Part shown: positions 1 to 48,167 of the stretch, piece after piece
Layout: each line of letters begins with the position of its first letter
How positions within the stretch are numbered: position 1 is the stretch's first letter
Assembly: GCA_020718105.1 (NCBI GenBank)
Contig: DYDA01000016.1
Span: 1 to 48,167, forward strand
Origin: Micavibrio sp.
GTDB lineage: Bacteria; Pseudomonadota; Alphaproteobacteria; UBA9219
Direction of reading: 5' to 3'
DNA: 48,167 nt
Notes under the pieces: generated by a model
What the model saw: only the letters and a program-made list of their open reading frames with translations
The model's database searches: none
What the model was told of the DNA's origin: nothing
Program-made: the position numbers and the translations under genes

Positions 1-55
1 CTTTTTGCTCTCAAAATCCTAATTCCAGCCACACAATTTTGTCCATTATGCCATC

Positions 56-91
56 AAAAACCCAAGATTCGTTGATTCTATTGGATTTTTT
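56..91. repeat. Terminator-like dispersed repeat, left copy
   Basis: An A-tract, CCCAA, a 15-17 nt loop, TTGG and a T-tract form a weak bidirectional hairpin. Almost the same sequence occurs in inverted orientation at 48090-48126 at the other end of the window; the two differ by one substitution and one extra G. The first 55 bases of the window hold nothing I can recognise. Confidence 0.6.
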
Positions 92-100
92 GCCGGTCTG

Positions 101-125
101 TTTCACCCCCTCTTTTGGGGTGAAA
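101..125. terminator. Hairpin downstream of the DUF167 gene
   Basis: A perfect 9-bp stem (TTTCACCCC pairing with GGGGTGAAA) encloses a 7-nt loop. It lies 20 bases past the stop of the minus-strand DUF167 gene. There is no clean U-run directly after the stem on either strand, so it may be a transcript-end stabilising hairpin rather than a classical intrinsic terminator. Confidence 0.45.
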
Positions 126-144
126 TAACGGTGTCCGAAAGAGG

Positions 145-462
145 CTATTCTTCGCTTACCCACGTCCTTAATCGCTGGATCAAAAGGGTCGCTTCGCCTT
201 CAATCACAATCCGTTTAAGACGGCCAGCCCCACCCGACCCAAGGGTCACGGCAGCGACCTTAATCCCAAGCCCACGCGCAACGGCCTCAAGGATGGCCTT
301 ATTCGCTTTGCCCTCCACAGCTTGCGCGGCAACGGTAATCTCAAGCGCCTGCTTGCCTTCGCCAATATCAACAAAGCGTGCGCCGCGTGCGCGCCGCGCA
401 GCAGGCCGCGCCTTGACCATCAGGCCAAGCCCTTTTTCAGTTTGTGTGAAGGCCGTGTTCAT
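145..462 (-). CDS. DUF167 / YggU family protein
   Basis: A 105-residue protein of the DUF167 (YggU) family. The pattern VKARPAARRAR near residue 17, the EGKANKAILE segment in the middle and a strand-rich C-terminus are what this family shows. These are small cytoplasmic alpha/beta proteins of unknown function found across bacteria. Family length is about 75-110 residues, so this copy is complete. The start is ATG at 462 with only a weak purine stretch before it. It is the last gene on the minus strand at the left edge. The family assignment is firm; the biological role is not known. Confidence 0.85.
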   Translation of the reverse strand: MNTAFTQTEKGLGLMVKARPAARRARGARFVDIGEGKQALEITVAAQAVEGKANKAILEAVARGLGIKVAAVTLGSGGAGRLKRIVIEGEATLLIQRLRTWVSEE

Positions 463-504
463 CCAAAAAAATCATCACGCTTTCAGAAAACAAGCTTATG
501 AATC

Positions 505-1737
505 TTACCACCCACACTTCGACCGCGGCGGGGGCGGAGGGGAACTCGTCCCAGGTTTGGGGTGAGGTGAAGTAGGAGGAGGTTGGCATTCCTTGCCAAC
601 TTGAATATAATGGTGCTCTTTATCCTCTTCACATGCTTTGGGACGTGTAGTTCCGCCTATTTGGATGGACATGGGGGAATCATACAGCCACCCCTTATCT
701 CTTGACCTCGCAGGATCATTAGGGAGCGCATCAGTGCTTGCACCAGCTCGAAAATTATTAAGTTGCCACACTTCGAACCAGCTATGCTCTGTATCAGTAC
801 ACTGCGTACCCCAGTCTATGCAACAACGGTATGTCGTTGTTGTGCATGAAAGTGTTGCTCCAGACCCTGTGCAGGACGATGAGCTGCATGTTCCCCATTG
901 CCAGCAGAACGGAACAACAGCCCTATCATAACATTTATAATTAAACCTGTGTTGATCTAGCCCGGCAGCCTTTCCTTCCGGCGAAGGCCATGTCGTTCCC
1001 TCTTTCGCATAAGGAAGCTCTGTCGCAAAGTATTCTCCCGAGCTTCCAATATCACCTCCGGAGTCATCCTCATCAAAATCAACCGTAGTGGGACCATAGT
1101 TATAATCGCAATTTCCGGCACAAGGTAAAGAACAAGGTTTAGCCGTTACACCCGCCGGAGGATTATTAAGAAAGGCTGTCCATTCTTGCTGAGTCCGAAA
1201 AGGAACAAAAACATCATTAGAAGATGTATTTGAAAGATAACGACACATGCCAAACACATCAATCGGGGTCTTAGCCACAATCCCAGCATTAAGACGAACA
1301 GCGGCTATAGCCCTTGATGGTCCAGATGTCGTAAAGAAATAAGACGGACGGAAATAAGCCAACGCAGAGAAATCATAAAGCCCCTTATTATCTTGCAGTT
1401 CTGCGGCAGGGATCGACACCATACTTTGGACATCATAAAAGTCACTTATACGCCAACGACTGGCCTTAAAATGAGGATAATTGGGATAGTGCGTGTCATT
1501 CGGTGTTGATGACACAGCCCCCCCATCAACAAGCGCTTCTTTAAGACAATTTTTCATGCCAACGGTACGACGACTGGTCGAGTCCCCATCCAATAGGCAT
1601 ACCTCACTAATACTTTGAGCGGTGATAACAGGAGCAACAGCAGCCATGACTGGTTGCACCCAATACGCCATAAACAAACCAGAAAGACAAAACGCAAAAA
1701 GAAAGCCCCTCATCAAAATTCGAGTCTTGTTTTTCAT
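505..1737 (-). CDS. Secreted cysteine-rich protein of unknown function
   Basis: A 410-residue protein I do not recognise. I chose the ATG at 1737 (MKNKTRIL) because a GGGGGG run sits a few bases before it; a TTG five codons earlier is the only alternative. Residues 1-33 form a signal peptide with a long hydrophobic core ending near VMAA. The mature protein has about 17 cysteines, dense in the stretch PFCWQWGTCSSSSC to YRCCIDWGTQC, which suggests disulfides and an exported location. An acidic DFDEDDSGGD patch lies mid-protein, and the C-terminus is a proline-rich tail (SSPPPPPRSKCGW). The gene looks AT-richer than its neighbours DUF167 and DUF4175 and belongs to no obvious operon, so horizontal origin is possible. 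No enzymatic motif was seen. Confidence 0.75.
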   Translation of the reverse strand: MKNKTRILMRGFLFAFCLSGLFMAYWVQPVMAAVAPVITAQSISEVCLLDGDSTSRRTVGMKNCLKEALVDGGAVSSTPNDTHYPNYPHFKASRWRISDFYDVQSMVSIPAAELQDNKGLYDFSALAYFRPSYFFTTSGPSRAIAAVRLNAGIVAKTPIDVFGMCRYLSNTSSNDVFVPFRTQQEWTAFLNNPPAGVTAKPCSLPCAGNCDYNYGPTTVDFDEDDSGGDIGSSGEYFATELPYAKEGTTWPSPEGKAAGLDQHRFNYKCYDRAVVPFCWQWGTCSSSSCTGSGATLSCTTTTYRCCIDWGTQCTDTEHSWFEVWQLNNFRAGASTDALPNDPARSRDKGWLYDSPMSIQIGGTTRPKACEEDKEHHYIQVGKECQPPPTSPHPKPGTSSPPPPPRSKCGW

Positions 1738-1792
1738 AACCGTGCCCCCCAAGAATATCCTTTTATTCCATCATAAAAAGATGAATTTTCTA

Positions 1793-3790
1793 TTACTTAT
1801 TTTCTTCCCGTTCAGGAGCCTTGGCTGCCAAGGAATGTTTGATTTGATCGGAAAGAGCCAAAAGCGTGTTTTGCAAAAGAGCCAAGGCCTCTTCTTGCCT
1901 CACGCCAGCTTCCTTCATCTCCTTCTTCTGCAAGGAAACGGCGGCGCGGCGCATCGCCTCAGCCGCCGCTTTAGCCTCTTCTGTTGGCTGCGTCGTTTGA
2001 CTTATGACCTCACGTAAAGCTGCCAGCAAAAGCTGTTGCTGGGCAAGGGTGCGGGTCATGCCCGTCGCCAGTGTTTTACGCTCCGCAACCGAAGCGGGGC
2101 GCATGGTCAGCAAAAATTCGCTTTCTTCATTAAGGCTCTTTTGCCCACGCACCAAAGCGCGAAGCGCTGAAATTTGTTGAGCCAATTGAGCTTGCGCAGG
2201 CGTTAAATCAGGTGGCGTTGTTCTTAGATTTTCAATTTGTTTTTGTAAATGAGCCAAAAGCTCTCGCGCCTCGCTCCCCTTGCCTTTCTTTAACAACGCC
2301 CCAATCTCAATCAATCGATTTTGCAAATCTTCGGGATAGAGCATTTCCTGCGCTGTCGCTAAAGGCCAGTCCATTTCTTGCAGCGCAGGGGGCTGCCGTG
2401 CGCGTTCGTCCTCAAGAACATCGAAATAACGCGTCATCGTTTCCTGCAACCGAAGCCAATGCGTCATGGTCTCATCCGCCATAGGCGCACGCATAAGGGC
2501 CAAAGACAAATCGCGCTCAGCCTCGGCCAAGTCGCTGCGAGCGCGGCCCATATCACCCTCTTCCAACCGCAACGCCGTTTGCCATAACAGCGAGCCTAAA
2601 GACGCTATCGTTTCCGCCGTCGGGGAAAGAACAAGGCGCACAGCGCCAGCGCGAAGCGCCATCATCACAACCTTATCGCCGCGATAAAGCCCTTGCTGCC
2701 GCGCAATGCCCGCCATCACGTTGGCAATCTCATCACGCAAAGACGCATCGGGTTGCCCCAACAGCTTTTGCCGTTCTTCAATAAGAGCCCGCGCAAAGGG
2801 ATTGCGGAACGTGCGCGTCGGCAGCACCAAAACTTTGGGCAGACTGGTAGCCCTGTTGCCCGCGCCATCCGTCGCAATAAGCTGAACCGTGACGGGAAGC
2901 CCCGCCCACGGCAACGCGGTTAAATCAACATAGCCAGCGCTTTTGATTTGTTGGGAAGCCGGTTGTTCCAAAGGAATCTCAACAGGCTCCGTCGTCACGC
3001 CTTTTTGCGCCGTTGTGGGCAACACGCGAACAGAGACCGTTTCAACCCCATAATCATCCTGCGCCTCATACGCAAAACGAATGGATTTGCGCACCGTCAA
3101 CTCTGGCACCTCGGTTAAGCTGATTTGAGGCGGAGCATCGGGCATAACTTCAATCACCCAAAGCCCCAAACGCATCCAGCCACGGCGCAAAAACAGATGA
3201 AGGTCTTTTCTTTGTGATGCTAACGGGACAACAAAAGTCTTGCCGCCTCCCCCTTCTCCCGCAACATCCAACTTTTCTTCCTTGCCATTAAAATGGACGG
3301 TTAGTCCCTCTGGCTCGCCTTGCCAGCTGATCTGAAGCAAGCTTCCCTCCAGCACCGATGCAGGCGCTCCCCTTTCTCTTAAAGGCGCCGCAGGCACACG
3401 GGTATAAGAAGGCGGCGTAACCCACGCCTTAGCCTCTGGCGAGGCAAGGCCTCCCCAACAAGCGCCTAACGCTATCAACGCGGCAATAGGAAGAAAAAAA
3501 CGAAGGTGGGCGCGATGAGACCAAAACCCTAAAGCGCCCCGCACCGCCTGCACAACCCAAATCAACCAAAGCGTCGCCGCCAGCCCATGCAACGGAAGAT
3601 AAAGAAAAGAAAAGAAGCCTAAAAACCAAAACAGCCCATAAACAGCCAGCATAAGAACCGGCACGACAAGCGCGCGCAAGATATCGCCGCGCCATGTTTG
3701 TTGCGCGGCAAGGCCACCATACAAATGCGCCAAGCGGTTCCGCCGTGAGGCCATAAATTTACGAAACTTTTTTCGATTGTTACGCGGCAC
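1793..3790 (-). CDS. TIGR02302 / DUF4175 family membrane protein
   Basis: A 665-residue protein of the alphaproteobacterial TIGR02302 (DUF4175) family. Two or three membrane segments occupy about residues 40-115. A periplasmic beta-rich part follows (PPSYTRVPAAPL, DDYGVETVSVRV), then a long helical, Gln- and Glu-rich C-terminal half with coiled-coil character. Members are often about 800-900 residues; this one is shorter because it lacks a long C-terminal low-complexity region. Function is unknown, but the family is regularly placed after lysA, as here: its GTG start overlaps the last 11 bases of lysA, so the two are probably translationally coupled. The start at 3790 lacks a strong ribosome site; ATG at 3754 is an alternative. 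Confidence 0.85.
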   Translation of the reverse strand: MPRNNRKKFRKFMASRRNRLAHLYGGLAAQQTWRGDILRALVVPVLMLAVYGLFWFLGFFSFLYLPLHGLAATLWLIWVVQAVRGALGFWSHRAHLRFFLPIAALIALGACWGGLASPEAKAWVTPPSYTRVPAAPLRERGAPASVLEGSLLQISWQGEPEGLTVHFNGKEEKLDVAGEGGGGKTFVVPLASQRKDLHLFLRRGWMRLGLWVIEVMPDAPPQISLTEVPELTVRKSIRFAYEAQDDYGVETVSVRVLPTTAQKGVTTEPVEIPLEQPASQQIKSAGYVDLTALPWAGLPVTVQLIATDGAGNRATSLPKVLVLPTRTFRNPFARALIEERQKLLGQPDASLRDEIANVMAGIARQQGLYRGDKVVMMALRAGAVRLVLSPTAETIASLGSLLWQTALRLEEGDMGRARSDLAEAERDLSLALMRAPMADETMTHWLRLQETMTRYFDVLEDERARQPPALQEMDWPLATAQEMLYPEDLQNRLIEIGALLKKGKGSEARELLAHLQKQIENLRTTPPDLTPAQAQLAQQISALRALVRGQKSLNEESEFLLTMRPASVAERKTLATGMTRTLAQQQLLLAALREVISQTTQPTEEAKAAAEAMRRAAVSLQKKEMKEAGVRQEEALALLQNTLLALSDQIKHSLAAKAPEREENK

Positions 3791-5063
3791 GAGGAATCAC
3801 CATCCAATCGGGGATAGACTCCCACCCCATTTGCTCGGCGACGGGAATGCGGCGACGGATCACAGCGTGCCTTGCGCCTGAGACAAGAATCTCTGGAATC
3901 AAAGGGCGGCCATTATAAGTTGACGACATCGCGCTGGCATACGCGCCCGCTTGCATGATGGCCAGCAAATCACCCGCCTTTAATTGATCGGGTAACATAA
4001 AGTGATCACCAAAAGAATCGCTGGTTTCGCAAACAGGCCCAACAACAGACGCGGACATTGTTAGCCCGCCCGTGTCTTGACGCACGCTAAGAATCTCATG
4101 CCGTGCGCCGTACATAGCAGGGCGCACCAAATCATTCATGCCCGCATCCACGACGACAAAGGTTTTACCTTCTGTTTCTTTAACATGAACGATGCGCGTG
4201 ACCAACACAGCGGCATCACCGACCAACTTGCGTCCCGGTTCAAACGACAACGCACATCCAAGAGAACCAAAAATAGAGCGCACCATCGAGGCATAATCAG
4301 CAAAAGGGGCCAGCGTTTGCCCGTCATAAGGTATGCCAACACCGCCGCCAAGATCCAACCTCTCAACCTCAATGCCCTGCGCGCGTAAAAGACCAACAAC
4401 ATCCGCCAAGCGTTGGTAAGCCAAACGGAACGGCTCATAATCTTTAAGCATCGAGCCGACATGCATCGTCAGCCCCTTAAACACGCAATGCGGGCTTGCC
4501 AGCAAAAGCGCCAAAGCCTCCCCCAATTGATCAAGACTGATTCCAAACTTGACGCCCTTATGCCCCGTCGAGATTTTAGCGTGCGTTTTAGCGTCAACGT
4601 CCGGATTAATTCTAAGCGATACAGGGGCTTTCTTGCCCAAAGCGCCCGCCACTTGATCAATCAGACGAATCTCGGACAACGATTCCGCATTCATTTGCAA
4701 AATGCCACCCAACAGCGCCGCAGCGATATCGTCACGCGTTTTACCAACGCCAGAAAAAACGATCTTTTCGGGAAGTACGCCCCCCGCCAAAGCACGCTCC
4801 AACTCTCCCACTGATGTGATGTCCGCCCCTGCGCCACATTCCGCCAGAATACGAATAACCGCCAAATTGGAGTTCGCTTTTACCGCATAATGAACCGTAG
4901 CGTTTAAATCCGCAAAAGGCTTGGCAAACAAGCGATAGTTACGCTGCAATTGCTTGGCGCTAACGCAATAAAAAGGTGTGTCCACCTCCTCGGCAATTTC
5001 CGCTAAAGGAAGCGCCTCAGCACATAAAACACCATTGCGATAGGCGTACACTGATTTTGTCAT
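3780..5063 (-). CDS. lysA: Diaminopimelate decarboxylase
   Basis: Converts meso-diaminopimelate to L-lysine and CO2, the last step of lysine synthesis, in the cytoplasm with PLP. The 427-residue length is normal. The PLP lysine is in VHYAVKANSN (K62). The glycine loop DLGGGVGIPYDG and the motif FEPGRKLVGDA bind the cofactor phosphate. The dimer-partner motif PVCETSDSFG supplies the catalytic cysteine, and AGAYASAMSSTYNGRP is the C-terminal signature. Its ATG overlaps the stop of the upstream small lipoprotein gene (ATGA), and its end overlaps the DUF4175 start, so the three form one operon. In many alphaproteobacteria argH precedes this set; it is absent here. Confidence 0.97.
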   Translation of the reverse strand: MTKSVYAYRNGVLCAEALPLAEIAEEVDTPFYCVSAKQLQRNYRLFAKPFADLNATVHYAVKANSNLAVIRILAECGAGADITSVGELERALAGGVLPEKIVFSGVGKTRDDIAAALLGGILQMNAESLSEIRLIDQVAGALGKKAPVSLRINPDVDAKTHAKISTGHKGVKFGISLDQLGEALALLLASPHCVFKGLTMHVGSMLKDYEPFRLAYQRLADVVGLLRAQGIEVERLDLGGGVGIPYDGQTLAPFADYASMVRSIFGSLGCALSFEPGRKLVGDAAVLVTRIVHVKETEGKTFVVVDAGMNDLVRPAMYGARHEILSVRQDTGGLTMSASVVGPVCETSDSFGDHFMLPDQLKAGDLLAIMQAGAYASAMSSTYNGRPLIPEILVSGARHAVIRRRIPVAEQMGWESIPDWMVIPRAA

Positions 5064-5275
5064 GGAGCAGGATCCGTTTTAATATCAGGATAATGACGCG
5101 GAAACACATCTGTCTTTGTATCCCCAACTTCAGACGGAGGATCCACCGCAGGCGGCATTTTCCCGCAACCCACCAAGAAAATCACAAAAAAACACAATGC
5201 CAACAACGCCCCAAGCTTATTAAGCTTGATCTTATCACGATAAAAACGCTTGGCATGAACGATTTGGTAAGACAT
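5060..5275 (-). CDS. Small lipoprotein upstream of lysA (LptM-like)
   Basis: A 71-residue protein starting MSYQIVHAK. After a charged N-terminus of about 25 residues comes a hydrophobic stretch ending in the lipobox FLVGC, followed by GKMPPAVDPPSE, so it should be a lipid-anchored periplasmic peptide. Tiny lipoproteins between argH or tlpA and lysA are common in proteobacteria, and in Enterobacteria the equivalent (YifL/LptM) helps LptD mature; that role is inferred from context and type only. The start is uncertain: GAGGAAC lies rather far (about 15 nt) upstream, and ATG at 5302 is possible. It is divergent from the TlpA-like gene with a gap of only about 42 bp, so promoters must overlap coding DNA. 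Confidence 0.7.
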   Translation of the reverse strand: MSYQIVHAKRFYRDKIKLNKLGALLALCFFVIFLVGCGKMPPAVDPPSEVGDTKTDVFPRHYPDIKTDPAP

Positions 5276-5317
5276 GGTGTGTAAACTGTTCCTCTTCCGC
5301 ATCCTTTTTGGGATTGT

Positions 5318-5881
5318 ATGATGTTTAAACGCTTTATCGCAAGTCTCCTTTCTATCCCTTTGCTCGTTTCTTTCGGGCTCATGTTTTTGGGCACTGCTTC
5401 TGAAATTCAAGCACAAACCCTTATTCCCCTTACGACACCCGTTCCTTTACCCGCAACGCTGCTGCATACGACAAAGGGCGTGGAAACGACGCTTGCTTCC
5501 GTCCTTAAGGAAAAAGGCAAAGATCGCTATTATTTAGTGCATTTGTGGTCACCCTCTTGCGGCGCGTGCGTGCCTGAAATGAAACAGCTGGACAAGATCC
5601 AAACGGCTTTATCGCAGCAGGGCTTTACCCTTGTGGCGATTGCCCAAGACCCCAATGGAAACTTTACGGTTCCAGCTTTTTCGCGGCGTCATGAAATCAA
5701 CACCATCGATTCCTATATCGATGAAAAGGCCACAATGATCAAAACCCTACGTCCAGCGGGTCTGCCAACAACTTACCTGACAACGCCCGATGGGTTGATT
5801 ATCGCGTATCACGAAGGCGCGATGGATTGGGGGCACATGGGCGCGATGGCCTCGCTCTCGCCTTCCACAACTATTCATTAA
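5318..5881 (+). CDS. TlpA-like periplasmic thioredoxin-fold protein
   Basis: A 187-residue exported thiol-disulfide protein. Residues 1-32 are a signal peptide ending near IQA. The redox centre is PSCGACVPEM (C81 and C84); the tryptophan that normally precedes the first cysteine is a serine. The cis-proline loop is GLPTTYL near residue 149. TlpA/ResA proteins reduce apo-cytochrome c or cuproproteins in the periplasm; the precise client here is not shown. A GGGAT stretch precedes tandem ATG codons at 5318 and 5321. A TlpA gene divergent from lysA is a common alphaproteobacterial arrangement. The end overlaps the convergent flgD stop by 4 bp. Confidence 0.88.
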   Translation: MMFKRFIASLLSIPLLVSFGLMFLGTASEIQAQTLIPLTTPVPLPATLLHTTKGVETTLASVLKEKGKDRYYLVHLWSPSCGACVPEMKQLDKIQTALSQQGFTLVAIAQDPNGNFTVPAFSRRHEINTIDSYIDEKATMIKTLRPAGLPTTYLTTPDGLIIAYHEGAMDWGHMGAMASLSPSTTIH

Positions 5882-6627
5882 CTGCCCGTTGTTGTGCCTG
5901 TATCCCCCGCCGTTGCCACAGCGGCAAAAACGGACTTGATCGCCGTGTCTTTAACGCTTAAGTCGCCAACTTTCAGCGTTGTCGCTCCGGTTGAATCTGT
6001 TTCAATTCCGGTTACAAGACCAATCACACGCGTATCCTCCACCGTCATCGCCTCGCCCGACATATCTTTTGAGACAAGGGAGAACTTATAAACGCCATCG
6101 GCTGCCGCTTCGCCTGAATCCAACGTGCCATCCCATGCCACGCGATTGAGGCCTTTGGCTGTCGCGCCACTAAATTGCGCAACGACATTGCCCTTGCTGT
6201 CTTGCACGGCAATAACGACGCTGCTCGCCTGTTCAGGCAAGTCATAGGCAAGTTTGGCTGAGCCGCCCTGAACAACAAGCTCGCCATCCGCCGTTGTTTC
6301 AACGTACTGCCCCACATAGCTGAGCAAGGGCGTAATGCCGTTAGAGTTAAGCGCCGTCAACATTTTTTCCAACTTGTCGTTTGTCGCTATTTGCTGCTCA
6401 ACAGAGGAGTATTGGACAAGCTGCTGCGTAAACTCGCTGGCATCCATAGGCGATGTTGGATCCTGATTCTTCAACTGCGCCGTCAAGATTTTTAAAAACG
6501 TGTCATAGTTGCCAACCAACGCATTTTTGTCTGTGCTGGCCGTTGTGGTGGTTGTCGTCGTCGCGGCTTTTTGCGACGAGATGTAATTGTTGATAAGATT
6601 GGAATCCGAAGTGGCTGATAACGACAT
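5878..6627 (-). CDS. flgD: Flagellar hook assembly scaffold FlgD
   Basis: A 249-residue hook-cap protein that guides polymerisation of FlgE hook subunits. The N-terminal region carries the family signature YDTFLKILTAQLKNQDPTSP followed by MDASEFTQQLVQYSSVEQQ. The middle (about residues 110-190) is the FlgD Ig-like/tudor part (GLNRVAWDGTLDSGE), and a variable C-terminus follows. A Thr-rich linker (ATTTTTTTAS) lies near residue 25. A GGAGAAG ribosome site precedes the ATG. It is the last gene of the minus-strand flagellar block, 11 bp after fliK, and should be expressed with it from the sigma-54 promoter near 10390. Confidence 0.95.
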   Translation of the reverse strand: MSLSATSDSNLINNYISSQKAATTTTTTTASTDKNALVGNYDTFLKILTAQLKNQDPTSPMDASEFTQQLVQYSSVEQQIATNDKLEKMLTALNSNGITPLLSYVGQYVETTADGELVVQGGSAKLAYDLPEQASSVVIAVQDSKGNVVAQFSGATAKGLNRVAWDGTLDSGEAAADGVYKFSLVSKDMSGEAMTVEDTRVIGLVTGIETDSTGATTLKVGDLSVKDTAIKSVFAAVATAGDTGTTTGS

Positions 6628-6638
6628 CGCTCTTCTCC

Positions 6639-8288
6639 TTAAACGCGCAAATTAACGTGACCGGGCGTCACATAGTAGGTTTCCGGCTGACTCGTGCTGG
6701 CCTCAAGAGAGGCGCTATAAGCCTCGTCATCAACACCCTTCCCTCTCGAAAAACCCTCGTTTTTATTTTGAGAAAACTGCTCCGCGTTTCCCTGATCGCG
6801 CAAGGAAAACTCCATGCAGCCCGCTTGCGCTTGAAGCCCCGCTTCTTGCAGGGCGCGTTGCAAACTGGACGAATCTTTTTGCAAAAGAGTCAAGGTCGCC
6901 TGATTATCGGCCACCACTGTTCCCGTCACGCTTTTATCGGCGGAAACAGACAGCTTAATTTCAATCTTGCCCAACTCGGCAGGCTTTAACTGGATCGTTA
7001 TTTCATCAAGGCCCTCTTTCACGGCCCTATGCAATTGAACGGAAACTTGCTCCACCGCTTGAGGCAATCCCGCAGCGCCGCCTTTGCTGACCCGCGCCGC
7101 CGAAAGCTGACTGGCAAAATCATAAGAACCCGCTGACCGCAGCCCCTCGCCAACAAGCGGCGTCGTGGCCGCCGCTGCGCCCGCGCCACCGGCAGCCTTA
7201 AGGGCGTTGCCCGTGGCTGCGTCACCAGACTCCTTCGCCGCCGTTGCAAGAGCCGCCGCCACCATACCAGAAGCTGGCGTTGTTGTGGCGGGCATCGCCT
7301 CGCCCTTGAGCAAAGAGCCTATGGCATAAAGATCGCCCCCCTTACCCTGCGCGGACGAACCTTGTGCCGAGGCAGCAGCCGAAGCCCCAGCGCCGCTTTG
7401 TGAGGATTCCTTTTGTCCGGCCTCTGCCACGGCTTCCAAGTCAACAGCAAGGCCTTCCGCTGCGCCCTCTTTCGTCCCAAGAGACTTGCTTCCCTTTTGA
7501 TACTCTTTAAGCGTCAAAATGTTGCTGGCAATTTCCTTAAGCGCGGCGTTCATGCCCTCTTGCGTTGAGGCAGCCTCATCACCTTCTTCTCCTTGCGCTG
7601 GCTCAGCGCTGATTTCCTTTTGTATCTGCGCCAAAGCCGCCAAAGCTGCCTTTTGCGCCTCCGTCAGGCTCTCGTCCATCGTCATCGGGGTCGCCGCCTT
7701 CCCCTGTCCATCGTTGAGGGCGAGCGGCGCGTCGTCTGCGACCACCTGAGCCGCCTTGCCGTCCAAAGGGGCAATAAGCGCCAAAAGAGCCATCAATTCG
7801 TCCAGCTTATCCAAAGGATCCGTCTTGTCATCTTGATCGTCCGCAACACTATCGCTTGCCTCATCACTCTGCGCGGCGCTTCCTGTCGCCACGCTTTGTG
7901 TTGTCGCCTCCTCATGAGACGTTGGCGCGGCCTCCTCCTGCGTTAGCGCAGCGGGCTTCTCATTATTAGAAAGCTGATCCTCTTTTTTTGGCGCTTGTTG
8001 AACGCTGGCGCGCTCCTGCGTTTTAAGGGGCGTCGCCTCGCCTTTTTCCTGAGACTCAAGAATCGCAGGGCGACGAGAAGGTTGCTCGCCAGACTCATAA
8101 GAACCCGATGAAGAAGAAGGCTCATAGGCCTCAACCTCTGGCAACGCGCTTTTTGTTTCCGCCAGCAAGCTGGCAAACAAGTTGCTCTTGCCTCCACAAA
8201 CATCCACGCCCGCCTTAAGAGCAGACAACAGGCCTGACATCTTGTCAGCCATGGCCGTCATTTTTGTTTCTGTAACTTGAGCCATCAT
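6639..8288 (-). CDS. fliK: Flagellar hook-length control protein FliK
   Basis: A 549-residue protein. The conserved part is the C-terminal Flg_hook domain at about residues 410-510: VSVQLHRAVKEGLDEITIQL, then KPAELGKIEIKLSV and LQRALQEAGLQ. The N-terminal 400 residues are low-complexity, Ala/Glu/Ser-rich and poorly conserved, as expected of the molecular ruler part. FliK is exported and switches the export gate from hook to filament substrates when the hook reaches length. Two tandem ATGs (8288, 8285) follow an AGGA motif, so the exact start is open by one codon. Its position between the FlgN-like gene and flgD supports the call. Confidence 0.92.
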   Translation of the reverse strand: MMAQVTETKMTAMADKMSGLLSALKAGVDVCGGKSNLFASLLAETKSALPEVEAYEPSSSSGSYESGEQPSRRPAILESQEKGEATPLKTQERASVQQAPKKEDQLSNNEKPAALTQEEAAPTSHEEATTQSVATGSAAQSDEASDSVADDQDDKTDPLDKLDELMALLALIAPLDGKAAQVVADDAPLALNDGQGKAATPMTMDESLTEAQKAALAALAQIQKEISAEPAQGEEGDEAASTQEGMNAALKEIASNILTLKEYQKGSKSLGTKEGAAEGLAVDLEAVAEAGQKESSQSGAGASAAASAQGSSAQGKGGDLYAIGSLLKGEAMPATTTPASGMVAAALATAAKESGDAATGNALKAAGGAGAAAATTPLVGEGLRSAGSYDFASQLSAARVSKGGAAGLPQAVEQVSVQLHRAVKEGLDEITIQLKPAELGKIEIKLSVSADKSVTGTVVADNQATLTLLQKDSSSLQRALQEAGLQAQAGCMEFSLRDQGNAEQFSQNKNEGFSRGKGVDDEAYSASLEASTSQPETYYVTPGHVNLRV

Positions 8289-8306
8289 AAAATCCTTTTC
8301 TTTCGA

Positions 8307-8795
8307 TCAGGCCGTGCGACTGACGGCAACAGGGGTGCAGGTGGGGCTATAGCTACCCAATAAAAGGGGGGTTTTTCGCGGATCAACGTAACATTCGCTT
8401 GTCTTGTTTTGTTCACGCGCGGCGCTGATAACGGTTTGGACTAAGGCTTGCGTGGCGTTAATCGCCGCTTTTAAATCGGCCGCGTTACGCATCGCGCTTA
8501 CCGCCAAAACCTCGCCCGATCGACGAAGGCGCAAACGCTCTTCCGCGCTTACTTCTTTTAACAGTTCTGGTTTTTGCGTTAGCGTGGTGATCGAAGCGCG
8601 ATAATCGCGCATCCATTTGGCTTTTTCGACGCGCACCTCGGCAAGGCCTTCAAAATCCTGCTTCTGCAATAAGTCCGTTTCTTGATCCAATACACGGGAA
8701 AGGGTTTCCATGACGCTTAAAACAGCCGCCGTCAAACGCACCCCTTCCGGCGCGGCAGGGGCTTCTTTTGTCTTAATTTGTTGAGGCTGTTTCAT
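8307..8795 (-). CDS. FlgN-like flagellar chaperone candidate
   Basis: A 162-residue mostly helical protein. A long N-terminal helical region (LTAAVLSVMETLSRVLDQET) with repeated charged heptad-like segments and a C-terminal tail ending SYSPTCTPVAVSRTA resemble the FlgN family, export chaperones for the hook-filament junction proteins FlgK and FlgL. FlgN is poorly conserved, so this rests on size, predicted helicity, the tail and its place between flgJ and fliK. It is expected to be cytoplasmic and co-transcribed with the block. The ATG at 8795 follows a GGAAAAAGAAG purine run. It could instead be another small flagellar chaperone. Confidence 0.6.
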   Translation of the reverse strand: MKQPQQIKTKEAPAAPEGVRLTAAVLSVMETLSRVLDQETDLLQKQDFEGLAEVRVEKAKWMRDYRASITTLTQKPELLKEVSAEERLRLRRSGEVLAVSAMRNAADLKAAINATQALVQTVISAAREQNKTSECYVDPRKTPLLLGSYSPTCTPVAVSRTA

Positions 8796-8818
8796 CTTCT
8801 TTTTCCTTCTTCGTTTTC

Positions 8819-9145
8819 TCAGCCGCGCGTGCCGTTCGCTTTTTCCTGCATCTGAATCATGGCCTTTGTGACGTCATCGGAAAGACCTGTGTTCATGCCT
8901 TGCGCCATGGCCTTGCCATATTCCTGAACCAACAAGTCCTTCATCACATTTTCACCTGCGCCGCCGCCAAACATACCGTCTGTTTCAATGCCTTCCCACA
9001 TAGGTTTGAGCATCTGCGCCATAAAGACAGCTTCGAAATCCTTGGCCGTTTTCTCAAACCCCACTTTGGACAGCGCCGTTTTCTGTCCCGCCATAACGCT
9101 GGCGGTTGGTTTCATCACATCAACAGGCGTTGTTAAAGCATCCAC
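8819..9145 (-). CDS. flgJ: Rod-binding protein FlgJ (short form)
   Basis: A 108-residue protein matching the N-terminal rod-binding domain of FlgJ: KTAKDFEAVFMAQMLKPMWE followed by a glycine-rich turn and the VQEYGKAMAQ segment near residue 77. Enterobacterial FlgJ adds a C-terminal muramidase; the alphaproteobacterial form lacks it, so this short version is complete and the wall-cutting enzyme must be encoded elsewhere. It acts in the periplasm as a rod scaffold. The start is a GTG at 9145 preceded by AAGGAAC at good spacing. It follows flgI by 21 bp in the same operon. Confidence 0.9.
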   Translation of the reverse strand: MDALTTPVDVMKPTASVMAGQKTALSKVGFEKTAKDFEAVFMAQMLKPMWEGIETDGMFGGGAGENVMKDLLVQEYGKAMAQGMNTGLSDDVTKAMIQMQEKANGTRG

Positions 9146-9166
9146 GCTCTTGTTCCTTTTCCTGCC

Positions 9167-10351
9167 CTAGATAATTTCCAAATCAGCCTGCAAAGCACCC
9201 GCCGCCTTGATCGACTGCAAAATCGTAATCATGTCCCTAGGGCCAATGCCAAGCGCGTTAAGGCTTTGCACCATATCTTGCAAACTCACCCCCGAACTAA
9301 ACACGCCAACCTTCTGCTCTGCGCCTTCGTCCACATCTATCGCCGTCCGCGCCACGGTTGCCGTAGAGCCGCCTTGTGACAAGGGACTGGGTTGCGAGAC
9401 TTGTGGGGTTTCTGTGATGCGAATAGTCAAATTGCCTTGCGCAATCGCGACCGTATTAATCCTCACGTTTTCCCCCATCACGATCACGCCCGATTGCTCA
9501 TCAATCACAACCTTGGCAATCTGATCGGGGGCAACTTGAATCTGTTCAATTTCCGTCATCAACGCCACGATGTCGTGACGACGCGCATCAGGAACCAAAA
9601 CGCGCACCGTCGCCGCATCCAAGGCAACGGCCACCTTACCCTTTAAGTGTTCATTGACGGCCTGCGCCACGCGATTGGCCGTTGTGAAGTCAGGATTGCG
9701 AAGGGACAACCGCATTGAGCCCAAATCCGCCAAACGGAACTTAATCTCGCGTTCAACAATCGCGCCGTTTGCAATGCGCCCCGATGTCGGCACACCCTTG
9801 GTCACCGAAGAGCCTTGCCCCTGTGCGCTGAACCCGCCAACAGCTAAAGCGCCTTGTGAAACCGCATAGACCTCGCCATCCGCTCCCAGCAAAGGCGTCA
9901 CCAAAAGAGTACCACCGGTCAGATTCTTGGCATCGCCAAGCGTTGACACCATGACATCAACCCGCGAGCCTTGTGAGGAAAAGGGAGGCAAAGTCGCCGT
10001 CACCATCACCGCCGCCACGTTCTTGGTCTTCATGCTTGTGCCGCGCGTGTTCACGCCAAGGCGCTCTAACATGCCAACAAGGCTTGTTTCAGTAAAAGGA
10101 GAGTTCGTCAGGCTATCGCCCGTGCCGTTAAGCCCAACAACAAGGCCATACCCAATCAACATATTGTCGCGAACGCCTTCAAAATCAACGACATCCTTAA
10201 GCCGCGAGGTCGCATAAGCAGGGGCAGGAACGGAAAGGATCAAAAGCCCCAAAACCACAACCACAAAGCCTTGCAGCGCACGAAGCGATAAACCCCCTGC
10301 CGCAAAGCGGGGAAAATAGAGAGAGAGACGTGTAAAAGACGATTGAGGCAT
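9167..10351 (-). CDS. flgI: Flagellar P-ring protein FlgI
   Basis: A 394-residue protein forming the periplasmic P-ring around the rod in the peptidoglycan layer. Characteristic stretches are RLKDVVDFEGVRDNMLIGYG, GLNGTGDSL, NVAAVMVTATLPPF and the C-terminal SLQDMVQSLNALGIGPRDM. A signal peptide covers the first 45 or so residues and ends near APAYA. I start it at the ATG 10351, which has AGGAG eight bases upstream, rather than the longer frame to 10393. A sigma-54 promoter sits 32 bp before the start. It leads the operon flgI-flgJ-flgN-like-fliK-flgD and is divergent from fliX, as in Caulobacter. Confidence 0.96.
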   Translation of the reverse strand: MPQSSFTRLSLYFPRFAAGGLSLRALQGFVVVVLGLLILSVPAPAYATSRLKDVVDFEGVRDNMLIGYGLVVGLNGTGDSLTNSPFTETSLVGMLERLGVNTRGTSMKTKNVAAVMVTATLPPFSSQGSRVDVMVSTLGDAKNLTGGTLLVTPLLGADGEVYAVSQGALAVGGFSAQGQGSSVTKGVPTSGRIANGAIVEREIKFRLADLGSMRLSLRNPDFTTANRVAQAVNEHLKGKVAVALDAATVRVLVPDARRHDIVALMTEIEQIQVAPDQIAKVVIDEQSGVIVMGENVRINTVAIAQGNLTIRITETPQVSQPSPLSQGGSTATVARTAIDVDEGAEQKVGVFSSGVSLQDMVQSLNALGIGPRDMITILQSIKAAGALQADLEII

Positions 10352-10382
10352 GAAAACTCCTGATCCTTCCACAAGGACATAC

Positions 10383-10397
10383 GCAAGCCCCATGCCA
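10383..10397 (-). promoter_or_regulatory. Sigma-54 promoter of the flgI operon
   Basis: On the minus strand the sequence reads TGGCATGGGGCTTGC, which matches the RpoN consensus TGGCAY-N5-TTGC with the GG and GC dinucleotides at the right spacing. The inferred start of transcription near 10371 gives a 20-nt leader to the flgI ATG, with its AGGAG site inside. Class III flagellar genes of Caulobacter use sigma-54 with FlbD and FliX, and fliX is the divergent neighbour here. The 382-bp gap between flgI and fliX holds this promoter, the palindrome at 10576-10664 and the fliX promoter. Confidence 0.8.
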
Positions 10398-10575
10398 AAA
10401 AGCGTTGTGCCTTTATTTTTTATCTATCCTTTTGATCTCTTTTGTCTTTAAAATACGCGACTTGTTTTTACCCCTTCCCCTTGGTGGGTAGGACAGGTAA
10501 ACTCTGCCCTCTATGTAAAGGGATCGGAATCTTTTGCCCCTTACCTTTCCTTTTTTTCTGTATATAGTCCGTCCG

Positions 10576-10664
10576 CTTGAAAACCCGAAAAGTTTTTCCC
10601 CGCCAAGCCGCATAAGTCCAAGAGAAATCAACAACTGCGGCCAAAAAGTTTTCGGGTTTTCAAG
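10576..10664. repeat. Long palindrome between flgI and fliX
   Basis: Two 22-nt arms (10576-10597 and 10643-10664) are inverted copies with one mismatch. Inside them a second stem, GCCGCA at 10607-10612 with TGCGGC at 10636-10641, extends the pairing, leaving a loop of 23 nt. It cannot terminate either neighbour because both genes read away from it. It could be a binding site for a regulator of both divergent promoters, a structured RNA leader or a REP/MITE-like insertion. Confidence 0.7.
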
Positions 10665-10670
10665 TTGACG

Positions 10671-10679
10671 TGGTATAAT
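10671..10679 (+). promoter_or_regulatory. Extended -10 promoter for fliX
   Basis: TGGTATAAT is a perfect -10 box with the extended TGn element. No good -35 is present at 16-18 bp, because that space is the right arm of the palindrome, so activity may depend on the extended -10 or on an activator. It would give a leader of about 48 nt to the fliX ATG. Confidence 0.5.
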
Positions 10680-10733
10680 AGGGAAAGACAAGGGTCTAGC
10701 CCCTAGGCCTTCAAGCCGCTTTAGGACGATAGT

Positions 10734-11156
10734 ATGATTAGCCGTATCGATGGCCCACGCCCCGTTCAGACAACGACCCCCACGCGTCGCGCCCATAAGG
10801 CTGGCTCCGTGAGCGGATCTAGTTTTTCTGAACACCTTGATTCGACCGAAGAAACCTCTGGCCCATCGGGGGCGGGGGCGGTGGGAACCGTGAGCGGCGT
10901 TTTGGACATACAAGAAGTTGACGACGCCTTGGCGCGCGCCGCACGCGGTAAGCTTCGCGCCGAAGATTTATTGGAAAAACTTGATGATTTACGCCTTGAT
11001 CTTTTGACGGGCGCTTTATCTAAAACCAAGCTACAACGGCTGGCCGATGTGACTCGTTTGCGTCGCGCCGACGTTGACGATCCCCGCCTTGGTGAAATTC
11101 TTGACGAAATTGACTTGCGTGCGCAGGTAGAATTAGCCAAATTCACCCAAGAATGA
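10734..11156 (+). CDS. fliX: Flagellar assembly regulator FliX
   Basis: A 140-residue protein of the FliX family, known from Caulobacter as a trans-acting partner of the sigma-54 activator FlbD that couples early flagellar assembly to class III/IV gene expression. The N-terminal 45 residues are Ser/Thr/Pro-rich and variable. The conserved part is the helical C-terminal region with RGKLRAEDLLEKLDDLRLDL and the ending LGEILDEIDLRAQVELAKF. AGGA lies nine bases before the ATG. Divergent from flgI and followed by dksA, as in Caulobacter, which strongly supports the call and implies class III control by a FlbD-type activator encoded outside this window. Confidence 0.92.
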   Translation: MISRIDGPRPVQTTTPTRRAHKAGSVSGSSFSEHLDSTEETSGPSGAGAVGTVSGVLDIQEVDDALARAARGKLRAEDLLEKLDDLRLDLLTGALSKTKLQRLADVTRLRRADVDDPRLGEILDEIDLRAQVELAKFTQE

Positions 11157-11195
11157 GTTTTTTGTTTTTCGCGAATCACTAAGGAGCGATACCGC

Positions 11196-11618
11196 ATGGC
11201 CACCGTACCCAAAGCTTATAAGCCAACTGAAAAAGAACCCTACATGAACCCCGTCATGATGGAGTATTTCCGTCAAAAACTTATTGCTTGGAAAGAATCT
11301 ATTCTTGCCGATGCCACCAACACACTGCAAGAGCTGCAAGATGAAGGGGGCCTTCGTGAATCAGATGTCGCGGATCGCGCCTCGGTTGAAACCGATGTCG
11401 CGCTTGAGCTTCGCGCACGCGACCGTCAACGCAAATTGATCAGCAAAATTGACGAAGCGCTAGAACGTATTCGCAACAACGATTACGGTTATTGCGAAGA
11501 AACGGGCGACCCCATTGGCATCAAGCGTCTTGAAGCGCGCCCCGTGGCCACACTCACCGTTGAAGCCCAAGAACGGCATGAAAGAATGGAGCGGACCCAT
11601 CGTGATGAACGTGAATAA
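11196..11618 (+). CDS. dksA: RNA polymerase-binding factor DksA
   Basis: A 140-residue DksA/TraR-family protein. It binds the RNA polymerase secondary channel and, with ppGpp, retunes rRNA and amino-acid promoters. The N-terminal coiled coil runs from about residue 22 to 95 and carries the tip segment DVADRASVETD. The zinc-finger region reads YGYCEETGDPIGIKRLEARP and has only one of the four zinc-type cysteines; single-cysteine DksA is common in alphaproteobacteria and is known to be functional in some. A clear AAGGAGC site precedes the ATG. The last 14 bases overlap the next gene. Confidence 0.95.
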   Translation: MATVPKAYKPTEKEPYMNPVMMEYFRQKLIAWKESILADATNTLQELQDEGGLRESDVADRASVETDVALELRARDRQRKLISKIDEALERIRNNDYGYCEETGDPIGIKRLEARPVATLTVEAQERHERMERTHRDERE

Positions 11619-12168
11619 AACACTCTTAGGCGGAATTCTCCTAGCCTCTTGCTTGCTTCCGGCGACGGGACACGCGATTGATTCTGCGCCAGCCCTTTAC
11701 AATATTGGCGAAATACAGGTTCAAAACGCCCGCTTAGGCAACAGCGAGGCCACGGCTAATTGTGGCATGTCCAGCGGAGAAATCTCAGACGCGGTCATTA
11801 AATCTTTTCGCGGTGACTCGCTCCCTGTCTTTTCCCCGATTAACGCCCCGCCCAGTAAAGAATCCGTAGCCCGCATCGACCTGTTGCCCACCGTCATGTC
11901 ATTGCAAACGGATGATAAGACCTGCACCTCTTGGGTTTCCTTTTCGGCACAAAGTCGCAATCTCGTCATTTTGCCGCCGATTAAAACGCCTCGTTATATT
12001 ACGGCAACCTATTGGGAGGGTGGTATGATGGTCTATTCGACAAAGGGCGGCCATGCACAAGCCATCATCAACGCCATCGATAAAATCACAGGACAATTCT
12101 CACGTCAGTACAAAATAGATCAACCGCCCAGCTCAACACCAGCGCCTGAGATAGAAAAAGCGCCATAA
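11605..12168 (+). CDS. Secreted protein of unknown function, coupled to dksA
   Basis: A 187-residue protein I do not recognise. The ATG at 11605 gives a clean signal peptide (LLGGILLASCLLPATGHA); longer frames run inside dksA. The mature part has two conserved-looking cysteines (ATANCGMSS and DKTCTSWVSF), mixed alpha/beta composition and a Pro/Ser-rich tail. It overlaps dksA by 14 bp, so translation is probably coupled. The stretch SWVSFSAQSRNLVILPP looks like a beta-sheet domain. Periplasmic location is likely; no enzymatic motif was seen. It is convergent with recR, with 3 bp between them. Confidence 0.8.
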   Translation: MNVNKTLLGGILLASCLLPATGHAIDSAPALYNIGEIQVQNARLGNSEATANCGMSSGEISDAVIKSFRGDSLPVFSPINAPPSKESVARIDLLPTVMSLQTDDKTCTSWVSFSAQSRNLVILPPIKTPRYITATYWEGGMMVYSTKGGHAQAIINAIDKITGQFSRQYKIDQPPSSTPAPEIEKAP

Positions 12169-12171
12169 GGC

Positions 12172-12768
12172 TTACTCTGCTTTTTGGCGAGCTTGAAGGG
12201 CGGCTGTTAATGTACCGTCGTCAAGATAGTCAAGCTCTCCGCCCACAGGCAAGCCATGGGCAAGACGGGTAACAGAAACGCCCGTTTTTGAAAGCCGCTC
12301 TGCGACGTAATGGGCGGTTGTTTGACCTTCAACCGTTGCACTAAGGGCAAGGATAACTTCTTGAATCCCCCCTTCTTGAACGCGAGCCACCAGCTTATCG
12401 ATTTTAAGATCGGCAGGACGAATGCCATCCAGAGCCGATAAAGTGCCCCCTAAAACGTGATAACTTCCCTTAAAGGCGCGGGAACGCTCAAGCGCCCATA
12501 AATCCGCAACATCCTCAACCACGCACAAAAGAGTCTCATCGCGTTTTTCGTCACGACAAATAGCGCATGGAGATAAAACATCCCAATTGCCACAAAGGGG
12601 GCAGCTTTGCACTTGCGCAGCAACGTCACGCAGAGACTCGATCAACGGCAACATAACCGCCTCGCGTCGCTTAAGAAGGTCAAGCACAGCGCGACGCGCC
12701 GAACGCGGCCCCAAACCAGGGAGTTTGGCAAGCAACTGAGTCAAATGATCAAGTGGCGTAGAAGACAT
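12172..12768 (-). CDS. recR: Recombination mediator RecR
   Basis: A 198-residue DNA-binding protein of the RecFOR pathway that loads RecA at gaps. It shows a helix-hairpin-helix at the N-terminus ([20 protein letters not shown]), a four-cysteine zinc finger ([16 protein letters not shown], residues about 57-72), and a Toprim domain beginning [15 protein letters not shown], ending in [20 protein letters not shown]. Length is normal. It follows ybaB by 3 bp, the usual ybaB-recR pair; dnaX, which normally precedes them, is 10 kb away here. Confidence 0.96.
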
Positions 12769-12771
12769 CGT

Positions 12772-13095
12772 TTAAAACGGCAAAGACAGGCCCGCTGGCA
12801 ATTTCACGCCACCCATGGCTTTTTCGGTTTCTCCCGCAACAACCGCATCAATCTGAGCTTTAGCATCACGGCACGCCGCAATGATGGTATCCTCCAGCAT
12901 TTCGATATCCGACGGATCCACAAGCTTGGGATCAATCTTAAGCTTTAACAGCTCGCCCTTTCCATTCATCGTGGCCAAAACGGCATCGCCGCCCGCCTGT
13001 CCCGTCTTTTCTGTTTCGGCAAGCTTCGCCTGCATGGCCGTCATCTTGCCTTGCATATCTTTTACTTGCTTCATCATTTGACCGATATTGAGCAT
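12772..13095 (-). CDS. YbaB/EbfC nucleoid-associated protein
   Basis: A 107-residue member of the YbaB/EbfC family, small dimeric DNA-binding proteins. The signature MLNIGQMMKQVKDMQGKMT opens the protein and LKIDPKLVDPSDIEMLED lies in the middle. I place the start at ATG 13095, which has AAGGAA about seven bases upstream; the longer frame to 13161 would run into the end of the ahcY coding sequence. It is directly upstream of recR, with which it forms a conserved operon. Its exact cellular role is unclear; nucleoid association is the usual annotation. Confidence 0.93.
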   Translation of the reverse strand: MLNIGQMMKQVKDMQGKMTAMQAKLAETEKTGQAGGDAVLATMNGKGELLKLKIDPKLVDPSDIEMLEDTIIAACRDAKAQIDAVVAGETEKAMGGVKLPAGLSLPF

Positions 13096-13111
13096 CGTTT
13101 TTTCCTTATTA

Positions 13112-14410
13112 TTAGTAGCGGTAATGATCGGCTTTATAAGGCCCCTCAGAAGAAACACCAAGATAAGAGGCCTGCTTGTCCGTTAGCTTGGTCAACTGCG
13201 CCCCAAGCTTGTCCAAATGCAGCCGCGCCACTTTTTCATCCAAATGCTTGGGCAAAGTATAAACCTTAACCTCATATTTTCCCGGATGAGTCCAAAGCTC
13301 AATCTGCGCCAAGGTCTGGTTTGTAAATGACGCGCTCATCACAAAGCTGGGATGCCCCGTCGCACAACCAAGATTGACCAACCGTCCCTTGGCCAAAACA
13401 ATCAGGCGCTTGCCATCGGGAAACACCACTTCGTCCACCTGAGGCTTCACTTCGTCCCACACATAATTCTTCAACGCATCCACTTGAATTTCAGAATCGA
13501 AGTGGCCGATGTTACAAACAATGGCGCGATCCTTCATCGCCCGCATATGATCAATCGTGATCACATCCACATTGCCCGTCGCCGTCACAAAGATATCGCC
13601 TTGCGCCGCTGCCTGTTCCATCGTCACAACCTGATAGCCTTCCATCAAGGCCTGTAACGCATTAATAGGGTCAACCTCGGTCACCAGAACGCGCGCGCCA
13701 GAACTGCGAAGACTGGCCGCCGAGCCTTTGCCCACATCACCATAGCCGCACACAACGGCAACTTTACCCGACATCATCACGTCAGTGGCGCGGCGGATGC
13801 CGTCCACAAGGCTTTCGCGGCAACCATATAAATTATCGAACTTAGATTTTGTCACGCTATCGTTCACGTTAAACGCGGGGATTTTCAGCGTTCCGGCTTT
13901 CATCATGTCATACAGACGATGCACGCCCGTTGTTGTTTCCTCGGACACGCCACGCACGTCTTTGAGCATATCGGGATGCTTATCATGCATGTATTTTGTC
14001 AAATCGCCGCCATCGTCCAGCAGCATGTTGGGCGTCCAGCCGTCCGCGCCTTTCAGCGTTTGATCAATGCACCACCAATATTCTTCCTCGCTTTCGCCCT
14101 TCCACGCAAAAACAGGAAGCCCTGCCGCTGCGATCGCCGCAGCCGCATGATCTTGCGTCGAAAAAATGTTACAAGACGACCACCGCACGCTCGCGCCCAA
14201 AGCGACAAGCGTTTCGATCAACACAGCCGTTTGAATCGTCATATGAAGGCAGCCGCAAATACGCGCCCCCTTCAACGGTTGCGTGGCGCCATATTCAGCA
14301 CGCAGCGCCATAAGGCCCGGCATTTCCGTTTCAGCAATCGCGATTTCCTTACGCCCCCATGCGGCCAAAGAAAGATCCTTAACTTTGCAATCGGTAGGAG
14401 AGGAAGCCAT
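13112..14410 (-). CDS. ahcY: Adenosylhomocysteinase
   Basis: Hydrolyses S-adenosylhomocysteine to adenosine and homocysteine, recycling the product of SAM-dependent methylation; cytoplasmic, NAD-dependent. Length of 432 residues is usual. Visible signatures are [17 protein letters not shown], the STQDHAAAA segment, [14 protein letters not shown] with the substrate lysine, the NAD loop [13 protein letters not shown] and the conserved C-terminus [10 protein letters not shown]. It is the last gene of the minus-strand hprK-rapZ-EIIA-HPr-ptsI run, 86 bp behind ptsI. I looked for an SAH riboswitch in that gap and saw none. Confidence 0.97.
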
Positions 14411-14496
14411 GAGAAAATCCTTACAAAAGAGGGAACAAATACATGCGCCTGTCCTATCACATGCGGCATGAAGGGGAAAGCTGAAAAAAGAAACCT

Positions 14497-16305
14497 TTAT
14501 TTTTTCCGCGCCAAAGCAGACCCCATTATGCTTTCCGGCCCGTTTTCCAAAAGGGTACGAATCGCGGCCTCATCGGTCAACTTAAGAACCTCTTGGGCAA
14601 AGGCGATGGCTTGGGGCACACTGACAGAACGTATCTCATTCTTAATTTTAGGCAAACGGGACGGAGCAATAGAAAACTCACGAAGCCCTAACCCTAAAAG
14701 CAGCGCCGTAGCGCGAGGATCCCCCGCCATTTCGCCGCAAAGGCTGACGGGAATGTTCGCACGCCACGCTGCGGCAATCGTCAGTTCAATAAGCCGCAAA
14801 ACCGCCGGATGATAAGGGTTGTAAAGATTGGCCACGCGATCATCGCCGCGATCAATAGCCAGTGTGTATTGGGTTAAGTCATTACTGCCGATCGCAAAAA
14901 AATTACACACACGACTAAAGGCATCCGCCGCCAACGCCGCTGCCGGAATCTCAATCATCGCACCCAACGGGGGCAAGGCAGGGGGCATTTTGACGCCGCG
15001 CCTTTGCAACCGCTTTTCAATGGCAACAAGGCGCTCACGCACTTGTTTCATTTGATTCACAGAGGACACCATCGGGATTAAAATGCGAACAGGTCCATAA
15101 GCCGCAGCGCGCAAAATAGCGCCCAATTGGGCATCCAACAACTTTGTTTCGCGAAGGCCTAAACGAATAGCGCGAAGGCCCAAAGCCGGATTGATGCTTT
15201 CTCCCAAGGTTTCCCCTAGCGCCGAGGCGATTTTTTCACCGCCAACATCCAACGTGCGCACCGTCAACGGACGGCCTTCCATTTTCTTGACGAGATCGCG
15301 CAAAACCTCGAACTGCTCATCCTCTGACGGCAAATCAGGACGATTCATAAAATTAAACTCGGTGCGCAAAAGGCCAACGCCTGTTGCGCCCGCCTCTAAA
15401 ACTGAATCGATATCACGCGGCAACTCAAGGTTAGCCTCAACCTTGACCAAGATTCCATCAAGCGTCACGGCAGGCATCGTGCGCAAACCTTTTAGCTTCT
15501 TCGTCTCACGCGCCTGTTTAGCCAATTGCGCCTTATATCTTTGCAAGGTTTCCGACGTAGGTCGCAAAACAATAACCCCCGCAAGACCATCGATGATAAC
15601 CGTTTCGCCTGTTGATACGCCGCCGATAAGCTCTGTCACGCCCAAAAGGGCTGGAATGCCGATGGCTCGCGCCATAATCGCCGCATGTCCCTCTGCGCCG
15701 CCAAGCACCGCCGCAAAGCCCGCCACACGCGAAGGATCCATCAAGGCCGTATCGGCAGGCGTGATTTCCTCGGCCAGAAAAATACTGCTGGGCGGAGCGC
15801 TTTCGAATGGGTTATATTTTTGTTGCAAAAGATTGCGGATAAGGCGCGCCCCAACCTCACGCACATCGTCGGCACGCGCTGCCAGATATTCGTCCTCCAT
15901 CGAAGCGAAGCCAGAGGCAATAACGCTAATCTGGCGTTGCACCGCAGCCTCGGCATTCAGTTTGGCTTCAGAAATAGTTTCTTCAACGCCACGCAAAAGG
16001 CGCGAGCTGGACACCATCCCCTTATAGGCCTCAAGCAAAAGACCAACGTCCTCATCAGCGCCAGAAGGCAGCGCTTCCGCTTTGGCCTTTAAAAGACCCA
16101 ATTGTTTTTGCGTTTTTTGAACGGCGCCTTGAAAGCGCTTGATTTCCTTTTCTACCTGTCCTGCGGACAGCGTGTATTCGGGCACAGGGACGCCGCCCTG
16201 TTCAATAACAAACGCAGGGCCTATAGCAATACCGCTTGCCACACCAATGCCGCGTAGTGTTTTTTCGCCTTCCGCTTTTTTTCTTCGCTCAGCCGACATC
16301 TTCAT
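14497..16305 (-). CDS. ptsI: PTS enzyme I (PEP-protein phosphotransferase)
   Basis: Takes phosphate from PEP and passes it to HPr. The phosphorylated histidine is H207 in [20 protein letters not shown] (usual GGxxSH, here with glycine before the histidine). The N-terminal HPr-binding region starts with [17 protein letters not shown]. The PEP-binding barrel has the signature [16 protein letters not shown] and the catalytic cysteine in [10 protein letters not shown]. There is no N-terminal GAF domain, so it is not PtsP. With 602 residues it is slightly longer than E. coli enzyme I. ATG 16305 follows GAGAGGG and overlaps the end of the HPr gene. No EIIBC permease is nearby, so the chain is probably regulatory. 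Confidence 0.93.
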
Positions 16306-16594
16306 CAAACCCTCTCATGACAAGATCCGCCAAACAAGTCAAAGCCTGCACAGCCTCGGCCCCCGACGCGCAGAGCTTAATGCGCGTTCCGCAAGGCGCG
16401 GCCAGCATCATTAAGCCCATAATAGATTGTCCTGAAACACGCATATCGCCCCGTGCCACATTGACCTCAGCCTTAAACTGCGAAGAGGCTTGCACAAACT
16501 TAGCCGCCGCGCGCGCATGAAGCCCCCGCCTGTTCACCAAAACAACCATCTGGCACAGCTCATCTGCGCGAATTCCGTCTGTTTCCCAATCCAT
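16289..16594 (-). CDS. HPr phosphocarrier protein
   Basis: A 101-residue HPr-type carrier. The phosphorylation histidine is H26 in NRRGLHARAAAKFV. The regulatory serine region is VSGQSIMGLMMLAAPCG, with the serine placed where HprK would modify it. An N-terminal extension of about 10 residues precedes the usual HPr fold. The start is ATG 16594, five bases after the EIIA stop; a TTG that overlaps that stop is an alternative. The downstream end overlaps ptsI. It should relay phosphate between ptsI and the EIIA of this cluster and be a target of HprK encoded four genes upstream. Confidence 0.93.
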   Translation of the reverse strand: MDWETDGIRADELCQMVVLVNRRGLHARAAAKFVQASSQFKAEVNVARGDMRVSGQSIMGLMMLAAPCGTRIKLCASGAEAVQALTCLADLVMRGFDEDVG

Positions 16595-16599
16595 AGTTC

Positions 16600-17007
16600 T
16601 CAAACACCCGATGCCGCCATGTTTTCCGTCACAAGCTGAATATATTTTCTGCCCGCCGCGGCCGCTTCGCTGACCGCATCTAAAAGGCTTGCGTTGCTGC
16701 GAAGTGAAACCAGTTTGATAAGCGCCGGTAAATTAATGCCCGCCAAAACAACCGCGTTGGCCTTTGGCATCGTGGCCAAAGCCAAATTACTGGGCGTGCC
16801 GCCAAACATATCGGTCAATAAAACCACGCCATCGCCTGTATTGACCTCTTTGATCGAAGCAAGAATGCTTTGCCGGCAAACATCCATATCGTCTTCGGGC
16901 GCAATGCTAATGGCTTTGGCTTGTGTTTGAAGCCCTACGATTTGATTGACGGCCGACAACATCTCGGCGCCAATGGCTCCATGAGATACCAAAACAATCC
17001 CAAACAT
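16600..17007 (-). CDS. PTS EIIA component, mannose/fructose family
   Basis: A 135-residue EIIA-Man type domain. The phosphorylated histidine is H9 in MFGIVLVSHGAIGAEML, and the conserved DMFGGTPSN loop lies at about residues 66-74. The start is ATG 17007 after a GGGAGA stretch; the upstream part of the longer frame lies within rapZ. There is no EIIB, EIIC or EIID partner in the window. In alphaproteobacteria this orphan EIIA belongs to the incomplete PTS with HPr and enzyme I that modulates regulators rather than sugar import. Confidence 0.92.
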   Translation of the reverse strand: MFGIVLVSHGAIGAEMLSAVNQIVGLQTQAKAISIAPEDDMDVCRQSILASIKEVNTGDGVVLLTDMFGGTPSNLALATMPKANAVVLAGINLPALIKLVSLRSNASLLDAVSEAAAAGRKYIQLVTENMAASGV

Positions 17008-17026
17008 CCTATGTCTCCCTTTTTCT

Positions 17027-17929
17027 TTATGTCTTGTTGTTTGCCCGATCAAGATCACGGTGGCCGATGCCAACAATATAGCCCTTTGATGCAATCGCTG
17101 TCGCTATTTGTTCGGCCACAAAGACCGAGCGATGCCGCCCGCCTGTACATCCAATCGCAATTGTCAGATAGTTTTTGCCCTCTCGTTGATAGCGCGGTAG
17201 GAGCGGAAACAAAAGCTCCATCAAGTGAAGCATAAATCCCTCATAATCTTCGTCTTTTTGTATGTAAGCCGCCACATCCGACTCCAACCCCGTTTTAGAG
17301 CGCAAAGAAGCTTCCCAATGAGGATTGGCCAGAAATCGAACATCAAACACCAAATCAGCTTCTCGCGGAATGCCTTGACGATAGGAAAAAGACATCACGT
17401 AAAGCGCCAGCCCTATTTCCGATTCAAGCCGATAGTGTCCCACAATCAAGCGCCGCAACTCATGAATTGAAAGGGACGACGTATCGATCACATGATCCGC
17501 TTCGCTGCGCAGACCGCTTAAAAGAATCCTCTCCTTTTGGATTCCATCTGTCACAGGGCGATCCAGCGCCAAGGGATGACGACGTCGCGTTTCCGTAAAA
17601 CGCCGCTGAAGCGCATCATCCGCGCATTCTAAAAAAACAAGGCGCGGCATAAGCGCTTCTTGCCCTTTCAAAAACGCATAAACACGCAAAACTTCTTCAA
17701 CAGAAAAATTGGCATTGCGCGTGTCAATCGCTACAGCCAAAGCCTTGCCTGCTTGCGCCCCTTCGACCCATTGAACCACAAGACCAAGGCGCAGGTTATC
17801 AACCGCCTCATACCCTAAATCTTCCAAAACTTTTAACGCTGTGGACAGCCCCGCACCGGACATACCCGTTAGAAAAACCACAAGGCGTTTGGCCTCCTGT
17901 CCTTTTTTATTGTCATGCTTAATCGACAT
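17027..17929 (-). CDS. rapZ: RNase adapter protein RapZ (YvcJ family)
   Basis: A 300-residue P-loop protein of the RapZ/YvcJ family. The Walker A motif is TGMSGAGLST near residue 21, and the C-terminal signature is IGCTGGRHRSVFVAEQI with NPHWEASLRSKTGLE in the middle. In E. coli RapZ directs RNase E to the GlmZ RNA to tune GlmS; in other bacteria the family binds nucleotides, and the alphaproteobacterial role is less clear. GTG 17932 and ATG 17929 are both possible starts; either overlaps the hprK stop, implying translational coupling in the hprK-rapZ-EIIA operon. Confidence 0.94.
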   Translation of the reverse strand: MSIKHDNKKGQEAKRLVVFLTGMSGAGLSTALKVLEDLGYEAVDNLRLGLVVQWVEGAQAGKALAVAIDTRNANFSVEEVLRVYAFLKGQEALMPRLVFLECADDALQRRFTETRRRHPLALDRPVTDGIQKERILLSGLRSEADHVIDTSSLSIHELRRLIVGHYRLESEIGLALYVMSFSYRQGIPREADLVFDVRFLANPHWEASLRSKTGLESDVAAYIQKDEDYEGFMLHLMELLFPLLPRYQREGKNYLTIAIGCTGGRHRSVFVAEQIATAIASKGYIVGIGHRDLDRANNKT

Positions 17930-18347
17930 CACAAAACCGTCCTTGCAAAGCCCATCGAATTTTGGTCGGCGTAGAAGCCTCGCATCCGATCAAATGAATA
18001 AGGCGAAAGGGGCGCTCCAGCAAAGAATAAAAAGCCTTGCTGGGCAGTCGTTCTAACGCATGCCCTAAGGGCCAAAGCTCCACCACCAAACCAAGGGGAA
18101 CATTCTGGCTATAGGGAACCTCTTGTCTAAGGCCGACATGACGCACCTCAATCATTCCGGCTAAAGCAGGAGGCGGCGAGGCTAAAACGTGTTCTCCCTC
18201 AAGCGTGAGGATCGTTTGATCATCGGCGACAAGCAAGGCGCCTTCTGTCATTAATCGCAAAGCAACGTCAGACTTTCCAACGCCCGCCGCGCCCATCAGC
18301 AAAACAGCCTGACCATTCACCGCAACGCAGGAAGCATGAACATTCAT
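17919..18347 (-). CDS. hprK: HPr kinase/phosphorylase, short alphaproteobacterial form
   Basis: A 142-residue protein made only of the C-terminal kinase core. Walker A is GAAGVGKSD (residues 19-27), followed by LVADDQTIL and the family signature MIEVRHVGLRQ. Firmicute HprK has an extra N-terminal domain of about 130 residues; its absence is normal in alphaproteobacteria. It phosphorylates a serine of HPr and so links carbon or nitrogen state to the regulatory PTS. It heads the operon with rapZ, EIIA, HPr and ptsI. The chvG/chvI two-component pair often found upstream is replaced here by marC. Confidence 0.92.
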   Translation of the reverse strand: MNVHASCVAVNGQAVLLMGAAGVGKSDVALRLMTEGALLVADDQTILTLEGEHVLASPPPALAGMIEVRHVGLRQEVPYSQNVPLGLVVELWPLGHALERLPSKAFYSLLERPFRLIHLIGCEASTPTKIRWALQGRFCDVD

Positions 18348-18352
18348 GACGT

Positions 18353-18985
18353 TTAACTCGTAAAAAACAAAGCATGCATATCGCGCAGCCCGTCCACAAT
18401 AAACTGAACCGACCTTGCCGCCAACAAAACGCCCATGACTCGCGCCACGATGGTGTTGCCGCTGCTACCCAAAACCCGCAAGATACCCCGCGATGCCAAA
18501 AGCGTGCCCAACGTCAGCCCCATAACGACCGTCAGCGCCAACAGAACGCTGGCTTCCTCCATCCGCCCTTCGGCACGGCTCATCAACAAAATGATGGCCG
18601 TCATACAGCCAGGGCCAGAGATCAAGGGGATGGCCAACGGAAACACGGCGACATCCGCACGATCGGCCAAACCGTTTTGATCCTCTTTTGATGAGCCAAA
18701 ACGAGTGTCACTAAAGATCATGCGATACGCGATAGAGAACAAAAGAATGCCTCCCGCAACGTGAAAGGACGGCAGACGAATACCAAGGCTTGTTAACAAG
18801 CTCTCTCCTAAAAACGCAAAAAACAAAAGAACGCCAAAAGCCACAGCAACAGACTTAAAAGCCGTTGCCTTAATTTCTTTGGCAGGGCTGTGCGCCATAA
18901 GACCCACAAAAACAGACGCCACGCCCAAGGGATTGGTAATCACCAAAAGCGAAATAAAAGCATTAAGGAATGTTTGGGTTAGCAT
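18353..18985 (-). CDS. MarC family integral membrane protein
   Basis: A 210-residue inner-membrane protein with six hydrophobic segments. Family signatures are VITNPLGVASVF in the first segment and PLAIPLISGPGCMTAII in the centre. MarC proteins were once linked to multiple antibiotic resistance but this was later not supported; the transported substrate is unknown. It ends 5 bp before the hprK start on the same strand, so the two might share a transcript. The 146-bp gap to the divergent hemerythrin gene should hold both promoters, but I see no clear boxes. Confidence 0.9.
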   Translation of the reverse strand: MLTQTFLNAFISLLVITNPLGVASVFVGLMAHSPAKEIKATAFKSVAVAFGVLLFFAFLGESLLTSLGIRLPSFHVAGGILLFSIAYRMIFSDTRFGSSKEDQNGLADRADVAVFPLAIPLISGPGCMTAIILLMSRAEGRMEEASVLLALTVVMGLTLGTLLASRGILRVLGSSGNTIVARVMGVLLAARSVQFIVDGLRDMHALFFTS

Positions 18986-19131
18986 AGATTTCTTCCTTTT
19001 GGAGAATAGGCAGTATCTAGTCTAAGGCAGTTTTCTCGGCAAAAGAAGCTTTGTTTTGCGCTGCCGCTTTCCGTTAAGGAGGCCTTAACATCCCCCGTTT
19101 AAACTCAGCGTTTCCCATTGCTGGAGGGCTT

Positions 19132-19560
19132 ATGGCGTTTTTGGATTGGAGCGATTCCCTATCGGTTCACTATCGGCTTATTGACGCCGATCACAAAAAA
19201 TTGGTCGAATTAATCAACGGCCTGCACGCTCTTGGCGAATCTGGCGCGACGCATAGCGCCATTGAATCCTCGGTCAAACAACTGACCGATTTTTTAAAAG
19301 CCCATTTTATGCACGAAGAAACGCTTATGCGTAAGACCGCCTATCCCAAAGTTATTCCCCATAAAATCGAGCATGATCGTCTTATGAAACAGCTGGAGGA
19401 TTTTGGAGAACGGTTTAACGCGGAACAAGTCGGCCTTTCACAAGATACCGTTATGTTTTTGCGCACATGGCTTTGCGATCACATTTTGGAAGTTGATACG
19501 CCTTTGGGGCAGTGGCTTGCCAAACTTGAACAACCCACAGACAACGCGCCTAAAACCTAA
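19132..19560 (+). CDS. Bacteriohemerythrin
   Basis: A 142-residue four-helix protein that binds a di-iron centre and reversibly binds oxygen. Ligand motifs are all present: the first histidine in IDADHKKLVELIN, HFMHEETLM with histidine and glutamate, HKIEHDRL, and the last HILEVDTPLGQWL with histidine and aspartate. It begins WSDSLSVHYRLIDADH, typical of single-domain bacterial forms involved in oxygen sensing, storage or delivery. No signal peptide. It is a single gene, with its stop overlapping the convergent mgtC stop by 4 bp. Confidence 0.93.
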   Translation: MAFLDWSDSLSVHYRLIDADHKKLVELINGLHALGESGATHSAIESSVKQLTDFLKAHFMHEETLMRKTAYPKVIPHKIEHDRLMKQLEDFGERFNAEQVGLSQDTVMFLRTWLCDHILEVDTPLGQWLAKLEQPTDNAPKT

Positions 19561-20309
19561 TTCCTTGCGCGCGTAATGTGGAAATTCTCCAGCCCTTCAA
19601 CATCGGGAAGAACCTCGGCCAAGGCGGCAAGTTTTAAATGCCGACGGCGACTTAAGGAAATGGCGACAAAATGCCATTCAACTTGCCCATTATGAAGTTG
19701 GATCCTAATCGATCCTGCGGCCAAGTCATAGCCATTTTCTCTTAGGATTGTTTGCACAAGATTTTGAGAAGGACGAAAGTCTTTTTGAAACTGCATCATC
19801 ACCGCAATGGGGCGCCGCGATGGCAAGAAAAGGTCAAAGCGCATCCCCATCATCACAAAGACTTCGGCCAAAAGGGTCATCACGAGCGCGGGGCCATACA
19901 AGCCAAGACCAACAAGAACGCCAATCGCCGATGAAGCCCAAATCGAGGCCGCCGTTGTCAACCCGCTTATGTTCAGGCCGTTCTTCATAATAATGCCCGC
20001 GCCTAGAAACCCAATGCCCGTGACAATGCCTTGGATTGTGCGCGTTGGGTCAATAATAGCGACATTGATGGGCGAATGCCCTTCCAACCAAAAACTGGGA
20101 TGAACAGAAACCGACACCAAAATCGAGGAGACCATGCACACAAGGCCATAGGTGCGCATCCCTGCGGCGCGGCCATGATAGGATCGCTCATAGCCAAACA
20201 GAAAACCAAGAGCAAGCGCCACCGCCATGTCCGACATAAGGATCAACTCAGGCGATGAGCGGAAATAAGACTCTCCTGCCTTTATGATATCGCTTATCAA
20301 ATCAATCAT
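19557..20309 (-). CDS. MgtC/SapB family membrane protein
   Basis: A 250-residue protein. Four or five membrane segments fill residues 15-150 with the family signatures ALGFLFGYERSYHGRAAGMR, GIGFLGAGIIMKNG and GLTTAASIWASSAIGVLVGLG. The C-terminal cytoplasmic domain (residues 165-250) has the ACT-like look seen in MgtC. MgtC proteins modulate F1Fo ATP synthase and aid growth at low magnesium or inside macrophages in pathogens; in environmental bacteria the role is uncertain. The start is ATG 20309 after TTGGAAA; the longer frame begins with TTG. Confidence 0.92.
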   Translation of the reverse strand: MIDLISDIIKAGESYFRSSPELILMSDMAVALALGFLFGYERSYHGRAAGMRTYGLVCMVSSILVSVSVHPSFWLEGHSPINVAIIDPTRTIQGIVTGIGFLGAGIIMKNGLNISGLTTAASIWASSAIGVLVGLGLYGPALVMTLLAEVFVMMGMRFDLFLPSRRPIAVMMQFQKDFRPSQNLVQTILRENGYDLAAGSIRIQLHNGQVEWHFVAISLSRRRHLKLAALAEVLPDVEGLENFHITRARN

Positions 20310-20357
20310 CGTTTTTTCCAACAGCCGCTAAGGACTCAAGGGGGTGGTAAAAAAGGG

Positions 20358-20915
20358 TTAGGCTCCAGAAGGCTCCCCCGATGCGCCCTCTAAAAAGGAT
20401 GTTTCCTCAAGGGTTGAAACACGCCCTAAAACAACATTGCGATGAGGAAAGCGTCCAAAACGCTGAATTGTTTGGGCGCGCCATTCGGCCGCATCCACCC
20501 ATTCAGGATCCTTGGTTCTCTCGCGCACATAAAAAACCGCAAGACGCTGATCACCCATGTTTTCAGAGTGTTCAAAAGGCAAATAGAAAAAGAGCTTAAA
20601 ATTCCGATCAATCCTGTCATCAAAGTGACGAATGATCGCCTGACGAGCCAACTCAAGCGCTGTTTCATCCGTAGCATACGCACGGGCTGTTCCACGAAAC
20701 ATGCGTCGAGGGAAAACATCAAGCAGCAAAAGCAAGCATAACATGCCTTCGGGCGTTTCCTCCCATTCCCGAAGCTCATCCAACGCCGCACGTTCATGCG
20801 CGGCGAGAAAACGCTCACGCACGGCCTCATCCAACGCAAGGTCATGGGCAAACCAGCGCTTGGGGCCAACTTCATAAAACCAGAAGTTTAAAATCTCTTC
20901 AGGATCGGTCAACAT
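20358..20915 (-). CDS. DUF924 family protein
   Basis: A 185-residue cytoplasmic protein of the DUF924 family, all-helical with a TPR-like fold. The opening DPEEILNFWFYEVGPKRWF and the motifs FFYLPFEHSE and RFGRFPHRNVVLGR are diagnostic. The usual LDQFPRN signature is changed here to LDVFPRRM. The function of the family is unknown. The last dozen residues are a Gly/Ser-rich tail. It lies 48 bp upstream of mgtC on the same strand. Confidence 0.9.
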   Translation of the reverse strand: MLTDPEEILNFWFYEVGPKRWFAHDLALDEAVRERFLAAHERAALDELREWEETPEGMLCLLLLLDVFPRRMFRGTARAYATDETALELARQAIIRHFDDRIDRNFKLFFYLPFEHSENMGDQRLAVFYVRERTKDPEWVDAAEWRAQTIQRFGRFPHRNVVLGRVSTLEETSFLEGASGEPSGA

Positions 20916-20973
20916 GTCCGCCCACCCTACAACAGGAATGTTACCGAAGTGTTACCGCCAGCCTGATGCCCTT

Positions 20974-21495
20974 TTAACCTAGTTTTTTATCAAGCGGCTT
21001 GGAGGGCTTAGGGGGTGCGGCTCCATTCTTCCGCACAGGCCCGTCTGGCAACGATCCGGCAACCAAAATGACCTGATCGACATCCCCATGTTTTTTTTCC
21101 CATTCCCTAATAGTTTCAACCAAAACACGGGGAAGGAAGAATCCATAGGTTGCGGCCATGCCGACGTGATGGGCCGCCAATGAAAGCTGCGCTTGCGGCA
21201 CGCCCTTAGAAGCAGCCTCTTCAATACACTTCATCCCCCGTTGTGTTTTTTCTGAATCTCCAGTCTGCGCCACCAAAAAAGCGCCAAAAATATAAAGCGC
21301 GATGGCATCTCCCTTTTTCGCCATGGCGGCAAGCCTCTGAAGAGGTATTTTTTTCATGGCACGAATCTGTTCAGCGCTGTCCCTCACCCGTTGAGCATTG
21401 GCATCACAAACGGCGCGCGCCACAAACTCTTCAAGAAGCAGGCCATCGTCTTCTCTTTCTGCCGCTTTTTTTCTATTTTCGCTCGTTTGATCCAT
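20974..21495 (-). CDS. Sel1-like repeat protein
   Basis: A 173-residue cytoplasmic protein. Residues about 60-115 look like Sel1/TPR-type repeats: KKGDAIALYIFGAFLVAQTG and AASKGVPQAQLSLAAHH. The N-terminal 40 residues are highly charged and the tail is a basic Pro/Lys segment (PPKPSKPLDKKLG). Sel1 repeats mediate protein-protein contacts, but no partner can be inferred. I use ATG 21495 with AAGGGG upstream; the longer frame starts with TTG. It is a single minus-strand gene between DUF882 and DUF924. Confidence 0.7.
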   Translation of the reverse strand: MDQTSENRKKAAEREDDGLLLEEFVARAVCDANAQRVRDSAEQIRAMKKIPLQRLAAMAKKGDAIALYIFGAFLVAQTGDSEKTQRGMKCIEEAASKGVPQAQLSLAAHHVGMAATYGFFLPRVLVETIREWEKKHGDVDQVILVAGSLPDGPVRKNGAAPPKPSKPLDKKLG

Positions 21496-21568
21496 TCTCA
21501 ATCCCCTTAAAAAATAACACCCTTATTTTATAAAGCCCCTTCAAAAACACAAGCGCCTTTTCAAGGCT

Positions 21569-22156
21569 CTACCGCGTAGCCCAAGTTCTTATATTCCCAA
21601 GATCAACGTGAACATGGTTACTAGACGGATAAAAAGAAACGCCCCCGCGCTGCATGGTTTTTGCAATTTCAGCGATAGCCTTGCCGTTCACATTCTTGAT
21701 GCGGAAATCAACGGCCCACCCGTGTACGTGCAAACTTTCCTTAGCCACCTGCCCATTCGAAGAACGGAGCTTCTCGTTTGTCGCGCTGGCGCGATACCCA
21801 GACAACACCTCAAAAACAACGGTCGGCGGCAGACCAAGACGCGTGCGAATATCAACCATATAATCAATCAATTCTGGATCGATTTTACCGATTTTATTGA
21901 CATGCCGATCACGAAATAGTTTTTCTATAGAACTCATAGCATCGGGATCGTACCCGCCGTTTTTATAATAAGTCAGGTTTAACCGTTCATGGCTGTGAGG
22001 ATGAACCAACACAATGGAGCGCGTCAAAGCTTTATCAGGACGGGTTTTTTCGCCGCCATATTGCTTGACAAGTTTACCCGTTGTTGAGCCGCTGCCGCCC
22101 ATACACCCCCCCAACAGCATCAACAAAGCAACAATAAACAGCCCCCCCCTTCGCAT
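21569..22156 (-). CDS. DUF882 (YcbK-like, M15-related) lipoprotein
   Basis: A 195-residue exported protein related to peptidase M15 (D-alanyl-D-alanine carboxypeptidase type). The metal-site motifs are SLHVHGWAVDFRI and SNHVHVDLG, preceded by LSGYRASATNEKLRS. Unlike most DUF882 proteins, which carry a Tat signal, this one has a lipobox (LMLLGGCMG), so it should be membrane-anchored. A role in peptidoglycan trimming is inferred from the fold. It sits 6 bp after the response regulator gene on the same strand and is probably co-transcribed with it. Confidence 0.9.
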   Translation of the reverse strand: MRRGGLFIVALLMLLGGCMGGSGSTTGKLVKQYGGEKTRPDKALTRSIVLVHPHSHERLNLTYYKNGGYDPDAMSSIEKLFRDRHVNKIGKIDPELIDYMVDIRTRLGLPPTVVFEVLSGYRASATNEKLRSSNGQVAKESLHVHGWAVDFRIKNVNGKAIAEIAKTMQRGGVSFYPSSNHVHVDLGNIRTWATR

Positions 22157-22162
22157 AACGCC

Positions 22163-22855
22163 CTAACCTTTCCGCCATGCGGGATTGATTTGATAGCCCC
22201 CCTGCTCCGTTAGAAAAACATCGTTGCCATCGTCCTTCTCGCCCATCAATTTGCGGCGCAGCCTGTAAATATGTGTCTCAAGCGTATGGGTATCGATCCG
22301 CGAATCATAGCCCCAAATCGCCGCGAGCAACGCGTCACGCGGCGCGGGCGCTGTGGCCTCCCACAAATAATCAAGAAGACTCGCTTCTTTGTCGGTAAGT
22401 TTGACGCTTTCGCCCGTTTCTTTGTGGATCAACTGCCGCGCCCGCGCCTTAAAAAGCCATAAGCCAAGAGAAACAGTTCCATCGGACACTTGTTGATATT
22501 GTCTTTGATAAAACTGAAGCCGCGAGAGCAAAAACCCAAGACGCAAAGGTCTTGTAAACGCCTCAGCAACGCCCCATTGTTCAACGGCCTGAGGCGTATC
22601 GCCCAGCACCAACAAAAGAGGCTCTGGCTTTCCCGCTGACAGGCGCGAGACAAAGGCCATCGCCAACGTCTCTGTCACAGGCGCTTTCTGCGCATCCCAG
22701 AAAATAAGAGGCGGAAGAGCCTCACGCCACGCGCCAAGAGCCTCCTCAACCGAGTCAAAAAGGACATGCTGAAGGTCGCCTTCTGATTGCGACAACAGCT
22801 CGCCAAACGTCTGGCAAAGCGACGGATCAGAAGAGATAAAGCCAATAAAAAACAT
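22163..22855 (-). CDS. OmpR-type regulator with degenerate receiver
   Basis: A 230-residue protein. The C-terminal winged helix (about residues 130-225) is clear: VKLTDKEASLLDYLWEATA, then RIDTHTLETHIYRLRRKL and LTEQGGYQI. The N-terminal 115 residues have receiver-like size and pattern, but the acidic pocket is reduced (ISSDPSL), the likely phosphoacceptor is in LIFWDAQ, and the conserved lysine before proline is arginine (AFTRPLR). Phosphorylation control is therefore doubtful. No histidine kinase is adjacent. It overlaps nothing and leads the short operon with the DUF882 gene. Confidence 0.82.
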   Translation of the reverse strand: MFFIGFISSDPSLCQTFGELLSQSEGDLQHVLFDSVEEALGAWREALPPLIFWDAQKAPVTETLAMAFVSRLSAGKPEPLLLVLGDTPQAVEQWGVAEAFTRPLRLGFLLSRLQFYQRQYQQVSDGTVSLGLWLFKARARQLIHKETGESVKLTDKEASLLDYLWEATAPAPRDALLAAIWGYDSRIDTHTLETHIYRLRRKLMGEKDDGNDVFLTEQGGYQINPAWRKG

Positions 22856-22918
22856 GATGGGGATTATAGCAGGGGCAAAAGAAAAAGAGCAAAAAAGATT
22901 TTTAAAAGGGTCTTGGAA

Positions 22919-24709
22919 CTATTCTTCTTCCTCTTCGTCAGGGAGGGGGACGATAAAGGCATCGGCCTCAGCCATCACGGCAATCTCAGGCGCGGCAGGC
23001 TTTGGCTCCAACGTCATAAGCTTGGCTTCAGGAAAGGCGCATAGGACGGCTTTCATCAGGGGATGCGCCGCCGCGCGGTCACGCCGTCCTTGCGCGATAG
23101 CTTCGTCCTCTTGCGCTAACGTCGGCAAGCCTTCATCATCAACAACGGCAATCATCCACCGTTGTCCTGTCCATTCATTAAGGCATGGCCCCAAACGCCC
23201 CACCAATGACGCCGATGCGCCACGTTCAACACGGATCGTCAACTGCCCCGCCACCATGCGCACAAGGTGGACATAAAGACATATCTCGGCATACAGCCCC
23301 CCCTCGCGGTTTGTTGCGAAAAGCTGCGCGACCTCACGAAACGTCTGCGGCATGGGCTTTGCCAGAGCAACGGCTTGAGCTTCAACAACGGCCTGTGGCT
23401 GAATCATACGCGCAGCATTCCCGCCGCTGCTTGATACTCCAAAGCGCGAAGCCTTAGCCCCACCACCGCCACCGCCAGAAGGCGCAGTCTCAGCGCCCCC
23501 TTCGCTGCGTGAGGCTTCTCTTTGTTCACGTAACTGCTTGATAAGGTCGCTAGGCGGGGGCAATTCGGCGGCATAGGCTACGCGGATCAACGCCATTTCC
23601 GCTGCCATGGCAGGCTGCGAAGCAGCTTGAGTCTCACCAATGCCCTTCAGCAAAATCTGCCAAGCGCGGGTAAGCGCCGGAATCTTAATCGCGGCCAAAT
23701 CGGTGAACAACTGTTTTTCGCCTTCGGGCACATCGTCCAGCGCACCGCCCCCTGTCAGGATTTGCGCGCGCGTCAAGCGATGGATCAGCTCGGCCATGTC
23801 TTGCAAAATCTGTAAAGGATCCGTTCCGACTTTGATCATTTGATCATAGCCCGCCAGCGCCGCTTCCATCGCGCCAAGAAGAACGTGACGGCACAGATCA
23901 AGGCTTGCGCCGCGATCCGCCAGCCCCAGCATATTCTTTACATCCGCCAGAGCGACGCGCCCATTCCCCAAAGCAATCGCTTGATCAAGAAGGCTAAGCC
24001 CATCACGCACCGAACCATCGGCGGCATGAGCGATCAACTTGATCGCATCAGGATCAGCGCTCACGTCTTCCAATCCAGCAATACGGGTAAAATGCGCGGC
24101 AAGCTCAACGCTTTCAATGCGGCGCAGATCAAACCGCTGGCAACGCGAGAGGACGGTTACGGGAACCTTGCGAATTTCAGTCGTCGCAAAAATAAACTTG
24201 GTATGGGGCGGCGGCTCTTCCAACGTCTTTAAAAGCGCGTTAAACGCGTTTTTTGAAAGCATATGGACTTCGTCAAGGATATAGATTTTGTATTTTCCAG
24301 CCACGGGGCCATAGCGCACGCCGTCCACAATCTCACGAATATCATCGACGCCTGTGCGACTCGCCGCATCCAGCTCTTGCACATCGACAAAGCGATCCTC
24401 GGTAATAGCGCGGCAGGAATCGCACGCATGACAAGGCTCAATCGATCCCGTTGTGGCATCGCGCCCTGTGCAATTAAGCGCCTTGGCGATAATACGCGCC
24501 GTCGTCGTCTTGCCAATTCCTCGCACGCCCGTCAGCATCCACGCTTGGGGCAACCGCCCCGATTGAAGAGCATTGGTAAGCGTGCGCACCATCGCCTCTT
24601 GCCCAATCAACTCAGCAAAAGTCGCAGGGCGATATTTGCGCGCCAAAACGCGGTAAGGCATCGCGCCGCTGAGAGGGGGGGATTCTTTTTCGCCAAAGAG
24701 ATTCGTCAC
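22919..24709 (-). CDS. dnaX: DNA polymerase III subunits gamma/tau
   Basis: The clamp-loader ATPase of the replisome. After PYRVLARKYRPATFAELIGQ comes Walker A GVRGIGKTTT (61-70), the zinc site C-x8-C-x2-C-x2-C beginning at LNCTGRD, Walker B IYILDEVHML and the sensor/SRC motif TVLSRCQRFDLRR. The C-terminal 220 residues are the tau-type extension, ending in a run of acidic residues (LPDEEEEE). The start is GTG 24709 with AAGGA upstream; the ATG at residue 17 is an alternative. The SRP RNA gene lies immediately upstream on the same strand. The usual ybaB-recR partners are 10 kb away. Confidence 0.95.
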   Translation of the reverse strand: MTNLFGEKESPPLSGAMPYRVLARKYRPATFAELIGQEAMVRTLTNALQSGRLPQAWMLTGVRGIGKTTTARIIAKALNCTGRDATTGSIEPCHACDSCRAITEDRFVDVQELDAASRTGVDDIREIVDGVRYGPVAGKYKIYILDEVHMLSKNAFNALLKTLEEPPPHTKFIFATTEIRKVPVTVLSRCQRFDLRRIESVELAAHFTRIAGLEDVSADPDAIKLIAHAADGSVRDGLSLLDQAIALGNGRVALADVKNMLGLADRGASLDLCRHVLLGAMEAALAGYDQMIKVGTDPLQILQDMAELIHRLTRAQILTGGGALDDVPEGEKQLFTDLAAIKIPALTRAWQILLKGIGETQAASQPAMAAEMALIRVAYAAELPPPSDLIKQLREQREASRSEGGAETAPSGGGGGGAKASRFGVSSSGGNAARMIQPQAVVEAQAVALAKPMPQTFREVAQLFATNREGGLYAEICLYVHLVRMVAGQLTIRVERGASASLVGRLGPCLNEWTGQRWMIAVVDDEGLPTLAQEDEAIAQGRRDRAAAHPLMKAVLCAFPEAKLMTLEPKPAAPEIAVMAEADAFIVPLPDEEEEE

Positions 24710-24734
24710 AAGAGCTTCCTTTAGAAACTAAAGT

Positions 24735-24830
24735 GGGAGGCTGGACAATGACCCAGATCGAAACATGGTACGGCTGCTGCCTTTCGGCCCTGACCGGGTT
24801 GGCACGGGATCCGCCCAACGCCAACCTCCC
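24735..24830 (-). ncRNA. ffs: Signal recognition particle RNA (4.5S type)
   Basis: On the minus strand the apical SRP signature GGTCAGGGCCGAAAGGCAGC is followed by AGCC and closed by long complementary arms, with GGGAGG at the 5' end and CCTCCC at the 3' end. This is the compact bacterial hairpin that binds Ffh and FtsY for co-translational targeting. A -10 box TATAAC lies 6 nt before the inferred 5' end (24837-24842). The end lies 25 nt before the dnaX start, an arrangement common in alphaproteobacteria. Confidence 0.95.
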
Positions 24831-24878
24831 GACGGGGTTATAGCAGCTTTTTAAAAAAGAGGAGGGGAAAAAAAGCCC

Positions 24879-26747
24879 CTACCGTGGCACAACTTCCGCA
24901 ACACGCAAAGAGCCTGTTTCTTCCGTTAAAGAAACCGTTGGCCAACGCCCTTCCGCCATTTGTTTCAGCGAGGTGAGCGATTTACCCAAACGAGCGCGAT
25001 AGGCCCAATAATGGGGCAGAACGCGAGCGACATAGTTGCGCGTCTCACGGACAGGCATGCTCTCAAGGAACAGGAGGGGATCGCCCCCCTCTCGGCTTGA
25101 GGCCAAGTTGATGGCTTTGGCTGGCCCGCCATTATAAGCCGCCAAAAGAAGGATCAGATTATTCCCAATCTGGGGCATGGCCGCCAAATGCTGCACATAC
25201 TTTTGCCCCAGAGCAATGTTATAAGCAGGATCAAATAGCTTATCTTGCAAGGCGATAGCGCGAATGTCTTCTTCATTGTCTGCCATAACGCGAGCCGTCG
25301 CGGGCATGATTTGCATCAAACCTTGCGCGCCGCTTGCGCTTGTCGCCGTTGGATTAAAAAGAGATTCATGCCGCGCCAGAGCAAACATTAAGGCGCGATC
25401 AACCTGATAACCTTCCTTGGGCTGCCACGGCAAAAGCGGATAAAGAGCCAGATCAAACCCGCGTTCACGAGACAACTGCGCCAGCTTCAAAGCCAACGCG
25501 GGCATGGGCACATAACGAGCCAAAGCCATCATGGCTTGTTGCTTATCCGGATCGTTTTGCGGGTTCAACCGGCGAAGTTCAGCCTCGGCAAGGGCAAGCT
25601 GCCCCACCTGAACAAGAGCAAGAGCCCGCCATCCCGCTTCATGCTCCAATAAAATCGAACGGGCAGAGGCGTCCCAAACGGAAGCCTCTTGATTATCCTT
25701 GCTTAAAATCGCCACAGGGCTGCGCCCCAAAAGCTGCGCCGCTAAAAGACCATAAAAACTGCGCTGTACGCGGGCGGCTTCTTCAAGATGACGATGCGCC
25801 GCCGCACTGCTTCCTTGCGCTTTTTCGGCACGATAAGCCCAAAAATGAGCGGCAGCGCGATTGCCCTCATTCAAGGCAGGCTGTTCGGCCAACCGCGCAA
25901 ATAATGTCTTTGCCAGCGTCGTATCGTTCTTTTCCCAAGCAATCAATCCCCTGATCCAAAGGCCAAGGGGCTGGTTAACTCCGGCCGCCACGCCCGTCAA
26001 GGCCGTGGCTTGGTCGCGTTCACCCAACCTGAAAAAGGCCGCACCGACAACGGCCTGCGCATCATGGGCGAAGGTTTCCTCTAGCTTCTTTTTATTTTGA
26101 GCTTCAAGCAACACGTTGCGCGCCGTCCAAGGATCTCCCTTACGAAGCGCCCGCTGGATGGCACGCGCTAAATTGTTGGTTTGCGCGTTAGCCGCCGTAT
26201 TTTTGACCATCAGGTCAGGCGCAAAGTTCGCCGCGCCATCGATCTCACCGCCATGGCTCCACGCATCCGCCGATTGAGGAGGCGTCAACGAAGACATGCC
26301 TGCCTTTTTAGCCTTGGTGTAAAAAGCTTCGGCCTGAGGCAGCGACGCATAAGCGTGCAACCATGCCGCCAGCTCTGCCCCGCTTGCGTCCCGCTTTTCA
26401 AAACGATCGGCCAGCACAGCGCCCATAAGGCGCTTGTCCGTAATTTGCTTGGCCAAGTCATCAGCGGTTTTCCATGCGGCGCGGCCTTGAGCCGCAAAAA
26501 GGAGCCGATAAAGAGCAGCCTCTCTTTCAGAAAGCGCTCCCATCGCTTTATCAAGACGCGTCGTTTTTTCTGCCGCCAACAATTCTTCTTTGGATGGGGC
26601 AACAACAATCGCCCTTGTCTTCACCGAAGACAAAGTACTCGCAACACTGTCATGAGTAGTTGTGGTCAGGCCTATACTTAAAAAAGCAACGAGGGCTAGT
26701 TGTGCGCTGGTTGCAAGACCCTGACCCAAAGTTTTTGGTATGGTCAT
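24879..26747 (-). CDS. Soluble lytic murein transglycosylase
   Basis: A 622-residue Slt70-like enzyme that cleaves peptidoglycan glycan strands to 1,6-anhydromuropeptides. The N-terminus has a hydrophobic export segment (about residues 10-35). The long middle is an alpha-superhelical U-domain of repeated helical pairs. The catalytic domain starts near residue 445: the catalytic glutamate is E461 in ALARHESLFNPTA, followed by SGAQGLMQIMPATA and LAAYNGGPAKA. Length agrees with the family. It is a single minus-strand gene upstream of the SRP RNA. Confidence 0.93.
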   Translation of the reverse strand: MTIPKTLGQGLATSAQLALVAFLSIGLTTTTHDSVASTLSSVKTRAIVVAPSKEELLAAEKTTRLDKAMGALSEREAALYRLLFAAQGRAAWKTADDLAKQITDKRLMGAVLADRFEKRDASGAELAAWLHAYASLPQAEAFYTKAKKAGMSSLTPPQSADAWSHGGEIDGAANFAPDLMVKNTAANAQTNNLARAIQRALRKGDPWTARNVLLEAQNKKKLEETFAHDAQAVVGAAFFRLGERDQATALTGVAAGVNQPLGLWIRGLIAWEKNDTTLAKTLFARLAEQPALNEGNRAAAHFWAYRAEKAQGSSAAAHRHLEEAARVQRSFYGLLAAQLLGRSPVAILSKDNQEASVWDASARSILLEHEAGWRALALVQVGQLALAEAELRRLNPQNDPDKQQAMMALARYVPMPALALKLAQLSRERGFDLALYPLLPWQPKEGYQVDRALMFALARHESLFNPTATSASGAQGLMQIMPATARVMADNEEDIRAIALQDKLFDPAYNIALGQKYVQHLAAMPQIGNNLILLLAAYNGGPAKAINLASSREGGDPLLFLESMPVRETRNYVARVLPHYWAYRARLGKSLTSLKQMAEGRWPTVSLTEETGSLRVAEVVPR

Positions 26748-26835
26748 ATAAGCGCCGTACTAGACGCTTATTGTTGCTCTAGCAAGCTTTATCTATTGCT
26801 TTCGCTTTAATCATTGTTAATTCATGGGGATTCAA

Positions 26836-27660
26836 TTAGATAGTATCATTAATTTCTTGCTTAAGGCACAACAAATCAATCCACGCCTGTCTTTTGGCTG
26901 ATGGTTGGCGAAGTAAATAAGAGGGATGATAAAACGGCAAACAACGAATTTTCTCTTTCACCGGATCACCAAGGCAAGGGCTGTACTCTGCCCATTGCCC
27001 GCGCTTTTTGGAAAAAGGCTCTTTGGTTCGCAAGAGAGTCTTGGTCGCAAGCTGCCCCAGCACGACAAGAATTTGGGGCTGAACCAAAGAGATATGCTTC
27101 TCGGTAAAAGGCAAGCAGGCCTCAACCTCAACTTCGCTGGGAGAGCGATTGCCAGGGGGGCGCCAAAAAACAAGGTTGGCCAGATAAACGGCATCGCGAT
27201 CAAGCCCTATAGACGCCAACATTTTATCAAGCAATCGGCCACTTTCGCCAACAAATGGAAGGCCTTGACGATCTTCATCCTCGGCAGGGACGTCGCCCAC
27301 GATCATAATTTTAGCCTTGGGATTACCCGCTGCAAAAACAAGATTCATCGCCGTGGCTTTAAGACTACAGCCATCAAACCCAGCCAAGGCCGTCTTCAAC
27401 TCATCAAGCGTTGTCGCCGCCAAGGGTTCTGCTGGCGGACGAACAGGTTGAGGCGCAGCAGCAGGCTTGAATAAAACGGAAGAAAGAGGCGTAACAGAAG
27501 GCACAGGAAGAGGTGAGCTGTCCATAACGCTGATAGGGGCGCTGGCAGCGGCCACACGGCCCTTCCATTGCATAAAGCCCGCCTCTAGGCCAATCGCTTC
27601 GTCAGCGCCCGCCTCGACCTGCCAAGCCAAGGCCGCCGTTGTTGATAAAAAATGCTCCAT
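26836..27660 (-). CDS. Uracil-DNA glycosylase, family 4 type
   Basis: A 274-residue base-excision repair enzyme of the iron-sulfur UDG family. The first 80 residues are an Ala/Pro-rich extension common in alphaproteobacterial members. Core motifs: [16 protein letters not shown], then [27 protein letters not shown] and the late motif HPSYLL (245-250). The usual GEAPG loop reads GDVPA here (122-126), an unusual change in the active-site region. Candidate cluster cysteines are C98, C182, C229 and C240. The start at ATG 27660 is preferred over a longer frame that runs toward 27714 without a ribosome site; its own site is weak. Confidence 0.85.
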
Positions 27661-27769
27661 AGCTTTAGTTTTGAAGGGAAAGAGGAAAAACCGCAAGGAT
27701 TCTCTGTCCCCCATACCCCCATGCCGAAAAGACTCCCGTTTTTAGGCCTTTTGCAGTATAGTTCTTGGT

Positions 27770-27930
27770 GGAAGGTTTCTGCGTGGCGCGACAGCATCAA
27801 AATCCCCGGGGCCCTAATGATACACCTCTGGGAGCTGTCCCTGACTAAGGCTGTGGCCTTGGATACATGGCACCCACCTGCAAACTGCAGGCCACGGAGG
27901 ATTGCATGACACCGGCCAAGGCGGGGCCTT
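27770..27930 (+). ncRNA. ssrS: Probable 6S RNA
   Basis: A gene-free stretch that folds like 6S RNA, the promoter mimic that sequesters RNA polymerase. A long irregular rod closes on the hairpin AAGGCTGTGGCCTT; the segment GGGAGCTGTCC pairs with GGATACATGGCACCC. The 3' side of the putative bubble forms a small hairpin (CCTGCAAACTGCAGG), as in known 6S RNAs, and outer pairing (AATCC with GGATT, CAT with ATG) closes the base. A -10 box TATAGT at 27757-27762 would start it near 27770; AAGGCGGGGCCTT plus a pyrimidine run ends it near 27930. Identification is by structure, not by alignment. Confidence 0.6.
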
Positions 27931-28022
27931 CCTCTTTTCTAGAATTTATAGATTGTTTTGCTCTCTCCAGCGCCCTATTTTCTTACTGAATCATGGCCCC
28001 CTGAATTAAAAGGTCTGACAAA

Positions 28023-28844
28023 ATGTCTCGCGACTTTATAAAAATGCATGGCCTTGGCAATGACTTTGTCATTATCGACGGGCGCGCCGACGGGTTTTTA
28101 CCCGACAAGGCCTTTTGTCTGCGTGTGGCTGATCGCCATCGCGGCGTGGGCTATGACCAGCTTATAGTCCTTGCCCCACCCCAAGACCCGACCGCTGACC
28201 TTTATATGCATATGTACAATGCCGATGGCTCTATCGCAGGCGCATGCGGGAACGCGACGCGCTGCGTAGCGCATCTTCTGTTCAAAGAAACAAGGCGCAC
28301 CTCTGGCGTGATCCAAACCATCGCAGGGCTGCTTAAGGTCTGGCAAGAAACCGAAACATTGATCGCTGTGGATTTTGGTCCGCCGCGCCTGCTTTCACAA
28401 GAAATTCCCTTGGCCGAGGCCATCGACACACTTAGCGTCCCCATGGCGGGGCATGACGTTCCGCCCGCCTGCTGCGTGAGCATGGGCAACCCCCATGCCG
28501 TCTTTTTTGTCCCCGATGTTTTGGCGATTCCCTTGGCAACCATCGGCCCCAAGTTAGAGCATCACCCCCTCTTCCCAGAGCGTTGCAATATTGAGTTTGC
28601 TCAGGTTTTAACGCCGAAAACCCTGCGTATGCGGGTGTGGGAGCGCGGCACAGGCATTACCGAAGCCTGCGGCTCTGGCGCTTGTGCCACGCTTGTGGCA
28701 GCGGTAAGACGCGGCTTAAGCGAGCGTAAGGCCGAGGTTCTGCTGGACGGAGGCTCCCTCACGATTGAATGGCGCGAAGCCGATGGGCATGTTATTCTTA
28801 TTGGGCCAACGGCGCTTAGCTTTCAAGGCACGCTTTTTCTATAA
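28023..28844 (+). CDS. dapF: Diaminopimelate epimerase
   Basis: Interconverts LL- and meso-diaminopimelate, giving the precursor for lysine (via lysA at the left of the window) and for peptidoglycan. The 273-residue length is normal. The two catalytic cysteines are C75 in AGACGNATRCVAH and C216 in TEACGSGACATLVAAV; the opening KMHGLGNDFVIID is diagnostic. It starts with ATG 28023 about 90 nt past the probable 6S RNA. In many relatives dapF is followed by a MiaB-like gene and ftsY; here a DUF1189 gene follows. Confidence 0.97.
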   Translation: MSRDFIKMHGLGNDFVIIDGRADGFLPDKAFCLRVADRHRGVGYDQLIVLAPPQDPTADLYMHMYNADGSIAGACGNATRCVAHLLFKETRRTSGVIQTIAGLLKVWQETETLIAVDFGPPRLLSQEIPLAEAIDTLSVPMAGHDVPPACCVSMGNPHAVFFVPDVLAIPLATIGPKLEHHPLFPERCNIEFAQVLTPKTLRMRVWERGTGITEACGSGACATLVAAVRRGLSERKAEVLLDGGSLTIEWREADGHVILIGPTALSFQGTLFL

Positions 28845-28889
28845 CCAACCGCGCCCCCACAGCGTACACCTTTAAAAAATGGAAAGACG

Positions 28890-29696
28890 ATGATGATCCT
28901 GCCCTCTTTTTTCTCTTTTCTCAAAGATATCCCACAGACGTTCTATTCCTCTGGTTTTTATCAAAGATTGTTGCTTTCTGGGAAAGGATGGGGCTTTGGC
29001 TTTATCTTAGTCGCAACCCTCATCAGCGCGATTCAAATCAACTTTATCTTTCTGCCCGCTATGCGCCCATTGATGGAAGAAGCCACCGCGCTTTTTCAAA
29101 ACCTTCCCGAAGTCACGCTTGAGAACGGGACATTAATCGTCCAAGGGGAAACCCCACAGACGTTCGCCCTCTTAGAAAAAGAAGCAAATGGCCCCCTGAT
29201 CTTTGTCATCGATACGCGTATCGATATGACGGACGAGGCCGCCTTACAAAAGAAAATGGCGGAAGAAAAAATCCTTTTCATCGCAGGGAAAGATCATTTT
29301 GTTATTTATAACGCTGAACAAAAGACCATAAAAATAAGCGCCTTTGATCCCGCACAAAACGTAACCATGACCCACGAAAAATGGGTTGCCTTGGGTGAAA
29401 AAATAAAGGCGTTCCTTTTGCCCCTCTCCTCCTTTACGCTGATGGGCTTGCTCTTAATGACCCATCTTTTCACGGCTTTTTTAGGGGCACTTCTTATCTT
29501 GATTGTTGCGCCGCTTTTCAAGTTGCGCCCCATTCTGCCTGACGCCATGCGTCTTGCCTCTGCCGCCAAAATCCCCGTTGCCGTTATTTTTCTGATAGCA
29601 ACGCCTTATCCTCCGTTTCAGGTCGCCATTTGGTTCGGCTTTGTCGCTTTTGGTCTTTTATCGGCGCGGCAAGGGCAAAAAATAACGCAAGGATGA
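28890..29696 (+). CDS. DUF1189 family membrane protein
   Basis: A 268-residue protein resembling the DUF1189 family. One membrane segment lies near residues 33-57 and three more in the last 100 residues (about 172-200, 205-215, 228-258), separated by an extracytoplasmic domain of about 110 residues. The opening FLKDIPQTFYSSGFYQRLLL fits the family. Function unknown. A GGAAAG purine run precedes tandem ATG codons. It lies 45 bp after dapF on the same strand and could be in the same transcript; the rodZ promoter follows it. Confidence 0.72.
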   Translation: MMILPSFFSFLKDIPQTFYSSGFYQRLLLSGKGWGFGFILVATLISAIQINFIFLPAMRPLMEEATALFQNLPEVTLENGTLIVQGETPQTFALLEKEANGPLIFVIDTRIDMTDEAALQKKMAEEKILFIAGKDHFVIYNAEQKTIKISAFDPAQNVTMTHEKWVALGEKIKAFLLPLSSFTLMGLLLMTHLFTAFLGALLILIVAPLFKLRPILPDAMRLASAAKIPVAVIFLIATPYPPFQVAIWFGFVAFGLLSARQGQKITQG

Positions 29697-29699
29697 CTG

Positions 29700-29726
29700 T
29701 TGTCTTAGATCAAAATGTCTTATAAT
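29700..29726 (+). promoter_or_regulatory. Promoter of rodZ-ispG
   Basis: A perfect -10 TATAAT at 29721-29726 is preceded by TTGTCT at 29700-29705, a spacing of 15 that is short for sigma-70. The inferred start near 29733 gives a leader of about 30 nt to the rodZ ATG. Confidence 0.5.
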
Positions 29727-29762
29727 CCCTTTTCCCCGTAACAACGTACTTTGAAACATCTT

Positions 29763-30866
29763 ATGGCTTCGAAACGACCCCCAAACCGCCCCTCTGCGCC
29801 GCAAGCGCCAACGTCTCAGTCAGAAAGTGCGCCAGCACCGTCCATGACTCCCTTGCCGCCAAGCCGCACCGTGGCCGGTGATGGGCAAAGGATTGGCGAT
29901 ATTCTTCGGCGCGTGCGCGAACATCGCGATGAAGATATCGAGTCAATCTCGGACTATTTGCGCATTCGTCCCTCCTATCTTTATGCCCTTGAGAACAGCC
30001 AGTACGAAGCTTTGCCCGCCGATGCCTATGTCATCGGCTTTTTGCGCACCTATGCGCTTTATCTGGGGCTCGATGGGCGCGGAGCGATTGATCAATACCG
30101 CCGAGAAATGGCGGGACGGCGGCGCAAGCCTCAACTGTCTATGCCTCAACCCATGTCAGAAGGCCAATCCCCAACGATGGCCTTGCTTCTTGGCGCGGCG
30201 CTGGCCACTTTGCTTGTCTATGGCCTTTGGTATGCCCTATCAACACCCGATAAGGCTGTGGTTGAACAACCCTTGTCCCTGCCCAAAATCACACAAGAAA
30301 TAACGCCACAAGAGGGGGTTCCTCTTCAAGAAACTAGCAGCGCGTCGCCTTTACAAGAGATCGTCCCTATCGTCATTCAGCCCAACGAAACAAAGGCCGA
30401 AGAAAAAAATAAATCTATAGAAAAAGCGACGCCCTCTGCAACAGAGGCTGCGCCCTCAACGCCACCCTTGAAAAAAAGTGAGCCAGAAAAAAATAAAAAG
30501 GAAGCTCCAGCCAATAAAGAGAGTGCATCGCCGCCCCCCGCCCCGCCTACCGTAAAAAGCGAAGACACAAGCAAAGCGCCCCTAACCCTTCGCGCCGATA
30601 AGGAAAGCTGGGTTCTGGTCACCGACAGCAAGGGCGTGACCGTCTTTGACCGCACGATGAAGGCGGGCGAAACTTACACCGTCCCCACAGGCAAAGGGCT
30701 TAGCCTTACAACCGGCAACGCAGACGGCATCGTTTTTTCGGCAGGTGGAGCCGACCTTCCCAAGTTGCGCTCTGCAGGGCGCGTTGTCCGCGCTGTTCCA
30801 CTGGATACGGATAAACTTAAAGCGCGTTTGGCAAAAACAGACTCCACAACAGACCCTCAAGAATAA
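29763..30866 (+). CDS. rodZ: RodZ-like cell-shape protein (HTH + TM + DUF4115)
   Basis: A 367-residue bitopic membrane protein. A Cro/XRE-like helix-turn-helix occupies about residues 40-110 (IGDILRRVREHRDEDIESIS, LRIRPSYLYALE). One membrane span lies near residues 140-162 (ALLLGAALATLLVYGLWYAL). A long Pro/Lys/Glu-rich periplasmic linker follows, then the DUF4115 domain (LRADKESWVLVTDSKGVTVF) at the C-terminus. RodZ anchors MreB to the membrane in the elongasome. I prefer ATG 29763 over the TTG at 29751. It is 15 bp upstream of ispG, a pairing conserved in proteobacteria. Confidence 0.92.
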   Translation: MASKRPPNRPSAPQAPTSQSESAPAPSMTPLPPSRTVAGDGQRIGDILRRVREHRDEDIESISDYLRIRPSYLYALENSQYEALPADAYVIGFLRTYALYLGLDGRGAIDQYRREMAGRRRKPQLSMPQPMSEGQSPTMALLLGAALATLLVYGLWYALSTPDKAVVEQPLSLPKITQEITPQEGVPLQETSSASPLQEIVPIVIQPNETKAEEKNKSIEKATPSATEAAPSTPPLKKSEPEKNKKEAPANKESASPPPAPPTVKSEDTSKAPLTLRADKESWVLVTDSKGVTVFDRTMKAGETYTVPTGKGLSLTTGNADGIVFSAGGADLPKLRSAGRVVRAVPLDTDKLKARLAKTDSTTDPQE

Positions 30867-30881
30867 ACAAGGAAAGCCTCT

Positions 30882-32006
30882 ATGGATCAACTCAACGACA
30901 TCAACGCCCATCGCCCATGGAAAAAAATCACACGCCGCAAGACCCGCCAGATCATGGTTGGCAACGTGCCTGTTGGTGGCGATGCGCCCATCACTGTTCA
31001 GTCCATGACCAACACGCTGACATCAGACACGCAAGCAACGATTGAGCAAATCCGTCGCATGGAGGCCGTGGGCGTCGATATTGTGCGTTGCTCATGCCCC
31101 GACGAAGAATCCACCACCGCACTGAAGGAAATCGTCAAGGCTGTTTCCGTTCCCGTCATCGCCGACATTCATTTTCACTATAAGCGCGGCATCGAAGCGG
31201 CGCAGGCGGGCGCGGCGTGCCTTCGCATCAATCCGGGCAACATTGGCTCGGCCGAACGCGTGGCAGAAATTGTCCAAGCCGCCAAGGACCACAACTGCTC
31301 AATCCGCATCGGCGTCAACGCAGGCTCTCTTGAGCAAGAACTGCTTGAAAAATACGGAGAGCCTTGCCCCGAAGCGATGGTGGAAAGCGCGATGGCGCAC
31401 GCCCGCATTCTTGAAGATCACGACTTCTTCAACTTTAAAATCAGCGTCAAAGCCTCAGACGTTTTTCTGGCCGTTGCCGCCTATCGCGGCCTTGCCGCTG
31501 CTTGCGATTATCCTTTGCATGTTGGCGTAACCGAAGCAGGCGGCCTTCGCACGGGCACGGTTAAAAGCTCTATCGGCATGGGGCTCTTATTGGCCGAAGG
31601 CATTGGCGATACGATCCGCGTTTCTCTTTCTGCCGAGCCGGAAGAGGAAGTGCGCGTCGGCTATGAGATTCTTAAATCCATGGGGCTGCGCTCACGCGGT
31701 ATCACCATTGTCTCATGCCCCACCTGCGCGCGCAGGCGCTATGACGTGATCAAAACCGTTCAACTTCTTGAAGAACGTCTTGCCCACATCACAACGCCGC
31801 TCACCGTTTCCGTGATCGGTTGCGTTGTCAACGGGCCGGGCGAGGCCATGCACACCGACATCGGCATCACAGGCGGCGGCAACAACACGCACCAGATTTA
31901 TATCAAGGGCGTTGCCGATCATCGTTTAAAAGACGGCAATATTGTTGAACACTTGGCCGAGCTTGTCGAAAAACGCGTGGCTGAGATCGAAGCGGAAAAG
32001 AAATAG
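30882..32006 (+). CDS. ispG: 4-hydroxy-3-methylbut-2-enyl diphosphate synthase
   Basis: The iron-sulfur enzyme that makes HMBPP from methylerythritol cyclodiphosphate in the MEP isoprenoid pathway. Of 374 residues, the N-terminal barrel begins with the conserved [11 protein letters not shown] and contains [11 protein letters not shown] and LRINPGNIG. The 4Fe-4S ligands are in [12 protein letters not shown] and [12 protein letters not shown] near the C-terminus. Standard two-domain bacterial length. It directly follows rodZ and shares its promoter. Confidence 0.97.
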
Positions 32007-32149
32007 CCCCCTTCCACGTCAAGAGTTGGCGTTTGGGGTAAGAAAAAAGGGGATGGGCAGGGACAGGCTCCGGCGCGATAGCCCTAGACAGGTTCCTCTG
32101 CTTTCTATAGACAAAAGCAACATGATAGATAACAAAGGAATCGCTCCCC

Positions 32150-33067
32150 ATGTTCTTGCGCCCTTGGAATTTCATTCCCCACAATACGAAAATCGACTTT
32201 GTCGCTAAACGCTGGTGGGGTTTTTCTGCGACGTTGCTTTTGACCCTCGCCACCGTTATTTCTTTGGCGCTCAACGGGTTAAACCTTGGCATTGATTTTA
32301 AGGGCGGCATTTTGATCGAGGCCAAGGCGCCACAAGCGGTTGATTTAGCCACCTTACGCGGGGCTCTTGGCTCCCTCAACCTTGGTGAAGTGACCTTGCA
32401 AGAGTTTGGCAGCCCCACCGATGTTTTGATCAGCGTGCAACGTCAAGAAGGCGATGAAACCGCCCAGCAACGCGCCGTTCAACTTATCCGCGAGAAAATG
32501 GGAACCAGCTATGAATACCGCCGCGTTGAAGTCGTCGGCCCCACTGTCGGCAAAGAGCTTTTTCAAGCCGGTGTTTTAGCCACCTTCTTTGCCGTTCTGG
32601 CCATCGCCATTTATGTCGGCTTTCGCTTTGAATGGCAATTTGGCGTTGCCGCCTTTACTGCCACGTTGCACGATGTGTTGGTGACCGTAGGCCTTTATTC
32701 CGTCTTTCAGCTTGATTTTAATTTGACGGCTATTGCCGCTCTTTTGACGCTGGCGGGCTATTCCATCAACGACACAGTCGTCGTTTTCGATCGCATTCGC
32801 GAAACGCTGCGCCGCCACAAAGCCACTAATTTGAAAGACGTCATCAACGATTCCGTCAATCAAACGCTCTCACGCACCCTTATGACGGCGGGGGTCACGA
32901 TTTTGGCGCTTCTCCCCCTTCTTATTTCTGGCGGTCCAACACTGTTCAACTTCTCGGTCGCGATCACGTGGGGCATTTTGGTGGGAACCTATTCCTCCAT
33001 CTATGTGGCGGCGTCCTTCCTTCTTTACATGCCTCCCTTGCGCCGGATCGACCTTAAGAAAAAATAA
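32150..33067 (+). CDS. secF: Protein translocase subunit SecF
   Basis: A 305-residue membrane protein with six segments that, with SecD, uses proton motive force to aid preprotein export. Visible signatures are LGIDFKGGILIEAK after the first segment and LTLAGYSINDTVVVFDRIRE near residue 200. AAGGAA lies before ATG 32150. SecF is normally encoded right after secD; here secD is not in the window, so secF stands alone. Its stop region overlaps the end of the convergent prepilin peptidase by 14 bp. The 143-bp gap after ispG shows no clear promoter. Confidence 0.95.
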   Translation: MFLRPWNFIPHNTKIDFVAKRWWGFSATLLLTLATVISLALNGLNLGIDFKGGILIEAKAPQAVDLATLRGALGSLNLGEVTLQEFGSPTDVLISVQRQEGDETAQQRAVQLIREKMGTSYEYRRVEVVGPTVGKELFQAGVLATFFAVLAIAIYVGFRFEWQFGVAAFTATLHDVLVTVGLYSVFQLDFNLTAIAALLTLAGYSINDTVVVFDRIRETLRRHKATNLKDVINDSVNQTLSRTLMTAGVTILALLPLLISGGPTLFNFSVAITWGILVGTYSSIYVAASFLLYMPPLRRIDLKKK

Positions 33068-33569
33068 GAAGCGCAAGCAGCAAGCCAAAAAACAAAAACG
33101 GCGCGAAATGAATATATTCATGCCCCGCATAAGTTGGGCTGAACCGTCGCCATAATTTACGAACACCCAGCCACAAAAGCCCCAGCCAAGAGGCGATCAC
33201 CCACGCCCAAGCAACAGGCGCAAGGCCAAATCCCAAAACGGCCAAAGCCGTCCATTTGACATCGCCAAAGCCAAACGCATCATGATTGGAAAGCCTGAGA
33301 TAAATATAATTGGCCAGCCTTAAAACGGCAACCGCCACCGCCGCATAAAGGAACTGCTGCCCCGCCACAAGCCATCCGCCATAGTAGGCCAGTGATAAAA
33401 GGGCGACCAGAAACATCCCCACCACGGGGAAATCGGGCACGCGCCCTGTCCGCGCATCAACCCACGACACCCACGCCAGCACAAACAAAATCAAAGACGG
33501 CACGAACCAAATAGGCTGCGGATACGAAGCCTTAAGAACAACCATGAGGGAAGGGATATCAAGCACCAT
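33054..33569 (-). CDS. A24 family prepilin peptidase (CpaA/TadV-like)
   Basis: A 171-residue polytopic aspartyl protease that cleaves type IV or Flp prepilin leaders. The two catalytic aspartates are in WVDARTGRVPD (near residue 38) and in the GxGD motif of AFGFGDVKW (near residue 103). The N-terminal methylase domain of PilD is absent, as in CpaA/TadV-type enzymes. About six membrane segments. No pilus genes are in the window, so its substrates are encoded elsewhere. It follows the coiled-coil gene by 9 bp on the same strand. Confidence 0.88.
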   Translation of the reverse strand: MVLDIPSLMVVLKASYPQPIWFVPSLILFVLAWVSWVDARTGRVPDFPVVGMFLVALLSLAYYGGWLVAGQQFLYAAVAVAVLRLANYIYLRLSNHDAFGFGDVKWTALAVLGFGLAPVAWAWVIASWLGLLWLGVRKLWRRFSPTYAGHEYIHFAPFLFFGLLLALLIFS

Positions 33570-33578
33570 GAAAGAACC

Positions 33579-34073
33579 CTATCCCACGGCTTTAAGCGGC
33601 TCAGGCTCTTGTTCATCAAAAGGCGCATCAGGATCAAACGGCTCTTTAGCGAGAAAAGCGTCTTCATGCGCGATCTGTCCCAAATCCCAAAGACGTTCGG
33701 CCGTCTCACGCGCCATCTCTTTCCATCGCGTCGTTTCGGCTTGGTTGAGCGTGAGCATTTGTTCCAAATCAAAGGCGCGTTTACGCCAAAATTCAATTTG
33801 AGTCGTCAGATTCTGATTTTGATCAACATGCGCGCTCAATTCATCATGCAACTGATCAATTTTGGCTTCCATTTGAACATTGATAGGCGAAAAGAAACCG
33901 CGAGTCAGAGAAAGCCCAGAACGCCGCGCCACCTGCGCCAAGTCGGAAAAAGACAAGCCATGACGCAACAAAATGCGACGCGCCATACGAAGCGCGCCCA
34001 AAGCCTCTCCCTCATGATCGGAATCGGCCAGCGCAAGGACTTTATCCAATTGATCAACCACTTTTTCGTTCAT
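33579..34073 (-). CDS. DUF2786-like N-terminus plus coiled coil protein
   Basis: A 164-residue protein. The first 50 residues (VLALADSDHEGEALGALRMA, RRILLRHGLSFSDL) resemble the DUF2786 domain found in phage- and plasmid-type proteins. Residues about 65-130 are a charged coiled coil (LHDELSAHVDQNQNLTTQIE), and the tail is acidic and Pro-rich. Function unknown. It lies between the Cdc48-like gene (50 bp upstream) and the prepilin peptidase on the same strand, so it may be co-expressed with the AAA protein and could be a partner or adaptor; that is inference from position only. Confidence 0.7.
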   Translation of the reverse strand: MNEKVVDQLDKVLALADSDHEGEALGALRMARRILLRHGLSFSDLAQVARRSGLSLTRGFFSPINVQMEAKIDQLHDELSAHVDQNQNLTTQIEFWRKRAFDLEQMLTLNQAETTRWKEMARETAERLWDLGQIAHEDAFLAKEPFDPDAPFDEQEPEPLKAVG

Positions 34074-34123
34074 CTCTTTTTCTTAGCATAAAAAGGAGAG
34101 GGAAAGAAGGGCAACATTGGACT

Positions 34124-36142
34124 CTACCCCTTCCGGCTCCGCAAGACCTGCTCAAAGTGCGAGGGCTGAACAACGGGGGGAAGGCCGCCCTCTGCCGCGT
34201 TAAGCGACTTTCGGATAGCAAGCAAGCCGACGCGATTACACAAAGAAACAATTTCGGCGGGCGACATGCCTTGGGTATTATCGGCCAACTGATCAAAATC
34301 AACGTCCGCCGAAAGAGGCAATTTGCGGGCATGGATTTGAAGTATCTTTTTACGCACCGCACCATCAGGCATCGGCAGAGTCATGGCAAAATCAAAGCGT
34401 CCGGGTCGCAACATCTCCGATGTCAACCGATCCGGCCTGTTCGTCGCGGCCACGACCACCACACCGGAAAGAAGCGGTAAGGCATCCATCTCGGCCATCA
34501 GCTGTGCGACAAACGGATGTTGATAGGCCGTCGCATCGGTGTCACCCCCGACAGGTTCAAACAACGCATCGATATTATCGAAAAACACAAGGCAAGGAGC
34601 CTTACGCCGCGCCAAAGAAAAACTTTCAATTAAAAAATTGATATTGTTTTTTTGATCACGCGCCAGCATCGAGGGGCAAGAAATCTCAATATAATGAATG
34701 GGCATTTGCGCAGCAAGCGCCCGCATAAGCGATGTTTTACCCGTCCCCTGTCCACCCGATAAAAGAATGGAGCGCGGCGGATGAACCCCTGCCGCCATAA
34801 AAATATCTTGCCCATGCAAAGACCATGTCAAAGCTTCGCTCAGCAATTGTTTGATGTCGTCCAAACCCGCCACATCGTTCCATAAAACAGAAGGGATGTC
34901 GCAAATAATAGCGCTGCTTGCCGAAGGACGTGCGGCATAATAGGCCGTCATAAAATCTTGTTCGGCAACCTTAAAGGCTGCTGCCAAATAGGAAGCCGAT
35001 CGCGCCAAAGAGCATAAATCACGCGCCGTCATGCCGCTGGATACAGCGGCAAGAGAATCCAAATCAACATCCTCAGCCAACGCAAAACTTTTTGTCGCAC
35101 AATGCAAAATCTCGCGCCGCCCCCACCGATTGGGCGCATCGACTTGAAGGCGAAAATCGAAATGAGGCGCAAGGCGCGACAGCTTTGCATCGCCTTCAGC
35201 CAAAACCCCAAAAACGACGACGTTGGGGTTCATGGGCAACTCATCCAGCAGGCAACCGATTTGCTCAATCAACGCATGGGTGGCTCTGGCAAGCGCTGGC
35301 TCTTCCCCTTGCTGCGCCAAGGCCTCTAAATGATCCAAAAGCAGAAAGGCGGGACCGCTTCGGCCAACATCGGCCAACTTGTCTTCAAGACCCGCCGTAC
35401 CACGCTCTAGCCATTGATTGATCAGATGATAGGCATCAAGGCCGTAAAAAGCCACCTTACTTTCCTTGGCAAGCCGCTCAACCAACTTGGCCTTGCCGCA
35501 GCCCTCAGGCCCTGTCAGCAAAATCGAGCGCGCAGTCTGCGCCACGCCTTGGGATAAGCGCGCTTGAGTCAGTTTTTGACAGGTTCGATAGACTTCACGC
35601 AGCCCCCCAAGAGAAGGCAGGGTTTGATCTCCAGAAAGAGTCTCATGCGCCACGACAAAGACCGTACTGCTCCCAATTTGAGCCGCGTCGGCAGGCACAA
35701 CCCCCGTCACCTTAGCCCGCAAGGGAAAACGATCAAGCGTAGGAAACAGAAGCTCATCATTCGCCGCGACGGCACGCTTCATGCAATGCGTAGCCAATTG
35801 TTTTTCGCGAGCCATCAAATGCAGCTGATCGATGGAATCGTTGGCCTGAAGCGTGACAAGCTCAGCCACGGGCAGCTTAACGCGATCCGGCAACAGGCGC
35901 ACTTTTTGTCCTGATAGAACGCCAAGATTGCGTGCCGTGAGGGGGCTGACCCGCGCCAAGCGTTGATTATGATCCCCTAGAAAGGCCGATTGAACCAAAA
36001 GGTGACCAAGACGCCCGCCCTCAACACCAATGATATCGCCTATGGCAACGCCCAAGGCCCGCATATCGGAAGGGTCAAGATGAACCACGCCGTCTTGGGT
36101 TTCTGGCATTTCATAAAGCGTAAGAGAGACATCAGAAGACAT
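34124..36142 (-). CDS. Cdc48/p97-like double AAA protein with degenerate ATP sites
   Basis: A 672-residue protein with the Cdc48 layout. N-domain: double-psi barrel around residues 15-95 (VVHLDPSDMRALGVAIGD). D1 (about 185-395): Walker A is GPEGCGKAK with Ala after Lys, Walker B is FLLLDHLEAL with His for the catalytic Glu, and the Arg-finger region is lost. D2 (about 420-660): Walker A GGQGTGKTS is intact, Walker B is LVFFDNIDAL with Asn for Glu, and the RPGRF arginine finger is kept. The pore aromatic residues of p97 D2 are not seen. It is probably able to bind ATP in D2 but may hydrolyse slowly or not at all. The start is ATG 36142; no strong ribosome site is visible. Confidence 0.88.
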   Translation of the reverse strand: MSSDVSLTLYEMPETQDGVVHLDPSDMRALGVAIGDIIGVEGGRLGHLLVQSAFLGDHNQRLARVSPLTARNLGVLSGQKVRLLPDRVKLPVAELVTLQANDSIDQLHLMAREKQLATHCMKRAVAANDELLFPTLDRFPLRAKVTGVVPADAAQIGSSTVFVVAHETLSGDQTLPSLGGLREVYRTCQKLTQARLSQGVAQTARSILLTGPEGCGKAKLVERLAKESKVAFYGLDAYHLINQWLERGTAGLEDKLADVGRSGPAFLLLDHLEALAQQGEEPALARATHALIEQIGCLLDELPMNPNVVVFGVLAEGDAKLSRLAPHFDFRLQVDAPNRWGRREILHCATKSFALAEDVDLDSLAAVSSGMTARDLCSLARSASYLAAAFKVAEQDFMTAYYAARPSASSAIICDIPSVLWNDVAGLDDIKQLLSEALTWSLHGQDIFMAAGVHPPRSILLSGGQGTGKTSLMRALAAQMPIHYIEISCPSMLARDQKNNINFLIESFSLARRKAPCLVFFDNIDALFEPVGGDTDATAYQHPFVAQLMAEMDALPLLSGVVVVAATNRPDRLTSEMLRPGRFDFAMTLPMPDGAVRKKILQIHARKLPLSADVDFDQLADNTQGMSPAEIVSLCNRVGLLAIRKSLNAAEGGLPPVVQPSHFEQVLRSRKG

Positions 36143-36316
36143 GAAAACCACAGCCCAAAAAGAGAAACCCGAAGGAGGAAAGAGCGGCTAGACCAACCAG
36201 CAAAGCTGGGGGCAGGAAAGCTAAAAAACGAATCTGTGCCCCAGAACGGAACAATCCGTTTTTATCATAAAAACTTTATAAACGCCAAATCCTTCTTGGA
36301 CTGGCATTCAAACCCC

Positions 36317-38515
36317 CTATGTCATAAAAATCTCACGTTCTTTTTCAAGACGAGAACGAGAGAGCGCATAAATATCCGCCACAACGGGCAACAGGGTTTG
36401 AAGCTTATCCGCATCTCGATCTCTTGCTGCTTTTTCCAAGTCTGTCATAAGATGGCTAAGACGCATAAGACCACAACTGGCGCTGCAACTCTTGAGTGTG
36501 TGCGCGGTTTCTTGAATCAGCCCATGATCCTGCTCTTTAAAAAGAACAATGCGCTTAACCGAATCGTCAAGAAAGGTCTTTGTCACCAAAGCGACAGCCT
36601 CTCTGCCCAAATCCTGCTTCATGCGCTCAAGAACCTTGGGGTCGAAAAGAAGCGGATCGGAAAGTCCTGCACCCTTAGCGGCAGGAGACGATGGCACAGA
36701 AACGCCGCCCCTCTCTTCTTCCTCATGACATTGACTATCAAGTTGCAACCAACGCTCAATCACAGCATGAAAGCGGCGGCACTCAAGCGGTTTGCTAAGA
36801 TAATCATTCATGCCAGCCGCCATGCACATTTCACGATCTTCATCCATGGCGTGCGCGGTAAGCGCCACGATGGGCACTTTTTCGTTATGGCCACCTAACG
36901 CACGGATACAGCGCGTGGCCTCAAGGCCATCCATCACCGGCATCGAGACATCCATAAAAATCAAATCATAGTTTTTTGCCTTAGCTCTTTCGAGCGCTTG
37001 AAGCCCATGATGCGCCTCATCAACCTGCAAACCAATTTTTTGTAAATAACGGTTGGCAATAAGGCGGTTAATCTCATTATCCTCAACCAATAAAATCCAG
37101 TATTCCCGCGCATAATGCGGCTTGATCGGCAAAGGACGCTCCACCTCTTTTTTCGCAACACACCTTTCATCTTTGGGCGCTAAGGGCAACGGAAGCATGA
37201 ACCAGAATTTGCTTCCCTTCCCTTGCTGGCTTTCCACACCGATTTCACCCTTCATCAAGGTGACAAGACGGCGACAAATGGCAAGGCCAAGACCCGTCCC
37301 GCCAAAACGGCGGGTATAGGATCTTTCGATCTGATTGAACTCTTGAAACAGTTTTTGTTGGTCCAAAAGACCAATACCAATCCCTGAATCTTGCACCTCA
37401 AACCGCAGCAATTGCCCCTCTTGCCCATCAATTTTTTGAGGCATCATCGCCACAACGCGCAACGAAATGACACCTTCATCCGTGAACTTAATGGCATTAG
37501 ACAGCAGGTTCAAAAGAAGCTGGCGCAACCGCCCCCCGTCGCCAAGAACCCTTGGCGCAACATCAGCCGCGCAAGAGGACTCAAGCGTGATTTTCTTTTC
37601 CCCAAGAAGCGACCCCGCAAACATCGTGATTTCTTCTAATAACGCGCTGATAGAAAGAGGTTCAGGGATAATATCAATCTTGCCCGCCTCCATTTTCGCA
37701 TAATCCAAAATATCATTGATAATACCATGGAGGACAGAACTGGACGTGTTGGCCATCGACACCAAATGACGCTGCTCATCATCCAACGTCGTCTCTTTAA
37801 GGAGTTTCAAAACCCCCAAAACGCCATTAAGCGGCGTTCGTATTTCATGGCTCATCATCGCCAAAAAACTTGTTTTCACGGCGGCGGCTTGCTCCGCCAT
37901 CGCCTTGGCCTGAATCAACTCTTCTTGCGTTTGCTTAATCGCCGAAATGTCGGTGAAGAAACTTACGTAATAACCGGATCGCCCTTCTTTATCCAAAAAA
38001 GGGCTAAGGTTCCACTCACTCCAAAACGGAGAGCCGTCTTTCCGGTAAAGAAGAAGCTCTAAGGCCGCCGATTCATGCGCCTCCATCGCGCGCTCAAAAG
38101 CTGTCTGAGAAACCAGATCCGTATTCCAGCCCAACAAAAAACCGGGTTTTTTGTCGCAAACTTCTTCAAAAGAATAACCTGTCAGCTTGGTAAAAGCCTC
38201 ATTCACAAAAACAATGGGCTTGTTCGGTTTTATCATATCGCGGATAAGAACCCCCACACGCGTGCTTTGCAGGGCCGCAGCAAAAAGAGCGTTGTTTTTC
38301 TCCGCCGCACGCGTGCGCAAGAAAGCTTGTTTTTGCTGATATAAAGTGTCCGAAAGAGCAACGATAAGCGCAAAGTTACCGACAAGGACAAGAAGGAGGA
38401 GAAGCCCGCGAAGATTATTATTATCATCCCAATAACCAAACAGCCCCAACGCCACAAGCTGAGGAAGCGCTAAAAGAAAAAGGAAGCGATACGATAAGAA
38501 TCTAGAATCGCGCAC
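36317..38515 (-). CDS. Hybrid sensor histidine kinase with PAS, receiver and HPt
   Basis: A 732-residue membrane kinase. Two membrane segments cover residues 9-55. A LOV-like PAS domain spans about 75-195 ([17 protein letters not shown]), but the photoactive cysteine position is proline (KKPGFLLG), so flavin photochemistry is unlikely. HisKA has the phospho-His H223 in [11 protein letters not shown], HATPase follows with [12 protein letters not shown]-like G-box ([16 protein letters not shown]), then a receiver with [12 protein letters not shown], then HPt with H672 in [12 protein letters not shown]. It is an ArcB/BarA-like phosphorelay kinase; the final regulator is not nearby. GTG start with AAGGA six bases upstream. 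Confidence 0.94.
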
Positions 38516-38601
38516 GACTATCCTTTAAAAAAGGGAGGGGGAAAAGGCCTTAACCAGTCAACCTTATTTCAAACAAAAAATGATTAAAGATGTGCTTACA
38601 A

Positions 38602-38631
38602 TGGTATGATTTCCCTGCGGTCTGGTATAAA
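38602..38631 (+). promoter_or_regulatory. Tandem extended -10 boxes upstream of the SH3 gene
   Basis: TGGTATGAT (38602-38610) and TGGTATAAA (38623-38631) are both extended -10 type sequences, similar to TGGTATAAT before fliX. Neither has a convincing -35. They are the best promoter candidates for the plus-strand SH3-phosphatase-coaBC operon in the 175-bp gap after the divergent kinase gene. Confidence 0.4.
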
Positions 38632-38690
38632 AAGAAAGGGAAAGACAAAGACTCCCTTTTTGCCTTAAAAAGAACCCGTTTAACCCCCAC

Positions 38691-39218
38691 ATGAGAACAA
38701 TGACCTTTTCACGATTTCCCCTTCTGCTGATCCTATACCTGATCGCAATGCCCTATGCTGCCCACGCTCAATCAGATGGGCAGCAAGAGCCGCCTGCGTC
38801 CGGTACGGGGCTGCCGCTGCCGCGCTTTGCCTCTCTTCATACGGATGATGTCAATCTGCGCACAGGGCCTGGAACGCGCTATCCCATTGAATGGGTCTAT
38901 CACACCGAAGGCCTTCCCGTTGAAATCACCGCCGAGTTTGACATTTGGCGACGCCTTCGCGATTGGGAAGGATCGGAAGGCTGGGTTCACAAAAACGGCC
39001 TGACCGGCAAACGAACCGCCATCATCACGCAAGGGCGAAAATCCCTTTATAGCAGCGACTCCCTTGCCTCCCCTGTCGTGGCCATGATCGAGGCGAATGC
39101 AATCGGAGCCATTCAATCTTGTCAAGCCACATGGTGCAAAGTTCACTTTGGATCGATCAAGGGCTATATGCAAAAAACAGACTTCTGGGGGGCTTATGCT
39201 CAAGAAATTTTCGATTAG
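38691..39218 (+). CDS. Exported SH3-domain protein
   Basis: A 175-residue periplasmic protein of the alphaproteobacterial SH3_4 type. A signal peptide covers residues 1-26 (ILYLIAMPYAAHA). The bacterial SH3 repeats show VNLRTGPGTRYPIEWVYHTE, then WRRLRDWEGSEGWVHKNGL, and a second SH3-like unit ending CQATWCKVHFGSIKGYMQ. Such proteins probably bind peptidoglycan or peptides. The last 23 bp overlap the start of the phosphatase gene, so the two are coupled. ATG 38700 is an alternative start. Confidence 0.88.
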   Translation: MRTMTFSRFPLLLILYLIAMPYAAHAQSDGQQEPPASGTGLPLPRFASLHTDDVNLRTGPGTRYPIEWVYHTEGLPVEITAEFDIWRRLRDWEGSEGWVHKNGLTGKRTAIITQGRKSLYSSDSLASPVVAMIEANAIGAIQSCQATWCKVHFGSIKGYMQKTDFWGAYAQEIFD

Positions 39219-39795
39219 CCCTTTTCTAAAACCAAAGAGATGGCGCGAACGCTTCCTTATAGCCCTGTTAGGGATCGGTTTCGGCTGTGGCGCTTTCTTT
39301 CTCTATTTTTCCCTAACGAACAACTTTCATGTCGTCGTTCCCAATGAGCTTTACCGCTCGGCGCAACTTTCAACAAAAGATATGGAGAAATGGCAGTCTC
39401 TTTATCATTTTAAAACCATCATTAATCTGCGCGGCGAAAGCCAAGGGTCGCCTTGGTATGATCAAGAACGGGCAGCAGCAGAAAATCTAGGCATTACGCA
39501 TATCAATTTTCGCATGTCAGCCACCAAACCTTTATCAAACGAAAAATATAATGACCTCATCAGCCTCTACAAAACCGTAGAAAAGCCAATCCTCATCCAT
39601 TGCCGTGCAGGCGCTGACCGTTCTGGCCTCGCCTCGGCCCTTTATATCGCCGCGATAACGCAAGGCGGAGAAGAAGCGGCGGAAGGGCATCTTTCTCTTA
39701 AATATGGCCATTTTTCACTTCCCTTCTTAGGCGAATTTAACATGGATGAAACCTTTGAGATGCTTGAATCCTCTTTTGGTTATGAGGGAACCTAA
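39196..39795 (+). CDS. Membrane-anchored dual-specificity phosphatase-like protein
   Basis: A 199-residue protein. One membrane span at about residues 20-40 anchors a cysteine phosphatase domain with the P-loop HCRAGADRSG (C136, R142) and an early YRSAQLS motif typical of the atypical DSP/tyrosine phosphatase group in bacteria. The catalytic aspartate loop is not obvious. ATG 39196 follows a GGGGGG stretch and lies inside the end of the SH3 gene. It is followed by coaBC with no gap (TAA directly followed by ATG), indicating one operon. The substrate is unknown. Confidence 0.88.
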   Translation: MLKKFSISPFLKPKRWRERFLIALLGIGFGCGAFFLYFSLTNNFHVVVPNELYRSAQLSTKDMEKWQSLYHFKTIINLRGESQGSPWYDQERAAAENLGITHINFRMSATKPLSNEKYNDLISLYKTVEKPILIHCRAGADRSGLASALYIAAITQGGEEAAEGHLSLKYGHFSLPFLGEFNMDETFEMLESSFGYEGT

Positions 39796-41028
39796 ATGAA
39801 CGATGGCTCTTTCTCTCTTTCTCATCGCCGCCTTCTGCTGATCATCTCTGGCGGCATCGCGGCCTATAAAAGCCTTGACCTCATTCGCCGCTTGAGAGAA
39901 CGCGGGGCGCAAGTGCGCTGCGTCCTGACCTCTGGCGGGGCGCAATTTATCACGCCGCTGTCCGTCGCGGCTCTATCGGGCGAGCCTCCCCTCACACAGC
40001 TTTTCAGCGCTGAAAACGAACAGCAGTTTGGCCACATCCGCCTCTCGCGTGAAGCAGATTTGATCGTCGTCGCGCCAGCCTCGGCCAACATGATCGCCAA
40101 GATGGCGCACGGCCTTGCGGATAATTTGGCCAGCGCCGTTTTGCTGGCGGCAACAGATAAACCGGTCATGATCGCCCCCGCGATGAATGGGCGAATGTGG
40201 GAGCATCCCGCCACGCAAGCGAATATGGCCACGCTGGCCTCTCGCGGCATTATGAAAATCGGCCCCGCACGTGGCGCGCTGGCCTGCGGTGAGGAAGGCG
40301 CAGGCCGCATGAGCGAGGTTGACGCGATCCTGTCCGCCATTGAATCTTTTTTTGCGCAGAACGCGCCGTTGCAAGGCCATCGCGCTCTTGTCACCAGCGG
40401 CCCGACGTTTGAGCCAATGGATCCCGTGCGTTTTATCGGCAATCGCTCATCTGGCAAGCAAGGTCATGCGATTGCCGCCGCGCTGGCAGCGGCTGGGGCG
40501 GATGTCACGCTGGTGACAGGCCCCACGGCTCTGCCCGAACCCCTTGGCGTTCGCGTCATCCCCATTGAAACGGCAAAAGAAATGTTGGCGGCATGTAAAA
40601 GCGCCTTGCCTTGCGACATTGTCGTTTGCGCGGCTGCCGTTGCTGATTGGAGGCCCAAAACGCAAAGCACTTTCAAGATAAAAAAGAACGGCGGCCACGC
40701 CGCCCCGCCCCTCACAATGACCGAAAACCCCGATATTCTGGCCACGCTTTCACAAAAGGGCAAGAGTCGCCCCAAGCTGGTCATTGGCTTTGCGGCAGAA
40801 ACGGACGCCGTGATCGATAACGCCAAAGCAAAGTTCGCCCGCAAAGGCTGCGATTGGATCCTTGCCAATCAAGTTGGAGGCGGCAAAGGCTTTGGAGCCG
40901 AGGAAAACAGTGTGACCCTCCTGCGCCGCGAGGCTAAGGGAACGATCAGCGCCCAAGCATGGCCAACCCTTTCCAAAACCGCCATCGCCCAAAAACTGGT
41001 AGAAGAAATTGTGAAGAAAAAAGGTTAA
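39796..41028 (+). CDS. coaBC: Bifunctional phosphopantothenoylcysteine decarboxylase/synthase
   Basis: Carries out two steps of coenzyme A synthesis: ligation of cysteine to phosphopantothenate (CoaB) and FMN-dependent decarboxylation (CoaC). CoaC occupies about residues 10-185, with GGIAAYKSLDLI, the active-site histidine in FGHIRLSREAD, PAMNGRMWEHPA and the cysteine in ACGEEGAGRM. CoaB follows with GPTFEPMDPVRFIGNRSSGK and the nucleotide-binding lysine region FKIKKNGG. Full length at 410 residues. GAGGGA precedes the ATG. In many relatives dut follows; here two tRNA genes do. Confidence 0.96.
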   Translation: MNDGSFSLSHRRLLLIISGGIAAYKSLDLIRRLRERGAQVRCVLTSGGAQFITPLSVAALSGEPPLTQLFSAENEQQFGHIRLSREADLIVVAPASANMIAKMAHGLADNLASAVLLAATDKPVMIAPAMNGRMWEHPATQANMATLASRGIMKIGPARGALACGEEGAGRMSEVDAILSAIESFFAQNAPLQGHRALVTSGPTFEPMDPVRFIGNRSSGKQGHAIAAALAAAGADVTLVTGPTALPEPLGVRVIPIETAKEMLAACKSALPCDIVVCAAAVADWRPKTQSTFKIKKNGGHAAPPLTMTENPDILATLSQKGKSRPKLVIGFAAETDAVIDNAKAKFARKGCDWILANQVGGGKGFGAEENSVTLLRREAKGTISAQAWPTLSKTAIAQKLVEEIVKKKG

Positions 41029-41081
41029 CCCATCCCACAAGAAGGATAAAACGAAGAAAAGAGGGGCGGGCAGAAGGGTGG

Positions 41082-41110
41082 TTGCAAAAAACTTTTTGAA
41101 GAGCTATGGT
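41082..41110 (+). promoter_or_regulatory. Sigma-70-type promoter for tRNA-Gln
   Basis: TTGCAA at 41082-41087 and TATGGT at 41105-41110 are separated by 17 bp, the optimal spacing. The start would be near 41117, about 78 nt before the tRNA. A CCCTG-TTTTT-AGGG hairpin lies just downstream. Confidence 0.6.
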
Positions 41111-41194
41111 GCGCCTCCGCCACCCTGTTTTTAGGGCATAGAACTCAATAAACAGGAGTGGTTAGAGCAGATTTTTTTGCGCAATCTGTCTTGT

Positions 41195-41269
41195 TGGGGC
41201 GTCGCCAAGCGGTAAGGCAGTGGATTTTGATTCCACCATGCGGAGGTTCGATCCCTCCCGCCCCAACCA
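41195..41269 (+). tRNA. tRNA-Gln (anticodon UUG)
   Basis: A 75-nt cloverleaf. The acceptor stem TGGGGCG pairs with CGCCCCA, the anticodon arm GTGGA-TTTTGAT-TCCAC has anticodon TTG, the T-loop is TTCGATC, and CCA is encoded. Its 3' end is duplicated 86 bp downstream. Confidence 0.96.
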
Positions 41270-41360
41270 TCTCTTTTCATCCGCCTTCCTTTTATATCTT
41301 GCGCTGTTGCGCCGCTTCGCGGCTCACAGACGCGGGATCCCTCCCGCCCCAACCATCTCT
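41250..41360 (+). repeat. 25-bp direct repeat of the tRNA-Gln 3' end
   Basis: Positions 41250-41274 (T-arm, acceptor 3' strand, CCA and five flanking bases) are repeated exactly at 41336-41360. A copied tRNA 3' end is the usual mark of site-specific integration, so this may be an attachment-site pair left after an element was lost, or a simple local duplication. Confidence 0.75.
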
Positions 41361-41496
41361 ACCCAAAACAGTTCAAGAGTTGGTTTTTAAAACACCCTCC
41401 CCATGCAAAAACGGTTGCACTACGGGCAACATAATGTTAAATCGCCCTCCTGGTCTGCTGGATACAGGGTCGTTTCTTTTCGATTTTGAGTAGATC

Positions 41497-41571
41497 GGGC
41501 GCGTAGCTCAGCGGTAGAGCACTACCTTGACATGGTAGGGGTCACAGGTTCAATCCCTGTCGCGCCCACCA
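41497..41571 (+). tRNA. tRNA-Val (anticodon GAC)
   Basis: A 75-nt cloverleaf with acceptor GGGCGCG pairing with CGCGCCC, anticodon arm CTACC-TTGACAT-GGTAG with anticodon GAC, T-arm CAGGTTCAATCCCTG, and encoded CCA. Its last 47 bases recur at 44615-44661, so it is the left attachment site of the island that follows. Confidence 0.96.
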
Positions 41572-41843
41572 AATGTTTCAAAGACTTAGACCCCATTTTG
41601 TGTGAGCACCTTCGCAAGTATGGGTGCAACCATGGGTGTGACGCCCTTAATTCCAGCGCGGGCGTAGGTGTTATGAAAACCGATCTTGATTTCACTCAAT
41701 GGCGCATTGTGATAAATGACGACATGACGGCAAGTGAGCAGAGATAGCCCTGCGAAACGATCACGAAAATGCATCAACCGTAGTGAAGAAATTACTGGGG
41801 CTCTGGCTTAGATTCAGTCTTCTTCCTCGTTAAATCTCCACCT

Positions 41844-42002
41844 CTAATAATAACCGATTAACCCCGCCGGTATATCTTCATTTAAATCAATGCCTTTTGC
41901 TTCGAAGAGTGAAAAGAAATTATCATTTGCAGATAAGTCCCATGCTGACAAGTATTCATTGGCATTCAGAATCATCTTGTAACTCTTGCAATTTCTGTCC
42001 AT
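41844..42002 (-). CDS. Possible small ORF in the island
   Basis: A 52-codon frame on the minus strand (ATG 42002, alternative ATG 42017). Its product has a natural-looking composition: YLSAWDLSANDNFFSLFEAK followed by an acidic turn and the ending GLIGYY. No ribosome site is evident and I do not recognise it, so it may be a gene remnant or an antisense artefact. The rest of the 486-bp stretch between tRNA-Val and xre (41572-42057) shows only a 24-codon plus-strand frame from the ATG at 41673. Confidence 0.3.
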   Translation of the reverse strand: MDRNCKSYKMILNANEYLSAWDLSANDNFFSLFEAKGIDLNEDIPAGLIGYY

Positions 42003-42057
42003 CTTTATTTTTATCATCGGGGCACACTATGAGCTGAGTTTGTCAGGAAAAGAAGAA

Positions 42058-42480
42058 ATGACGGTTACCACAATTGAAGCGATCCTACCACCCGATAGCA
42101 TCGATATTATCCTAGGAAAAAATCTAAGGTTTATTCGAATGTCCTGCGGACTTTCGCAGCAGGATCTTGGAAGAGCAATCGGCGTTTCCTTTCAACAAAT
42201 TCAAAAATATGAAAATGGGAAGAACAAAATGAGCGGAGCGCGTATGCTCGCCATGGCAAAGCATTTGGACATTCCTATTAATGATTTTTTCCGCAATCTT
42301 GATTATACGACATCAAAAAATGATTTTCCGAAAAATGTTGATAAAACAACCGTGGAGCTCATTTATCTTTTTAATTCTTTGCATAGCCCCCAAACAAAGA
42401 AAGCTCTTATCAATCTAATCAAGGGACAAATCAATAACCAAAACGCGCAGGCTTTCACCACAAGGACACCAGATGATTGA
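42058..42480 (+). CDS. XRE-family transcriptional regulator
   Basis: A 140-residue regulator. The helix-turn-helix lies at about residues 18-72: LGKNLRFIRMSCGLSQQDLG, IGVSFQQIQKYENGKNKMSG. The C-terminal 50 residues are helical (VELIYLFNSLHSPQTKKALI). I start it at ATG 42058 with AGGAAA five bases upstream; the longer frame to 41986 has no ribosome site. Its end overlaps the luxR start by 8 bp, so it is coupled to luxR and probably regulates the cassette. Residues 112-138 resemble the C-terminus of the last cassette gene. Confidence 0.9.
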   Translation: MTVTTIEAILPPDSIDIILGKNLRFIRMSCGLSQQDLGRAIGVSFQQIQKYENGKNKMSGARMLAMAKHLDIPINDFFRNLDYTTSKNDFPKNVDKTTVELIYLFNSLHSPQTKKALINLIKGQINNQNAQAFTTRTPDD

Positions 42481-43249
42481 CATCGGTAGCTTTATAGAGG
42501 ACACGAACGCTGCAAAAACCTCAGAAGAGGTCGTTCGTATTTTTTGTGAAGCGCTGAAGCAACTTGGCTATGATCGATTTTGCTATAGCTTGATTACAGA
42601 TCACCCTTCTCTTGGGCTTAAAGCGGGGCATGGCGTTGCCAGAAATTACTCATCCAGTTGGATGTCCCACTACCTTGACAATGGGTATGAGAAGAAAGAT
42701 CCGGTTCCTCGTTTTTGTTTTGCGACAACAAAGCCTTTCACGTGGGATTGGTTGACGTCAACACAAAATCTCGCACCAATACAACATCGAATAATGAACG
42801 AAGCCAAAGAGGCCCGCCTGCTTGATGGAGCTGCCTTGCCAATATATGGGGCTAATGGTGAGTTAGCTGGCATTGGCATAGCAAGTAGTTTAGGCGGCGT
42901 TAAGCCGGATATAAACTTGCTGAGCAAAATACGCGCCGTAACCCTGCATTTTCACATGGCCTATACGGAGCTGGAGAAAAAGGAGCAAGAGGGCAATACG
43001 TCTATGCCTGTCACTATTCATTTGACCATGCGTGAGAAAGAAATTCTGCTTTGGGCTGCCGAAGGAAAAAGTGATCAAATTATAGCAGACATTATAGGCA
43101 TCTCTTATTCCGGCATTCGTTTTCATATGAATAATGTTTTTAGGAAATTTAATGTTAATGATAGGACGCTCGTAATTGCAAAAGCGATTCGTCATGGTTT
43201 AATCCTCCCCTCCTATGTTGGGATACCTGACAAGGTTGTTAGCTTATAA
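42473..43249 (+). CDS. LuxR-type quorum-sensing regulator
   Basis: A 258-residue acyl-homoserine-lactone receptor and transcription factor. The N-terminal ligand domain keeps all the usual pocket residues: W63, Y67, D76, P77, W91 and G119, the equivalents of W57, Y61, D70, P71, W85 and G113 of TraR. The C-terminal LuxR helix-turn-helix (about 185-245) reads LTMREKEILLWAAEGKSDQI and then ISYSGIRFHMNNVFRKF. The conserved pocket indicates a true ligand-binding receptor, not a solo lacking binding residues. AAGGA is seven bases before the ATG. It sits between xre and luxI. Confidence 0.95.
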   Translation: MIDIGSFIEDTNAAKTSEEVVRIFCEALKQLGYDRFCYSLITDHPSLGLKAGHGVARNYSSSWMSHYLDNGYEKKDPVPRFCFATTKPFTWDWLTSTQNLAPIQHRIMNEAKEARLLDGAALPIYGANGELAGIGIASSLGGVKPDINLLSKIRAVTLHFHMAYTELEKKEQEGNTSMPVTIHLTMREKEILLWAAEGKSDQIIADIIGISYSGIRFHMNNVFRKFNVNDRTLVIAKAIRHGLILPSYVGIPDKVVSL

Positions 43250-43273
43250 ATAACAGCCTGTTCCCTTACTCCT

Positions 43274-43296
43274 CTTCGTAGTTTGTAGCTATGAAG
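43274..43296 (+). promoter_or_regulatory. Imperfect inverted repeat before luxI
   Basis: Arms CTTCGTAG and CTATGAAG (7 of 8 complementary) flank a 7-nt loop and overlap the region just before the luxI ribosome site. It might be an operator or an RNA hairpin that limits luxI translation. It does not match the CTG-N10-CAG lux box. Confidence 0.3.
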
Positions 43297-43305
43297 GAGG
43301 GGAAA

Positions 43306-43944
43306 ATGATCGATTGCGTTTCTATCGACAACTGTCACTTGTTTTCGGGCAATCCCATTCGTGAGCAACATCGCTTGAGATATAGAAGCATCATCGAAAG
43401 GCAGGGCTGGAATGTTCCTACGGTCGATGAAATGGAATATGACCAATATGACAATCCGGCAGCACAATATCTCGTTTGGAGGGATCGTGACGGTCAAGCG
43501 CGCGGTACGTCCAGACTATGCTCAACGGATCGCCCCTATATGCTTAAGGAGATTTTCCCCCACTTGGTCAGCAAGATTAACGTTCCACAGAGCAGCGCGA
43601 TCTGGGAAGGAAGCCGGTTCTGCATAGACCCCTCCTTGCCACCCCAGATGCGCCAACGCATCATGCAAGAGATCATTCTCGGCTATCTCGAATTTAGTCT
43701 CGACAAAGGGATCACGGCTATTATCGGCGTTATGTTCCCCGTCTATTGGCGTAATATTTTTGTAAAAAACGGCTGGGACGTATCATGGATCGGTGAGCCC
43801 TGCGTAAGCGAAGAGGGCCACAAAATCATTGCAGGTTGGCTACCGGTTTCTGAATCTATTCTGAACGCCGTACGAGAAAAGACTGGGATTTATGAGCCCG
43901 TTCTCTCTTACGGACATTCCGCGCCCATTCTTCGTGCTGCTTAA
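43306..43944 (+). CDS. Acyl-homoserine-lactone synthase (LuxI family)
   Basis: A 212-residue autoinducer synthase making an N-acyl-homoserine lactone from SAM and an acyl carrier. The invariant residues are present: R25, W35, D46, D49, R70, E101 and R104 (motifs YDQYDN, GTSRLCSTDRPYML, IWEGSRFCID); the usual Phe between R25 and W35 is Ile29. The start is ATG 43306, five bases after GGAGGGG; the ATG at 43291 would put that site inside the gene. It lies 56 bp after luxR and 15 bp before the small gene. The acyl chain cannot be deduced from sequence. Confidence 0.94.
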   Translation: MIDCVSIDNCHLFSGNPIREQHRLRYRSIIERQGWNVPTVDEMEYDQYDNPAAQYLVWRDRDGQARGTSRLCSTDRPYMLKEIFPHLVSKINVPQSSAIWEGSRFCIDPSLPPQMRQRIMQEIILGYLEFSLDKGITAIIGVMFPVYWRNIFVKNGWDVSWIGEPCVSEEGHKIIAGWLPVSESILNAVREKTGIYEPVLSYGHSAPILRAA

Positions 43945-43959
43945 ACAGGGGGTATTATT

Positions 43960-44295
43960 GTGAACACGAAAAATTCCAATACAGCGGACATCGAAGGCAT
44001 CAGAGCCTCGTTGAGTTACCTGTCTTTTGAAGCTGAGGGAGCTGGCCTTTCCGAGGTTGCTTCCATGCTCCAACAGGCAGCGCAAAGGTGCGACCAGAAA
44101 GAAGCAGAACAAAAGCCAGTCGAAACCCTTGCCGATAGTGAAACGATCAAAGCAATTGACTTCCTTTATCTCTTCTACGGTTCCTCAAGAGAATCCAAGG
44201 AATGCTTCTTGGAATACGTTGATGTCATGTCACAGTGGTTGTCTTTTAAAGTTAGAACCTCCAATGAAAACACCGCTCACGTTATGATGGACTAA
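43960..44295 (+). CDS. Unknown 111-residue protein of the quorum-sensing cassette
   Basis: A GTG-started small cytoplasmic protein I do not recognise. It is preceded by a GGGGG stretch at good spacing and lies 15 bp after luxI, so it is probably in the same operon. The N-terminal half (ASLSYLSFEAEGAGLSEVAS) is helical; the C-terminal part (FLYLFYGSSRESKECFLEY) resembles the helical tail of the XRE protein encoded three genes earlier (LIYLFNSLHSPQTKKALINL). No similarity to the antiactivators TraM or QslA is evident. A role in tuning LuxR or XRE activity is speculative. Confidence 0.75.
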   Translation: MNTKNSNTADIEGIRASLSYLSFEAEGAGLSEVASMLQQAAQRCDQKEAEQKPVETLADSETIKAIDFLYLFYGSSRESKECFLEYVDVMSQWLSFKVRTSNENTAHVMMD

Positions 44296-44614
44296 TGATT
44301 TTGCACGGGATCGGGAACTTGAGGCCGAGCACAAGGATGATTTGAAAATTGGGAAATAGCCGTTTGGATAACCCTGCTTTTTTCTTTTCGACTGTCTTGT
44401 TTCGAAAACAAACAGCCCTATACAGAAACGAGTCATTCCTTTTTGATGGGAACCCTTTGAAGCTATGATCATGGAAGAAGCTGGGCACTCGCTCTTCGAC
44501 CATGGGCAAACCATGTGTCGTTACTATGTGCAAAAAGCGATAAGATTTGACAACGACCAGCAAAAACTGATAAAAACTTCAAAGAAATGGCGCGAAAATT
44601 AGGGTTTGGTGGCT
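44296..44614 (+). other. Decayed DNA at the right end of the island
   Basis: No complete gene. It starts with an open stretch of 23 codons ending at 44359-44361 whose product looks coding (ARDRELEAEHKDDLKIGK). A bulged hairpin near 44391-44414 (CTGTCTTG-loop-CAAACAG type) could terminate the operon. The right half holds the possible integrase remnant at 44465-44602. Confidence 0.4.
44465..44602 (+). pseudogene. Possible tyrosine-recombinase C-terminal remnant
   Basis: A 45-codon frame ending 12 bp before the right attachment repeat. It contains EEAGHSLF, then TMCRYYVQKA and a basic tail (KTSKKWREN). A GH followed by T-x-x-R-Y is the pattern of the last conserved box of tyrosine integrases, though the gap between H and Y is three residues longer than usual. 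No HxxR box is visible upstream in any frame, so if it is an integrase it is heavily decayed. Confidence 0.3.
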
Positions 44615-44661
44615 CCTTGACATGGTAGGGGGCACAGGTTCAATCCCTGTCGCGCCCACCA
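44615..44661 (+). repeat. Partial tRNA-Val copy (right attachment site)
   Basis: These 47 bases copy the anticodon loop to CCA of the tRNA-Val at 41525-41571, with a single T-to-G change in the variable loop region. It lacks the 5' half and cannot make a tRNA. It marks the right edge of the island. Confidence 0.85.
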
Positions 44662-44681
44662 CTTATGGCAGGAAGAACCCC

Positions 44682-45116
44682 ATGCCCTTATCCTGCTTCC
44701 CAACTTGTTTTCTGCGCCATCCCACGACTGTCCAATTCCTAAAGTTCGGGATCATTGGCTTAATCGGCTTTGTTGTCGATACGGCTTTTTTGTATATCGG
44801 GATCGGAGCGCTAGACCTGAGCCGCATCGCCGCGGGCTTTTTCGCCTTTCCCTTTGCCGTCACAGTCACATGGATCGGCAACCGCATCTTCACCTTTCGC
44901 GATCACGCGCATGAGCCTTTGGCCAAGCAATGGATCAAATTTGCTGCCGTATGCGCGGTGGGCATCGTGTTTAATCGCGGCACGTATGCGCTGATGGTCA
45001 GCCTGATTCCCTTGGTTTACGATTATCCCGTACTGGGCCTTTTGGGCGGTACGGCGGTGGGGATGTTCTTTAACTTCTTTGCGTCTAAAAGGCTTGTTTT
45101 TAGAACAACCTCTTGA
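44682..45116 (+). CDS. GtrA family membrane protein
   Basis: A 144-residue protein with four membrane segments of the GtrA/DPMS-like family, thought to flip or present polyprenyl-phosphate sugars for polysaccharide modification. The first segment FLKFGIIGLIGFVVDTAFLY is typical, and WIGNRIFTF with the C-terminal FFNFFASKRLVF are family marks. I start at ATG 44682 with AGGAAG upstream; the longer frame translates the tRNA copy and is spurious. No glycosyltransferase is adjacent. Its stop codon lies within the -35 box of the clpB promoter. Confidence 0.9.
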   Translation: MPLSCFPTCFLRHPTTVQFLKFGIIGLIGFVVDTAFLYIGIGALDLSRIAAGFFAFPFAVTVTWIGNRIFTFRDHAHEPLAKQWIKFAAVCAVGIVFNRGTYALMVSLIPLVYDYPVLGLLGGTAVGMFFNFFASKRLVFRTTS

Positions 45117-45139
45117 AACTGAGAAAAAAGACCCCACAT
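45112..45139 (+). promoter_or_regulatory. RpoH (sigma-32) heat-shock promoter of clpB
   Basis: CTTGAAA at 45112-45118, a 13-bp spacer and CCCCACAT at 45132-45139 match the sigma-32 consensus CTTGAAA-N12-14-CCCCATNT closely. The start would fall near 45146, just before the AAGGAGG ribosome site. CTGAGAA (45119) and TTCTCAG (45142) form an inverted repeat across the -10. Confidence 0.82.
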
Positions 45140-45163
45140 CATTCTCAGTAAGGAGGCGTTGCC

Positions 45164-47743
45164 ATGGATTTTTCAAAATACACCGAGCGAGCGCAGGGCT
45201 TTATGCAAAACGCGCAGATGGAGGCGCTCAAGCATCAGCATCAACGCCTTTTGCCTGAGCATATGCTTAAAGTCCTGATGGACGATGCCGAAGGCATGGC
45301 CGCTGGCCTTATCAAGGCCACGGGCGGCGATGCCAAGCGCGTGAAAGACGCGACGCTTGCGGCGCTTGATTCCCTGCCCAAAGTCTATGCCTCTGGCAAT
45401 GCCGATCAACTTCACCTTTCGGCTGAGTTTGCCCGCGCTTTAGGCGTGGCCGAGGATTTAGCGCACAAAGCGGGCGACAGCTTTGTTACCTCAGAGCGCC
45501 TGTTGCAGTCCCTTTCCCTCGCCACCGGAACAACCGCGCAAAAGATTTTGGCCGAAGCGGGGGTCACGCCCGAAAAACTAAACGCCGCCATCAACGCTCT
45601 TCGCAAGGGGCGCACCGCGGATAGTTCTGGCGCGGAGTCAGGTTATGACGCTTTAAAGAAATATGCGCGTGACCTCACCGCCGCCGCCAAGAACGGCAAG
45701 CTGGATCCCGTCATCGGACGCGATGAAGAAATCCGCCGCGCCGTGCAAGTTCTGGCGCGGCGCACAAAGAACAACCCTGTATTGATCGGTGATCCGGGTG
45801 TGGGCAAGACCGCGATCATCGAAGGCCTCGCACAGCGCATCTTTAAGGGCGACGTGCCAGAAGGCCTCAAAAACAAGCGTGTCCTATCCCTTGATCTTGG
45901 CTCTTTGATTGCGGGCGCGAAGTATCGCGGCGAATTTGAAGAGCGCCTGAAGGCCGTTTTAAGTGAGATTTCCGCCGCTGCGGGTGAGGTTATCATCTTT
46001 ATTGATGAGCTTCATTTGCTGGTCGGTGCAGGTAAAACAGAGGGCGCAATGGACGCCTCGAATATGCTCAAGCCCGCGCTGGCGCGTGGTGAACTTCACT
46101 GCATCGGCGCGACGACGCTGGACGAATACCGCCAGCATATAGAAAAAGATGCCGCCCTCGCCCGCCGCTTTCAACCGATTTTCGTAAGCCAACCGAGCGT
46201 TGGGGACACCATCTCGATCCTGCGCGGCCTGAAGGAAAAGTATGAGCTTCACCACGGCGTGCGCATTACGGACGGCGCGATTGTTGCCGCCGCAACACTG
46301 TCCAACCGCTATATCACCGACCGTTTTCTGCCCGATAAAGCCATCGATTTGATCGATGAAGCGGCGGCGCGTCTGCGCATGGAAGTGGACAGCAAGCCCG
46401 AAGAGATTGACGAAATTGACCGCCGGATTATTCAGCTAAAGATTGAGCAAGCGGCTCTTAAAAAAGAAACCGATGACGCCAGCAAAAGCCGCCTGATCAG
46501 GCTTGACGGCGAACTGGCGGGGTTAGAGGAAGAATCGAGCCGCCTGACCACACGCTGGCAAAACGAAAAAAGCCAACTAACCAGCGCCCAAAAAATCAAA
46601 GAACGAATTGAGGCATCTCGCTCTGAATTGGAAGCCGCACAACGAGCAGGCAACTATACCCGCGCGGGAGAGCTAACCTATAGCGTCATTCCCGATCTTG
46701 AAAAACAACTGGCGGCGGCGCAAAGCCAAGATGAAGGCGCGATGATCAACGAGGTGGTGAAGGACGAAGACATCGCCGCGATTGTCAGCCGCTGGACGGG
46801 TATTCCCGTCGATCGCATGATGCAAGGCGAGCGCGAAAAACTGCTGGCGATGGAAGATCACTTGCGCCGCCGCGTGATCGGTCAGGATGAAGCCGTCATT
46901 GCCGTGTCACACGCCGTGCGACGTGCCCGCGCAGGCCTGCAAGACCCCAACCGGCCAATGGGCTCGTTCCTTTTCTTGGGGCCGACGGGCGTAGGCAAGA
47001 CCGAGCTGACCAAGACTCTGGCCGCCTTTTTGTTCGATGACGAAACGGCCATGCAGCGCATCGATATGTCGGAATACATGGAAAAGCACGCAGTGGCGCG
47101 GCTGATCGGCGCGCCACCGGGGTATGTTGGTTATGAAGAAGGTGGCACGCTGACCGAGGCCGTGCGCCGTCGCCCCTATCAAGTCATTTTGTTTGACGAG
47201 GTGGAAAAGGCTCACCCCGACGTGTTCAACATTTTGTTGCAAGTGCTGGATGATGGCCGCCTGACGGACGGGCAAGGCCGCACCATCGATTTTCGCAACA
47301 CGCTCATCATCCTGACCTCAAACCTTGGCGCTGATCTTATCGCCGCCGATGCGGGCGATGAGCTTGCGCCCGCCACGCGCAGCGAAGTGATGGAAACCGT
47401 CAAGCATCATTTTCGGCCAGAGTTCCTCAACCGCCTTGACGAAATCCTGCTCTTCCGCCGCCTTAGCCGCAAGGATATGACCTCGATTGTCGATGTTCAA
47501 ATCGCGCATCTGCAAAAGCTTTTGGCCGCGCACAACGTCACGCTAAGCGCCCACGCGGACGCGCTGGCATGGCTGGCCGATGCGGGCTATGACCCCATTT
47601 ATGGCGCACGCCCGCTTAAGCGCGTGATCCAACGCGAGATGCAAAACAAACTAGCCGAAGAATTTTTGGCAGGCCGCATTAAAGAAGGCGCTCACGTCAC
47701 CGCCAAAGTCGAAAACGGAAACCTTGTTTTTACGACGGCATGA
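45164..47743 (+). CDS. clpB: Disaggregase chaperone ClpB
   Basis: An 859-residue Hsp100 that works with DnaK to pull proteins out of aggregates. The N-domain covers about residues 1-145. AAA-1 has Walker [14 protein letters not shown] near residue 205 and Walker [15 protein letters not shown]. The coiled-coil M-domain spans about 400-525, and AAA-2 has [15 protein letters not shown] near 605 and Walker [15 protein letters not shown]. Full-length and intact. AAGGAGG precedes the ATG, and the heat-shock promoter directly upstream shows stress induction. It is monocistronic, with terminator-type hairpins downstream. Confidence 0.98.
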
Positions 47744-47836
47744 ACGGCTTGCTTCTTTCTGCCCACAAAGCCGTCCATAAAAGCCTTGGCTAACCTGAAT
47801 AATGGGTTTGAAGAGCAAAGAAACCAACAAAAACCA

Positions 47837-47866
47837 TGTCATTCCCGCGAAGGCGGGAATCCAGGA
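47837..47866. repeat. REP-like palindrome, first unit
   Basis: GTCATTCCCGCGAAGGCGGG followed by AATCCAGGAG: a CCCGC/GCGGG hairpin of the REP type widely scattered in bacterial intergenic DNA. It pairs with an inverted related unit 27 bp downstream. It lies 94 bp after the clpB stop; the bases between hold nothing recognisable. Confidence 0.75.
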
Positions 47867-47893
47867 GTCGCAAGAATCCAAAATAAACACCTA

Positions 47894-47948
47894 GTCCCCT
47901 GGACCCCCGCCGGAGCCTGCCCCGTACTTGATACGGGGCGGGGGTGAC
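47894..47948. repeat. REP-like palindrome, second inverted unit
   Basis: It contains CCCCGTACTTGATACGGGG as an inner hairpin, with an outer ACCCCCG / CGGGGGT stem. Its reverse complement begins GTCACCCCCGCC and ends in CCAGG, so it is a relative of the first unit in opposite orientation, making a BIME-like pair. Confidence 0.7.
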
Positions 47949-48017
47949 ACTTTCTTTTGTTTTTCAACACAGTCAACCCATAACTTGGGTTTGGCTATAA
48001 CCGATCCAAAAGGATTC

Positions 48018-48046
48018 AAAAAAGGGGGCAACGCCCCCCCCTTTTT
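48018..48046. terminator. Bidirectional terminator downstream of clpB
   Basis: An A6-GGGGGC stem, AAC loop and GCCCCC arm are followed by T5. The hairpin has A- and T-tracts on both sides and so could end transcription from either strand. A weaker hairpin AACCCA-TGGGTT lies at 47975-47991. Low-complexity T/C runs fill 48047-48089. Confidence 0.7.
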
Positions 48047-48089
48047 GACCCTCTTTTTGCCTCTTTTTTTGCCCCCTTTTTCGCCCCAT

Positions 48090-48126
48090 AAAAAACCCAA
48101 TAGAATCAACGAATCTTGGGGTTTTT
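48090..48126. repeat. Terminator-like dispersed repeat, right copy
   Basis: An inverted copy of the element at 56-91: A-tract, CCCAA, loop, TTGGGG and T-tract. Being at both ends of the window in opposite orientation suggests a dispersed family in this genome. The last 40 bases hold nothing recognisable. Confidence 0.6.
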
Positions 48127-48167
48127 ATCGATTCTCAGCCCGAAGAGCGTAGGATTGTGCCTCTCGA

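Follow-up and report, generated by a model that had tools for sequence, protein, structure and literature searches.

A probable integrase-less mini-island with an acyl-homoserine-lactone circuit in a tRNA-Val gene of an uncultured alphaproteobacterium

We describe a segment inserted at the 3′ end of a tRNA-Val(GAC) gene that, judging from sequence comparison, is probably a horizontally acquired, integrase-less mini-island, that is, a cis-mobilizable element (CIME), and that carries an acyl-homoserine-lactone circuit with a putative output through a small protein, Orf4, and an Xre regulator. The parts are of known kinds; their combination is new to us.

Results

The segment lies in a window (the whole stretch of DNA that was analysed) of 48,167 nucleotides, in which the following features delimit it.

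39796-41028, plus strand: coaBC, core gene of the left flank
41497-41571, plus strand: intact tRNA-Val(GAC), the insertion target (ARAGORN and Rfam)
41525-41571, plus strand: attL core, 47 bp, the tRNA-Val 3′ end (direct repeat)
41572-41591, plus strand: left element end, AATGTTTCAAAGACTTAGAC, in a register shared with other tRNA-Val sites
44551-44614, plus strand: right element end, with a gap-free alignment to that of a tRNA-Val element in another genome (G011, contig C262)
44615-44661, plus strand: attR core, 47 bp, copy of the tRNA-Val 3′ end (direct repeat, 46/47)
44691-45116, plus strand: gtrA, right flank, directly 3′ of tRNA-Val in the empty site of G004
45164-47743, plus strand: clpB, core gene of the right flank

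The two 47-bp cores are 98% identical and stand 3090 bp apart; searched against the entire genome, the tRNA sequence matched only this copy and an element at tRNA-Val(CAC) on contig C19. The GC content of the DNA between them (41572-44614) is 44.3%, below every one of 158 host windows of 3 kb (52.3 ± 1.65%, minimum 48.3%), and its tetranucleotide correlation with the host is 0.34, compared with 0.63 ± 0.08 (minimum 0.455) for host windows. Four genes on the plus strand, in the order xre-luxR-luxI-orf4, form an AT-rich operon between two non-coding ends (41572-42057 and 44296-44614). Gene calls and family searches over the whole segment found no integrase, excisionase, relaxase or conjugation/mobilization gene, and tblastn against all fetched elements, Pfam and PHROGs returned no integrase remnant in either non-coding end. 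Scans for sigma-70 promoters and terminators gave no more than chance level. The original prediction had described the copy of the tRNA end 3.09 kb downstream, an AT-richer xre-luxR-luxI-orf cassette on one strand and the lack of an intact integrase, all of which hold. It had also proposed to look for an empty site in a relative, for atypical base and tetranucleotide composition and for a phylogeny unlike that of the core genome; each was found, the first and the last as described below.

Both ends of the segment resemble those of integrase-bearing tRNA-Val elements, as expected of a CIME. At the right, 84 of 112 positions are identical to the G011 element, the core counted. The left end carries a signature (TCAA at 41578-41581 and TTAG at 41586-41589) whose register matches ten other tRNA-Val sites, which has 40 matches across the 3.1 Mb scanned and which is not in the G004 empty site. 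Several attR copies are followed by this signature too, and it is present at one G014 site where nothing else points to an element, so it may be a property of the attachment site and not of the element. A palindrome present inside several integrase-bearing elements, TTACAGCTGTAA, was not found at the left end of the island, which counts against our preferred reading.

In this family, elements have repeatedly attached at the 3′ end of tRNA-Val: nucleotides 29/31-75 of the tRNA (45-47 bp) are repeated at other tRNA-Val elements, and tyrosine-integrase elements occupy the site. One of these is in the same genome, namely the 28.8-kb element of contig C19 at tRNA-Val(CAC), with a tyrosine integrase, an HTH_17 protein as candidate excisionase and a relaxase; integrases akin to the former (66-69% identical) are found at tRNA-Val in G002 and G031. 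Other integrase-less islands at tRNA-Val carry AbiE-like cargo (G007) or leucine-pathway cargo (G017). A genome of the same genus (G004) has the empty site, tRNA-Val-gtrA-clpB with no insert, and its tRNA promoter region and gtrA-clpB are similar to those of the island locus. The island has attL and attR, no integration or transfer genes, autonomous kin at the same site and an empty counterpart in a relative, features expected of CIMEs, of which the Dehalococcoides ssrA islands are an example (PMC5704250, PMC3146451). Those islands, which have no integration module, likewise keep both att sites, lack integration and transfer genes and adjoin integrase-bearing elements that share their site specificity, also in tandem accretions; the present island differs in its cargo, a quorum-sensing operon only, in its tRNA-Val target and in kin integrases that are tyrosine recombinases. 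The genes required of an ICE or IME with quorum-sensing-controlled transfer (ICEMlSym type) are not present.

The cargo comprises the following.

42058-42480, plus strand: xre, PraR/PhrR-like HTH_3 regulator, 140 aa (HTH_3, 4e-13), overlapping luxR by 8 bp
42473-43249, plus strand: luxR, autoinducer-binding transcriptional regulator, 258 aa (Autoind_bind, 1.4e-27; GerE, 6e-14)
43225-43244, plus strand: lux-box-like operator, ACCTGACAAGGTTGTTAGCT, also found upstream of Rhodomicrobium luxI
43306-43944, plus strand: luxI, acyl-homoserine-lactone synthase, 212 aa (Autoind_synth, 1.5e-30); an alternative in-frame start is possible at 43291
43960-44295, plus strand: orf4, small helical protein of a luxI-downstream family, 111 aa, candidate anti-repressor

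LuxI (Autoind_synth) and LuxR (Autoind_bind and GerE) exceed the curated cut-offs. Synthases of this family share a set of conserved residues, of which LuxI carries R25, W35, D46, D49, R70, F84, E101 and R104. The prediction that the key residues are kept is borne out for LuxI by these eight, although residue 29, the first conserved Phe in many synthases, is Ile here, and this counts against our preferred reading. The circuit may be functional, and it could be gained or lost in one step. The 20-bp operator lies about 60 bp 5′ of luxI, within the 3′ end of luxR, and is kept at the DNA level, being coding in the island and non-coding in Rhodomicrobium. No second copy with up to three mismatches was found in the whole genome; as lux boxes can be degenerate, this count of one is a lower bound. 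Searches of the genome returned no LuxI and no Autoind_bind LuxR besides those of the island. In the LuxI tree the protein falls in a 99/93 grouping with Rhodomicrobium and one Hyphomicrobiales MAG, and the LuxI rows of the host order require at least five changes on the starred branches; by sequence, the ancestry of LuxI is near Rhodomicrobium, apart from the host's relatives.

The 'xre' and 'orf' of the original prediction are both present, and on closer view look like a PraR-type regulator and a small protein in the position of CinS and MmaP, both of which belong to a known layout. orf4 follows luxI in the same direction after a gap of 15 bp and has no Pfam match; its family is directly 3′ of luxI in most of the close loci and, when sought independently in 289 genomes, turned up at 11 other places, 8 of them next to luxI or luxR. 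CinS and MmaP bind PraR (PMC4149787, PMC10790750), whose genes stand beside metK (PMC10790750), and a PraR homologue of the host adjoins metK on contig C4. From this gene position and the PraR-like Xre partner, Orf4 is probably an anti-repressor. The cinR-cinI-cinS system of Rhizobium leguminosarum and the mmaR-mmaI-mmaP system of Methylobacterium share with the island luxR, luxI, a small downstream gene and a PraR-family Xre partner (here the Xre of the island and the host homologue next to metK), whereas the island has a second PraR-like gene within the operon, 5′ of luxR, an Orf4 of 111 aa with an additional C-terminal helical part compared with the 59 aa of MmaP, and a location on a putatively mobile island. 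A structure model of Orf4 (pLDDT 79, pTM 0.44) gave nothing below E 1 in a fold search. The idea, formed by eye, that Orf4 mimics the C-terminal part of Xre was rejected, as BLASTP and profile-profile comparison with the Xre family were empty.

Discussion

We propose that a tyrosine integrase specific for tRNA-Val, for example the one of the contig C19 element, would act in trans to excise or move the island. Its cargo would form a closed circuit in which the signal is made by LuxI, and LuxR together with this signal switches on the luxI-orf4 operon from the box at 43225. Orf4 may then bind a PraR-type Xre repressor, either that of the island or the host homologue next to metK, lifting its repression and passing cell density on to host genes. 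Since the single genomic operator of LuxR would be its own, an effect on the host would have to come from capture of the host PraR by the anti-repressor. This full version, in which the island is a plug-in passenger of resident tRNA-Val integrases, is put forward tentatively, and we regard it as rather doubtful.

A serious possibility, if short of an even one, is that the island no longer moves and is the relic of an integrative mobilizable element, once larger, from which the integrase and mobilization genes have been lost; selection would have kept the quorum-sensing genes, or they have not decayed yet. The missing integrase, excisionase and relaxase, the long non-coding ends and the one-base difference between the cores are all consistent with this; however, both cores and both ends still resemble their counterparts in integrase-bearing elements, and the same genome encodes a related integrase. 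The circuit might instead serve mobile elements and not the host, by setting when a co-resident tRNA-Val element excises or transfers. Such quorum-sensing control of transfer is known for ICEMlSym-type elements, as with TraR-TraI in the symbiosis elements of Mesorhizobium, and on an Asticcacaulis plasmid the same cassette adjoins a gene whose annotation reads conjugal transfer protein TraG. We consider this improbable, as the island has no transfer gene and the lack of a second operator in the genome (up to three mismatches) means that there is none on contig C19.

A chimeric metagenome assembly, in which another organism's DNA was joined in at the tRNA-Val repeat, would account for the foreign composition, and the genome is a draft of 42 contigs. 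But the two repeat copies differ at one base, with a longest exact shared stretch of less than 31 bp, G004 shows the same syntenic pair of flanks, tRNA-Val and gtrA-clpB, and the estimated contamination is 0.7%, making this very unlikely. Least credible is that the lux genes are native and lie by chance beside a duplicated tRNA end: the window does contain small duplications of this kind (tRNA-Gln, 41250/41336), but composition, phylogeny, the empty site, the end signatures and the fact that the same 45-47 bp are used repeatedly all speak against it.

The island had been called unusual, which applies to its combination of parts and not to its being integrase-less, such cargo islands being not rare at this tRNA in the family. 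Horizontal transfer, stated only in a general way, is the usual explanation for the patchy distribution of LuxI and LuxR. In the present case the ends of the transferred unit are visible and its site is known, there are candidate enzymes that could move it, and an empty counterpart exists; its cargo is a sensor, a synthase, an operator, a repressor and a probable anti-repressor, with nothing more. Two questions thereby become testable: does quorum sensing travel as a minimal passenger, and by what route does an incoming circuit acquire an output in a host without genes wired to its LuxR? If the island acts as the passenger proposed above, a single recombination event would be enough to give an existing regulon an input for cell density in a strain that lacks acyl-homoserine-lactone signalling.

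The host is an uncultured alphaproteobacterium, and the circuit is the only one of its sort found in its genome. Elsewhere, the xre-luxR-luxI-orf order and gene families of the island recur on the Asticcacaulis plasmid pASEM-1, in Magnetospirillum and in the marine MAG RS_4_32 (L060), but there no tRNA att repeats were seen and LuxI is 38-55% identical to that of the island. A single-protein query of viral contigs returned no relative of the cassette. At four lux loci near tRNAs (L056, L063, L071 and L084) no tRNA 3′ copies were found, which gives no support for tRNA islands there. The luxR-luxI-orf4 loci of Rhodomicrobium (L058 and L059), with no xre detected alongside and no tRNA nearby within the examined stretch, have the closest LuxI (65%), the same operator and an orf4 that is 45-47% identical.

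Insertion of the lux cassette at tRNA-Val

The window corresponds to contig C41 in a draft genome (1.91 Mb, 42 contigs, 96% completeness), whose named relatives are alphaproteobacterial MAGs, several bearing the label Micavibrio. The original prediction was of a tRNA-Val 3′ end copied downstream, with an xre-luxR-luxI-orf cassette on one strand between the copies. The finding is real and this reading is right in outline: the 47-bp cores (41525-41571 and 44615-44661) bracket four plus-strand genes.

Features of the island
41497-41571, tRNA-Val(GAC)
42058-42480, plus strand, xre
42473-43249, plus strand, luxR
43306-43944, plus strand, luxI
43960-44295, plus strand, orf4
44615-44661, repeat of the last 47 bases of tRNA-Val(GAC), with one difference

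The non-coding ends of the island measure 486 bp (left) and 319 bp (right). Its GC content and tetranucleotide usage, proposed as a check on its origin, both fall outside the range of all 158 host windows tested. The empty site sought in relatives is present in the same-genus genome G004, where tRNA-Val(GAC), gtrA and clpB are uninterrupted. The gap there is short, the repeat is missing and the tRNA promoter region is similar; synteny is limited to the tRNA and its right-hand side, the left neighbour gene being different. We conclude from sequence comparison that the island is an inserted element.

A whole-genome tRNA search revealed a second case in the same genome, tRNA-Val(CAC) on contig C19, where the same 47 bp recur 28.8 kb downstream and the intervening stretch encodes a tyrosine integrase, an HTH_17 candidate excisionase and a relaxase. 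Nucleotides 29/31-75 of tRNA-Val are repeated in many of 31 relatives' genomes, and in G002 and G031 integrases with 66-69% identity to the C19 enzyme lie ~40 bp from tRNA-Val. Therefore, the repeat is an attachment site; integrases using it exist in the family and in the window's own genome. The C19 integrative mobilizable element (C19:44316-73190; L045, L046) also carries a large helicase together with methylase-like genes (a probable restriction-modification set), plus a LanM-like lanthipeptide enzyme; for these last two, the names come from reading the translations by eye.

At occupied sites, TCAA-N4-TTAG recurs in a fixed register directly after the tRNA CCA; in the loci examined, this signature turns up about once in 78,000 positions. 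The window carries it, as AATGTTTCAAAGACTTAGAC, and the empty G004 site does not. Of the 11 tRNA-Val genes bearing the signature, 7 show independent signs of an element, versus 1 of ~14 lacking it (Fisher p 0.007, counts scored by hand). The signature also occurs at one site in genome G014 lacking other element evidence and after several attR copies, where it may reflect tandem accretion or be part of the att site. The 64 bp on the inner side of the right repeat align gap-free with the corresponding end of a G011 tRNA-Val element (84/112 identical including the core), and the island ends look like those of other tRNA-Val elements.

The lack of an intact integrase, noted originally, was confirmed for the island; integrase-less cargo also occupies tRNA-Val in G007 (AbiE-like genes) and G017 (leucine-pathway genes, named by eye from translations). 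The G007 island (L191 1648-3639) spans ~1.9 kb, with AbiEii and AbiEi-like (DUF6088) genes; its att copy is exact over 27 bp. In G017, 15.9 kb between two tRNA-Val 3′ ends (L192 1660-17595) hold leucine-pathway-like and other genes, and a C19-type integrase is absent from this interval. Our island fits the published definition of a cis-mobilizable element (CIME; PMC5704250) and matches the integrase-less Dehalococcoides ssrA islands (PMC3146451). Every component is of a known kind; a CIME with a quorum-sensing circuit as its only cargo, a built-in Xre and a probable anti-repressor was not found in the literature searched, which is not proof that none is reported. The anatomy is well supported on sequence grounds; the mobility and wiring are predictions.

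Origin and probable wiring of the circuit

The closest LuxI proteins (63-65% identity) come from Rhodomicrobium and a Hyphomicrobiales MAG, those of the host's own family being at most 46% identical, and the LuxI tree, the phylogenetic check proposed, groups the window protein with the former (support 99/93). LuxI is present in 12 of the 59 genomes searched, including the window's own; the only other one in the genus, in G004, is just 28% identical. The window genome encodes one LuxI and one protein with an autoinducer-binding domain, both in the island. On these comparisons, the cargo is foreign.

Retention of key residues by LuxR and LuxI had been noted originally; LuxI keeps the expected residues save one Phe-to-Ile, and both proteins match solved homologues. 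The window and both Rhodomicrobium loci share a 20-bp element, ACCTGNCAAGGTTGYTAGCT, ~60 bp upstream of luxI, and the Hyphomicrobiales MAG version has 2 mismatches. Because the window's copy falls within the 3′ end of luxR and the Rhodomicrobium copies fall outside luxR, the element is conserved at the DNA level. No further site with ≤3 mismatches was found elsewhere in the window genome. If this candidate is the LuxR operator, the circuit would be closed on itself and would need another route to host genes.

Orf4 may offer that route, as a candidate anti-repressor of a PraR-type Xre. Its family stands directly after luxI in most close loci and, across 289 genomes, next to luxI or luxR in 8 of the 11 further locations; its predicted model is all-helical. 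The genes for CinS (Rhizobium) and MmaP (Methylobacterium), small proteins binding the Xre regulator PraR (PMC4149787, PMC10790750), occupy the same position after luxI. One PraR-like Xre is encoded in the island, and a second such gene (C4:77459-77872; L219), elsewhere in the genome, precedes a metK-like gene, a setting already reported for PraR genes. The position and size of Orf4, the association of its family with lux genes and the partner at hand lead us to infer that it acts as an anti-repressor.

Other lux loci and tRNA repeats

The island's xre-luxR-luxI-small gene order recurs on Asticcacaulis excentricus plasmid pASEM-1 (L211), adjoining a gene annotated as conjugal transfer protein TraG. 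In G017 (L055 9484-16087), luxR-luxI-orf4 is accompanied by 2-oxoacid dehydrogenase-like genes and by a PraR-like xre. The stretch is bracketed by 132-bp direct repeats (97%) encoding integrase-like C-termini and adjoins a 5′ tRNA half whose anticodon loop reads CAT. In G006 (L054 5565-9438), a tyrosine integrase-like gene immediately precedes luxI; after luxI come a small ribbon-helix-helix-like gene and luxR in reverse orientation. In G029 (L056 9255-10251), a frameshift, due to decay or sequencing error, interrupts luxI, which starts immediately 3′ of tRNA-Gly; a search for a copy of that tRNA's end found none.

Downstream of tRNA-Gln in the window (41195-41360) and of the C19 attR (L046:13144-13280) lies a unit rich in hairpins (TTGCGCTGTTGCGC, GCTTCGC, GCTCACAGA); at both places, the 3′ end of the tRNA before it, Gln or Val, then appears a second time. 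In G005 (L197 near 3700-4141), the unit stands three times in tandem near a tRNA-Val copy.
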